Positions 1 through 64,000 of a DNA stretch of 64,000 bases are shown piece by piece. The notes under the pieces are model-generated. The model had not been told where the DNA came from. It was given only the letters and a program-made list of their open reading frames with translations, and made no database searches. The stretch's first letter is position 1. Each line of letters begins with the position of its first letter. A program made the translations under genes and the position numbers. Source of the stretch: Verpa conica (lineage: Eukaryota; Ascomycota; Pezizomycetes; Pezizales; Morchellaceae); contig JAUFSD010000025.1 of NCBI GenBank assembly GCA_033030425.1, positions 1,116,001 to 1,180,000 of the forward strand, read 5' to 3'.

Positions 1-652
1 GGGTGGCTGTGTTGACGGATAGATGAGTCCGGGGAGCGGTGTTCATCCTTGGGATCTAGGTGAGAGATTAAGGGGACTCTTGGGATGCCGTCTTAGCGAG
101 GTTAGCAGAGTATCAGGACGGGGTTTCTGCACACGGATCTACGTATGCCCCGAGTCGAGGGAGTGGCTACTCTACATGTATCTTGACCTTTGATGCAGGG
201 AAGATAAAGGTGAGACAAAGAGAGGTTGCCGGTCTGGGCTTGGCACCACTCCTCAGTCTCTAGCCACACGAAGGGTGCAGTGGCGGTGCAGCCAGAGGAG
301 GAAGCATCTAAGGGAAGGAGAGGGGAAGAGAGGGAGAAGAGGGAAGAGGGAAGAGAGAAGAGGGAAGAGGGAAAAGAGAAAAAGAAGAGAGGGTCAGAAA
401 TAGGAAGGACAAGAAATACACACACCACAGATCCCATTCACTGCTAACGTAACCGCTGGCAATCCTGGATCGTTGAGCCTCCCTTTTGCCGCTTTTCATC
501 CCCTGTCAACTTTCCCTCCTTTAACCCCCTGTGAGGTCCAGAGACACACCAGATCCCATTCTGAGTGTGCAAACAACTTCACCAACACCCGGACTCCGAT
601 CGTCCACAATCCTCCCCACCTCCCCCCTCCCCGCCAGCCCTCACATCAAACA
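1..652. other. Left-edge intergenic / 5' flank with purine-rich tract
   Basis: I see no supportable gene here. From about 298 to 385 the + strand is almost pure A/G with repeated gggaagag units, so open frames across it are low complexity. From about 480 to 650 the + strand is C/T-rich and leads into the ATG at 653, as expected for a fungal promoter and 5' leader of the next gene. Confidence 0.6.
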
Positions 653-2982
653 ATGCGTTTCGCATACCCTCTCTCGTTGAGCCTTCTGGCCTTTGGCCTT
701 TCTTCCCTGGTCTCGGCAGACCCCATCGCTATTCCTCTACCAGCTCCATTACCAGCTGATGCTTCATCAACCACTTCTTCGCCGGCGAGGGATGTGAAGG
801 CGCCAGAGCTCCCTGAGCTGACAAGCAGTAACTTTTATGACAAGATAGGCAAAGGCTATTGGTGAGTGTGCTTTCGTTTTTCTTTGTTTTCTGCGGGAGA
901 GGCAAAGGTCATGTGAGATGATGACCGATAAGGGGGGTCATCTACCGGGGGAGTCGAGATTGATGAAATATGAATTCCTCCATTGAATTTGGAAAAAATA
1001 TCCACCAGAGACTGACTTTGGGTTTGCTCAGGTTTGTAAAGCATTACTCCCCTACTTGTGTGCACTGCATCGCCGCCGCGCCTACCTGGCAAGCCCTCCA
1101 TGACTTTTATGCCACATCAACACTCGACAGCTCGGCTCTCCCTGTTCCTGGTACAGACCCCAAGTCGCAGTCTTCATCACCATCATTCACCGAGAATTAC
1201 GACTTTCACTTTGCTTCGTTAAACTGTGTTGCCAATGGAGACATTTGTGGGGACGAGAAGCTCGAGATCCATGGCTACCCAACATTCAATCTGTTCAAGG
1301 ACGGCAAGCTTCTTGAGCAGTTCAAGAAGCCAACCCATGATTTGCAAGCCTTGAGTGAATTCGTCGAGAAATATCTAGAAGAGATCAAGCCTAATAGCAG
1401 GCCTAAAACTATCACCCTACCGAAAGTCCCCGAGGCAACCCTGCCAGGTAGTCACAAGAAAGCGGAGGATAAGAAGGAGGGAGAGGAGACTAAATCAGAG
1501 TCTCCCCGCCCTGCTCCGGTCAGAGATACTCCACCACCACCAAAGCAGACCGCAAATATTCTCGGTGAGAGCACAAACCTCGATGCCGAATCATTCCAGC
1601 GCCTTGTCACAACTACTCGCGATCCTTGGTTCATCAAATTCTTTGCGCCATGGTGCGGACACTGTCAGGCCATGGCCCCCGCATGGGCCGAGCTTGGTCG
1701 TGAGATGAAAGGCTCCCTTAACATTGGTGAAGTCAACTGCGAGGTTGAGAAACGTCTTTGCAAGGATGTTAAGCTACGAGGATACCCGACTATCTTGTTC
1801 TTCCAGGGTGGTGAAAGAGTCGAATACGATGGTCTCCGCGGTCTCGGTGATCTGGTCGCATATGCAAAGAAGGCTGTCAACTCCGGTGTGCAAGACATTG
1901 ACCTTGTGGAATTTGAGGCGATGGAGAAGGGTGGCTTGGAGGTTGCTTTCATTTACTTTTACGACCAGGCCACTACTAGCGAGGACTTTATGGCTCTGGA
2001 GAGGGTCGCCCTACCTCTCATCGGTCATGCCCCATTGCTCAAGACTAACAGTGAGGCTTTGGCTCGGCGTTTCCGCGTCACTACATGGCCACGCATTATC
2101 GTTGTCCGTGATGGAAAACCAAGCTACTACGTTGCACTCTCACCGAAGGACATGCGCGATACGAACAAAGTTCTCGACTGGATGAAGTCTGTGTGGCTCC
2201 CGATTGTGCCGGAGCTTTCTGCCGCCAATTCTCACGAGATCATGCACGGCAAAACCGTTGTCCTTGGTATCTTATCTAGAAACCGCCCTAATGATTTCGC
2301 GACTGCCAAGGCCGAGTTGAAGAAGGCTGCTCTGGAATTCATGGACCAGCGTCAAATGGAGGAAAAGAATGAGAAGCAGGAATTGAGGGACAGGAAGCAA
2401 TTGCGCATTGAGGAAGCCGAGGATAGGGACGATGAGAGGGCGCTGAGAGCTGCCAAGAACATGAGGATCAATGTTGAGAAGAAGAAGGAAGTTGGTTTCG
2501 CATGGGTTGATGGTGTTTTCTGGGAAAGATGGGTTAGGAGCACCTACGGGATTAACGTGGGTGAAGTTGGCGAAAGAATCATTATCAATGATGAAGACGT
2601 GAGTTCTCTACTCTTGTAATACCTATACAAAACTAAAGCTAACTGATTCCTTTAGACCAAGAGATACTGGGATATCACTCTCGATGGTGCTCCGATCCGC
2701 CCCTCCCGCTCGGCAATTCTTGATACCCTAAAGGCAGTCATCGCAGATCCCCCCAAGATTCAGAGCAAATCATCAACCAACCGTCTCTACGGTTTGGGCT
2801 ACAGGCTACGTGCAGAGGTTTCACGGCATCCGGTGATTAGCGTTTTTGGCGCGATTATAGCAATTATTGCTGCAGCAGTGTGGGGCAAGGGGTTGATGAG
2901 GAGACGAGGATCTGGGGGCTTCTTCAAGCTCGAAGGAAAGGAGGGACTTCTTGGAGGAACAGTAGGGACGAAAGCTGATTAA
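653..2982 (+). CDS. ER transmembrane thioredoxin/protein disulfide isomerase-like protein
   Basis: Three exons: 653-861, 1032-2598 and 2656-2982. The first intron splits the codon for the W in a YWFVKHYSP block, so both halves of the first thioredoxin fold are recovered only after splicing. The protein starts with a cleavable signal peptide (MRFAYPLSLSLLAFGL...). It then has one thioredoxin domain with an unusual CVHC active site, a second with the canonical WCGHC site, a long charged helical stretch, and one C-terminal membrane span followed by an RRR cluster. That is a type I ER membrane oxidoreductase, resembling yeast Eps1/Mpd-type or animal TMX-type PDIs, acting on disulfide bonds of secretory proteins. 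The CxxC motifs and spans are seen; ER location and substrate class follow from the family. The exact orthologue group is uncertain. Confidence 0.85.
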
Positions 2983-3646
2983 ATTGAGAGAGTAATAAGG
3001 GAGGATTCGGGTATTGAGCAAGAGATGCTAAAGAAGTGGGTGGGGGTAGCATTCTATTATTGGTAATCGGTGTGGGAAATGATAGGTTTTTCGGGTTTTC
3101 TTTTTTACTGTTGGAAAAATTGAGGCTTTGAGAAACTTCTTTTTTGTGTCTTTTAGACGAGCTTGAATTTCTTCTTAACCTATCCCATAGCTGCCAGTGC
3201 TCTTTTTTCTTCTTTCCCCTGTTCAGTTTTTTATTTTTAACTTTTGCTTTTTTCTTTATTTTTTTCCTTTTGCGTGTATTTGAATTTGAAAAAATGAGCT
3301 ACTCTAGAATTTTCCGTGGGGGTTTTTGTTTTTTCTAAGTTTTTTCGTGGTATTTACAATTTTTTTCTTCTATCTGGTTTGTTTCATACGTTCAGATGGT
3401 CTGGTTGCAATTGGTTTGTTGGGGTGATAGGGGAAGAAGTGTGAAGGAAGAAGAGTGAGAGGAGATTTAGGGTGTATGGTATGCGGAATTTATTTATTCA
3501 ATTTTTTATCCTCCGGCAGTTTATATCTTATATCTCCAATGCTGTTCTTTCACCATATGGCAAAGAAATTTCTATATCTTATATCATTCGCTAACCCAAT
3601 CACCAAAACTTAAGTTAATATTCAAATCAACCAATTCTTTGATAAT
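2983..3646. other. T-rich intergenic region
   Basis: The 3' flank of the thioredoxin gene contains long T-runs (about 3140-3370) and then AT-rich DNA up to the stop codon of the convergent NLR-like gene. No coding signal is visible. Confidence 0.6.
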
Positions 3647-6600
3647 CTAGAGCACGGGATCCCAGGTCTCAAGGAATCCCGGATGGGCCGTACTTCTTCG
3701 CGGTTTCCAGGCATCTTGCACCATTTCCGCCGACAGATACGGCGTGGCGTAGGTAAGCGGCTCGTTACCAAAGTTAGCCCGGATATGGGCCCCAGGCCCT
3801 AATGTAACCATAGGAACAAGCTTCCCCTTGATATCGCCAATAGCTTTCCCTGTTTATGTTTTAGAAGGTTACGCTGGGACATGAAATGGAGGATCTACTA
3901 GCTTACCGATAATTTCCCCATTCAACGTGAAAAAGGCAATATTCTCTGTGCCATTGAAATGGCAACCCACTATGTCATGAGCTCCATACTTTTTGGCAGT
4001 ATAGAAGTCTTCACCGTACACTAGCAGTCCTTTAGTACAGCACCCCCAGTTCTTATCACTATAAACAGTATATGGTGGTGGCATCTCTGGATCCCTCTCT
4101 TCAAACATAAATCTATGCCCTTTACGTTTTGGCTCCCATAGTGAGTCGCGGTAAAACACGGCGTCTCCAAATCCGATAGAGATGTAGGAATCCGGGTTGG
4201 TGCTATCAATTGATATGGGTTAGAAAAGGTGTATAGATAAGGAATTCAAGTAGATAATCACCATTCTGCTAGGACCTTAACTTCGAATGAGTAGTTTTTA
4301 CTTAGTTTTAGAGGGAGGATGGGGTCTGCAGCTTCGATCGTGAGTCGTGCTTCGGTAGTAGCTACTCTAGTCAGTATTGCCTTGAACAAGATACCATGTA
4401 GGAGTACTTACGGTTTTTGACTTCTAGCCCATCAGCACTGACTTCTAATCCTGGGCGATCAAAACTCGTTTCCCAAGATGTCGGTCCAACCATCCCAGCC
4501 AATTTCAAAGACTCAGAAACCCCCTCTATCGCTATAAGCGTCTCCACCGCTTTGGTCTTTTCATACTCAGAAGCATATAACAGGGGAGACCACCCTTTAG
4601 CATCTTGATAACAAGGATCGGCACCTATGCTGATAAGGTGCTCCATGATAGAAGTATGCCCTTGTACAGCTGCAAAGCTTAAGGCAACTCCCAAATCATT
4701 TTTTGGGACCTCTTCTTTGTAGCTAAGCAATAGCTCGAGAGTTCCTTCATTCCCTCCCACATAGGCCGCCTCCCGCAATAACACACCGAAGTGTTCGTCC
4801 TTTTTACACTCCTCATTTGCCCTTTTGTTCCGCATAATCATTCTTACAAACCTATTATGTCTGCCCTTAATCACTCCTAGCATGACGTTAAAAAGGAGCT
4901 TCCGTTCGATCATCATATCCACACTCCAATCTGTGTCCCAGTACCTCCGGAATATTTTATCCAGCCCTCTCGAGATAGCAAGATAGAGTACTATATAGAA
5001 AATATCCTCATGGTCTTCTGTTACATTAACGGGAGAAATCAGGTCCTTGTAATCATCACACTCGAGGAATACATCTGCGATGTCTTCATTGCGAAATACA
5101 AGGGAGGTAACGAAAACCTGGTCATAGCGCCCCCCGACATAACCAATGGCAGGTCCCTCTGCACCCTTCTTGAGAAGCACCTTTGCGACTTCTGTCAGAC
5201 CGCGAATGATAGCCTCTTCCAGCAGTTTTTGTCTGTTAACATCAGCTCCTTTTGTTATCAGGTGGTACATCATGTCGTAATGTTTGTTACTCATGGCAAA
5301 AGCCAACGGAGTCCCGGCAAATGGTCCCGAACACATTTCATTGATGTCCTCACCGCGTCTGACGATTTCGTCCACTGCTTGGTAGTTGTTTGCCCATATA
5401 GCGATCTGCAGTGGGTTTATAATTTCAAAAGTCCTTATTTCGTAAAATACGTAGCTTAGGCTCTTCGTAACCTTACAATAGATCTGGAACCAAGAGCGGA
5501 GATTCCCAGAGTTACGGTCCAAGAGGAAGAACCTTTGAGAAAGATCATCTAGCACTTTATCGTTACCGAACTGGTAGTCCATAAAGTGTTCCCGCCAAAA
5601 TTCTGAGGCATAAGGCAGAAGAGGGTACTCTTCGAGTCGGTTTTTGAGATCCTCTTCATTCGTGCAAATTCCACAACTGAAATCGTCGAATAGGATATAG
5701 GTGAAACATATTTTGGTTATCTCTGCATTGGCGGTCTCGCGTTGAATTTGATAATCGGCAGCTGGGCTCCGGGATATTTTGACCGATACGAGGTACTCCT
5801 TGACGGTGAAGTGGGCAAGACCTAATGTCATGTTCCGCTGGTCTAGCCTCACTAATCCTCCGCAAATTTGCGGAATGTCCTCAGGTTCGTTGAGTTTTGC
5901 TTCCCGGTCCAAGGATGTGTTGTCAAGTTCAACAGCTATAGCTTCTGTGATCTCGTTTAAGTTCATTGGTCGATGGGAGAAGAGAAGCCATTGGAATACA
6001 CGTATCGCCAGTACCTTGTCTCTTTCATCTATGTTGCAGAGAATTCGTTCATAAGACTGTTCTAGTGTCGGTGGAAGTGACTTTAACGCAGCCCTGATAG
6101 CCTTGTCGGTCCGAAGCTTGGAAATCTCGTCTAAGCAACAACTTGCCCACCGGAACCTTGTGAAATATCTTAGTAGATAGTAATTGAAATATGATTTGGT
6201 TATGAAACTTACATCCCATTCGCTTCGTCTACCAGAGTAGTTACAATACTCAACTTCGTGCTAGGCTTCAGCCTATTGAGCCTTGCCTGTCGGTCCATCT
6301 CCGCCGTAACATATCTCCTAATATCGCCAGACACATCTTCATCCTTAATCATCAACTCAGGAAGACCTGAGAACTCTTCCCTGATATCAGGCTCATCCCG
6401 ACCTATAACTAGAAGGTTAAGATTCCCTTGCCCAACGAGTTTCGTGAGTCGCTGACACAGGCGGTCTCGTTTCTCAACCCTACATTCGTCAACAGCATCG
6501 ATAATAGCAACAACCTTTGAAAATCCCTTTAGAATGGAGTGTAGGCAACTCTCAAGATGGGCCGCGTTAGGTGGTTTTTCGCCTTCGTCGAATTTATTCC

Positions 6601-7825
6601 GGTATAGTTTATCGAGCTCTGCTGGTATCTCTGATTTCTCCCGGAGAAGTTGAGCAATAAGCGATCCTAGGAGACTGTCTATTGTTTGCTTTGAGCTGTC
6701 CTTGAAATCGCAGTAGAAATATAGAACTACCGGGTTAGAATTAGGTTGCATATTTGCCGAAAGTTCTGATATAGTGTGGTCGATTATGATTGACCTTTTT
6801 TACATATTTAGCTCCGCTCTAAGTTTTTTTTTTTATTTATTAAAAAAGGGTTATTTTAGAGGTTATAAACGTACGATAGGACGGTTTTCCCAGCACCAGC
6901 TAAATATTAGACCGAAAGAGTTAGCACAAATCTTATTTCACCCAACTCTCGTCGAATATTAGATAATAGGGAAGACACATACGTTTACCATGAATCCAAA
7001 GGAACGAGGAATCTGCCGAAACCCAGTCCTTATATATTTTCCCTTCGGTGAACCACTTCCCTGATCCATCTTGTCGAATTTCGCGAGCAGCAATGTGGTT
7101 GGTTTCAGGGTCTGCTGAAGAGAGCCATCTTACAATTTGCCTGAATCTTACGCCTGGGATTGATCAATCATACAGTTCAGGAGGTCATCTAGGGATAACT
7201 TACTCTTCTTCTCTTTTTCTTTTTTGGCTGTCTTGTTTATCTCATGATTTTTAAGTTCTTCAATGCCATCATATGTAGCGCGTCTCAGTGTTCTATATTA
7301 ATGAGAAACCAGAAATAATCAGAAATCAGAAATAATCTAGATATTTTTATACTGAAAACAAGTTTTCGATTAACACGAATAAGGGGGGGACTAGTTCACT
7401 TACGTATCGAATGAAGAAATAGCAAGAGAGAATGTACTCTTATATCTCTCGATCCTACTAAATAACTCTTTTGTATCGCTCTCATTCAGGGGCCACGTGA
7501 TACGCTTAAAAACCCTCCGCATTTTATTCCCCGAGTTCTGGTTCTCTAAGGATTCATAAGCACTTTTAAGACACTTTGCACAGGCGTCCAAAGCACCACC
7601 GAAAGGATCTACAGTCAACATTGGCCCGCTACCAGTCGTGTTTGGAGCATAAACAATACTGAGGGCGGTGAGGACTCCAGTCAGTGCCCGCACCTCCGCC
7701 ATGAGGTCTTGTAGCTCTCGTGGGAAATCTTTGACTGATACGCCATATGAATGAGTTACTGTCATCAGCTTCACGGCAATAGTAAGAAGAGCCCCGATAC
7801 TGGCCGATATAGTCAACGGATCCAT
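3647..7825 (-). CDS. NLR-like receptor: PigL_N-type N-terminus, NACHT, ankyrin repeats, SPRY
   Basis: Nine exons on the minus strand: 7825-7404, 7292-7204, 7153-6983, 6899-6875, 6794-6213, 6156-4412, 4364-4262, 4202-3907 and 3849-3647. They join in frame to about 1211 residues. The order is: a helical N-terminus beginning MDPLTISASIGALLTIAVKL, typical of fungal STAND proteins; the WLSSADPETNH and WIHGKPGAGKT blocks that precede and form the NACHT Walker A loop; a Walker B-like stretch VVAIIDAVDEC; ankyrin-like repeats (TPLAFAMSNKHYDMMYHLI; SFAAVQGHTSIMEHLISIGA); and a C-terminal SPRY/B30.2 domain (SYISIGFGDAVFY, IAFFTLNGEIIG, HIRANFGNEPLTY). Fungal NLRs of this type are thought to sense non-self or damage and trigger a response, often cell death. 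The frame is open throughout, so it looks functional. The Walker A loop sits on a 25-nt exon. Ligand and output are unknown. Confidence 0.85.
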
Positions 7826-9236
7826 GATGGCGCTAGTGTAGTACTAGGTTGACTAGATCTTCTGGGATAAAATTTGAGAAGGGTAGAAAGAGCTTGTATG
7901 ATGATATCTTGGAAGACTAGGTCCTAAGTCTGTAGTTATGGGGACATTGTGTATTATACGCTGCGGGAGCGGCCATAGCCTTAACAAGTTATTTTTAGAA
8001 GTGACATATCACATTAGCAACAACTCAGAGGTCCTTTGCCGCAGACAAGAGCTGGCAATTTCTGGCGGTTCAGATCTACCAATATCAGCGTATAAAACCA
8101 CTTTTTGATACCTTTTACCGCCTCCAGTCCTGCACCAACCCCTTAAGTGATCGAGAGAGAGAATTTCAATGCATTAGAGCCATCCTCTACGCCCCTCATA
8201 CCCACTAGATATCATTTCTCTAGGAAATTATTGACTTCTAATACCCAATAATTCATACATATTTCTGATAGCCGCAAAACTAGCCTCCTGGTCTAAAATG
8301 TAAGTCCAATGTTGCCTAGCTGTAAGATATTTATCAGTTCGGTAAGTCTATGAGCAAATCCCAAAATTGCGTAGTTGGATGCCTGAATATGTTGCGCGAC
8401 CGAAGAATGCCTTGACGAGAGCCCAGTAAATTGAATATGTACATAACAAGTATGCAAGAGGAGTTATGTTGTCCAAGGAACTCAGTCACAGTATTTCAAG
8501 CACAAAATATCTAGTATCATAGACTTTCCAACTCTACACCCCTTTTATGTTTGTATCCGTTGGCGAGATCAATCGATTTGGGGAAATATGAGTGAGAAGC
8601 CATGATTGATATGGTTACACCGCTTAATAATACTTCATGGGCGGTTATTCCATGGGGCGGCTCATGATACACGCGGCTCCGTAAAAGTCTATCATAACGC
8701 AGCCTCCGGCAACAGGAATGTGCTGGCGCCTAAGAGAGGGGTCTCGCGTAAAATGGTCTACTTTAGTCTCGTTCGATTCTCGCCCCATTCTCTCATGGCA
8801 CGAATTATGAAAGCCTATGTAATTACCACAACACAGTGCTCTTGCGGATCACAGATTTCCACACCTGTATAAATAAATACTTTGCTCTAGGAATACATTC
8901 GGTTCCATTCATCTTCTAAGAAGTAAGGCTACTAGCTTGGGCTTATTCCCTAGGGTTTTTTGTTGGGAGTTATGGCTGTGTGGTAAGAGGTGGTACTGGT
9001 ACATAGGTAGATGGGAATTCACAACAATGTAATCTTTGAAACTCCATTTTCTCGACGTAATTTATGTACTTAGTAGAGATGTAGTTCAGCAAAAATTGAG
9101 CTTAGCCATATGAATTCTTTATATTGAAATATGACAAATATTCGAAATATATGGTTTATATGATACTTATCCCACATCCTCTCTGGTTCTACGGAACCCT
9201 CAAACCGTTATCTTGAGTGCCCATATACTAAGCAAC
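7826..9236. other. Intergenic region
   Basis: This is the 5' flank of the NLR-like gene and the 3' flank of the ACBP gene. An open frame at 8606-8872 has no ATG-led context, domain or splice support. I see no other structure. Confidence 0.5.
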
Positions 9237-9743
9237 TTATTCGTACTTGGTCCTTATACTCTCATAAATCTTAATGTACTCCTTCTGCGCTGATTCGCGG
9301 GTCATATCCTTATTGTCTGAAAGAGCCTTCCAAGCATTCCATTTGGCCTTTCCCTGTTTTGTACGCCGGGTATGTCAGCGCTCAAAACTTATAAATCACT
9401 CTAGCATGGCTCTAAGAAGTAAAAAATGTGTATAGGGATGAGAGAGTTAACTGACCTGCAAGTCGAACATGGAGGGGAAAGGATCATTGTTTTCGCCGTA
9501 TCTAGAGTATTTGAAATGGCTATAGAGCTATAAGGCTCCCTATATGTTAGTAAACTGAGCCTTGAGAAAGAGGCGGAAGATAGAGAGGTAGTGGTGGTAG
9601 AAGGGCTAGAATAGGTTTTTAGAAGTCTAGAGAGATCTAAGCCAAACCTTAAGAGCATCATCCTGATCAGGCATCTTTTGAAAATTATTAACGGCAGCAA
9701 CAGCCGCATCAAACTCGGCGGATGTTGGGAGTCGGGGGGCCAT
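9237..9743 (-). CDS. ACB1: Acyl-CoA-binding protein (ACBP)
   Basis: Three exons: 9743-9648, then an exon of about 72 nt ending in FDLQ near 9460-9531, then a last exon reading GKAKWNAWKALSDNKDMT to the stop at 9237. The product is about 94 residues, close to the usual 86-100 of this family. Diagnostic blocks are present in order: MAPRLPTSAEFDAAVAAV, ALKLYSHFKYSRYG, DPFPSMFDLQGKAKWNAW and AQKEYIKIYESIRTKY. The protein is a cytosolic four-helix bundle that binds long-chain acyl-CoA esters and supplies them to lipid synthesis. The first donor is GTTTGG, weaker than the other donors here. The start is fixed by the conserved N-terminus. Identification is secure from the K-W-x-A-W motif and size. 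Confidence 0.93.
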
Positions 9744-11279
9744 GATTTCTATTCTTTATAGTATCTGTATTGGTGGTAGCTGTTTTTTGGGAGGAAGTTG
9801 AGGAAGACAAGCTGTGGGGAGAAGTGAATCCACTATCGACTGGTGAGTACGAGAGGGGTTCTAGGGTGAGAGAGGGGTTGTGATTCTTGGCATTGCGTAT
9901 TGATATCTAGCCCCTAAAAGTACTAATGAGACGCCCTATTATTCGGTCGGCCCGAGGACAGGAGAAGCAGGTTTCCCCCTTGATACCATGCTACCAGTAT
10001 TGTAGCTACTTACATAGACTTCTGATACTATATCTATCCTCATGGTAAGATATGATTCTGAATATTCTGTTAGAGAAGTGCTTTAAGCCCTAATGTTATC
10101 AGAAGAACATGCACATACCTCCGTCATGTGAAGATCATGGTAATAGCCTCGGCCACGTGGCCTACTTTGTTGAGTATTACATTACATAGCTGTGGTCGGG
10201 TATTCCGCATTGCCGAGAGCTTCGTTCCCTAGGATACGCGTGCAGGATATGAGATACGCAGACCAATTTCCGTCTCCCTTAGCCGCAGAATAGGGGATGA
10301 CGCCATGTAAACAGGGTGCCAATTTTATGCACAAGCTAGAACTAAATACCTGGTTATAAAACAGTAACTATTAGCTAGCTATTCGGCCCCTTAAGATAGA
10401 ACTTTGTACATACTCAATACATCGGCATTCCACAGCCCAAACTTCCTTGTCGCGTGAGATAATTTATCAATTAGTTAGATCCTTAGTCCAGTAGCTGAAG
10501 TAGTCCTATAGCCATAGAGATAATTTAATTTCTCAAGACCTCTATATGAAATTATTATAATATCTTCATAGAAGAGAATATATAGGACTCTGGAGAATGA
10601 TACTAATCTAGATCTACTTCCCAGTTAGAAAACTATGTTATAAAGCATTTTTTAGTACTAAAAGTCAAAGTCGACTTACTTATCAAGTAATGTACTATAT
10701 TCTACTATTTTCTAGCATATAGATCATTGAACCCTTTTGCAGCCCCCCTTATCCGGTCTCGACAAAACTTCTGCTACAGCCACCATCTGTTAGGCTCGCC
10801 TGTATAATAGGCAGAGATATCTTACATGATAAGCATGCTTATTACTGTAATAAGTCATCTGCGTAGCTAAAGTCTTCTTAGGATGGAGTTATTTGATGCT
10901 GCTCAAGTACTATTGGTGACATTCATTGCTAACTAGATGGATGAAGTTTCGCTGGTTGGGAGGGTTATGCGGGTAGAAACCGGGTGATATTCTGTGATGC
11001 TAATTCTATAATGTATATTTTTGTTGAAAACGCGTAAAACAGTATTCCTAAGTAGTTTTATTAAGTACTATGATACTACTAAGGGGAATTCAAATTGAAT
11101 TAATCCATATTGTGTAAGAATATCTCTAAATTCCAACGTGTTAAGAAAAAAAACCCTCAACGCGTCTACCCGTCTACAACCTCCGTGACAATAAACGCCA
11201 TTCACAATTTTCGATATCAACTCGCCAAAATCCATCTTTTATATCTTAGCTATCAGAAAATCAACCGGACGAGCAAATC
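9744..11279. other. AT-rich intergenic region between divergent ACBP and TDP1 genes
   Basis: About 1.5 kb without a supportable gene. It should hold the promoters of both flanking genes. I see no repeat or RNA gene in it. Confidence 0.5.
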
Positions 11280-13473
11280 ATGCCTTCTCCTGACAAGCAG
11301 TCTATAACAGTCGTTGACACCCCCGAACCGCAAGCGAAACGACAGAGGAGGGACGACGTCACATATACCAGAAGTCTTTTATCTCTTGAACGGGCTATAT
11401 CGCCTCCCCCTCTCCGTCGGGAGCCTTCTCCTGCTACAGCCTGCCTGGTTTCACCTATAAATATTCCCAGCGGAGATATCTTCGCAGATGCATATCGTAG
11501 GGACAAGAACACTAGTGAGGGAACAAAGGATCCCATTAGTCACCCAGTCTTTATCGACCTTACCGGAGAGGAACCAGGAGTTTCTGATGATTCTGGTCAT
11601 AAATCAAACCTGATAGAGGAATTGGATTCGCCTAAATTAGGCCAAGCGAAATTATTACCGTCTCCTTTCCAGCTTACGTCTATAAGAAACCTTCCAGCAT
11701 CAGAGAATATCGATACCGTTGGAATTAAGGACATACTAGGGGATGTTATGATTAAGGAGGCGTGGATCTTCAATTTTCTTATAGACCTCGATTGGGTGAT
11801 GTAAGGGCACAATCTAGTTTTGGAGGTGTCTACCATAGCGTTACTTGGTCGTCTTTGAATCCTCTCTAGCTGAGGTCATTGGATGGGGGTTTCGGATGGT
11901 CTACACCTTTTATCATCAGGAGGATTTTATGGGCTTCTTTAGTGAGTATCAGCTAATAGTGGTGTGTTCAGGGATCAGTTTGATCCGGATATTAAAAATA
12001 TGGTTGATGTCAAGATTGTACACGGGAGCTGGAGAAATGAAGATAGTAATAGAATTAGACTTGAGGTTTGCCAATCCGAATTTACCACTAAGCTCATTTG
12101 GCTAACAAGATTCCCTAGGAGCAAAGTAAAAACTTCAAAAACGCAAAGGTTATCTGTGCCTATATGCCAGAGCCTTTTGGAACTCATCATACCAAGATGG
12201 TTGTTTTATTTAGACACGACAAACTAGCGCAGTATGTATCAAAGTTTACCGAGAAACTACAAAACGTTATTGAAATAAGACGTTTCTACGTAACTAATTA
12301 TTCGTGTCGTGTAGGATCATTATTCACACTTCTAATATGATTGAGTTTGACTGGACGGATATGACACAAGCAGTGTGGCGCTCGCCACTTCTACCACTGA
12401 TATCGGTTCAAAAAAATAAAAGTATCCTAATGCCACAAAGAATTGGACAATCCTTCAAAGATGATCTATTGGAGTACTTTACAATGTACGGTGAGAATCG
12501 TACAGGCAGCCTAGTCGAAGGCTTGAAAAGATACTCATTCGATGGTATCAAAGCTATGTTCATTGCTAGTGTGCCAGGGAGATTTCACGTTGATGGTAGA
12601 GGGGCTGGAGAGAGATGGGGTTGGATGGGGCTGAAAAGAATTATGGGTAATATTCCATTGCGCAATGACCTACAGGGACAGAAGGAAGATAGTCAAGGGA
12701 AGATAGTAGTGCAAGTATCCTCAATTGCGACGTTGGGACCGACGAACATCTGGCTTTCCCCGGTTCTTTTCAAAGCACTATCGGCGTCTAGAAGCACTGC
12801 GCAATTTTCACCACCTTCTGCGGCGAAGAAACCTAAACTTTCAATCATTTTTCCAACAGCAGAGGAGGTGCGTAATTCCATAAACGGCTATAGCTCCGGT
12901 GTAGCAATTCATATGAAAATCCGATCAAAGGCGCAGCAAAAACAACTCAGCTACTTACGCCCCTTTTTATGTCATTGGGATTCTTCATTGGTTCAATCTG
13001 CCACGCAATCATCCTCTTCTACCGTCACAACACCTCATATTCTATCTGGGCGCGCACGAGCTGCGCCACATATCAAAACATATATCCGTTTTACTGATCA
13101 GGAATGTTCAAAGATTGAGTGGGCCATGCTGACTTCAGCAAATCTCTCCACCCAGGCATGGGGGAGTAGTCTTGGAAACTCGTCAGGCAGGTTGATGGGA
13201 CAAGGAGAGGGCGAAGTTAGAATTTGTAGCTATGAGGCTGGCGTTGTTGTGTACCCGGAGCTTTTCAGAGACGCTGAAGAGGACGTGGAAATCGTCCCTG
13301 TGTTTAAAAAGGATATGCCAGATGCGGATGATACAAAAGGTGGCAAAGTCATAGGATTAAGGATGCCTTATGATATCCCAATTAGAGCTTATGGAGAAAA
13401 TGATTTGCCCTGGTGTACGAACATGAGCTATGAGGAGCTGGACTGGAGGGGTCAGAGCTGGGGAGGAAATTGA
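11280..13473 (+). CDS. TDP1: Tyrosyl-DNA phosphodiesterase 1
   Basis: Four exons: 11280-11800, 11972-12065, 12119-12231 and 12315-13473, about 628 residues. A basic, disordered N-terminus (QAKRQRRDD) precedes the two-lobed phospholipase-D fold. The first catalytic HxK motif is in GTHHTKMVVLFRHDKLAQ and the second in PHIKTYIRFTDQEC. The latter is followed by the conserved LTSANLSTQAWG, with the Asn and Ser that complete the active site. Other family blocks are FDPDIKNMVDVKIVHGSW, NMIEFDWTDMTQAVW and MPYDIPIRAYGENDLPW. The enzyme hydrolyses 3'-phosphotyrosyl links left by trapped topoisomerase I in the nucleus. Both HxK motifs are intact, so it should be active. The second intron uses a non-consensus GTTTGC donor but restores a perfect family sequence. 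Confidence 0.95.
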
Positions 13474-15193
13474 GGGTATGAGTGGCCTTCCGGTAGGTCT
13501 GACTTTGCTAAAGTATACATGGCTTGTTCCTGGGTTTTCTTCAGGTTCAAGCGTTAGTATATCACAAGAACATGAAATCGGTGTTAGGCGTGGCGAAGCT
13601 AGAGAATTTTGAGTCATTAATCTTCTACTGGGGCTTTGGCTATATTGTATTTATTTATATATAATAATTTTATTCTAAAGAATAGAAGAAAAAGCTCAAG
13701 TGATGACCGGTGAACTTGGGTGTACTTTAAGCGGCTTATTTCCGGTTTTCGGCCCTTGGTTTTTAAAAACCGTTTATTATATAATTCGCTATAGGTACAA
13801 GTTACATGCACTAGTTATATGCTCCTTTAGATATTGCCAAGTGTTGCCAATATTAATTAATTTTGCCACGGGTCCAACAACGGCAATAAAGTGGTTTATC
13901 GTGACCAACAATAGCACAATCATGACACTTGACCAAGTACCATCTAGCGCGCTGGTTTTCATGGCTAAAGGAACTCCCAAACTATACTTCCCTGATACAA
14001 AACCAGTCTTATCCTGGTATCAGATATTCAAGATCTACACCTGCCGTTCATCCGAAATTTGACCCCGAAGATGTCGAGCACATGGTGTAGTAGTGAACTT
14101 GCTCGGCAGATATAAACCAGTTAGTTCATGGCTGAAACGTCGCTTATACTGAACCGCTGATATTGATAAAGTGTAGCTAACGGGGGGTGGGGGAGACTCA
14201 TGGTTGCCTTACTTGTCCTCTCTGGGGGGGAAATGAGTATGTACTGACCGGTCGGAGAATCTTTGAGACGCCATTACCTACCTACGAGGGGATTTACTGC
14301 TCATGATCCACACGTGGCAAGCAAGAAGAACCGGAAAAGTACCCTTTAGTAGCGGGCATTTGGTTTCGTCGTTTGATTGATTATTTGTTTTGGTTGGTTT
14401 GTCTTGGTTCATTTCTGCACTTTGATTATTTGGGTTTCTTTGCATCTGCCTAACTTTGATAGGCTGCATTTCATGGATTCGGAATAGCCCTATTGAAAGG
14501 CACGGTAGATACATAGTTGGAATATTCTAGGTACCGCACTGCATGTGCGGTAAGTGGTGTGCATAAGCATGGAATAAGTTCGCTCGCCCTGAAGAACAAA
14601 ATGCTGGCATGGTATGTGTATATACATAGACGGATTAGTCACCTCACCATCTTCATGGCTAGCCTATTCCTGATCGTATCGGGTGATGAGAGTGGTCTAT
14701 CAGTAGCTGGTTACGCGTAGGCCACTGGACTGATAAGGTGATGCCCATGTGCGTGTGAATAGTATCTTGATTGGAGACAGCTCAGGTACTAAATCAATCG
14801 TATATATTTAACTCGGTAATTAATATTCTCCGATACTCCAACTCGATTTAAATTTGACTAGACCTTCTTAGGCGCTCTATTCTAAACATAGAAGGATACA
14901 TCAGTGATACCCATCGTGTTGTCACCCTTCTTTAAAGGAATTTCATTACTTGACTATCGATCCGTTACTGGGAGAGGCGCTTCAGTGGCGGTGGCTCAAA
15001 CAAGGCAGAATCGTAGCTTATATGACTAATGGAGGATATAGCCACACTAGTTTCACCGGCATAATAGTTAATCTATCGAAACGTGCTTTTTAACTACTAG
15101 CCCAAATAGATGAGTCGAATCAACGATCTTGAATATTCGAGTCTTACGATTGTAGCAATACATATCGATCTAACTAGTTACATGTGATTACAC
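13474..15193. other. Intergenic region
   Basis: This is the convergent 3' flanks of the TDP1 and aldo-keto reductase genes. Several open frames of 60-120 codons have no motif, splice logic or codon pattern supporting them. Nothing else is recognised. Confidence 0.5.
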
Positions 15194-16378
15194 TTATTCC
15201 TTTTTCCAGTTCTCAGAAACCCACTTCTGTGCCGCCGCTTTGATGTAGGCATCGTCATGCTCCTCGAACATGTCGAAACCCCACTCAACAGGGTCGTTAT
15301 ACCGTTGATTCCTGTCCAATGCCTCGAGTTTCGCAAACGCCTCATCTGAGAGTTCAAATTCTAAAAAGCCAACATATAAAAATTAGTATCATGCGTTGGA
15401 CAAATTCAGACTTTTTTGGGGGGACAGAGAGAGAGAGGGGCACGAACGTTCGAAGTTTGATTCGATACGTGATTTTGTCACACTCTTAGGAACAACACTA
15501 GTCCCCCGTTTCACCGCCCAAGCGATCAAAACCTGAGCTGTATCTTTTCCAGTCTCCTTTGCAATCTGCTTTACCGCCTCATCATCGATGACCCTAGCCT
15601 TCCCGTAGATGTTGTTGCCAAGAGGGCTGTATGCGGTGATGTGGATTCCCTTCTCGGTGAGGAATTTCTTCAATTCGGGCTGTTGAAGGAACGGGTGTGC
15701 CTCGATCTGGTTGACGGCGGGAACGACCTTGGCGGTTTTAAGGAGATCTGTGAGACGGCGGATATTGAAGTTGGAAACCCCAATAGCCTTGACTTTCCCG
15801 GTGGCTAGGAGCTTTTCTAGCGCCGCCCAGGTGTCGGCGATTGGGATATCCGCGAGTGCGAACTCGCCGGTCTCGGTGTGGGGGAATTGTTCATCGCCGG
15901 GTCTGAACACGATTGGCCAATGGATCTGTTATAATTAGTTTCAGTAGTAGTAGACCTGGTAATTGCTTTTGTGTCTCTGATTTTTTACCAGGTAAAGATC
16001 TAAGTAGTCTGTTTGGAGCTTCTTCAATGACTCGTCAAGCGCGCCTTCGACGTCTTCTGGTGCGCGCTTGTTGTTCCATAGCTTGCTTGTTAAGAAGATG
16101 TCGGATCGTGGAACGCCGGATTTCTTGATTCCTCGACCAACTTCCTCCTCGTTGTTATAAATGGCAGCAGCATCGCTAGATCGAGCTGTCAGGGGGGGGG
16201 AAACTCTCTCATAAGCTATATATGGTGTTGAGCGTTAAACTTACATATGGCGATACCCAGCTTTTAACGCTATTTCTACCGCTTGCTCGACTTCATTAGG
16301 CTTTGAAAGCCAAGTTCCCAAACCAACCGCGGGGATCTTGGCGCCGGTGTTCAAGGTGTAAGTCTTTCCGAGAGACAT
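15194..16378 (-). CDS. Aldo-keto reductase (NADPH-dependent)
   Basis: Four exons: 16378-16245, 16175-15989, 15925-15448 and 15360-15194, giving 321 residues, a normal AKR length. The catalytic tetrad is visible: Asp in GYRHIDAAA, Tyr in [10 protein letters not shown], Lys in FLTSKLWN and His in LYLIHWPI. The family signatures [30 protein letters not shown] and the C-terminal [13 protein letters not shown] (NADPH phosphate binding) are present. The enzyme reduces aldehydes or ketones in a TIM-barrel fold, probably in the cytosol. An in-frame ATG at 16492 would add 38 residues rich in Arg and Ser with no acidic residues, which resembles a mitochondrial presequence. Starting at 16378 ([16 protein letters not shown]) gives the standard N-terminus. 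Substrate cannot be told from sequence. Confidence 0.93.
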
Positions 16379-16492
16379 GATTGTAGTTGCAAAGGCTCTG
16401 TTTTGGAGGTGATTTTTCTGACAGAAGAATGTTCTTGAAGATGAATAGATTGAAGGACGCAAGGTACGATAGATGATTGATGAGACAAGCAT

Positions 16493-18780
16493 TCACTGTA
16501 TTCTTTTTAAATGTGGGATTCTTTTTTATTTCTGTGGGCACCTCGAGCGTTGATATAACCGCGGGGTCAAATGACGATATTAGCCGGTAGACCGAATTCG
16601 CGAAAATCTCGGTGATGACTTAGACCGACGGTCGCGGGGAATCTTTGTGGTGGGGCCAAAAAAAGAGGGGGAAGGAGTATGAGCTTTTTTTCCCCCTTCC
16701 GATGAGGGATGAGATGTTCCAGGGTTATTCTACGGCTTTAGGTCGGGGATTTTCTCTATGTCTTGGTGACGTTATTCTAAATCTCGGGAGCTTTCTGGTG
16801 TAATGATATTCCAGCACCGAGCTTCACTGCCATCGTGAGAGTTATTGCCTCAAGATTGAGGCAAAAAAAAGCACCGTGTAGTCGGGACTTTTAGGGATTC
16901 GGTTGTTCGATGATGAACCTCGAGTTTCTAGAACCGAAAGTTATAGTGGTGTATAGCAGCTTCTCGTATGCCAAGCTTTTCACGATGTCTTATATATAAC
17001 TCCATGGTCGTGTAGCTTTTGCTGGTGAATCCGAATATCACTTTCCAGTGCAGAAAAGGGCCATCCCGATACTACCTGCTCATAAGGGTAGAAAGCTTCA
17101 AGTAAAGTTGGTACCATCTAAACGAATGTAGCGTTCCTTAATTATCAACGTTAGCTTCTACCCCAATTGATCAAAGACTCGGATTGGACTGTTGAATAAA
17201 GATATCTGTGAACTCGATACATACCCATGTTTGTCCAGCCTCAATCTTGGACGTTGAAATAAAGTATGGGGATCCAGAAGCGCCTTGACTTGGTTAGGTA
17301 GTTAACTACCGGTACTGGAGCCAGCTGTGTTCCAGGTACCGGTTGGCCCCATAGCTCTAGACCGAAACGGTTTAAACATGCAGGTATTTCATGATTTTCA
17401 TGATGAGTAAGGGTACGTTCGTATACCGGTGTGTTATTGACCTCGAGGCCCTTAGTGGCATGAGTACGACAATGCCCCCAACACTTTAGGTAGCAATATA
17501 CGCTGAAGCTTCCATTTAGGATATAGTGCTAGCTTCTTGGGAATATACGCTGTAGTTAGTCAGGCTTGCCAAGGAGTGTCAGGAGATTGGTGATTCAGCC
17601 TTAGGTTCTCCCATGAACGGGCACTGAATTTGTATTCTCAACGGCCGGTAGTACCGTACGGTAGTGGGATGGCGTACACGATGCAGCTCGGTAAGTTCCT
17701 CCACATCATTTAGGGGATTATATCATATACATACCTCCGCCTAACTTTATATCATAAATTAAGGTACGGGGACTATATGACTACTCGTCGAAAGATAAGA
17801 TCTAGCGACTAACTGTGTATACGGTTTAGTGCAAGAGGGCGGACCAAAAGGCCCAACCTACATGCAATCACGTTGAGGCATTTACGGACATGACTTTTTA
17901 GTACTTACTCAGCATACCTCTTCCGTACTTTGTGCTACTATGTATATACGAGTACATACATAAAATATTCTCCAGATCCGATTTCCCGGCGGGTGCTCCT
18001 TGAATTCCAAGACATGTCAAGAACGGCCCTAGGTCCGCGTACATACAAAAGGAGCCTACTCAGGTAAAGTCTCGTAATTACGAATTCTGTATTGGGGTTC
18101 GATAACGTACTAACACCATGCGGTCTCAGCCCGGCTTGGTTCGTTACTCTACTTGTGTATGTACGCGTGGATATTTCGATAATATATATGGGGTTGCACA
18201 CTGCGAACCAATAATGTCGTACATGGCGGTGGTTGGGTACACAATCAGTGTCGTACGGGAGGGGGGGTTCGCAATCTGACTATCGATCGGGTGAGACTGT
18301 GGGAAGTAGAATGCCGGGGTTAATTATGACTGGTGTCTATGACCGTGAAATTGTAACGTTGGAACTCCCATTCGTTAACGCCCCAATAAAATCAGGGCGA
18401 GGAAAAGAAGAAAAAAAAGAGACACTTTAGACTCTCGGGAAACTCAAATTGAATATATTTACCCGAGAACTTTGTTGCATGTTTACGTTATTGTAAGTGA
18501 GTTTCAGCCTTGTTCACGTCACCTCATTAGAGTTTGTATTATAGAAGTTACTGCTCTATTTTCTTGATCCAGTCCCTGGTACATATGAAACTTTATAAGG
18601 GTTGGTTCTTTAAAGAAAAGCGCTTAAGAAATAGATAAAGAAAATATATATATACACTACATAGCTCGATGCAGGAGTCGCTCATTGTTTAGCCTCCACT
18701 TACAACCTAGTAAACCTTTTATAGTAAATACATAATACATGAATAAGCCTGATCATCCTCTAATTATAATCAGGTCGATC
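16493..18780. other. Intergenic region of about 2.3 kb
   Basis: No supportable gene. The stretch from 17280 to 17700 has several short GGTACC/ACCGGT palindromes (for example near 17310 and 17335) but no repeat structure I can delimit. Open frames at 17938-18201 and 18233-18430 show no family motif. Confidence 0.45.
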
Positions 18781-21111
18781 TTACGGCTTCAGTGGCGTAT
18801 CCTGCTCATGGAGCTCGAGCCCATCATCATCATCTGAGTCGTGGTCGCCCGGGACAACCTAATACCAATTAGCCCTGTGACTTTTTCACCGTAGAGAGTC
18901 AGGATACCTACCCAGTTGAAGAACACAGCCTCGTATATTTGTACTCCGTCGCGAACAATCGGGAATCTTTTAACGTTGAGAACCCTCTTCGAATACATCG
19001 GATAAAGGTGGGCAAATCCAACCCAATAGACCACGCCGAACGAGATGAGTGAAACCGTTACTGTAGGATAGACGAAGAAATCCATGTGCTTGAGAATGAG
19101 AGTCTTGAACTCTCGTGGTGGCGGCAACCATGCAACGCACATAATAAACAAATTGACCAATGCGTAAAGAAGCGCCCAAATCCAACTCCCAAACGGCTTG
19201 AACCCCCGGTCTTTTTTCCAGGACGAACCGGGTTTGAAATGGAGGTATATCAAACCTACGGCTAGGAAGAAACCAACCCAGACGTGGATCGCGTATGAGT
19301 GGAGTAAGAGCAGGAATAGATAGGCGTCGGTGGTCTTGGGTGAGAGAACGAGGATGAAGGAGAATAACCAGTGGAGACATAGTGCTGCAACTGGGGTGTT
19401 CTCTTCTCTATAGCCGGTAGCAGAACCGAAAAATGCATTTCTCACTGCGCTGAATGGTGTTTGCATGTCGCTTGCAATGATTCGGGAAAAGGGAAGGACT
19501 CCTTCCTTTGCAATCTCTTGTTTAACTAGTTGCGCCGGGAGTTAGTATCCTTATAGGGCTAAAAAATAGAGATTTCTTCCCAGATTCTTACCTCTAGAAG
19601 CAATGAAAGTCACGACAATAATATTTCCGAAGCTAGAAAAGGCAAGAAACGAAGCGATTGCAGCTGTGGCGTCTTCAAGATTGCCGTAATTAAGAGTCTA
19701 GCACCATGTCAATAGCTGATTGTTTTAGCCATGAGTTTGGGAATATACCATCATAAAGAACTTGAGCGCAAATTGACCATCCTCCGCTATAAATGTGCCC
19801 CTAGGCACAACTAGAAACTGATTCGTTCAGCATCCTCAAGTCACTCATATGAGGGGGTATGAACTTACATATATTATATTTACTAGAATATAAAACATAG
19901 TGATTAATCCGAAAGATAGCATCGAGGCCCACTTATACGTCCTTTTTGGGCGATCGATTTCGCTGAGGATCTAGTACCAGTCAGTGACCAGTGGGCTTTA
20001 GATTCTGAGGATTAACCACTCACGTAGTTTGCGTTCTCAAAACCTCCATAGGCAAAAATGACCAATAACAATGACTGCGAGTATCCATAGATTTCCCCCT
20101 GCATAGGAGATGGTGGGCAATGATCCTCTGCTGTACCGTTCACGACGCTGTTGACAAAAGAACAGTTGATATTAAGATTGTACGTTGGCGACCCGCCCTT
20201 TGCGCTGTAGACAATCCCAGCGATGATAAAGACCGTAAGTAGCAGGCACTTGATTGTCGCGAAAAGATTATTAACCCAGATACCTGCCGCACGCCAGGAT
20301 CCATGTAGTAGGCATGCGCCGGTCACAGCAGCTACGGCAATGCCCTTAACATGCCATTGATCTATGTCGTCCTCGGCGACTCCCCGCGCTCGTAGCACAT
20401 ACTGGCCGAAGGATATAGCGTTTCCTGCAGTGTTCCCCAGGACGATAAAGACTACTCCGTAGACGCATGTTGTCAGGTACCGAGGGGTTTTGTATACATA
20501 TTCAAGCTGTAGAATCTGTCAGAACCGCGCGACGCAAACTCCCGAGAGATAGACTGACGTAGTTCTTTTCTCCTCCTGATCTTGGTACTGCTTTGGTCTC
20601 GCCGTCTTGTGTGTATCGCGGTATTGAAAGCCCAAATTCCATGTAAACCATCAGTCCGGCGAAACTGATGATAGCGCCCGCTGCCCAGATTAGAAGGGAA
20701 GTGCCGGGATTTCCGGTTGCCTGGAGGAGTTAGCAATGCATAATCAAAACTACTACAAACTCCAACTCTCTCTCTCAAAGATTGAGACTTCTTGGTCACG
20801 TAGGTTTAGTGAAAGCTGGAAATTACCTTAAGTATAGTCGCGGGCGTAGAAAATATGCCGGTACCTTGAACTAATTAGCACTACTCGGTAGATATGATGG
20901 TAGATTCAAAAATCCACCACAAAAGCAAAGAAATTGACTCACCAATGATTCTATTGAGAATCATACAACAGGTAGAGAACAAACCAAGCTTCTGGCTGGT
21001 TATGGTGCTTGTGGTAACGGCATTCGGGTCTCTTGATGCTTCGTCGAGGATTTCTCTGTCTTCCTGGTCGAGAGGCTCCAGGTCCCATTGGTGAGGTTTT
21101 TGTTCCGTCAT
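18781..21111 (-). CDS. High-affinity methionine permease-like transporter (LAT/APC family)
   Basis: This is a multiexon gene. It begins MTEQKPHQWDLEPLDQEDRE at 21111 and ends in an acidic tail (HDSDDDDGLELHEQDTP) at 18781. Exon 1 (21111-20943) joins a 38-nt exon (20864-20827) to give the transport motif IIGTGIFSTPATILK of TM1. Later exons give LLIWAAGAIISFAGLMVY, PRSGGEKNYLEYVYKTPRYL, VLGNTAGNAISFGQYVLRAR, LLVIFAYGGFENANY and ILSEIDRPKRTYKWASM, then the last hydrophobic helices and an FPIVRDGVQIYE block. About 12 membrane spans fit the APC fold. The PRSGGEKNYL block and the overall layout match the fungal methionine-permease (MUP1-like) branch, which imports methionine or cysteine at the plasma membrane. 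Substrate is inferred from the family. Confidence 0.85.
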
Positions 21112-22212
21112 AATTTCTCGACTATCGCGCAAGATGGTATAAGACTGGGGGGGGGGGAATGAATTTAGTGCAAAACCCAGTATAATCTGGGAGCCGTTGG
21201 CTAGATGTACTCCATGTGCTCTTCGGGGGAGCTACCAGGGTTGAAATATTTCGTCCAGCCTCCGTAGCACCAGTTTGGTTACACTGCAGAACTGTTCGGG
21301 ATTATTTGCATAGCCTCCTTGTACTTATCAAAGAGTACTCATGATCGGACGACGTTTTGAGAATAGATGCGCCCATTAACTGTCACAAACCCATGAAGCA
21401 CAGACCCCAGGCTGTCTTAAAGCGTTACCCGATTACGAAGAGAGGGGGGGGGATTGTTGGTGTTGGCTCATGCTTGGTCCCGACTCGTATGTAGAGTATG
21501 GGCTCCTGATTACTAGGTAGAGTCCACCCTACTGTGTATATATTTACTTGGTATAGAAAAAAGCCCTTCGCTTGCAAGAATTTGCCCAGAAGAACTACAC
21601 TTGGGCTATGCATACTACCATTAATTAAAGTGATACAGATGGGTAAATACAATCGCAACTATGTAAGTAGACATACTGAGACATGCGACGGTACCAAGAG
21701 ATTTTATGAGCCTCAAAAAACGATGAATGGGGGGTAGACGCACTGGGATAACTCCCACTGCAAAAAAGAAAGTCTGTGGCTTTTTGTGCTTTTGTGCGGG
21801 GCAACGCGTGCCTATCTGGTGGTTATTCCCCTTGACGCATCATGGGGGGTATCTCGAGAGGCCAATCCTAGGCAGCCATTTGGTCTGGGCATGGAGCCAC
21901 AAGGATAGGCGAATGCAAATTATGGCTGTCACCCAGTGTTCCGAAGAAGAGACACAGCCCCTATCACGGTTAGTCTAATCGCCGTCCTTGACTCGTTATT
22001 ATCCTGAAGGGATATATGTACTCTGTGCATCCATCTCCAAGGCTGACAGCTTAGACATTACCCAATTGCCAAAGTGATACCCATACGACCGGATTCTCGT
22101 TACTTAACTCCCAGCACCAACGGACGCCTCTTCAAGGAAGAGGACTGCCCAGGAACCTAGAAAGATTGGCCCCACGATTAACTACTGTTTGCTCTGGCTA
22201 CACACCAACTTC
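21112..22212. other. Intergenic region between divergent permease and orphan gene
   Basis: About 1.1 kb with several G-runs (for example 21148-21157 and 21444-21451) and no supportable gene. It should contain both promoters. Confidence 0.5.
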
Positions 22213-25005
22213 ATGATGTCCTTTGGCTTCGGGGACTTTGTGGCCGGCGTCAAGCTGTGCACTGAGATTATTGCGGCTTGCTCAGAAATCAGTGGAGCGC
22301 CGCAATCTCACAGAGATTTCATAGAAGTTGCTAGTGTGCTCAAAGTCAGTCTTCAAAATCTCGTGGATGTTATTACGGCCAGAAACCATAAAGCGGAGAG
22401 CGATAGCTTCAGACATGAAAATGATGAAGCAACTTGGACTTCTTTGAGGGAAGTCACGTTAGATTTCAGAGTTACCTTGGAAACAATCCAGTTACGACTT
22501 AGACAGTACCCGGTGAATTCAAACTCGGGATTAGGAGGAAAGATAATGTACTGGTATCACGCAAAGGAAGAGATTCAGGAACTACTAGATCGATGTCGCT
22601 ACCACATCACGACCATTAATTTTATCCTAGAACCATTTAAAATGTAAGCTTTTTCTTTCTTTTCCTATAAGGACATTTATCTCGATTTCTTAGGATATAA
22701 ACTAACATCCGGTTAGAAAGGTCATGACGGATATTCAGGAAAAGCTGGTAGAAATCCACGGGGATGTCAAAGATATCAAAAATGAGGTTTACTACCTCGG
22801 GGAAGGAATAGCGCGTATCGAGGACAACTTCGATGACCTACGGGATATGCTATTGCGCTTTGATTGTAAACCCGAATCGTCTTCACGCGAACGGGCACCG
22901 GCATTAGCACCGCGACGAACTCCAGCACCAGCGCCGCTAGATCTCGAAATCACCAGCGCTGATGTACTTGATCACAAGTTCCGAACCCAAATGCGAAATG
23001 ATTCGGACGACCCGAGGATCGAGTTAAACGATGTTACTCTTGCCGAATTGACAAAAAGTGCTGTGTGGTGGCTAGAAAAGGTATGCTGGCGCACCTAGAA
23101 ATTATGGAAATTTATCCCAAGCTAAAGAATATTAGGGCCGAGTAAGCGTGGACGATGCATTTGAACGAGGCCCTTTGGCGCCCTTACAATACCTTAATTT
23201 GAGAAAGGCGGCCTGGATTGTTGGTGGGTTCAAGGACCACCCAGTATTAGAAAACTCACCCGACAAAAACTCACTGTGGCATTCATATTGTCAGAAGCTC
23301 AAATTGGTATGTCAGGAGTTCCTTTAAGACTTTTGGTACCATGGAAAATACTAAAGGCGATCTAGGAGGTGGAACAAGTCTTCCTTATTATACGGCGGAA
23401 GAATTTACAAGTACCCAACCTAGATTTAGTCAACTCCCTCGAACCTTGTTATTTTTCACCGCTCGTGGAGCTTGATCTCGAACCAGACAACACTTTGGAG
23501 AGCTATGGCGAAGAACTTATCCTCAAGATGTATGTAATCTACAGCTACTACGGATTTCCAGTTCCCCCTTCCAAAAGCATTCCATAAGATAGAGACAGAG
23601 CTATACAGTTATTCACAGGGGCTATTCTGACGAGACCTTAGGCTACTCCCAGGCGTTCACTACCAGACGCAGCCTACAACGTTTCTAGTCTTCCGACAGG
23701 GAAGTGGCCAACTCCGGTGCGTGGAGGTGGTTCGCAGCAACCATAGTAGGGGAAGAGTTGTGAAAGAGACCATCAAAGGTAATTCAACACTGGGACCCGA
23801 TCCATATCTATGGCTAATATCCTTCATTACTAGAATACATAATAAACCGGAGCGAGTGGAACGTACGCCCGTTTTACATGTTCCGCCCGGAAGATAACTG
23901 CTTGAACCTGGTACTATACAAAACGTCGGAGACCAAGTCTTTCACCTTTAGTAACCACAGAGGTACCTTTCCCGAAAATTAATTTTTACGATTCATCAGT
24001 GTGGCTGATAAAAACTTAATGTAGATCTTTTTGCTTTCCAGCATGCGTTTCTAGACGCCAATGTGAGATACGTGAGGTAACTAAATCACCGAGGAAAATC
24101 GTTTGTAGGGGTTATACGTTACTGACTGGAACTTCAAGTTCGTATTTCAAGAAAATTAGATACCAAGAACCGGGGGTCATGAAGAGCGCCCGCGACTTCA
24201 GTTCAGGTCTATTGCAAATCTGGCACGAAAAACCACGTCCTCGTCTTGACGCGGAGGGCAACACACCATCTACCGAAGCGTCGTTATCCCCAACAACAAC
24301 CACAACACACTCTGTAGCTTGGTCAAACGCACCCAGCATTGCTTTCTCTACAACAACCACATACAAGCAGGACAGTACAACTACTCTTTTGAGTGTGAAG
24401 CCAGTAGAGACTTCACGGCTGTTTGCATGTCTGATGGGCAATGGGAAAAGGCAGTTCATTACTTTTAACCGTTGGTCTACCGTTGATCTTCTAGTTTTCA
24501 TTATAGCTGACATAAGTTCTCTATAGTCGGCAATAACATCGGTTTTAGTAACACCAGTTGCTGTAGTAACTTCCATCTTCACCCGAAGAAAGGGAAAGCG
24601 AAGCAAGTCCCGAAAGACAGAAGCGAGATTTGTTGCCGGAAATTGGTTATTGAAACGGTTGTCCAGGGCGGGACATTCCCGGCACAGATCTTGGAGTCGG
24701 CAGAGGGAGATAATGATACTCTAGGTATGGCGCTGGATGAGAAACGGCTTCCAAAAGGATCAAAGACAATCAAACTTTCAGATTTCACGGTCACCTTTGA
24801 ATCCGAAACAGGTATGTCCACATCTCCCTAGCTCTTTAAACCAACCTTTTTTTTTACTAACTATGCCGTAGAAAAACTCCGATTCATTACAGAATACCAC
24901 ACCCTAGAGAGGATCCGAGCGAAAAAGGAGGCGTCCAACTGGGGGCTCGTCAGTGAGCTCAAAATGGGAGAGAAGAAAGGAGAGCAACCACCTGAGGGTC
25001 AGTAG
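22213..25005 (+). CDS. Uncharacterised fungal protein with STAND-type helical N-terminus, no NTPase
   Basis: Ten exons: 22213-22643, 22717-23080, 23136-23306, 23366-23529, 23642-23778, 23834-23962, 24025-24076, 24109-24481, 24517-24811 and 24872-25005. They join in frame to about 749 residues. The N-terminus (MSFGFGDFVAGVKLCTEII) and the following helices resemble the N-terminal domain that precedes NACHT or other modules in many fungal STAND-like proteins. Next come a coiled-coil-like stretch (MTDIQEKLVEIHGDVKDIKN), a Pro/Ala linker, a beta-rich middle part (TTFLVFRQGSGQLRCVEVV, WNVRPFYMFRPEDN), a Thr/Ser-rich linker, and a C-terminal part with a CCRKLVIETVV block ending in TEKLRFITEYHTLERIRAKK. 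I do not recognise a catalytic motif and assign no function. The 24482-24516 intron is only 35 nt and is the weakest junction. Confidence 0.7.
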
Positions 25006-26173
25006 AAAAAACCACTCCTAGTAAATCTTGATCAAATAATGACTTTGGTATCTACAATAAAGATTTACCTCAAATGCCGAGACGAAGCTCTACCTTTTCA
25101 GGGATTTCAAGCCGGTTCCTTAGCCCGAGACGCGGTAGCAACGTATCATAATAGCCCCCTCCCCCCCCCGGTGTGATGTACTGGCAATATCACAACTGTA
25201 TGTTTTAAGAGTTTGGTTCGTTTGGACTCGGATAATATACCTGTCCCCCCCTCTGTTCACGAAGTTTACATATTTATTACACACGCGATTTTTATTTTAT
25301 TTCTCTTTTTCATTTTTCTTTGGCGAGAGCTAGGTTAGGATTCTTGGGGAGTTTGGGTCATGGGTTATCACTCGCGGTTTCATAGTTTTTTTCTTTTATT
25401 AGTTTTATTTAGATGTGGTTTATGGTGAATGTTAGATAGAGATGTACGTTATTATAGATTAATTGAGTAGTTAATCAGAAGAGAAAGATGTTTATACCGA
25501 TTTTCTAATGTTTGGTGGCTACAAAGAGTTTACAACTAATATATATGAAGTCCTTATCCATAATCGACCTAATTAATAAACATAGTAATATAAATCACCC
25601 CTTACGGAATTATCTAATGGGTAAGCTAAGCGGATATCTATATATGATCTGCGTGATTTAGAATGTTTTTATCACGTAAGTACATTCCTACTATACTCGG
25701 AGTCTGCAATGATCCAGTTGATAAAATGAGTTTGAGCACAGATAAATATATAATATATTAGATATCCGAATTTATATTAAACATTACACAGCTGCGAGCT
25801 TAAAATAACCCCAGTTTGACATTACTGGTTTTTTTTAAAGTAATATAGCTAGAATACATTAACAAAAGTCCTGTAGTAGCGAAGATGATTAATAAAGATA
25901 AGAGACGCACGGATCATGCTTCAGTTTTCTACTCCAGAACCTTCCATTCATGAAACATGAAAAGAGAAGCTATTCCTTTACGCTTCAACATGCGTAGTCG
26001 AAAGAGATCTGTATAATATTCCAATGAAGGGAATTTACCCAGACACCCTAGTAGTAATCTAGGTGCAAGATTTTATAACATCAATCAAAAACATATCCCT
26101 CCTGAAATACTAAGAGAAGATTGATCTCAATATGTCATCATATACTGGAAACGCTGCAAGAAGACCCCCCCAA
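25006..26173. other. AT-rich intergenic region
   Basis: Convergent 3' flanks with long A/T runs and a C-run near 25159-25170. No gene, RNA or repeat unit recognised. Confidence 0.5.
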
Positions 26174-28248
26174 CTAGCCTGCCACAACGGTATTTGGCGT
26201 CGCCATCTTAGTAGCCATAGGAACATCATTATCTTCAGCACGCTTCACTCCGGTGAAGGTTCTCTTCCCCCGTGCGAACCAATAGATAATCGCATACGTG
26301 AATATAATCGCCATAACCACAGTAACATAATCTATCTCATTGTCAGCCAAATTCCACATTCCTCTTATCTCCGGGGGAATCCATACTCATATTGCTCTTA
26401 GTCACCGGCAAAACATACGGGAAACTGTAAAAAACGAGCGTAAACATCGACCACGCAACCAACACCCCATTCGCCAGCCAACCCCATTTACCAAGGTAAA
26501 AAGGACCAGGGTGGATTATGTGGCGCTTCTGCAACATCAGCAACACAACCGGAATCGCGTAAGAAACGTATTGCATCAGGATGCAGCCTGTAACTAGTGA
26601 TCCGAAAGCGGTGGAGGAGCCAAGGTAAAGTAAGCCCAACACTGCTATCCAAAACGATGAGAAGACGTGTGCCCATAATGGAACGCCATAAGGCGAGGGT
26701 GCAACGCGGGAAAGGTAAGATGAGAATGGAAAGCCATTGTCACGGGAAAAACTCCACATCTATCTACGTTAGAAATAATGCGAATTGATTAGTTAGCTTC
26801 AGGGTAATTACCAAACGGCTTTGCCATGTGTGGACGCTCATTAGACACCCTACTCCAGTGAGGATCACTAGCATCTCTAGTACTACTGCTCCTGCAATAC
26901 TCCCGTTAAGCGCCTGTCTAAATAATTCCAAGCTTGGCACAAATGTAGGTGTCAATATCACCGCATCGATATCCTGCATTGAAAAAAATATAGCGATGCT
27001 AAATACCCAGCTTGTTAGGAACCCAATTGCAACGGTTCCTAGAATGGCTTTGGGAATGTTTTTCTCTGGCCGGGGAATCTCCTCCGCCATGTGTGTGCAG
27101 GAATCGAGGCAGGAGAAGCCCCAGTTAACTCCTAGGAGTCCGGTAAAGAAGTTGATTGCGTCGGAATTCCATCCAGAAGCATTAGTATAGCCACGAAATA
27201 CTGAATCGGCGGAAGCCTTTTTGGGTGATACGATAAGAACGGCTAGCGTGATGACAGAGACACTTATGAGGGAGGTGTACAGGCTTATTTTACTGAGACC
27301 TGGGAGGATTTGCGAGAAGCAGTTGAGAAAAAAGACGAGGATGTTGGCAAGCTGGTAGCCTACGACGGCCATCCATGGAGCATAGACGATCTGATAGCCG
27401 GAATTCCATCAGTATTTAGTCCCCCCAGGAGGACTTATGAAATTCATACCTCAGGTCTACAAAGAATTATAATCCCAACGATACCTTGGCCAATGACGAG
27501 GGATACAGATGCACCCGTTATCATAGCACCGGCCCATGAAACGACTCCCGTAAGGTACGACTTGTGCCCAGTCAGTAAACCAAATTTAGTAAGACCGGGA
27601 TATTGAGGCTTAAGTTCGAATTTTTCAATGCACCAAAGCCTGAGGAAAACACCAAAAAACTAACTAACGATCTGCGAATACATACCAAGAAGCGCTTACA
27701 GCCTTTGGGCGCCAACATAATAACCCAAAAGTACTGTCCGCCTGTGTTCCGGTTGATCTCCGGTTAGTGTCTTTCAACGGTGGCCAGAACTACAAAGTGA
27801 CTAGCGATATATTCCCTACCGGCATTCGGGTAAGCACTGGCCAATTCCCCAAGACTTGCGCCAACGGCGACATGGACTAGAGCGACGAAGATGGAGCCAT
27901 AGACATAAATTGCCGTTCCTCCGTTCGCGATACCTGTGACAAGGGCCCCGACGACAGCAAACCAGCTGTTGGAGATCTGTATGCACCGATCAACAGACTG
28001 CCATATTTATAGAGCCTTACCGCAGACAATCACTAGCTAGGAGGAGGGAGGGGTAAGAAACATACACTGAACCCAACAGCTAGGGTCGAAAGCAATGAGA
28101 ATTTTCGATCTAGCTCGGAGCGATATCCCATCTCCCCCAAACGGACATCATCGATATCGCTGGCTGTCAGGCTAAGGCTGGCTTCCGTTTGATTCTCATT
28201 TATTGCCTCCTTCTGTGGTGATCTGGTGGGGTTGGTATTGAAAGCCAT
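26174..28248 (-). CDS. Amino acid/GABA/choline permease (APC superfamily, ACT type)
   Basis: This is a multiexon gene starting at 28248 with an acidic cytosolic N-terminus (SDIDDVRLGEMGYRSELDRK) and ending at 26174. Exon 1 (28248-28066) joins the exon starting at 27976 to give LAVGFSISNSWFAVVGA, the conserved first transmembrane region. Later blocks include GSIFVALVHVAVGASLGELA, GGQYFWVIMLAPK, FTGLLGVNWGFSCLDSCTHM, EEIPRPEKNIPKAI and SYAIPVVLLMLQKR. The last intron rejoins NMNYVTVVMAIIFTYAIIYW. About 12 membrane spans and the AEEIPRPEKNIPKA signature place it with fungal GABA or choline permeases (UGA4/HNM1-like). It imports amines or amino acids at the plasma membrane. Exact substrate is not readable. 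The gene is complete. Confidence 0.85.
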
Positions 28249-29690
28249 CCCTTTATTACTTATTGATAGCCGAAGACGGTTCCGGTTTTGAGGAGTCCGG
28301 ATCCCGGATCTCGGTCTGGAGATTTACGCGTAGTGCAGCAACCACGGAACCAATTATTTATTCCAGAATGAAAAAAAAAAAAAGGAACACCCCTTGCGGA
28401 CCAAAGCCGTACTGAACACTGAAGAGTCGAAACGAGCAAACGCTTCACGAAAGGGTACTGAAGAGCTACAGATACCTTCTCAAAGGTTACTGTGCTGGAT
28501 ATGGCAGATAACTATCGGGCGGAAATAATGTTGTCTCAATCGCCAAGTTATTAATATTCTGTTGTCTGATTGGTTCGATCCAAAAGCATCTCGTCCTCTG
28601 GTTACTGTGCGCTCTTTCAGTAAGAAATGGAAGACGGAGGAGGAGGAGAAAAAAAAGGAGGAGAAAGAGCACAAGAAGAAGAAACCATATTAAAAAGGAG
28701 AGCACCCCCCCGACGGGTGAAGAATTCGAAATTTCCGGGATGTCTCGCAATGTGCCCGATTTCGGGGCCCAGAAAGCAATACCGGCTGCATTCTTGACTG
28801 CAGTGATCCGACCAACTGTTTATGTGGACACCCACTGAACCTGAAGATGCAAGACGCGTAAAGTTCCAAAGGCTGGGCAAGTCGGCTTGTGATTGTCTCG
28901 GGCTCCTTGTTATTTAGAGGTCAAGACATGGCGACCGAGACCTCTGTCTCAGGTCCTGTCTTATCGCCGTCTCGTTACCGGTAGAATAGAGTAGTGAAAC
29001 CTCTCTCCAATCATGGTCACAGTTTCTCACTCTTGCCGTGCACAATCAATCGTCTGTCTGCGGGCGTCAGGATTGTGGAATCTGGGGGCGGAATCCTTGT
29101 TTTTGTACGACATATGAAAGATACGCGTCCACCGCATTCCTGTGGGATCTTGATTGAAACCTGTCACCCCGTTTTCTGGTAAATGAGGGCCTAAGACTTG
29201 TCTCTAGAGCAAGCGAGATAGGCGTAGTGCCAGAGGGTAGGTACGGGTGGTTATGGTAGTACTCGTTCTGGTTATTTATAGGGGGGATCATAAACTATAG
29301 ACTAGATATACGTAGCTGATACCCCAATCTCGGGTACGAATATATAGGATTGGGATCGGCTGCAGGGCATCCTAGTGTGCTATTTAGTCCTTCTTAGCAG
29401 AATTAAAATGATATGTGAAATGCATCTCTACTGGATATGCAACAAGCACTGACCTTTGGGGGAATAGATTAACGAAGGAATGGACCGACAGGGATGAGCT
29501 AAAAGAACCCAATCTAAAAACAGGCAGCAAGGGTCTTGGGACGGGCGGGTTTTTATTCGTATTCTATCCTTTAAAAAGAGTTTCCCCATCTTTCGAGATA
29601 TATAATCAATAGTCACGTTGCCAGTTTTCGAGACATTGATTGGAGGTGAATTAGCTATCTAGGAATTGACGTATATATTGATGTAGTCAT
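28249..29690. other. Intergenic region
   Basis: Upstream flank of the permease gene. It contains an A-run (28372-28383) and a purine-rich tract at about 28618-28700. No supportable gene. Confidence 0.45.
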
Positions 29691-29699
29691 GGGGCTCGA

Positions 29700-30480
29700 G
29701 GGACTAATAGGTGACCTGTGCTCCTCTTTCCATGCATCATGCACATATTTAGCACCAAATATGTGGAGGTTTTCTCGAAGAACTCTAAAGATCAATCACT
29801 CTTGGGGTCACTCATTCCATGGGACCCTGGCTGTATAAGCGATGATCGAAGGTCTGCATTTGGCTGTTCTGTGCTACCATTGCTGCCCAGGAATAGACGA
29901 AATATATCTCAGACAGAATTCTCGATTACTTTACTGCTATTCTATTATGTATTACAATTGCGTAGTAATATTTAGTAAGGGCCAAGAGTGATAACCCATG
30001 ACCCCAGCCCCACCTAATTATATATAAATAATTATTATCCAAGCTGGGCATTCTTCCAGAGGGGAGTCCATGTTGTGGGGATAAAGATAAGCATTAGGGG
30101 ACTTTGAGGAAATACCCCGGGTTAGCTCCTCACCATCTCACTACCTCGCCTCATCCCAAGACATTACATGAATATACTAGCCTGTAAATATCTAGGCATT
30201 GATAGAGGTTTCTTGATGGTCCTACTCCCGAGACGTCCGCTCTTTCGAGGTAGTACAGGGCAGGATTGTGGCAAGGTGGACATCTTTCCAAGAACCAAAG
30301 CTCACTTCAGCTTTTAGGGTAGAGTAATCTATTGGCGCTATCACACGGCAAGTGCTGAAAGGTGTCTTGGAGAGGGGGAGTGTTAACTGTTGATTGGATA
30401 ATTTGAGCTTTGACCAGTTGTGATGTCTCAAGAGGCATTTCTTCACACGCTCGGACGCCCTACCTGTTACCGAACTACAC
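29700..30480 (-). pseudogene. Eroded relic of the 3' end of a HeLo-pseudokinase paralogue plus its 3' flank
   Basis: On the minus strand around 30420-30470 the sequence reads GRASERVKKCLLRHH. This matches GRTFECVVKKCLLGDFD near the C-terminus of the intact gene at 32369-34030. At DNA level 30426-30444 (ctcaagaggcatttcttca) is nearly identical to about 32472-32492. Farther left, non-coding blocks line up in the same order with the 3' flank of the intact gene. Examples are a gctgttctgtgctaccattg block with gaaatatat near 29865-29910 against 32035-32080, a gagtgataa block at 29987 against 32120, and ctcctcaccatc at 30126 against 32230. The rest of the coding region is not recognisable, so this is a degraded, truncated duplicate. 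Identity is by eye only. Confidence 0.55.
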
Positions 30481-32368
30481 AAGGGGGGTTTTCATTTAAA
30501 GTTCTACCTCTTGGCAGTGAATAGTAGTCTTAGATCGGTATTCTTCCCATGGAGCAGAAGTAGCTACTGTAGACTGAGAAGTCCAACTCCTTGTAGCACG
30601 AGGGTGCTCTCTATTAATATTAGTGCATTGTATTTGGAATCGCTTTCAACACCACGTTTAGCCGTATAATAGGGCCCATTTCTTAGGCGTCCACTGACCG
30701 TGATAGACTCATCTCTCAGGGGCAAGACTTCGCTAGCATTTATTGATATTCGACTATTAGCGCATCGCATACACTACTGAGGTTAGCCTAAGTTCTCTCC
30801 TATTGGTCTCCTGGCCTCTGATTCCGGAATTCTACGGATACATGGTTGTGTTTTGGCTGATTGGCTAATGTGGAGTCTGATAGGTCAGTGGTGATTCAGT
30901 TAAGAGTGCAATACCCGCCACGCAGCCAATGCTTAATAGTTCACTTCGCTAATCTTATCTGTCGTTTCGCAGCACAATGATTCTGAAAGATAAAACAACA
31001 TGGAATACCCGCTAGAACCGACTTAGCCAAAAAAAAATTTGATTAAAGTAATCAAATACCATGGTTGATGAATCAATCTTTGTTTGGCATTCTTCACTCG
31101 GCCGGAGGTTCTAGTATAGGGTATAACGATATGATCGCCGAAGCGACCTCGCCGGTCGGTAAAAGACTTGAATAAATTATCAAATACTCTATCTTGCTTT
31201 ATTAAGATCGGAGACCCTTTTTTCCTTTATTGCCGAGTGCTGAACATAGCAGACAAAAAACATTATTTCTCAATATTTCTAGTCGATAATACTGAATCGC
31301 CTAAATCCTTCTGATAATTGTTTACCCAGCGATATAGGTTGTATATCATTTCTGGGTCAAAGACCATGGCGGCGGGGTTGTATTGGGCTTCTTGTTCTAA
31401 AGTGGGGGATACTAGCCGAAAGGAGCTGACGCCTCTAGGTTTGGGATACAATCTAGAGACAAACACATCGCGGCGATTACCGGAAGGTTGCAGCGGGATC
31501 AAACATTGGGTTCTGCTACTTGAGTACTGGCTGCCCACACATAAGAGATAGTTTTGATGGTATTCAGGCGGTGAGAGAGGTGCATGCACTAGCTTACAAG
31601 GTTTTCTCTACTAATAAAAAAATAGGTAAATATAAAAGAAAGCTCAGGGAGATAGTACTATACAGGGAGGACACTGGCTAGCGAGGAGAAATATCTGTCT
31701 TCATAGGGGCTGCACATGGGTGGGGCCCCATGTAGAGTAGAAAGATGGGCGGCTGCAGTATTTTAGTAAAGACGGGACCGCACATACTATATTATAAGCT
31801 AATATATGGGTGAGCAGAATCGAAACTTGAAACCCCCTAAAACATGACCGAGCAGTCAGGGGTTCTATGGCACTTATAAACTCAATTTCTCAAGAAGCTT
31901 ATAGGTTACTCAACTAATGATGATTCAGGTGGTGTAGAGAATCTCAGGGGGGGATGTTTCGCTACGGGAATTTCTAGTCTCTCATATGAGGCTCTTGCTG
32001 TAATAGTGCTGGCTGAAGTTGTTTGGATTCTGCTGTTATTTCCATCATTGCTACTTAGTGATAGATGAAATATATTCTAAGGTGACCATTCGGTTATTTA
32101 AGACGAGTTGATAGATAGCGAGAGTGATAATCTATGATCAAAAATCACCTGATCCCTGCTAGAGAGGAGTATCGCGGGTAACGATAAACCTGAGGGTTAG
32201 GGTATTTCGCAAGAAGAATCCTGGGATTTACTCCTTACCATCCATCAACTGAATCTATAAGAAAGTCCATAAATATTTCATTTTTATAGAAACATAATGT
32301 AGATTCTTGATCTTACTCCTCTCTAGAAATTCTCTATAGGACACAAAACTAAACACAGCTATAAGATC
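30481..32368. other. Intergenic region between relic and HeLo-pseudokinase
   Basis: About 1.9 kb. The right part (about 31860-32340) is the 3' flank that also occurs in diverged form at 29700-30190. A minus-strand open frame at 31263-31589 carries an ATG inside it and no family motif; I cannot support it as a gene. Confidence 0.4.
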
Positions 32369-34030
32369 TCATATAACAAGCGCTATCTTCTCCAGTGGCT
32401 CGACAACCTCTTCGCGAAATTTCCTCATCAATACTGTCTCTTCTTTGTCGTCATACTTGACATCGAAGTCTCCCAAGAGGCATTTCTTCACTACACACTC
32501 AAAAGTTCTCCCCATTTTGACAGCTAGTCGTTTCTCGGCATATCTAAGGAGCCGTTTCTTAATTTTCTCAGGCTCCCAGTCCGCAGTAATGTTGGCACCA
32601 GCCTGCTCAAGCGTCATTACAGACTGACCAATACCAAGCTCTAACAAGATGACACCTAGACTGTAGATATCATGAGACTTTGAAAATGTAAGTCGTGGGG
32701 TTCCTTGGCGGTCTGGATGCCGGTAGATATTCCGATTAATATCGTCGTCTGAAACAGCGTCTGTCATTGATTCACTTGGGCGGGTGTATTCGAAACCTGT
32801 GATTGTCGGTTCGTCGTATAGACTTTCGTGTGTTCCGTTCTCGTCTGTGACTGTTCGGGGGAAAAATAGAACTAATTCACTGCGTAGACTTTTGTGAATC
32901 CAGCCAACAAGGTGTAGCTGGCTTAGGGCAATTGAAAGAGAGTGGGCTACCTTAAACGTTTCTGTTAGGTTCATGATAGGCTTGCGACGAAACGATTGCA
33001 TTAGGGATACAGGACGGGAGCCAGGAGGTGCCTCAGATGGTAGATCGAAAACAAAACTATATCGAGGGTTGGGTGTAGCATCTGGCTCATGATAGTAACC
33101 GCGGCATTTAAGCATGTGGAAGGTGTTTGGTTTCTCTAACGTTAACAGAGCAGCAAGTTGGCGTATTCGCTGTTCCATAGCTGGGGGTCCTTTTGTCTGG
33201 CTTTTCGGCTTTTCGTAAGATTTGTGTTCGAGTAGTACAGGCACTTCGTCTCCGCCGGGTAGACAAAATAGACCTGTTGTTAGATGTCCAACAATGCCGA
33301 GAAGTCGTACTGGTGTCGTTTTCAAATCCAGCGCCGGTGGAGCGTTCTGGTCAGCAAAGGTTTCTGAGAACGTGAGCTTGCGTAGCTGGGCAGAGTTTGC
33401 CAGTCCGAGTTTCCAGGCGTCTTGGTCCTTATCGAGGCGCTCAAAAATACCACCTGTATCTAGTTTCTGGTGCGTCGAAGGTTGGATTTGGAGTTCGAGC
33501 AAAGAGAGCTCTAGGTTTGCCTTGATTCTATTATTCCAGTCCACGACCTCCTGTAGTATCTTCTCGGCCTTTCTCTTATCCCATCCAACCCAGGATACCT
33601 TCTGTAGAAGATTTATGCTGCTTTGTGTCTTTTCTTCGATTCCAGCATGTGTGAATTCTCCGGCTAGGGTAGCGGTCGAAGTCTGGGATGGATGAAGCAA
33701 GTCCATAGGAAGTGATCCAGTGATTTGATACCGGATCTGAATAGGGATATACTGCCAGATCTCTTGCCTTAGCTGGCGTAGCATTTCAAGGATATTGTGT
33801 CTGATATCATCACGGAAGTTATTGAATATGCACTCGTTCCTCGGTCCAAACGGCTTATCGAAGAGGAGTTTCTGAAACGATTGAAGACGATTCTGCTCGT
33901 CATCCATCCGAATCCGAAGTTTTTGTGCATCCTTGCCAAACTCTCGAGATTCTTCGAGCTTGGTCCCAATGTAGTCGAGTAGCTTTAGTAGTTGGTCTAA
34001 GACTGCGAAGGATAAACCGGCAATATCCAT
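32369..34030 (-). CDS. HeLo (prion-inhibition/propagation) domain fused to pseudokinase
   Basis: One uninterrupted exon of 553 residues. The N-terminal ~220 residues follow the HeLo pattern of Podospora HET-s: MDIAGLSFAVLDQLLKLLDY, then EFGKDAQKLRIRMDDEQNRL, then an EEKTQSSINLLQKVSW segment and a helix DWNNRIKANLELSLLELQ. HeLo is a membrane-targeting helical bundle that kills cells when activated. The C-terminal ~300 residues are kinase-like (LSIALSQLHLVGWIHKSLRS; SHDIYSLGVILLELG). However, the catalytic HRD is replaced by HKS, and the DFG position reads GFE, so phosphotransfer is unlikely. Helical bundle plus pseudokinase is the architecture of animal MLKL. The gene is head to head with a kinase-ankyrin gene, 472 bp apart. 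A cell-death effector role is inferred from the domain family. Confidence 0.85.
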   Translation of the reverse strand: MDIAGLSFAVLDQLLKLLDYIGTKLEESREFGKDAQKLRIRMDDEQNRLQSFQKLLFDKPFGPRNECIFNNFRDDIRHNILEMLRQLRQEIWQYIPIQIRYQITGSLPMDLLHPSQTSTATLAGEFTHAGIEEKTQSSINLLQKVSWVGWDKRKAEKILQEVVDWNNRIKANLELSLLELQIQPSTHQKLDTGGIFERLDKDQDAWKLGLANSAQLRKLTFSETFADQNAPPALDLKTTPVRLLGIVGHLTTGLFCLPGGDEVPVLLEHKSYEKPKSQTKGPPAMEQRIRQLAALLTLEKPNTFHMLKCRGYYHEPDATPNPRYSFVFDLPSEAPPGSRPVSLMQSFRRKPIMNLTETFKVAHSLSIALSQLHLVGWIHKSLRSELVLFFPRTVTDENGTHESLYDEPTITGFEYTRPSESMTDAVSDDDINRNIYRHPDRQGTPRLTFSKSHDIYSLGVILLELGIGQSVMTLEQAGANITADWEPEKIKKRLLRYAEKRLAVKMGRTFECVVKKCLLGDFDVKYDDKEETVLMRKFREEVVEPLEKIALVI

Positions 34031-34502
34031 GACTTTTAACTAGGGATTATGGAGAAAAGGGCTTTGTGTTGGTGAAAGGTCCTGAATAATCAGGTTATTG
34101 TTATATGATAGGAATTATCCAGGCGGCCAACATAACCCCGCATGCGCAGTGAGCACTGGGCAAGGCTCGAACTTTAACCCTAGCCCTCAAATCGTTAGAT
34201 GTACTCAACGACGTATTTCGTGTATGTGCCTGACTGTTTTCCTTGGGAATGTAGTAGGGGTATAGGCTTTATATAAGCCATTCTAGCTCGGCTCGCGCGG
34301 TGAAGGTATATAGAGTTGAACTTAAGATAGGTCAGGCTAGAATTGATACATATTAAACGTTTCTTGTAAAAGATACCTGTTGAGTCCGGATGTAGATTTA
34401 CCCATGGGGGTAGTATTTTCCAGAATGTGCTGTGTTGTGTTACTTAACAGATCTAGAACTCAAGGAGTCCAATTAAACACACACCGAGCTACCTACTCTA
34501 CG
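34031..34502. promoter_or_regulatory. Shared bidirectional promoter region of the HeLo-pseudokinase / kinase-ankyrin pair
   Basis: These 472 bp separate the two divergent start codons. A near-palindromic TATA-like element (ggctttatataagcc) lies at 34265-34279, roughly in the middle, and could serve either direction. I see no other motif. The bidirectional role is inferred from spacing and orientation. Confidence 0.5.
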
Positions 34503-37500
34503 ATGGATTCTGACGACGACGACTCCGATATCGGCAGTCTAGCCTCAAACTTGGGGGCTACACAGTTTACACCGTTCACCCCCAACTTAACCCTAAGAGA
34601 TTCAAAATCACAAACGACCCTTTCGCTGCTATTGAGTATAATCTCTACAGTTAAAAGCCTTGGAATACCATACGATAGGGTTGATAACGATACATCTGTA
34701 AAGATTGGTGAAGGCGCTACTTATTGTGTCGAGAAAGCCTCTACAATAGCCGTAAATACTCCATCATCAGTTGCGATAAAAAGAACAAAATTCACTATTT
34801 CAAAGGCTGCGACTGAGTCCTACACAGATGACCCTTCCCTCCGAAGGCGCATAAGATCCGTTCTTCTTGAGCTTCAAGTTCTATCGCATCCACCCCTCAA
34901 GGGTCATCCTAATTTTGTCCACCTATTGGGCTACACCTGGGAGGAAACTGCAACAGGATATTCTCCAGCAATTATCGTGGATCTAGCAGAGTTCGGTAGC
35001 CTGGATGGATTTGCAACAAGTGGGCTCTCTTGGACTGATAAACGAATTCTATGCGATGATATAGCAGTAGGACTTGATGCCCTTCATTCTTGTGGAATAG
35101 CGCACGGTGATATGAAGCCAGATAACATACTCGTTTTTAAACACCCTGAGCGGCGGTTTATCGCTAAAGTATCGGACTTTGAACACGCTCTTCTCGGCAC
35201 AGATGTATTGAAATATGGGGGAACTCCGATATATAACGCCCCCGAGGTACATCTGCAAGACCATCCTTCGCAACAACTGTCGATTCCCGTGAGGGATTTT
35301 CCTCTTTGTGATGCCTTTTCATTTGGACTCTCGGTTTTTGAAGTATTCTGTGATGGTAAACGATACTTTGAAAATGAGGATACGCGTCTTTTTAGAGATC
35401 TTCTAACGAGTTTCGACTACGGTAATCCTAATCTACCAATAAATGAAGTATGAAGAGTATCGAAAAATATTCTAAAGGGTAAACTGTAGATAAGGATCGA
35501 CTCTTGAGTCTTGCCTTGAAGTTTCTGGAGATTCAAGGATTTCATCCGGATATGTTGGGAATATGTAGAAGTATTTTCCAAGAAACCCTTTGTCCCCACC
35601 CAATAGACCGCTTGAGAGGGGGTTGGGGTCATATAAGAGAACTCATTGGAGCCGAGACTTTGTGAGAATTTCCAATCACATTTCCTTTTTCGGTAGGACT
35701 AATAGGGATAGTTTACTTCCCACATTGGGCTCGGGCTCGGGTGACCCTTTACCACTGCCGCTGAAGCACCTAGAGACAGAGTATTCGGTATGATAATCTC
35801 CCCCCCTCCCCTATAGCTAGGATCTATTTCTAAAGTTTCTCCAAAGATTCTCTCGTTATACAAAAGCATATCCCTAAATAGCGATAATGTTCGGTCAGAA
35901 ATAGTAGCAGAGCTACGGCATCACTCTAGGCAAAGCATGCTCCCGTCCGAAGAGCGTGCAAAAGCGGCATTCCAACTTAGCCTTTGTAGTGCAATAGGCT
36001 TTGGTCAACCGCTGAACATACAGGAGTCGGCGAACTGGCTTTCGCAAGCGGCATTACATGGGCATGAACTTTCCCTTATTATTGGTTCCCGGATAATGAA
36101 TGCAAATAATTTGCCTATACCCGATGTCTTTTTATACAGCCCTGTTTCACAGGAAACCCGGAGTTTAATTGGCCTTCTCGAAGCCCTGAGTCCAGAAGAC
36201 TATTACTCGAATGCTGTGCGAATTCTCTGGGGCGTGGAATTACGAAAACTCGCCATGAAGCCATTGGATGTGGAAGGAGCTATGGTATATGTCTCTCCAA
36301 GGGAAGGTTTTCTTGAATGGTTCAATACCCACCGCATATCCTACGATCCTACAGCGCTAGGTGAATTTATTGACCGTAACTTTCTCTTACACCATTCCGT
36401 AGAAATTGGTGATATTGAGATATCCAAGCTACTTATTGAAGATGGTGGGACTATAAACTTGGTTAATGGTGCGGGGCAGACGCCTCTTTATCTTGGTTGT
36501 AGAGGGGGTCATGCCGGTGTAGTGAAGATGCTTCTTGCTAAGGGAGCAGACCCCTCAGTATTCGACAAGAAAGGGATTACCCCACTTCATTGGATTGTCC
36601 TCTTCCCTACGACAGAAATAGACGAGATTGCCAAGCTTCTTGTCTCGCACGGGGCAAATCCCAACTCGGCGGGGACAAGTGACTTTGGGGTTTATTTTGA
36701 TAAACTTGGCCTTATTCTATGTGGCTCACCACTTAAATGGGCATGTCTTTGTCAAAATCGCTATGCTATGGAAGTTCTCTTATCATTGTGGTTTGACCCA
36801 GACCTTGAAGCCCTATCGGGTCTGATTTTCGACGCCTTAACTATTCTCAGCGCAAATATGGTGGAAACATTTATCTCAACTAGTAATATTTTGACAGTCC
36901 TCCCCGAGGAAGACCGAGTAGGACTCTATTCAATGATAGGGAGAACACCGGTCACAAACTTTCAAAGATGGATCATTCATGGCGAAGGCTATCAACAGGC
37001 ATACATGTCATGCGTTGATCTACTTCTACGGCACGGGATTCCAGTGGGCGGTTCTCTTCTGGGTGCCGCACCGACACTTAACTTGAACCTGGTTGGAGCA
37101 TTGCTCACTCGAGGGGCAAACCCCTCTGTAAGAGACTCGAAAACTGGGCACACGCCGCTACACAGAGTTATGATGTACTGTATCGATCAATTTCGACTTC
37201 CTAATGTTCTTGGGGTAGTAGAACTACTACTCAAAAGTGGTGCGACACTAGAGGAAGGGGATCCAGGTGATAGTGGCCGGCGGCGGACTCCAAACTTACT
37301 GATGGCCGCATGCGCAAACTCGTTTGCAGCAGCGTGTCCTGTAGAATTAATTAGGCTTTTTCTCTCCTACGGAGCCGACAAAATAATTAATTCTCGTGTC
37401 CACACATCTACGCCACTTCATCAGTGCCATGAGGACCCGCGTGTAACAAAACTGCTGCTAGAGTTTGGTGCAGACCCTAACCTCGAAACGCTAAATCACG

Positions 37501-38141
37501 AAAGTTTAAGTAGAAATCTGGGAAATTATATGGAACCTAGGAAGTGTTGCTTGACCGCTGCTGGAGAAGCATTATTGGAAGAGATGTGGGAAGTCCTGGA
37601 GATACTGCTTGATTATGGAACCACTTTGACGGTGGGCTTAACTGGTGGCCATCAACAAACACTTCTCCATCTAGCTGTCATAAGCTACTACAATTCAATC
37701 TGGTCATCTGGCTACAATCCTAGGGTCCTAGAGAGAACCGCCAGGTTTTTCGAGAAGCTTCTTGATCACCCAGTGATTCAAGGCGCAGAATTAATCAACC
37801 TCCCCGATTGGACAAATTTCACACCTCTGAAGTATGCTATTTGGTTAGCTATACCACGTTGCATAGAGGCCCTTCTGGATAGGGGGGCTCAGATTGACAG
37901 AACATCACCAGAAGTTACCCCACGTATTGTTGCCGATGAATTCTATCGTAACCCTCCATATTTTGTGTATGACGACAATACTAGTGACATTGAGTCCAGT
38001 CTCCGTCAGCGGCAACTATACAGGCAGTCAAAATCGATATACCGTATAGAGCTGAAAAAAGTTATATCAGTCCTCGACACTCATGCCAACAAAACCCTTG
38101 GGCTGGTCTCAGAACAGGCAGTAAGCGACCCTAGCAATTAG
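34503..38141 (+). CDS. Protein kinase with Sel1-like segment and C-terminal ankyrin repeats
   Basis: Four exons: 34503-35447, 35495-35661, 35697-35787 and 35847-38141, about 1165 residues. After an acidic start (MDSDDDDSDIGS) comes a kinase domain: glycine loop KIGEGATYCVEKA, beta-3 Lys in VAIKRTKF, catalytic loop HGDMKPDNIL, metal-binding motif SDFEHAL (DFE instead of DFG) and activation-segment end GTPIYNAPEV. The domain ends at RLRGGWGHIRELIGAET. A Sel1-like region follows (FQLSLCSAIGFGQPLNIQES). The last ~600 residues are ankyrin repeats, such as GQTPLYLGCRGGHAGVVKML and GHTPLHRVMM. The core Lys, Asp and Asn are present, so it may be active. The layout matches RIPK4/ANKK1 in order only, not in demonstrated ancestry. 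It probably senses something through the repeats and acts on a partner; the divergent neighbour is the obvious candidate. Confidence 0.85.
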
Positions 38142-39472
38142 GCATAGCAAAATTCTAGGTACTTACATATTCTTCTGTCATAATTGGGGTTTCTTATTAA
38201 ATTTTTTGGCGCTGAACTACAAGGATTGGCCTTGAAGAGTTTGTATCTAGGCCTAGGGCTAGCTTTCCGCTATTTTTTTTTTCCATTACGATGTTTGATA
38301 TCGCTCCTTAATCAGTCACAATAACGCCTAACTCGTTAATATTGACCTTGGTATATCACTCACTGCTCCTCACTCCTTTACCAATACAGTTATGGGTTTC
38401 CAATTTCCGGGCCTTTCTACCTCTAGAGGACTCTTTACCCGCAGCAGCATCCAACAAAAAAAGATCTACCGATAAAATTCGCTCCGTGTAAGATCACTAT
38501 CATCGTCGATAAGCTCCTCTGGTAACCCATCGCAAACTCGACAGTAGCAGGACGAAGGATATTACTAGGTATATTCTACTTGGGTGCGGTTCACTAAAGC
38601 CAGGGATGGGTATTGTCGGCCAATAAGATGGAAACTGTATTGGAAGGGAGTGTGGTTATATGTTTCTTGTTCTTCCTGGTATCTTTCTTTTAGGCTCTAC
38701 TTGTGATCCACTTGTTATGCTGCGCTCTTTGTCAAAAATCTTCTATGAAAGACCATTATATCTACTTTGTGATAAAGTTCTAAGCTAGAACCCCATGGAA
38801 TCATAGGTGAGAAGTTGATTCACGACTTCTAGAGACCTCTATATTGCTCTATAACTATTGTCAGTATTATCTCGAGACTCTACTAGGGTATGTATACGTA
38901 TAGAGAGTAACAAGGGTGTTAAGTACGAGAAATTGAACTAGTTACTCGATGATCAGATCTTCTCTTGCTGCATGTATGAAATGATTCATTCATTCATTCA
39001 TGAGATCCCCTCTCAACAATTCTATGGAGGGCTCGAGTGGTTTACTGTGATGCATAATGACGTTATTTCTTTCATAAACCAGCCGCCCGGGCCTTGTGAT
39101 AGATACGAGGACAATAGATTCAACATCGTTAAAGACTTGGTTAACATAACTCGAGAGAAACCGCTGTACAACTAGTTAACGGCTATAATCTCGAGTTGCT
39201 CTATGTTGTGTAGTCATTCGCTAGTGGCAATAATAATAAGCGGAGTCTAGCCTCGTGTAGCTTTTCTTAGTACTAGTTTGAGTTTTAGTAAGTATTTAGC
39301 TGACTAGTTTAGGGTTGATCACATCTAACCAACCCCTCGCTCCCTGACTTAGGTTTTAGTTTAAAGTGGCATATAAGAAGCTGAAACCCATATGTTTAAC
39401 TCCTAATCAAACCTCCCAACATCCTTACTCTAACGTATACTGATTGGATCGTTACAGCCAGGATATCTTCAA
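38142..39472. other. Intergenic region
   Basis: No supportable gene. A short CATT tetranucleotide run lies at about 38982-39001. A weak open frame at 38972-39175 spans it and is not convincing. Confidence 0.5.
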
Positions 39473-39921
39473 ATGGCGCCAACATACTTTCCTTTCAACC
39501 ACAATACCAACTCGACCGCTCCTCCCGTCTTCAGATTCGGATATAATCAAATTCTGGGGCAGATCAGCAATTCAAAATTGAATGGAAACTCTGTTCAGCG
39601 CCGAGGCATAGGTTTCGGTGAGTCAACTTATTACAAGTCCACATCCAACTAGCGGGCATCAAAAAAAAAAAAGAAAAAAAGAAAACTAACCCAAGAATAA
39701 AAAAAACGCTAGACTCTACCAACACTATAAACCCAAACTTCACCGAGAAGATCCTGCTAGTTCTCATCTTGGCGTTCCTAGTAATTCTCGTCAAATACAT
39801 TTTCTTCGCGGAAGCTAGTGAGGAGCGTATTATGCGACGCGAGAGACGACCGTCAGGTGGCTGGGTGCTAGGGACTAGTATGACGGAGTATGTTTGGAGG
39901 GAGTCTATATATGAGGATTAA
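39473..39921 (+). CDS. Small single-pass membrane protein, unknown
   Basis: Two exons: 39473-39617 and 39713-39921, in frame, about 117 residues. The N-terminal half is polar and Asn-rich (MAPTYFPFNHNTNSTAPPVF). A single hydrophobic segment ILLVLILAFLVILVKYIFF lies in exon 2. It is followed by a basic patch (RIMRRERRPSGG) and a tail ending in WRESIYED, so the C-terminus is probably cytosolic by the positive-inside rule. The intron has consensus GTGAGT and a long A-rich tract before the acceptor. I do not recognise the family. It lies upstream of the ferric reductase and CFEM-like genes on the same strand, which may or may not be meaningful. Confidence 0.6.
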
Positions 39922-41245
39922 CTGTCCTCATCGCTAAACGCCCATCAAGGAAGGCTAGATGGTGTTTCAAATGTTTTACTTTAGTAGGTTTTTGGCGTGG
40001 ATTATAGGGGGTTATGACGTTGGCGAAGGGGTGGCGTTTGGTCATGGCTATGGGATATTAGCTGGTGGTTTTCTTTTGTTTATATGTGGATATTCTTTTG
40101 TCTTGTTTAGGGTAATTGATGGGTGTTCCTGTGGTATTAAAACTGCGCGTGCGTCTGTATATGCTGTCTTGACTTGCTAGTGTGGTCTCTCCCAAGGTGC
40201 TAGGGCTATAGATTCCAAAGGCTATCCCCTACCTTAAACGCAGTTGCATGTACTTAAATGATAAATTCATTCATTCATACCTTAAACGCAGCATTGGGGA
40301 CTCCCAATCCCGAGTGAGAAGATGTGACCTAACAAACCCCAGAAGGAAATAGCACTAAGCCTGAAGAAAGCATTATAAAGATTACCCACACCCACTCAAT
40401 TCTATATAGTACCCAATATAGTAGAGTAGAATAAAGAGTACAGGGCCAAGGCTTCGGATGCCAAGAGGGGAGTCTCCAAGCTGCTTCCTAGTTGGTAACC
40501 CCTCTTATGTAATGCAGAACTACCCCGCAGGTGGGTCATTAATTATTCGGTATTGTTTCCGAATATAACGGATTAGGAATTGTGGGCTAGGGTCTGAATA
40601 AATACAGATTAGGTTTATCCCAAGAGTAATAATTTCATATGTATTAGGGCCTGACGAATAAGCCCATGTGTCCCTGAGCATAAAGAAAAAACTTCTTATC
40701 TAGCTATCGCCTATAAAAAACAGACTATCTCTGGAAAATACGTAAAGCTTTACCTCCACCTTGTCCTAAGACAGATCCAGAGCGCATATATGCATCGTGA
40801 GTGCGCTCATTTCACCCAGCGAACACGGTTACTGGTCCGCTGGTTACTGGGATTAGAGCGGTATTGAGCACGTTTCCTCCGTCTTGGCAATTGACCAAGA
40901 GATTTTAATTGTGAGCAGGAACTCGACAAGTAGCTAGATTGATTCTGAGTATTGGATAGTATTTTACTCGATCTGGTAGATCTAGCAGTGGAGGAGGCGT
41001 TGGGTGGAGGGGGGGGCATTCTATAGATCTTCTTGGAATTATGCTATTGGCTCTTTTGTAATTAACTGTTATCGGATCTATGAGCATTTTTTCCGTACGC
41101 GTTGATTATCTGCTCATCCCACTCATTCGGTGGGAGGTTTATAGACGTACGAGCCCGCACTTTGGAGATCAGTAAAAGAATTACCAACACTGCGGAACGT
41201 CGCACAGTCTTGATTCTACCACCAGGGACTTCACTGTGTGTCAAG
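39922..41245. other. Intergenic region
   Basis: It contains a 14-bp direct repeat (taccttaaacgcag) near 40231 and 40279 separated by short CATT units. The frame of the next gene is open upstream from 41102 but has no ATG before 41246. No gene supported. Confidence 0.5.
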
Positions 41246-43377
41246 ATGTCGGTGCCTTCGGTCGTTAAACGGGAACATGCACATGCTACGGGAATACCGA
41301 CAGGCTACTGGGAAGGGCCGAGAGCGAAGCCGTATGGGAATATGGGGATGGGTATCTGCGAGGGGAAGGAGAACTGCGACTATTGGGACCATTTCTACCA
41401 ACAACACAATAGCCATGTCCTGGGGATGTAAGTGCCTGACCTCCCTTCGTAAGTGATCTCTAAAGACAATAGCTAATCTGTGCTTATAACACCAGGTTCA
41501 TAACGTGGGGAATCATCGCCGGGATTGTTCTCATAGCCGGCGTAATAAACTTTACTAGCCGTCGCCGTCAAGACCAGTCAAGTAAAGCCCAAGAAGGAAA
41601 GCCAACAGCAAAAAGAAATGATAGAGTTCACGGTGCCCTGGCAGCATTGTTCCGCCGTCACCTACTGCCACAGTCGCTGTGGGGCCTGTTTCCGCGTGTC
41701 ACACGGCTCCAGGGACTCATGGTGCTCCTCTTAACGCTCTACTGCATCCTCTTCACGTTCATCGGCATCTCTTACGGCGAGTGGGTGAACCCCACCACAC
41801 CTCCGGGAAGACGAATCGGTTTTCTCGAATTCGGGGGTGATCGGACTGGCTGCCTCGCCTTCGCTTTCGTGCCATTGGTTTTCGTCCTCTCGTCCAGGGA
41901 TAACATATTCTCGCTGATCACTGGAGTCTCTTATCAGCATTTCAACTTCTTGCATCGATGGGTGGGTAGGTTTATCTTCATCATGACTTGGGTCCATACA
42001 GTTCTGTGGTCGATAGAGTTGGGTATTATGTATCAGCCACAGCCGACGAAGTATATAACGACGTGGAAGAAGAGGTATTGGAAGTATGGCGTTGGGGCTA
42101 CCGCCCTATTGACGTTCTTGTTTGTGCATTCTTTCAGGAGTGTCCAGAGGTGGACTGGGTATGAGTTTTTTAGAAAGAGTCATGAGTTTATTGCGGTGTT
42201 GTTCTTGGGGGCTTGTTGGGGTCATTGGCCGGATATGAGGGAATGTAAGTTTTTTTCTTCTTTTCATTACGGGGTTTGGTTTTTGGAGTGGGGGGGTGCT
42301 GAATTGAGTAAAGGGATGATTGCCGGTATTGCCATCGTCTTCTTCGATAGGTTTGTTAGATATACACGCATGTTCTTCATCCACATGAACTGGACTTCCG
42401 GTGAAAACGGTGGTAAGTGGACCTCCACCAGGGCAGTAGATACTCTATTGACGATTTTACATTCAGCATTTGGCCTACACGCTTTCGACGGCACTATTGA
42501 ACGCCACCACGACACCGACGGAGTCGATGTTCTGATTCTCCGCGTGAAGGGAAGCGTCACTTGGAACGCCGGACAACACTTCTTTCTCACATTCCCATCC
42601 CTCAACTTCTTCGAGTCGCATCCTTTCACGCCATCGAATACTCCTACGATCCGTGAGGGGGCTTATGAGCAACTCTACATCATCAGGGCTCTCAACGGAC
42701 AAACAAAACGTCTTACGAAGCTCTGCGAGGAGCCAGGTAAAGCTTACTCTCTACCAACTATTGTGTGCGGTCCTTACGGTACTCCGGTTGTTGATGAAAC
42801 TGCAACAAACTACCAATTTATTGCCGGGGGAACGGGGGTTTCGTTCACTCTGCCGTTAGCTCAACAGAGCATTGCTTCGGCGGCTGGAAAAAGAAGGGTG
42901 CTTGATTTTGTGTGGATTGTTCGTCGGGCGGAGAACCTAAGGTGGATACAAAAGGACTTGCTGGAGTTGAAGAGGCAAGCGGGTGATGCCTCGGGGGTGG
43001 AGCTGTTCATTAAGATTTTTGTTACGCGAGAGGGGGATACAAACGGTTCATCGTCACCCCCGTCTCCAGGATCTATTGACAGTATTAATACACCTGAAGT
43101 ACTGGAGGAGAAGACAATGGATGTAGAGAAGGTGAGGCCGCAAGGGGATGATCATGATATCACCAGTTGGCTGAGGAACCACCATCCTCAATGCAAGGAT
43201 ATCGTCACATCATTCCGCGATGAGTGTGTAGGAAGGATTCAAGTCCTGGCGTCTGGACCGCCGGAACTGGGAAGGGATTTAAGAGAGTCTGTTGCACTAT
43301 GTAATGATGGAAGCAAGGTTTGGAAAGGTGATGTGGGTGGAGAGGTTTCTTTGTACTGGGACAGCAGGGAGTACTAA
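41246..43377 (+). CDS. Ferric reductase transmembrane component (FRE type)
   Basis: Three exons: 41246-41427, 41496-42244 and 42314-43377, about 664 residues. The second intron removes a stretch that stays open by chance, and its removal restores RECEWM-type continuity into IAGIAIVFFDR. The integral membrane part holds paired histidines for two haems: HRWVGRFIFIMTWVH and a second pair in SHEFIAVLFLGACWGHW. The cytosolic part has the FAD motif SHPFTPSNTP and the NADPH glycine motif IAGGTGVSFTLPLA, with a C-terminal VLASGPPELGRDL. It moves electrons from NADPH across the plasma membrane to reduce Fe(III) or Cu(II) for uptake. All key motifs are intact. It lacks a clear signal peptide; the first span is FITWGIIAGIVLIAGVINF. 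It lies in a possible iron-uptake neighbourhood with 44691-45523. Confidence 0.92.
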
Positions 43378-44690
43378 ATTCCCTCTTGTAAGTCATAAAA
43401 TTTAATTCTATACTCCCTGGCCAGTGGTCTAGTTATATGCGTTATCTATATAAAAGAGACTGGACATAGCCCAGTTGCGAGTGATTACCAGTGACGGAGG
43501 CAGTGACTACAGCGTGTGAACCCTAGAAGTGTAAATATTTGCGTAGGCCAAGTTATAAAACACGAGTACGCCTAATGTGGGCTGTGTACGAAAGGCGGGA
43601 TAGAGCATATGTAGCTACCCAGGCACCCTCCTCCAAAGGCTATACAATGTATTCTCTTTCTCTGAGCCTCCGTCAATTCCAGAGTATACGTAATTCCTAT
43701 CATTTGAAGTTGATCTTCCATTGAATACCTCACAGCCCACTACTAAAAACAACAGCGACCCAGAGCCCGTTTCGAAAGATGATCTCCCCCCTGGTGTAAC
43801 AACCATTTCCGGCACCTGAATCATGAAACGTCACTCCCCGGCTACTCCCAGTCGGGTTGACTTTCCTTTACGTGCGCCTAAAGTGTATATCCATTGAGAA
43901 TTTGCCGCGCATTGGCTACTAACGCATGACTACATACAGCTGAGACAGTCCATCATTCTGATTGGTGCGCTCGGCCGAGTCCGCACCGCCTCGTATTACT
44001 GATATGATTCGTACGCATCGTACCAACGTAAGCACTTTCAGCCTTGGGTTTTTGTTATTCCCCCCCCCGCCTTGATGAGGCTCTACGAGTATTAAGCTTC
44101 GGGGTTTGGGTCTGTACTACAGTTCTTGGAGGGGTGTACCGGTAGTACGGGGAACACATGTACAATAACGAGTTTGGTTAGAGTGGTATGTATGGATGAA
44201 TTGGTTTTTATGTAGTCGGACTATTTTTGGCTGTAGGTTCAAGTGCAGTTTCTGGTAGGAGACTTTTGGAAGGTTCTCGTGCGTATTCAATTTATGGCTT
44301 GGTTTCTTGTTCGTCTGTCTCGTAGGGGGGCTGGAGTATAAGTATTGCTTGGCGGGGGGTGAAGGAAAAAGAAAACAATAGGACATAAAGTGCACAAAAC
44401 GATATGCATACCGCAAATCTTTCCCCCCACTCCATGGTAGATATAATCGTACGAAAGGAAATAAAAAATAAAAGTGCATTTCTCTACAGCTCGAACGAGG
44501 CAGAACCGTGGGCTGCATTGAACCGCGTCAGAGCGCAAGTGATCGACCGTTCACCCGTCTCTGCTGCTCTAAAGAAAGAGATAAATAGTAGGTACTCCTC
44601 CCCCGAGCTGAATACAGGAATCACTACCCACACACTCATCCATCCTTAAGCAGCTTCCTCACACAACAAACTCTACTATCGTTAAGAAAC
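43378..44690. other. Intergenic region
   Basis: Promoter side of the CFEM-like gene. A C-run lies at 44061-44069. No gene recognised. Confidence 0.5.
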
Positions 44691-45523
44691 ATGAGATACT
44701 CTACTCTTTTCCTCGCCTCGGTGGTCCTTGCGCTCTTCGGGGTATCCTTTGCACAAGGGCAAAATGATACTTACCAGGACATAAACCAATACGTAGAGGA
44801 TATTCCGGTCTGTGTCCGCACTTGCTATGATTTCCTGGTATTCTACTACCAGCACACATGCAGGTACGTCTACACCCAATACACATTTCCCTGATGATAG
44901 TCTTGCTTGTGGTAGATTACTGATCCCCCCCATGTAGTAACGGGGTAGACCTTAAGTGCGTGTGCGAGACTCCCGAGCCAGATCTCACAGACCCGATACT
45001 AGCACAGGCCTTCGGCGAGGCGGTGGCATGTACACAGAACTGCAGTATCTACGACCAAACCAGATTTGCTGCTGCTAATAACAAACTCACCGATACTTGC
45101 GAGCCTTACTACTCCGTAAACGGTATGATTTTAAACTACCTATCTAGATCACATTTAAAAAAAAAACTAACCTTCGGTGTTCCAGGTGAACCAACAACTG
45201 CAAGCCATGGATACTACGAGACAGCACTTGGTACATACCACACTGTACTAAACCTCTCATCTGGCTCCGGTTCAGCCTATCCCACCAGGGTAGCACATAA
45301 CATAACTGGCTCTTTTGCTGGTCCTACGCCTACAGGCTCAGGCGCCCCAGTCGTAACTGGGTCTGTGACTGCTGCGTCTAATGCGACTTTGAGCACCTCT
45401 GTGGGGATCGCTCAGCAGACTGCAAACTCGGCGGATTGGAATATCAAACATAATTGGCAGATGACGATTGGACTTCCTATGATTGCTTCGTTGGTGTTGT
45501 CGTTTGGTGTGCAGTTTCTTTAG
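44691..45523 (+). CDS. Secreted GPI-anchored CFEM-like eight-cysteine protein
   Basis: Three exons: 44691-44863, 44938-45122 and 45186-45523, about 231 residues. The signal peptide is MRYSTLFLASVVLALFGVSF. The mature domain carries eight cysteines spaced as C-x3-C-x11-C-x7-C-x-C-x21-C-x3-C-x18-C, starting in IPVCVRTC. This is close to the CFEM pattern, with a longer gap between the fifth and sixth cysteines. A Ser/Thr/Gly-rich stalk follows, and the C-terminus is hydrophobic (GLPMIASLVLSFGVQFL), as in GPI-anchor signals. CFEM proteins sit on the fungal cell wall or membrane and some bind haem or iron. Cysteine pattern and both signals are seen; the haem role is only a family possibility. Confidence 0.78.
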
Positions 45524-47082
45524 AGTGTGATATGTAATTTTTTTTGATGTCTCTTAATGTTCTTTTTGTTTTTCTCTCTCCGGGGCTTGAACTTGGGCTC
45601 TTGGCGGTTTTGGGTTAGCTATACGCTCCTTTGGGTGTTTTTCTTGTGTGGTAATTAATAATCACAATTTTATTGGCTATATGCAGTCTGAAGTGGTATT
45701 TTTTTTCACTTCTAGTGTAAGCTGTGCTTAGATACTTACGGTAAGTACCGCGCGATATATAACGGGGTGTAACAATACTACGGGAAGAGAAAAAAAAGAA
45801 ACACAAAGTGTGCTGATTCTCGAGTCTATAGTTTACGCCAGCTAGTACTGGCAGATTCTTTCCCTTCCCCCGCTCCCCCCCTCCTCTGGTAGGTGTGTGC
45901 GTAATGGGGTACGTAAGGTCATCAATTAGCACATAGAGCCTCGTGTGAACTTCTCTGCTTCGAGGAGTAGAATATTTGTATTCTCGTGCACCTATACCTC
46001 CACCTATTACTACAGGCCCGGAATATTGCTCCAGCTATGAGGGAGAGAATACGACCTTTGCTTCGATCTTCCCCGCTCTATGTTCTTCCTCTGTCTTCCG
46101 CGGGTGTCCCGTGCCAAGACACTAAATGATATTTTGGCGGGGCACAGTGTGGCCCCAGCTGTAGCTAGCATTACTCTCTTCCCAACTCTCAAGTCCCGTA
46201 TACTGCGGCACTTCCGTTGGTGGGATGTGAGATTGAGGGCATAAATGCACACGTAAGAGGAGATTATCACACACGAGAGCTTAAAAAGACGGTCCTATCA
46301 GTAATAGAGACCTTTCTGGTAAAGTTAGGCTTATATAGGCTGTTGGGCTTGATAATTAATGGACGGGGTCCCAGTTGGATGTCTAATTTGGGCGAGCCTC
46401 AATCTCGATGGGAAAAAAAAAAAAAGTATTGGTATTACTAATTATTCATCGATGATTCTATAGGAAGATCCGCGTACACGTAATTTGTAGAAAACATGTT
46501 AGCGGTGATTGTGTGCTGCATTGTGGCCGTCTTTTTCAGAGTGTTCTGATGGCCATTCAGAAAGGAGTAAACTAGCTAACCCGGCTAACTTTGCTGTTGA
46601 GCTGGGCCGCCAAGAGAACTGGAACCTAACCCTGGGCTGTACGTCTCGGAGATAATAATCCGGGGCTGTTATGCATGATGAGCATTGTAGCAAAAGGAAG
46701 TGCAATTGCTAAAAATATACGAATCTCACATGAAGGGCCCGACCACCGATTATTTGCTATCTCTTGGGGCCAGACATTCGATATGCACCTTACCCGACTT
46801 GACAGCTGTCACGGGCAATCAAGGGCATACTGGACGGTACAAGTAATGCATGGAATCCTTGGTACCCGCGTACGTTTCATCATGGTGGGGACAAAGAACT
46901 GTTTTGCTGTGGGAGGGATAGTTATAATACATTGGTGTAAGTATTCTCAAAAATGCTGAAAGAATTGTTATCAAAAACCTCAATGTTAGTATAAGCAGTA
47001 TTTTGACCCCAACAGCGGTCTCCAAGAACGAGACCAATAGAATCACCGCTATATCCAACATCGCCAATTACAAAACGCCTTT
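45524..47082. other. Intergenic region
   Basis: About 1.5 kb of convergent 3' flank with an A-run at about 46414-46426. No gene recognised. Confidence 0.5.
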
Positions 47083-48294
47083 CTAAAGAGCATTCCCTAT
47101 CTCTTCCTCCACCTCAACACCGCTTTCTAAGATGTCCTCCGTCTGAGTATGCAACCTTCTCACCGCGTTCACCCCCTCCACCGTGCTCGTGGCCATGTAG
47201 TCCACTATCCGATTTGTTCCAGCATTCGACTTCGGTAAGGGTTGATCACACTTACAAACCTTCTCCCTATCCTGTTTCCAGCTCCCCTCCACATACCACA
47301 CCGAAAAAAGGGCGACCGCCACATCAATTCCACAACAGAGGTTGATCAAAGAAGACGACTCATGTCCACTCATTGTAAAGAAGTAGGCTATATTGATGAA
47401 AGGGGTGGTCGCCGTGACAATAGATGCAGCACAAGCTCGTGTAGAAGCAGGATGGCATGCAATCCGCCTGCTGAAAAGGCCGGATGGAGCAGCAAAGGAG
47501 AAGGCGAACACGGATGCGATGGCAACCGTGGACAAAAGAAATACTGGAAGAATGACTTCCGGGAAGAGAATTTGGATGATGCAAAACACACTGTCCTCCG
47601 ACTTTTGGATGGATGCCCTGATGCTAGAAAGGGGTTATTAACTTGCAACCCGGTCGAAAGACAAAATTATTACCAAACAATCATTGCAGTGGCGCAAGCA
47701 GTGAAAACGAGAGCCATTGGGCCGAAAACAAAATAGTAAGATTTTTTCGCACAGCTTCTTTTAGCCGTAGGGTTCCATCCGGGCTCCAAAATATCTGCCA
47801 TTTCTCGTAGCTATTTTCTCCTGAGAATTAGAATCTATTTAAGCGGTAAAACTAGCATTGACGTGGAGAAACTACAATCGCCTTGCCTTTTTGAATAAAT
47901 AGATTCCGGTATATGCTTTGACGATGAGATAAAAGATATACATAAATTTCGAAATACTATTACAATTTTCGGTGGTTGTATCGGCCCCGACTCTAACGAA
48001 CAATGCATTACCGACAGCGAAATAAAGAAGAGTCAAGATGCTCATACCAATTGCTACTATAGGGGTGTTACTAATTGCCTCCGGAAGGTAAGGGGAATAG
48101 AGCTTACGGTTAAAACACCCAGTCACGTCGGCATACACGCGAATTTTACGGGTCATCCAAACAGTAAAAAAGACGTTGGTTACGATACAGGCGGCGAAGA
48201 GGGCATTGGCTTTTGAGACGCTGAGATGAAAGTTCGTTATAGGCCACAGCTCATTATCAGCACGCATGTGGGCATCCTGGCTTGGTCCCTCCAT
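47083..48294 (-). CDS. Seven-transmembrane integral membrane protein, fungal, unknown function
   Basis: Three exons: 48294-47876, 47757-47674 and 47623-47083, about 347 residues. Exon 1 encodes three spans (around LFAACIVTNVFFTVW, IVAIGMSILTLLYFAVGNAL and FMYIFYLIVKAYTGIYLF). Joining to exon 2 gives KKARRLSCAKKSYYFVFGPM, placing the fourth span (YYFVFGPMALVFTACATAMI) across the junction region. Exon 3 adds three more spans and a soluble, acidic C-terminal tail (DILESGVEVEEEIGNAL). The count and layout are GPCR-like, but I see no diagnostic receptor motif and do not assign a family. Exons could be mistaken for two separate small genes; the in-phase GTAG...AAAAG intron argues for one. It is divergent from the Argonaute gene. 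Confidence 0.65.
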
Positions 48295-48871
48295 TGCTAG
48301 GTCACTGGAGGTGTTGACTGGTGGAATTGGGGTACAGATAGGGGCAAAGAAGGAGGAAGCGAGTACTGGGGGGGTAGTGTAGCAGCGGAGTATAGATGAG
48401 AAGTGAAAAGCAAAGGCTGTAGGAGGGACAAGAAGGGGGTGGTGAGCTATGAAAAACAAGAGGAATAATATCCAAGGTGGGAGATAAGTACTGAGGGCTG
48501 TGCATCACAACCCAGCACTCGATACCAGGTGCTAGGTAAGATCCCCTCCGTATCCTCTGGGCATCTAAGAACGTCAGTAACACTGCTTCTTTGGGTGGTT
48601 TCCCTTCCCCCCTCTCCCCCCTCCTCTCTTCCCATTTATTCCTCCATCTCATCCCATCCCTCATCTTCCCCTCCATCTCTCCCTCCCTCATCTTCGCCTC
48701 CATCCATCAATCCCTCATCCCATCCCTCATCCCTTCATCTCCTATCACTCATTGTTTTTGACCCCGCTATCTCCGATTTATTTATACCTCATCTAACCCC
48801 TCTCCGTCCAATCCAGATCACCTTTTATTCATAACACACATCAAGCCTGGATAAAGGTAACCATTGTAGGC
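48295..48871. promoter_or_regulatory. Divergent promoter region with pyrimidine tract upstream of Argonaute
   Basis: From 48599 to about 48745 the + strand is almost entirely C/T with repeated cctccatc/ccctcatccc units. Such tracts are common in fungal promoters. The promoter role is inferred from position between two divergent genes. Confidence 0.45.
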
Positions 48872-51800
48872 ATGTCTGATCACCGGGACAGGCGTGACCG
48901 TTCCGCAGAACGTCGCGCTGATCGCTTTCAGTCTTCCCGCAACTCCAGTGCCCGTGACCGGTCTCGTTCACCTACCCACACAACCAACCGCGATGCTAGA
49001 GGCCGTGGTTACGAGACCTCGGCCACAGATAACGAGTACTCGAGACATGAATCTGGAACTAGTGCTCGTCAGGAAACCGAGCGTGATGGGCAACGAAGGA
49101 ATAGTGTTTATGATCGGCGTGGTGGGAATGCAGATAACTCTTAGTTTGTACTCCTTTCAGTCTTTCGTGCTCTATTCTCAGCTTTCCCTTGTCCGTCTTT
49201 TTTGCGCTCTTCCTCGGCCTTCCATTTACTGCTGCTTAACCGTTACTACTACTGTTTTTGTTGTCTTACTCTTTTCTCTGCACTCCCCTCTGTCGCCCGC
49301 ATCCGTTTTTGTGTACCCTGCTGATTCAATACCAAAACTCCTCTCGCAGTCTAAGTTCTTCTCGGGAACCGTCAGCCGAGACTCGCCCTTCTTCCTCTTA
49401 TGGGAGGAGTTCTGCTCCTACCGGAAGCGGAACAAACGACTATCCTCCGGATAATCGTGGAGGGGGTAGGGGTGGTGATACTACTTCTACTGGTTACGGA
49501 GAACAGCAAAAGAGTGGAAACAGAGGAGGTTCTTGGGGCGGGTTCGGGCGTAATGATACTGCCCGGGGAAGTGGTCGTGATGGCTTTTCAGGAAGTGGCA
49601 GGCGCGGTGGTGGTGGTGAGAACTACAACAGTACGAGAATCTCACATTGAATGTGTTGACATAACTTTACTGATTTGGTTACAGATACAGGAGGATATAG
49701 CAGGGGTGGTGGCGGAGGCGATCGTGGCTACGGTGGTCGTGGTGGAGGTCGCGGTGGTTATGGTGGTAGTCATGCAGCTGCGATCATTGAAGGCCCTCCC
49801 CTGCCAGAGTTTGTCCCAATTCCATCGAACGGAGAAGAAATCCAAGTAGTAAGTGTAACACTCACAATGAAAAAACTACCAAAGGCTAACAGTAACTTTT
49901 TTAGCCTACACCGCAGCGACAAGGTTGTACTGGCCAACCTATCAGAGTGTTTGCGAATCATTTTGAGTTCCAGTCTCTACCACGTATTGAACTATACCAG
50001 TATGATGTGAGTATAACCCTAACAAAGAATTGTGATTCGTACATACTTACAAAGAAATGAAAACTAGATTCGGGTTACTGCTGATGCAAATAGAACCGAT
50101 GGTCAACTTGAGGAGTCAGAGATAAAACAATGCGCGCCGGCGATGGTCAACAAGGTCATGCAAGATCCCAGTGTCAAAAATATGCTCGGTGTAGGGTTCA
50201 TATTTGATGGTGTCTCAATTGGCTGGTCAACTCAGAAGCTCCCGTTTCCAGCCGATCCATACAGGCATCGCCTTGAACTTCCTGGGTCTCGGCCTGGTAG
50301 AACCTTTGGCTGCAACATTGATATTCGCCAGAGTGGGAAATTCAGTACGGACCCATTCGTCCAATGGCTCCGTAACGAGAACTGCCGAGTAACTTCACTT
50401 AATGATCCTGCCAATCTCGAACGCGAGGATCATATCCAGCTATGTTTGAAGTTTCTAAACGCTCTTCTCCGTGCGGATCCGTCAAAGCGGTTTGTTACCG
50501 GCCAAGGAAACAAATCAACAACATATTTTAATCGCACACCATCTACAACACTCGCTCTTAAGTCTACTGGTAATGTTCTCGAAGCCTGGCGTGGCTTTTA
50601 TCAAACTGCGATCGTACGTTTTGGAAAACTCACGGTAAATGTCGATACTACTACAAATGCCTTTATCAGACCTGGAATCAACTTTCTTGAGGCAATTGCT
50701 GGCTTTGCGGGGATATCTACAGACAAGGTAGAGGAGATATTTATGCAAAATCGAGACAACCTAATGCCAATCATGAAAAAGCTGGTCGGTATTGGGTTTA
50801 AGGTTAGGCATTTGAAGGAAGGCCCTAAGAGTGATATTGTCAGGCGTGTCATGAAAATGACTGCTCGTGGTGCCTCGGAGGAGAAATTTGAGAGGAGAAG
50901 ATTTCACAAAGACCCTACTACAGGTGAGGACACTATGACAATGGAGACTGTGACAATTGCAAAATATTACAGCCAGCAGTATAACATCAATATCCGATTC
51001 CCTATGCTCCCGATGGCTGAGTCTAGGAAGGGAGAAAAATATCCCTTGGAGCTGTGTTTTGTTAGCGATTCTGAGCGGTGGAAGGAGACGCTTCAAGGAG
51101 CCGAGACTGCAGATTTCATCAAGTTTGCGACTGGACCGGCCTTTGTTCGCAAAGGCCAGATCGAAGAAAACTTGAAGAAGCTTGCTTGGCACAATCAGGG
51201 TGAGCTCAAAGAATTTGGAGTATCGATTAAACCACAGTTCATGTTATTGGAAGCTAGAGTTTTGCCAGCACCTATCCCAATCTACAAGCAAGGCACAGAT
51301 AATATAGCTCCATCAGGTGGGCGTTGGAATCTGAGATCGAAGGTTTTCCATACCGTAAGATCCCTTCATATCCTAATACTTACCCCTAGTTTGAAGTTGA
51401 AACTTGTATTCACAGAACTTGGTAACTTAGGCACAAAAAATCACTGGATGGGGCCTCATGTACTTTCCTGGTGGACATATAAGACTAAACGAAGAGCGTC
51501 TCCGCGAATTCGCCAAAAACTGCAACCGTTCATTTTCCACATATGGTATGGATGTTAAACGACAAGACCCCCCCGTGTCGATCGCCAATCAACAAGGTGA
51601 CCTGAGACGCAGTATTAAGGAAATGCTCATGAAAATTACGGCAGCAAATGGCTTTCATCCAAATCTCATGATATTTCTTCTTTCGTCGGCATCAGCAGAG
51701 CCGTACGCGACTATCAAGAAAATTTGCGATGTAGAGTTTGGCATCGCATCTCAGTGTATGATCGTCGAAAAGGCTTTCAGTGCCAAGGGACAACAACAAT

Positions 51801-52719
51801 ATCTCGGAAACATCTCGATGAAGGTTAACATTAAGCTCGGCGGGATAAACGCGTGGATTAAAGATCCAATTCTCAGTCGTGGACCAACGATGGTGATGGG
51901 CTGTGATGCCTCTTACCCAAATCCTTCGCAACTTCGCATGAGTCCGCCACTACCAACATTCACTGCAATTGCCGCCAACTATGACCAGTACTGCGCTAGA
52001 TATAGTGCAGTAACTGGTACGCAAGCACCGGGGAGCGAAGAAGTCAACCACTTTGCCGGGATGGCAAACGAGCTTATTAGGCGCTTTGGCGAGCATAATA
52101 AATGCAAACCAGAAACTATTTTGTATTTCCGTGATGGTCTTTCTGAGGGGGCGGTTGGGTCGGTGTTGAAGGATGAGCTTACCGCGCTGAAGAGTATAAC
52201 CAATGCAAGAATTACGATCATCCTTTGCGTAAAGCGCCATCACACCCGTATCTTTCCAGGACCTGGGGACAAAGGAGATCGCTTTGGGAACGTGGCGCCT
52301 GGAACCGTCGTAGAAAACGGAAATGGAAAAGATATTTTTCTTGTTTCCCATACTGGTCTTCAGGGAACTGTTCGTCCTACTCATTATATAGCGCTTTATG
52401 ATGAGAACAATCTCACCCCTGATCAATTCCAGGGACTTTGCAACAATCTTTGCTACGGTTACGGCAGGGCTACTCTTTCTGTGAGCATAGGTAAGCCATT
52501 TCCTCTCTCCATTTTCGAAGAGGTCGCTCACTATGAGTTCTATACAGTTCCACCAGTTTACTATGCACGCCTGGCATGTGAACGTGCACGTTTACATATG
52601 CAGCCAAATGGGCAATTACCTCAGGTTCAGAAGGCTCTGAGGCTTTCTATGGTGAATCACTCTTTATTTTTTTCCCTAATACTCATACTAACAAATCATT
52701 TGTATAGTGGTGGCAATAA
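48872..52719 (+). CDS. AGO: Argonaute (PAZ-MID-PIWI), RG-rich N-terminus
   Basis: Exons from 49350 on are clear: 49350-49630, 49685-49848, 49905-50006, 50068-51354, 51431-52651 and 52708-52719. The first exon starts at 48872 (MSDHRDRRDRSAERRADRF). Its donor is unresolved; GA|GTAC at 49035/49036 is the in-phase option. After Arg/Gly repeats (GGGGGDRGYGGRGGGRGG) come the Argonaute N domain (PIRVFANHFEF), a PAZ-region linker and PAZ, MID (KITGWGLMYFPGG) and PIWI. Catalytic candidates are Asp in VMGCDASYP, Glu in GSEEVNHF, Asp in LYFRDGLSEG and His in RPTHYIALYDE. The extreme C-terminus is LSMWWQ, the usual short hydrophobic end. It binds small RNAs and silences matching transcripts or transposons (QDE-2-type). 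The residues suggest slicer activity, which is not proven. It appears complete. Confidence 0.92.
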
Positions 52720-55364
52720 TCCCTCTCCTTCTGAATACTATACTCTGGTCTCCCATTACTATTATATCCAGGTTTCTTTGGTACCTATTTCAAATTTTTG
52801 TTGTTTGGTTGTAATTCATTATATTTTGTAGAGTGGATTTTTCTCCCTTTTCACGAGTATATGAGTGATTATCATTTCTTTGTGCCGATGTCTTTCTTTT
52901 ATACATCCCTTTTGGCCACGCTTTACGAACCTTGCTTCGGTTTTCAAGTGGTGTTGCGATGCTGATCACCCGTCAAAGTTTCACTTATAAAGAGTAAAGA
53001 TCATTAACGGAGTGTGGGAGTGGGCTGGGTGTTGCGGTAAATACCTCCACTTGCTTAAGTAGAGGGCCAAGAAATTATTGTTGTCTATTTATTCGCGCGT
53101 GACAGGTCTGAAGCACGAGGATGTTTATGTTAAAGACTAGTAGACTGTGGTCCGTCTAACCCGAGTGATATCATATGACCAGGGCATTACGAGACTCCCA
53201 TTTGGGGTGTTCCCCAGAAACTATCGTAAAAGGTTTCATCTGTTTGCTCTCAGCCGGCTTTTATTTTGGTAGTTCTTCTTTTTCTTTAATAGATATGACT
53301 CTAGTAAGGAATCGATGAGGTGGGATGAGGTGATCCATCAAATCGATTCTTCTGAATCTTTTCCAGTGGAACAATAGAGAGTCCTACCTATTGCAGCGGA
53401 GACTCAGATGGAAAGGTCTAGATTGTATTTTATTGGTCACCCGCCTTTGCTCCATATCCTTCTGTTGGATTCGGACCAGAACGGCAGCCCCCGCCGGTAT
53501 GTTACCTTTACGACGGTGATGCGGGCTCAGTAACCGGAGGTAAAGAACTATGATTTCTTTTTGGGCTATGATCTCCACTCGGAATACCGGTCAGCGTTCT
53601 TGTGTAATCCAACACTTAACATCTTTTAACCCCGCTACATTAGTATGATGTCATTCGGGAAGATGAAGCGCTTAGAGGTTACTTGAAATTCGGCTGGATC
53701 TGGGCATTTAGACACATTCCGAGCAAAAGACCTTACTATTCACCTTCAAATGTGATGTGTTTGTGTCTTCATAAGACTTTTAATTGTAGGATTTATTAAG
53801 GGTACATTTAGACTAAAATCTATGTCACCTTGACCTCCTGTTATCTAAGACGTTTCTTTATAAAAATCCCAAAGGCTGTGTTCTTCAAGAATGGTATCGG
53901 TGAATTTCTAAGTATTATTCTCACTGGGAAGCTCGTTCCACTTACATTGCTATTTAGCCGGAAAAGTGTGTCTTGTCCTGCTGATGTTAATAATTGTATA
54001 GATACTTAATAACGGGAGTAAGGCATATTAGTCACATGTATAATGCTGCTATCACTTTATATTAGCACTCACAACTCTGTTCATATAGTTCTAATGATTT
54101 TCCCTGCACAGACGTACCACGAGCGCATGCATCAGGCAACGTGCCTCTAGAACGAAGGCTGCATAACCTAACTCATACCTAGACCTTGAGGACGTAGCCC
54201 TGGCTTTTATAAAGATCAGCCGTTATAGATTCCTTAAATGTGAACTTGTTAGATCTCATATTAAGATTTTTGCCCAGCATTGGACTTGGAGTGTCCATCC
54301 TCCAGGTAATAAGTATCGGTCGAGAATACCTAGAAAAAGGCTGTTCAAATGGATCTGAAGCCATTGATTCCGAGCGGTTTCGCGGATTCACGGATTCCAC
54401 AGATGTATTATTTCTCCCATGTTACTATTCAAACCCCTAAACGTATTGTGCCAGCCAAGTATTTCAACCCAATCAATCCAGGGTCAGGGGGGGGTTGTTC
54501 TCTAACACAACCCATGGTCAAGCATCCCGGAAACCGTCGTATGGGGTTGTCCCAGACCCACAGGGAGTTTAGCCCGCAGATCCGACAACCCCTGCACTGC
54601 ATAGAAATGCCACACTCAGGAACCGTGTAACCATTTATCATAAGTTGCGGGGAAATAATGTAGCCAATCACAACGAACTCAGATATAGCGGCCCGCGAGC
54701 CGATCTTGATCAGTTACAGACAAAGTAGAAAGTCCGAGATGGCCAGTAGGATAACTGTCCTAGCAAATTTAAGTTGTATGGTGAGTCCAAGCGTCGGATT
54801 TGAGATATATAACCTTGATAATCTGTATAGTCTGTAATAGAGCTGTATGCTAACCAGGAATGATTTGTATTTTCCTTGTAGATTCTTAATTCCTCGGAGT
54901 ATAGGTATTAACTATTCGGTCCTTTTGCCCGGAAGTGTGTGTATTTGGAGCTTAGAAGGTTCTCACTTAATTTCCCCTTTCGGTGGTCTCTCACATTTAT
55001 AACCTTAAACGGCCACCCCGTCCCTTCTACTGGGACGTATTTCATGTTTTACTGGCCGCGTTTCCGGATTTAATCCTTGATGCCAGGAAAACTTTCCTTT
55101 GGTCCTTAACAAACATTCGGCCTTAATTTATTTCATGGATATCACGGAACTCGTAAATCCGCAGCTCCTGGGTACCAAAAGTCATGGATTGCACATGTTG
55201 TTTGTAATTTCGTGGTTTTGATGAAGGTTAATAGTAACTGGGGTTATGAAAGGTATATAAGAGACGGTCTCTGCAAACAACTTCTCCCTTCTTTATCCAG
55301 CAACCGCAGCTCTAAGCTCATTCCACTCTCTAAAAAACGTATATAACTCTTGCAACCAGCAAAT
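52720..55364. other. Intergenic region of about 2.6 kb
   Basis: No supportable gene. Frames at 53384-53578 and 54349-54671 show no motif or splice logic. The right end is the AA9 promoter. Confidence 0.45.
55254..55261 (+). promoter_or_regulatory. TATA-like box of the AA9 gene
   Basis: The sequence tatataag lies about 104 bp before the ATG at 55365, followed by a CT-rich leader (cttctcccttc) typical of strongly expressed secreted fungal enzymes. Confidence 0.5.
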
Positions 55365-56203
55365 ATGAAGTTCTCTTCCTCCGCTTTGGCTATCGCCACT
55401 GCCTTAATTGGTTCTGCCCAGGCGCACTGTTAGTCATATCCTATCACTCATATACAAACTCCCTCCACTAACAGACACTTTCTAGACCGTTTTACCAGCT
55501 TGATCGCTGGGGGTGTTACCACAGCTGAATATCTATATGTCCGCCAGAACACAAACTACAACTCCCCAGTCTACATAGGATCCACTGATCTGCGCTGCAA
55601 CACCGGCGCAGACTCAGGCGCCAGCACCTCAACATACACAGTCGCCGCTGGCTCCACCATCGGATTCAAGATGGACCAACCCATCTACCATGCCGGACCC
55701 GGTACGTACCCCCTCCCATACACATCTCTTTCACAAACTTACTCTCTCTCTCTCTCTTAGTCCTCGTATATATCTCCAAAGCACCTAGCACCGCAGCAAC
55801 CTACGACGGTTCCGGACAATGGGCCAAGATCTACCAGATCGCACCCACAATCACCACCTCCGGCCCCGAGTGGAACACCGTCTCCGACAACTTCACCTTC
55901 AAGCTCCCTAGCAGCCTTGCGGCCGGCGAATACCTTGTCCGTATTGAGCAGATTGCGCTTCACTCGATGCCGGCGCAGTTCTATATCTCGTGTGCTCAGC
56001 TAAAGGTTACTGGTAGTGGGTCGGCTGTACCCACTGGTATCACGTTCCCGGCTGGATACTCGGCGACTGATCCCGGTATTACGATTAATATTTATTACCC
56101 GGTTCTTACTAGTTATTCTATGCCTGGGCCTGCGGTAAGTCCTGTATTATCTGTCGAGTGAGGAGTGAGGAGGCTAATTGTTGTGTAGGTCTGGTCTGGT
56201 TAG
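55365..56203 (+). CDS. AA9 lytic polysaccharide monooxygenase
   Basis: Four exons: 55365-55428, 55486-55701, 55761-56134 and 56189-56203, about 222 residues. The signal peptide MKFSSSALAIATALIGSAQA is followed directly by His1 (HYRFTSLIAGG), the N-terminal copper-brace histidine. The first intron falls right after that His codon. The second copper histidine is in QPIYHAGP and the axial Tyr in AQFYISC. A nearby His in EQIALHSM fits the conserved second-shell His. Cysteines in DLRCNTGA and YISCAQ can pair. There is no cellulose-binding module. The enzyme is secreted and uses copper with O2 or H2O2 plus an electron donor to cut cellulose or related glucans. The second intron has a (TC)n pyrimidine tract at its 3' end. 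Confidence 0.93.
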
Positions 56204-56663
56204 GTTTTGGGTTATTGGAGTTAGGTGGTGGGGTTGGGTGTATGGTTTTCTTTTGGAAATATTTATTGTTTTTGTATATGGAAATTTTGAATTATTGAAT
56301 ATAAAGAGACCTTAAGTGCAGCCCGTAGGAGCCGCTTGTCTTGTTAAAGGAAGTGATCTTGACTTGAGATGACAAGTACATAATCCCTCGACCCTAACCC
56401 TGGGACGCTCATTCATAGCCGGTCACTCGGAATTTATGTCATCCCCCGACAAATGAATAAATGAATTAATCATAAATACATGGAGTCCGTCATCTCCCGA
56501 CAAATTTTCTTTAAATACCGAGAATTGTTCAGATAATCAAGATTGATTAAAGATTATAGCTATCTAGAGTTATCTATCGAGCAAAATCCCATTAAAGCCA
56601 TTACCCAACTACATTACATATGCGTAAACACAAATAAAAAGGGCCCTAGAGAAGTAACCATAT
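56204..56663. other. Convergent 3' intergenic region
   Basis: 460 bp between the stop codons of the AA9 and FAD-oxidoreductase genes. AT-rich, no gene. Confidence 0.5.
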
Positions 56664-58711
56664 CTACAACTTAAACCCACCGGTTACCTGCTTCTGGAAC
56701 ACCTGCTGAGGATCATACTTCTTTGAAATCTTCCTCAGTTTTGCCAGGTTTGCTTCACCATAGCTCTTCATGACCGGCTGGTCACCGGCAGCATCATTAA
56801 GGTATAGGAAATCTTCATCCACACCCAGTTCCTTGGCCTTGGCATCAACTGCGTCGAGGAACTCTTTGCAAGCCGTGATCATAAACTTGTCGTCCGATTC
56901 AAGAGCCCATTGAACACTTATGATCAACCCTATTACAAACAGTCAGAATCCTGATTTTGGTATGTATCAAAGCGGGGGGTAATAACTTACAAGATTGGGG
57001 TTTTCTTTGTGCGCCAAGAGGGTTGCCTCCAGTGGAGTTACCGGCATCGATTATGGCGACAGAGATGGGCTGGGAGGTGAAGACAAAACTCCCACCAGGA
57101 ATGGAGGCGAAGGTTGAGTTTGAAAAGGTCTGGTTGAAAAGGTCTGATGCCCACTTGAAGTGCTCGGCTGAAACACCAACTGACAAATCTCGAAATAGTT
57201 GCCTAGAGTAACCACAAGGGTCAGTATTCTCCTATCCTAAGGTATAGTAGCCGGGAAAGAACTTACCTCATTGGTGGCACAGTTGTCGCAGGACCGTAGG
57301 TATCAGCCGCAAGACTACTAAGTGTTCTGATTGTAGCACTATTCTGGACGGGAGCGGCGTCGAAGAAGGGTTGCAATGAGGACGGAGTGGAATTTTTCGC
57401 GTCTTGGTGGAAAACGGTAATTCTCGCGACATCATAGGCATCATTGAAAGCGCTAGCCGGTGCTTTGATGAAGCTGACAATGATAGCTGCCTTGGGGTCG
57501 GCAACCTGTCCCTCAGTCTGAAATTTGGTAATGGCTTCAAGAACTGCTGGGATCTGGGCAGGGACGAAGTATAAGTTTCCTCCCCAGATTAGACCCTTAT
57601 CTTTGGGGATTGCTTTCACATCGAAGCGAGTGACGATGCCTAAAATCGTTAGTATTTTGGCAGATTGCGAAGTTGGGCTACTGCATTAATCATACCAAAG
57701 TTGTTGCTGCCTCCTTTCAACGCCCACCATAAGTCTGAGTTCTTGCTAGCATTTGCATTCACGATACTACCATCACCGAGGACGACTTCGTAGTTCTTCA
57801 CATTGTCTGCTGCGAATCCTTCTGTTCCGGAGAAGTAAGACAGTCCACCTGAGGACATGGTTAGTAGATGACTCGGCGTACAGACGGAGAACAATGAATA
57901 ATACCTCCGGTAAGTAAACCACCAACACCTATAACACAATCAGTCAGTTGACGAGAAGACGTTAAGAGCACAGGAAGGTATACACACCAACCGGTGGAAC
58001 ACGGCCCCCTACTACCAAGAAACTCTTGGCTTCTAATGTTTCATACACATGACCCCATCGGTTTCCAGGGCCAATGCTAGCAATATTCTTGCTCGTGTCC
58101 AAGTTGATCTGGTTCAAATTCTCCAGGGAGAATAGAAGGCCTTCTTCCGTGCTAGCAATGTTTGGATCTAGTTCGAACCACAAGAATACGTCAGCCTTGG
58201 GCGCACGTGGGTGGAACATTATTGTTGCATGATGAGAGGCAACTAACCAGGAGAGTGACCGCCACTACGGATGGCAAACTGGGTGTTGAAGAAGTTTGCT
58301 ACTTTCACACCAATCGACGTTGCCTTTGTCGAACTAGGCGAGAAAATGCACGTTGCATTGAGCCATGCTCTGGTTGACCTGTGAATGCCGATTCATTAAC
58401 AACGGATCCTACCAACTATAGAATCACGAATTTAAATACCAGTTTATGTCTACTTTCGCCTGGTACGCCGATTCAGTTGGAAGATTTGTGCTGTTTGGGA
58501 ATATGAATTCAAGAACCTGGCAGGACAGGTCTTGGACACGCTTGTTTGACGAGCCTTGGTACGAGTCGACAAGAGCATTGACGTCTGTCTTTGATAGTCC
58601 GAGTTCTGTTGCAAACGTTCTCAAATCGCTCGAGGATTTAGCATTAACGAGACTTGATCTCCCCAAAGCGAGAGCAGACAAGATGGCAGCGGTAAAGGAA
58701 ATCGTCTTCAT
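56664..58711 (-). CDS. Secreted FAD-linked oxidoreductase (berberine-bridge-enzyme type)
   Basis: Eight exons: 58711-58440, 58378-58248, 58167-57988, 57928-57905, 57848-57696, 57639-57267, 57202-56991 and 56929-56664. They join in frame to about 536 residues. A signal peptide starts [16 protein letters not shown]. The FAD domain includes [10 protein letters not shown], whose His is the usual covalent flavin anchor, then [28 protein letters not shown] (joined across a 24-nt micro-exon), [20 protein letters not shown] and [14 protein letters not shown]. The C-terminus has the BBE block [17 protein letters not shown] and [10 protein letters not shown]. It is an extracellular flavoprotein oxidising sugars, alcohols or secondary metabolites. 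The second flavin-linking Cys common in BBE enzymes is not seen (VGVGG lacks it), so a single covalent link is likely. Substrate is unknown. Confidence 0.9.
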
Positions 58712-60625
58712 GATGTCGGAGTTTGAGGGCGTTGATATCAAACAGACTGGATAAAAACGGAGAATCGAGGTTTATATTTAATTCCCAAAGCCTATAGTAC
58801 CGCAGCCGGCTCCAAGCTTTTACACGTACCCGGAACACTAACCCCATATCTTGGGCTGAGCAAGGCTGGATCTTGCTCTCGTGTTCGATGAGATATTATG
58901 CATAGTTGTAATCAACGTGCATGCACAACGGGAAAGGCCGACCGGAATAAGCAAAGATTCGATAGCACAACATGAGTAAGTAGGGGTAAAGGCAGGGGTA
59001 TCAGGTTGGTTAGCTAGCCTTTTGAGATATATTGTACCCTAAGTTGAGTGTAATTGGCAATCTTTCACAAAGCCATGCGTTTCAGGTACTACTCTGTACT
59101 ACACCTACCCAACTTCACTCAAAAGAAGCATTTGGCTAGGATAGTGTACATCTCGCCCCTATTTCACTATCGTATTCGGTTTTGTTGGTATGACTTTTAG
59201 TATAGGGCTATAGAAATCCCTGCCCGAACCCTGGTGAGGCAACAGGCCGCGAAGAAATGTTGGACTATTCCCGTCTACCCAGTTCCTCTTCTGGGTATAT
59301 ACGTATAGTTGGTTGTCACGTGACACGGCGTTGCCGCGACATTGTGACGGCTCTACCGGAGTCAGCCGAGAGTACCCTTGTAAGACCCTGTGGACGTAGA
59401 GGTTAGACATCAGTAAACCGTTTATGCCCCGGATCTCCCTTCGTGCTTACCTGCTCTGATAACCCTAACTCGGGCTCTTCGTTGTCCTTGCCCAAGGCGT
59501 AGTATGACTCGTAGACCATAAGATTTACAGCCCAGTAACTATCCCAATGCCCACCGTATTCATTAAACCCCCATATGAACTCATCTTGGTGCATGACTGA
59601 TTATTCATCGGGAAAATAGGAACCCCTGACCACTGTGCCACCAGACTGGCCAGTGCTCTGTTTTCCTCTCAACCCTTCCCGCTGGTTTCTGCGCAACACG
59701 GCCTGCGATGGTCGATTAAAGTGCAGTCTTGATTACTGATAACGTTAATGACGTCTTTACCGGGCTAGAGGCTGGATGGTAGCCCGTGTGTAGGGTATTG
59801 TGCCGTACGCGAATACGCCGCGGCATGACAGACAACAGGGTTGCGTTGCTGTGGGCTGTGTCTCGTAAGGCCGTGCCGAAGTGGAACTGGACGGAATCTG
59901 CCCTACCGGTTCGGAGTATTTGTGGGCAGTTTTCGGGAGGGCAAGTTCCGAAGTCGTGGACTAAAGCGCGGGGGATTGTCCGGGTGCACTTCTGGGGATT
60001 ATTCGGCTATGCCAAGGTTATGTTTTTATTCTACGTACTACATGCATCCCTACGGTTGGAATCCTGGTAACTTGCATGCAATTAATGCCATACTGCATAG
60101 ATGAACAGTAATCAATGTTGGAATAGCCTAGTAGATAAGTTCTACTGACTCAAACTATCTCTAATTCTCCGTATATTATAGGAGTGCCCTAATATGGATA
60201 ATTGATGGAGATCGCGGGAGGGAAGTCACGTGCTTTGTGTTTATTATGTTGGGTTCAGGTAAGCCAACCTATAAGAATTTATGGCTTCTTCTGTTGAAGG
60301 GACTCTCTCTTTTAGATAATCAGCATCTTTTGCCGCATCACGAAATATAGGAAAACCGAGCGACCATCTATGAAGTTAACATCACCGTTAAGAACCAGCC
60401 GAAAAGAATCATGGTACTAGTATGAACAATAATAGGGGTTCGGAGCCGCGACAAAGAATAGAGATAAGAGCGCGAGTCAATATTGTGGATTACCAAGCTA
60501 TTCTTATGCTATAGCACAAGTTGTAAAACCGTTATGGAACGGGTAGGTGAGCAGGCCTTCTAATAGGCCAGCTCGGACAAATAAACCTTTTCTAAAGATA
60601 AAAAAATATAATGGCAGCCTATATT
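58712..60625. other. Gene-poor flank
   Basis: Apart from the tentative small gene at 59316-59594, I see nothing supportable. The left part is the promoter side of the FAD-oxidoreductase gene. Confidence 0.45.
59316..59594 (-). CDS. Possible small two-exon gene, unknown
   Basis: An ATG at 59594 opens 48 codons rich in aromatic and acidic residues (MHQDEFIWGFNEYGGHWDSY). They end exactly at a consensus GTAAGC donor after 59451. A CCACAG acceptor lies before 59387, and the joined frame runs 23 more codons to a TGA at 59316-59318, giving 71 residues. The intron (59388-59450) is 63 nt, typical here. I recognise no family. It could be a chance open frame or the remnant of a larger gene. Confidence 0.28.
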
Positions 60626-60661
60626 TCTTGGCATAAATAGCGATCTTGGCATAAATAGCGA
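60626..60661. repeat. Two-copy 18-bp tandem repeat
   Basis: The 18-nt unit tcttggcataaatagcga occurs twice in a row without mismatch, immediately left of the inverted-repeat element at 60673. Confidence 0.8.
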
Positions 60662-60672
60662 AGTACCGTAGC

Positions 60673-60859
60673 ACTCGATAAATCCAGACCGTTGCCGAGA
60701 GCGTGGCTTGCAATAATACGAGTATATTAAACCTACAGCAATTCCTTTGTATGTCAAACCGTGTGCTGAGGCCCTTTATTCTTCCAGACTTTTTATTTTG
60801 ATCCTAAACTGGGATAGCTTAGAAATAAGGCTCTCGGCAACGGTTTGGATTTATCGAGT
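60673..60859. mobile_element. MITE-like element with 30-bp terminal inverted repeats
   Basis: The left arm 60673-60702 begins actcgataaatcc and ends ccgttgccgagagc. The right arm 60830-60859 is its reverse complement with one mismatch in 30 positions. The 127 bp between them has no coding frame. Size (187 bp) and long TIRs fit a non-autonomous DNA transposon. I could not define a clean target-site duplication. Confidence 0.6.
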
Positions 60860-62676
60860 ACCTACTGTAAGTACCTACCAACTTAGAGGTACAGCCTGAG
60901 AAAGCCCATGAGACTCGGACCGTTGGAAGATGGAACACTCGATACCTCTTATTCTCTGTTCCCGTCGCTGATTAACTTAATAGCGTGCTCTTATACCTGG
61001 CGGAGACACCGATGGAATATGCCGGCTTTCTCAAGGTGAGAAAACACTACCCCGCGGACTTCCGCGGTTACCGCCTTTTTTTCCAAGAATTTACTTTTTG
61101 ATCTTGACTCTAATAAAAAAATTCTTGGCATCACTAATTCCTATGCCGGAAGAGTTTTAAACCACTCACTGCTGACAATGGCTACCGGGGAAATACTGTA
61201 GTTCATAGCTTTAATAGAAGCTGTACCGGAATAGAATTAAGTAGTTCAGCCCACGGACTGCAGTCCTCTCCCTTATTTTTATCAACATTGAGCGTATTAA
61301 TGTTCTCAAGGGATATAATAAGTAATTAAATTTATCTTGATGCTCGTATCTCAATCTTCCGCTTTGCTCCTGTTTGTCGGTCCGGCATGCAAGGTTTCTT
61401 GGAAGACAGGAAAGCACGGTTTCGGTGTGTTTAACAAAGAAAGACAGAAACCCATATTTGTATTGATGATAGGCAATGAATCCCCCTCTCAACTAGTAGA
61501 AAAATTCCCCTAGAACTTACGACGTGCGGTGACTTCCTCGGTTGTCTGCACACGGAGGAAAAATGAGAAAAAGTGTAGAAATTAAATTCCGAGAATGTAG
61601 CCTAGTTTTATTCATTGTCCATGTAGCTCTCAAGCGGGACACGAATGAAATAGTATGTATGGTAGGGAAATTTGATATTATGATTATAGGGTTAGGGTTT
61701 ACAGTAAAGTGGACTAAATTTACCTACAATTGAATAAACTCTTGGATCACAGGCTTTTAATGTGCTTGGTATCTATACCTATATGGCTATCTACTATTCA
61801 TAAGATATAATCGTGAGCGGGGCGGCTTCTATAGTGGAAACCGGCAGAGAAGAAAATACTTGGTAGCCTGTTTTGCTCGTAATTTAGTTGGAGGCCTGTA
61901 TATCTCCACCGGAAATCTGTCCAGCTAGCTTTACAAGTATTGGATGCTTCTGCTCTGCATAAGTCCCATATAAAGATGGCCTGGCTGTCTTCTGGTCATT
62001 ACTCGCTATTCAACAGTATTTCCATGTTATTCCCCGATAACGAAGTGTTAAATTTCTCTAAAAATACAGGAGAAGGTATATAGAAGCTAGAGGTATTTAT
62101 TATAGGGGTTACAGTTTTAGTAATATCCTCTGAAATATTCCGAAACGAGCAATAGGAAGTGTGTCTTCAGAATCTACACGATTAAGTGGCAGTACTACAA
62201 ACTGGTGAAACTATAATACTGTAGAATGACCCTCCATTGATGATTCTCAGTGAATAGTCTGTAAGTTTGTTACCTTAATAATTTATAATTACCAGATGCA
62301 GTTACTGTGAACTTCGTGTCAATGACTACCTTAAACCATTAGTTAACGGTGGGTCTAGAAACGACGCTAAAAGTATCCCCCTAAATTCCCTTTTTGTGTG
62401 CCTCAGTTATTGAGTATATCATTTATCTGATATTATTCTATCATAGTGGTACAATAATAAGTAGGTAAAATATTTACGTGGGAGGTCCCGCGAACCAGAG
62501 GTCATTCAGGCCTTACCTACCTTACTAGAATTAAGTCAGAGGGTCCTAAGCTCAACACAATAAACGGATCGGCAAAACTTTGGAGGATATAAATAAAGCC
62601 TGAGAATGATATGGTTGAGCTAATGAATAATAGGCCAAAGAGAAACTATTCCAGCGAAATCGTAAATGCACTTGCT
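60860..62676. other. Gene-poor AT-rich region
   Basis: No gene, RNA or repeat that I can delimit between the two inverted-repeat elements. Confidence 0.45.
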
Positions 62677-62828
62677 ATTATCCCATAACCCGGTGAAGCT
62701 GCCCCTTTTCCGTGGGGCCAAAGCTATGTGGCTAGACTTAGACTTCTACTCTTTTTCATAGGCTACTATACGTTGAGCTACTGCCACTTTGGGGAGGGGT
62801 AGCATTTTTCACCGAGTTATGGGATAAT
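62677..62828. mobile_element. Second MITE-like inverted-repeat element
   Basis: The left arm 62677-62697 (attatcccataacccggtg then aa) pairs with the right arm 62808-62828 with one mismatch in 21. Pairing continues inward imperfectly (gctgcccctt and ccaaag near 62698-62727 against ctttggggaggggtagc at 62788-62804). The total is about 152 bp with no coding frame. Its TIR sequence differs from that of the element at 60673, so it is another family. Confidence 0.5.
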
Positions 62829-64000
62829 GTCGAATTACATGTAAGGTCAATTCTCTGTATTGTTCCATCACTAAGCGGGGTCATGGAGTAGGCCAGGGTT
62901 TAGTAGGCCACCTATTCTCAAAGATCTGGGGCTAGGCCGAAATATATTAATGATCCTCGTGGTTGTAGCCGTGAATAAGTATGCTTGTTTCAAAATGACT
63001 TGAGTATGTGTTAGGTGTGTTGAGAAGTTGATGGCTAGGGCCAGCCTTATAGCTAGCGATCTAGATAAATTTGGAATAAATCTGCCCCACTCTATGTTGA
63101 TGCTATAGGTTGGAAATTGTCTATAAATCCCGGGCTATAGTGACTAGAGTTGATCACATATTATCACTCGGATTAGATGGCTGGTAGTAAGCGCGTTGGG
63201 ATAAGCGCGTCTTAGAAATTAAGGCAACCTACGATGACAACAACCACTCAACACATTGCACCTCCACCCTGCATTTCTGTATCTACAGCCGATTGGTCAC
63301 GCATGTGGATTCTGTTTTGGGTAGCTACGTTCACGTACTGCCCTAGGGTGCCAGCAAGCTGTTTCATTTCATTTCATATCACTCGTCAGCTAGTGATCTC
63401 GACTAGGTATCAAGCACCTCAGTTAACCTGAAATTCTAGGTAGCGTGCTTAGGCTGACGGCTGGAAACTGCGTAGTACATCTAGAGGCATAAATGGAAGC
63501 CTATACCGCCGGAGGAGCTGCCTATTGCGCCTTCGCAGTCTTCTCCCTTGTGCTTAGATCGAGCTGTCAGTAGGGATTAGAGGCAATGCTCAAAGGAGCA
63601 GCAGGGCTTACAGCTCCGCTCCATCCACTTATCACTGCTCGGGGTGTAATTAAGCTACCAACGCTTTCTTTTCTAGAAAATGCTAGAGGTAGGGGTATTC
63701 TGATTTACCCCATAAACTGGCGGAGTTATCCTTCTTGGGGCTTGAGTTTACTCTTATTGATACCTATATCATTGCGCTGGCTTAGCTGTCGCTCTACGCT
63801 AAGCCACCGCCACAAAAGGGGCTATGAGAAGCATGTGTGGCGATTCAAAGTAAGGGTATCTCTTGGGCGGAGAAACTGAATCTTGTCGCAAGCTGTGTGG
63901 GTTAATGGTGAGTTTGGTTCTGCGCTCCGCTCTCGCTCTCGCTGGCTGGAATCCGTGCTACCTCCTAGTTGCGTAACACGTACATACTCCAGGCGGAGGC
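62829..64000. other. Right-edge gene-poor region
   Basis: No supportable gene. A small hairpin with 8-bp arms (ggcttagc at 63779-63786 and gctaagcc at 63798-63805) is present. Open frames at 63234-63431 and 63586-63879 have no motif. Confidence 0.4.

Follow-up and report, generated by a model that had tools for sequence, protein, structure and literature searches.

Where the switch of a fungal HeLo killer is known, it is an NLR acting through amyloid seeding, as far as the available accounts go. In nwd2/het-S and pnt1/hellp, adjacent genes combine a HeLo-type executioner with a repeat-bearing sensor, and three such NLR–HeLo/HELL systems are described for Podospora anserina in the accessible parts of the sources (PMC7885112, PMC12881547), with NLRs as the partners (PMC7885112). 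In the MLKL system, RIPK3 phosphorylates the regulatory loop of a pseudokinase (PMC12881547). Plant MLKLs and wheat Pm13 join a HeLo/4HB and a kinase-like domain in one protein, in the same order as the protein described here, but they differ in that the accessible text gives them no adjacent kinase–ankyrin partner and the Pm13 kinase is apparently active (PMC10951266). Fungal HELL proteins with a kinase or pseudokinase domain are mentioned in a 2025 review, which also calls for a broader study of HeLo/4HB proteins; they are probably of the same kind as our candidate executioner, and the accessible portion of the review provides no partner, mechanism or catalytic survey for them (PMC12881547).

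Here, we analysed the window, that is, the whole 64,000-nucleotide stretch of Verpa conica DNA, which contains a gene pair resembling each of these systems in part. Its genes are adjacent, as in the NLR–HeLo pairs; unlike there, the putative sensor is a kinase whose main frames gave no nucleotide-binding domain in Pfam scans, and the putative executioner ends in a pseudokinase. The executioner shares with MLKL a helical bundle, linker helices, a pseudokinase, a lost catalytic Asp, GFE in place of DFG and serines in the loop that comes next. The switch proposed here, a separate active kinase, would match RIPK3–MLKL (RIPK3 role, PMC12881547), whereas the ankyrins of the partner, its unsupported kinship with the RIPKs and the adjacency of the two genes set the locus apart. 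The first-pass annotation was aware of no described system that pairs genes in exactly this way. In a limited search of the accessible parts of six papers (PMC12881547, PMC10197012, PMC12258605, PMC4835503, PMC7885112, PMC10951266), no kinase–ankyrin partner was found, and the literature searched yielded no mention of DUF7580; the HeLo–pseudokinase half, however, is already in print (PMC12881547).

Two divergent genes with opposite catalytic states

The two genes are transcribed away from each other, with 472 bp between their start ends, and their features are as follows.

32369..34030, minus strand: HeLo–pseudokinase gene P0001, one exon, 553 aa
33494..34030, minus strand: HeLo helical bundle, residues 1-179 (PF14479 at 33.3 bits, HET-s 2wvo profile match, AF2 helices)
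33344..33457, minus strand: linker helices from bundle to kinase fold, residues 192-229 (AF2 secondary structure)
32372..33310, minus strand: pseudokinase domain, DUF7580-like, residues 241-553 (Pfam, AF2 model, family profile)
32888..32896, minus strand: HKS at the HRD position, residues 379-381, catalytic Asp absent (alignments)
32789..32797, minus strand: GFE at the DFG position, residues 412-414 (alignments)
32762..32764, minus strand: Thr423 of the activation loop, candidate phospho-acceptor (conserved Ser/Thr position)
34031..34502, no strand: divergent promoter region, 472 bp (gap between the two genes)
34503..38141, plus strand: kinase–ankyrin gene, four exons
34503..35447, plus strand: exon 1, the bulk of the kinase domain (PF00069 at 64.8 bits)
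35103..35126, plus strand: catalytic loop HGDMKPDN with Asp203 and Asn208 (both invariant in 8/8 paralogs)
35175..35183, plus strand: DFE at the DFG position, metal-binding Asp225 kept (invariant in 8/8)
35495..35661, plus strand: exon 2, end of the kinase C-lobe, by reading only (frame and splice sites)
35706..35787, plus strand: exon 3, alternative starts 35697 or 35712 (frame and splice sites)
35817..38141, plus strand: exon 4, ending at the stop; ankyrin repeats preceded by a weak Sel1-like stretch (Ank and Ank_2 at 104.2 bits)

The gene models of both strands bear out the divergent two-gene locus that had been proposed from the sequence. The description of one product as a HeLo bundle joined to a kinase fold without HRD and DFG also held: PF14479 scored above its curated cut-off of 23.2 bits at the N-terminus, HKS and GFE stand at the two motif positions, and the AF2 model together with the profile places bundle, linker and pseudokinase in one chain. 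For the other product, described as a kinase followed by Sel1-like and ankyrin repeats, the catalytic Asp and Asn and the ankyrins were confirmed, but the Sel1-like part of exon 4 scored below the Pfam cut-off, at 16.2 bits.

The same division of catalytic residues recurs in the seven paralogous pairs described below. All seven other kinase frames exceeded the Pkinase cut-off (59.5–100.6 bits), ankyrin repeats followed the kinase in 8/8 (in the seven others as a downstream frame on the same strand, by Pfam), and the helix-C Glu, the catalytic Asp and Asn and the DFG Asp were invariant in the alignment of all eight kinases. The beta-3 Lys can be made out by eye, spread over more than one aligned column. 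Judged from these kept residues, the partner kinases look active. Pfam scans of the eight partners' main kinase/ankyrin frames listed neither NACHT, NB-ARC or another nucleotide-binding domain nor a RHIM or death domain. A WGFES-like kinase start was matched as a pattern only in L065 and P0058 and once inside an unrelated protein; a variant was seen by eye in L064, upstream of the chosen ATG.

On the pseudokinase side, HRD is replaced by HKS, HKN or HKA, and DFG by GFE, GFT or GFN, in every one of the eight paralogs aligned. The wider alignment A3 has 46 rows, 44 of them with letters at the motifs (L068 and L069, each represented by its first open frame, make up the other two). None of the 44 keeps the HRD Asp (HKS in 25, HKG in 13, others in 6), so the loss is family-wide and not that of a broken copy. 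The DFG position reads GFE in 27, GFD in 11, DFE in 3 and otherwise in 3; the three rows that retain the first Asp of DFG count against the module reading. DUF7580 was found in all seven other partners at E 0.001 or better, and HeLo exceeded its cut-off in five of the eight including the window gene (4/7 others); by Pfam scan it was below the cut-off in L064 and L065 and unreported in L066.

Eight linked pairs in one genome

Scanning the window's own assembly (45.8 Mb, 25 contigs) with P0001 returned 16 rows at 15 pseudokinase loci, and kinase exon 1 returned 13 rows, the best eight at 62.8 bits or more and the ninth at 32.8. Each of these best eight kinase loci adjoins one of the 15 pseudokinase loci (8/8). 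The pairs lie on C25 (the window), C23 (two pairs), C21, C16, C9, C13 and C19, and the same eight loci top the lists when three other family kinases serve as queries. Seven pairs are divergent, with gaps of 280, 472, 726, 729, 832, 1,224 and 3,081 bp between the chosen ATGs, and the seven gaps hold no common 7-9-mer beyond what shuffles give; in the C21 pair (L066) the genes stand in tandem, the kinase–ankyrin gene preceding its partner. Under uniform independent placement, adjacency in 8/8 would have a chance of about 1.6e-19, a figure that is descriptive only, since the pairs are interrelated. The kinase and HeLo–pseudokinase pair is thus a recurrent unit in this genome.

Relatives of the HeLo–pseudokinase also occur outside such pairs. 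Seven of the 15 pseudokinase loci have no adjoining family kinase, which counts against the module reading. The genome holds 16 HeLo matches, five in pairs and 11 not beside a family kinase, and 11 DUF7580 matches, six of them at loci outside the 15 and, by coordinates, none of the six near the eight kinases. Querying with the L067 pseudokinase recovered 14 of the 15 loci (C4 was missed) and short fragments at C8:38817 and C19:120822. One unlinked pseudokinase has a weak kinase match (C19:350080) some 2 kb upstream; another has, about 5 kb upstream, a kinase match and after it an ankyrin match (C19:127248–128963). The unlinked pseudokinases may have lost their partner, or it may be present but undetected.

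These counts bear on a reading in which the linkage merely reflects duplication of an ancestral pair, the HeLo–pseudokinase taking other inputs (for example, from NLRs) and the kinase–ankyrin gene being a neighbour with no direct role. The unlinked pseudokinase, HeLo and DUF7580 loci suit it, as do the many more distant relatives of both genes in the genome, where kinase-plus-ankyrin loci with other kinases are common. Against it, linkage holds in all eight family kinases despite identities between pairs of mostly 20–33% (exceptions: L064/L065 at 36–42% and L068/L069 at 48–50%), and one pair is tandem yet linked. We therefore consider duplication alone quite an unlikely explanation.

The two members of the pairs have diverged together. 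Distances among the kinases (first 520 residues of the eight models) correlated with those among the pseudokinases (Mantel r = 0.81), a value reached in 27 of 40,320 relabelings, and the mostly-ankyrin part from residue 401 on gave r = 0.87 (22 of 40,320). Trees built separately from the full kinase–ankyrin models and from the pseudokinases share the groups (L068, L069), at 100/100, and ((L064, L065), L067), at 95/96 and 99/98. The window kinase–ankyrin gene falls apart from its paralogs, with sequences from Circinaria calcarea (96/96) and Sphaerosporella brunnea (100/99); provided that genes passed vertically and the window-gene group does not contain the root, the pair families predate these splits. 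By these comparisons, the pairs are old and have diverged as units. Complicating this account, the eight linked pseudokinases do not form a single clade, as the tandem L066 groups with five unlinked ones in the 15-locus tree (96/99).

Tight divergent linkage and co-divergence would suit the co-inheritance of a killer and its antidote equally well. The kinase–ankyrin protein would then restrain the HeLo–pseudokinase, and loss, blockage or mismatch of the kinase would bring death, as in allorecognition or a selfish pair. Known fungal HeLo clusters, in the accounts available, have activating partners instead, and we regard such a guardian role as unlikely.

Nearest structures and a candidate loop switch

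Searched against solved structures, the A3 profile matched HET-s 2wvo best (E 6.7e-17, residues 2–207), followed by MLKL (4m68, E 3.8e-9; full-length 4btf, E 1e-8) and IRAK4. Similarly, a profile of the eight paralogs returned the same order (HET-s 6.6e-11, MLKL 4.6e-9), and P0001 as a single sequence returned seven weak kinase rows with neither HET-s nor MLKL among them. As aligned in this search, the fungal profile has a degenerate catalytic loop and GFE in common with MLKL. In a control in which the stretches around HKS and GFE were masked in nine of the sequences, MLKL (1.2e-3) fell slightly behind IRAK4 (5e-4) and a plant kinase (4e-4). The case for MLKL as the true nearest kinase is weakened accordingly: since its lead disappears with the degenerate motifs masked, a special nearness of the pseudokinase to MLKL is only suggested. 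A fold search with the whole model gave other kinases, tied, with no MLKL among the 50 rows listed. The predicted executioner is filed as a HeLo protein with an MLKL-like layout, not as MLKL.

The bundle was also modelled alone (pLDDT 79, pTM 0.72), and fold searches with it returned generic helical bundles, HET-s and MLKL being absent from the 50 rows listed in each. This outcome, limited to the rows listed, would fit a non-lytic bundle in a scaffold or receptor pseudokinase of ordinary signalling, and so would the three of eight partners in which HeLo is weak or unreported. The match of the family profile to the solved HET-s HeLo domain speaks against such a role, which we consider very improbable.

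RIPK4 and ANKK1 consist of a kinase followed by ankyrin repeats, the same domain order as in the partner. The likeness to RIPKs drawn in the first-pass annotation found no support in sequence kinship: against solved structures, the partner kinase profile ranked LRRK2 and IRE1 first, and the best 60 of 2,760 matches, which also include plant receptor-like and other kinases, contain no RIPK. The predicted partner is not filed as a RIPK. What stands of the proposed MLKL/RIPK-type module is the MLKL-like layout beside an active-looking ankyrin kinase, now in eight pairs.

Our script located the GFE-type motif in 45 rows, and 44 of them carry a Ser/Thr 11–13 residues past its Gly (the exception is P0052); the background, for three arbitrary residues of the kinase-like half, is 32%. 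The script missed P0018, probably through its position filter; the P0018 loop has a Ser at the same distance. In the printed alignment with mouse MLKL, MLKL serines fall in the corresponding stretch, and we take these to be the RIPK3 phosphorylation sites. The loop Ser/Thr is found too in relatives whose neighbours were unseen, which counts against a module-specific reading. The position is a possible phospho-switch, although the rows share ancestry and its conservation may also have a structural cause.

Relatives in other species and a proposed mechanism

Elsewhere, P0001 has 55 relatives with E no higher than 0.001, and both HeLo and DUF7580 are listed for 23 of these; their names place them in Helotiales, Pezizales, Dothideomycetes, Chaetothyriales and other groups. 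By this measure, the executioner family is widespread. The full-length kinase–ankyrin search gave two clear relatives among 12 rows (P0057 and P0058, from Circinaria calcarea and Sphaerosporella brunnea), and the kinase exon gave nine clear and one weak. None of these 12 kinase-side matches (10 exon, 2 full-length; ten other rows, ankyrin-only or distant kinases, were excluded) shared a contig with any of the 55 pseudokinase matches, in a weak test that covered top candidates on short contigs compared by number of bases. P0061 and P0041 agreed at 7,800 bases each and were rejected as a pair, as P0061 looks by sequence like a bacterial ankyrin protein. The best Sphaerosporella brunnea matches are on separate contigs (99,096 vs 238,958 bases); where a genome holds several pairs, best matches need not be partners. 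As far as its reach goes, this negative result counts against conserved linkage. The expectation of linkage across species thus found eight co-diverging pairs inside one genome but no positive case elsewhere, and our linkage claim is limited to this one Verpa conica genome.

Directly established are the architectures, the opposite states of the catalytic residues, the eightfold linkage, the co-divergence and the conserved loop Ser/Thr. We consider it reasonably probable that the two genes form a module for regulated cell death, a killer pair switched by a kinase. The HeLo–pseudokinase would be the executioner, its N-terminal bundle restrained by the linker helices and the dead kinase fold. Its partner would be an active kinase that uses its ankyrin repeats to sense or bind a trigger of conjectural nature. 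We infer an interaction in which each kinase would act on the pseudokinase of its own pair, with phosphorylation of the conserved Ser/Thr just after GFE as the likeliest means; the bundle, once released, would attack membranes, with self-killing as the presumed outcome. The pairs, at least eight, are probably a repertoire of separate sensor–killer lines, comparable to NLR–HeLo pairs but with a kinase as the switch. More tentatively, and as a proposal that could well prove wrong, this may be a fungal, NLR-independent, kinase-switched system resembling necroptosis, in which multi-copy kinase–ankyrin sensors each phosphorylate their own adjacent HeLo–pseudokinase killer.

The eightfold pairing within one genome is new, and the single-locus guess is better founded than one locus could show. 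A live kinase repeatedly paired with a HeLo–pseudokinase would be the fungal version, hitherto missing, of the kinase-to-MLKL switch. With eight pairs in a single genome, partner specificity and an ancestral versus a convergent origin of the switch can be tested directly. If the proposal is true, the kinase/pseudokinase logic of RIPK3–MLKL would exist in fungi as genome-encoded, paired immune or allorecognition loci, either pre-dating animals or reinvented.

A clade of unlinked pseudokinases and kinase matches near two of them

Five pseudokinases of the Verpa conica genome that were counted as unlinked, with no kinase of the eight-member partner family beside them (L030, L032, L033, L034 and L036), form one clade with a support of 99/98. 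In all five, HKN takes the place of the HRD motif. A single contig holds three of the five genes, two of which are separated by 18 kb. Kinase matches were also observed upstream of two members, and these may represent diverged partners of the pseudokinases:

C19:127248-128963, kinase match followed by an ankyrin match, ~5 kb upstream of L033
C19:350080-350418, kinase match, ~2 kb upstream of L032

Kinase-ankyrin loci beyond the partner family

At many loci of this genome outside the eight-member family, ankyrin matches closely follow kinase matches, and the kinase match is commonly split near profile position 127. These loci perhaps constitute another expanded kinase-ankyrin group. Two examples are:

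C12:11132-12698, kinase and ankyrin matches
C25:933064-935097, kinase and ankyrin matches

Additional genes in the window

Two further genes were each recovered as two overlapping frames, the first located ~26 kb from the HeLo-pseudokinase and kinase-ankyrin pair:

4371-6799, minus strand, NLR-like gene with a Nephrocystin-3-type N-terminal domain (74.7 bits), then a winged-helix and ankyrin frame
50068-52831, plus strand, Argonaute gene with ArgoL1, PAZ and Piwi domains

An N-terminal motif of partner kinases

Some partner kinases bear a WGFES-like motif at their extreme N-terminus, followed by similar residues. This motif, which could serve in signalling, occurs as follows:

L065 (paralog pair locus), kinase N-terminus
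L064 (paralog pair locus), upstream of the chosen ATG
P0058 (full-length kinase-ankyrin relative from another species), residues 14-18
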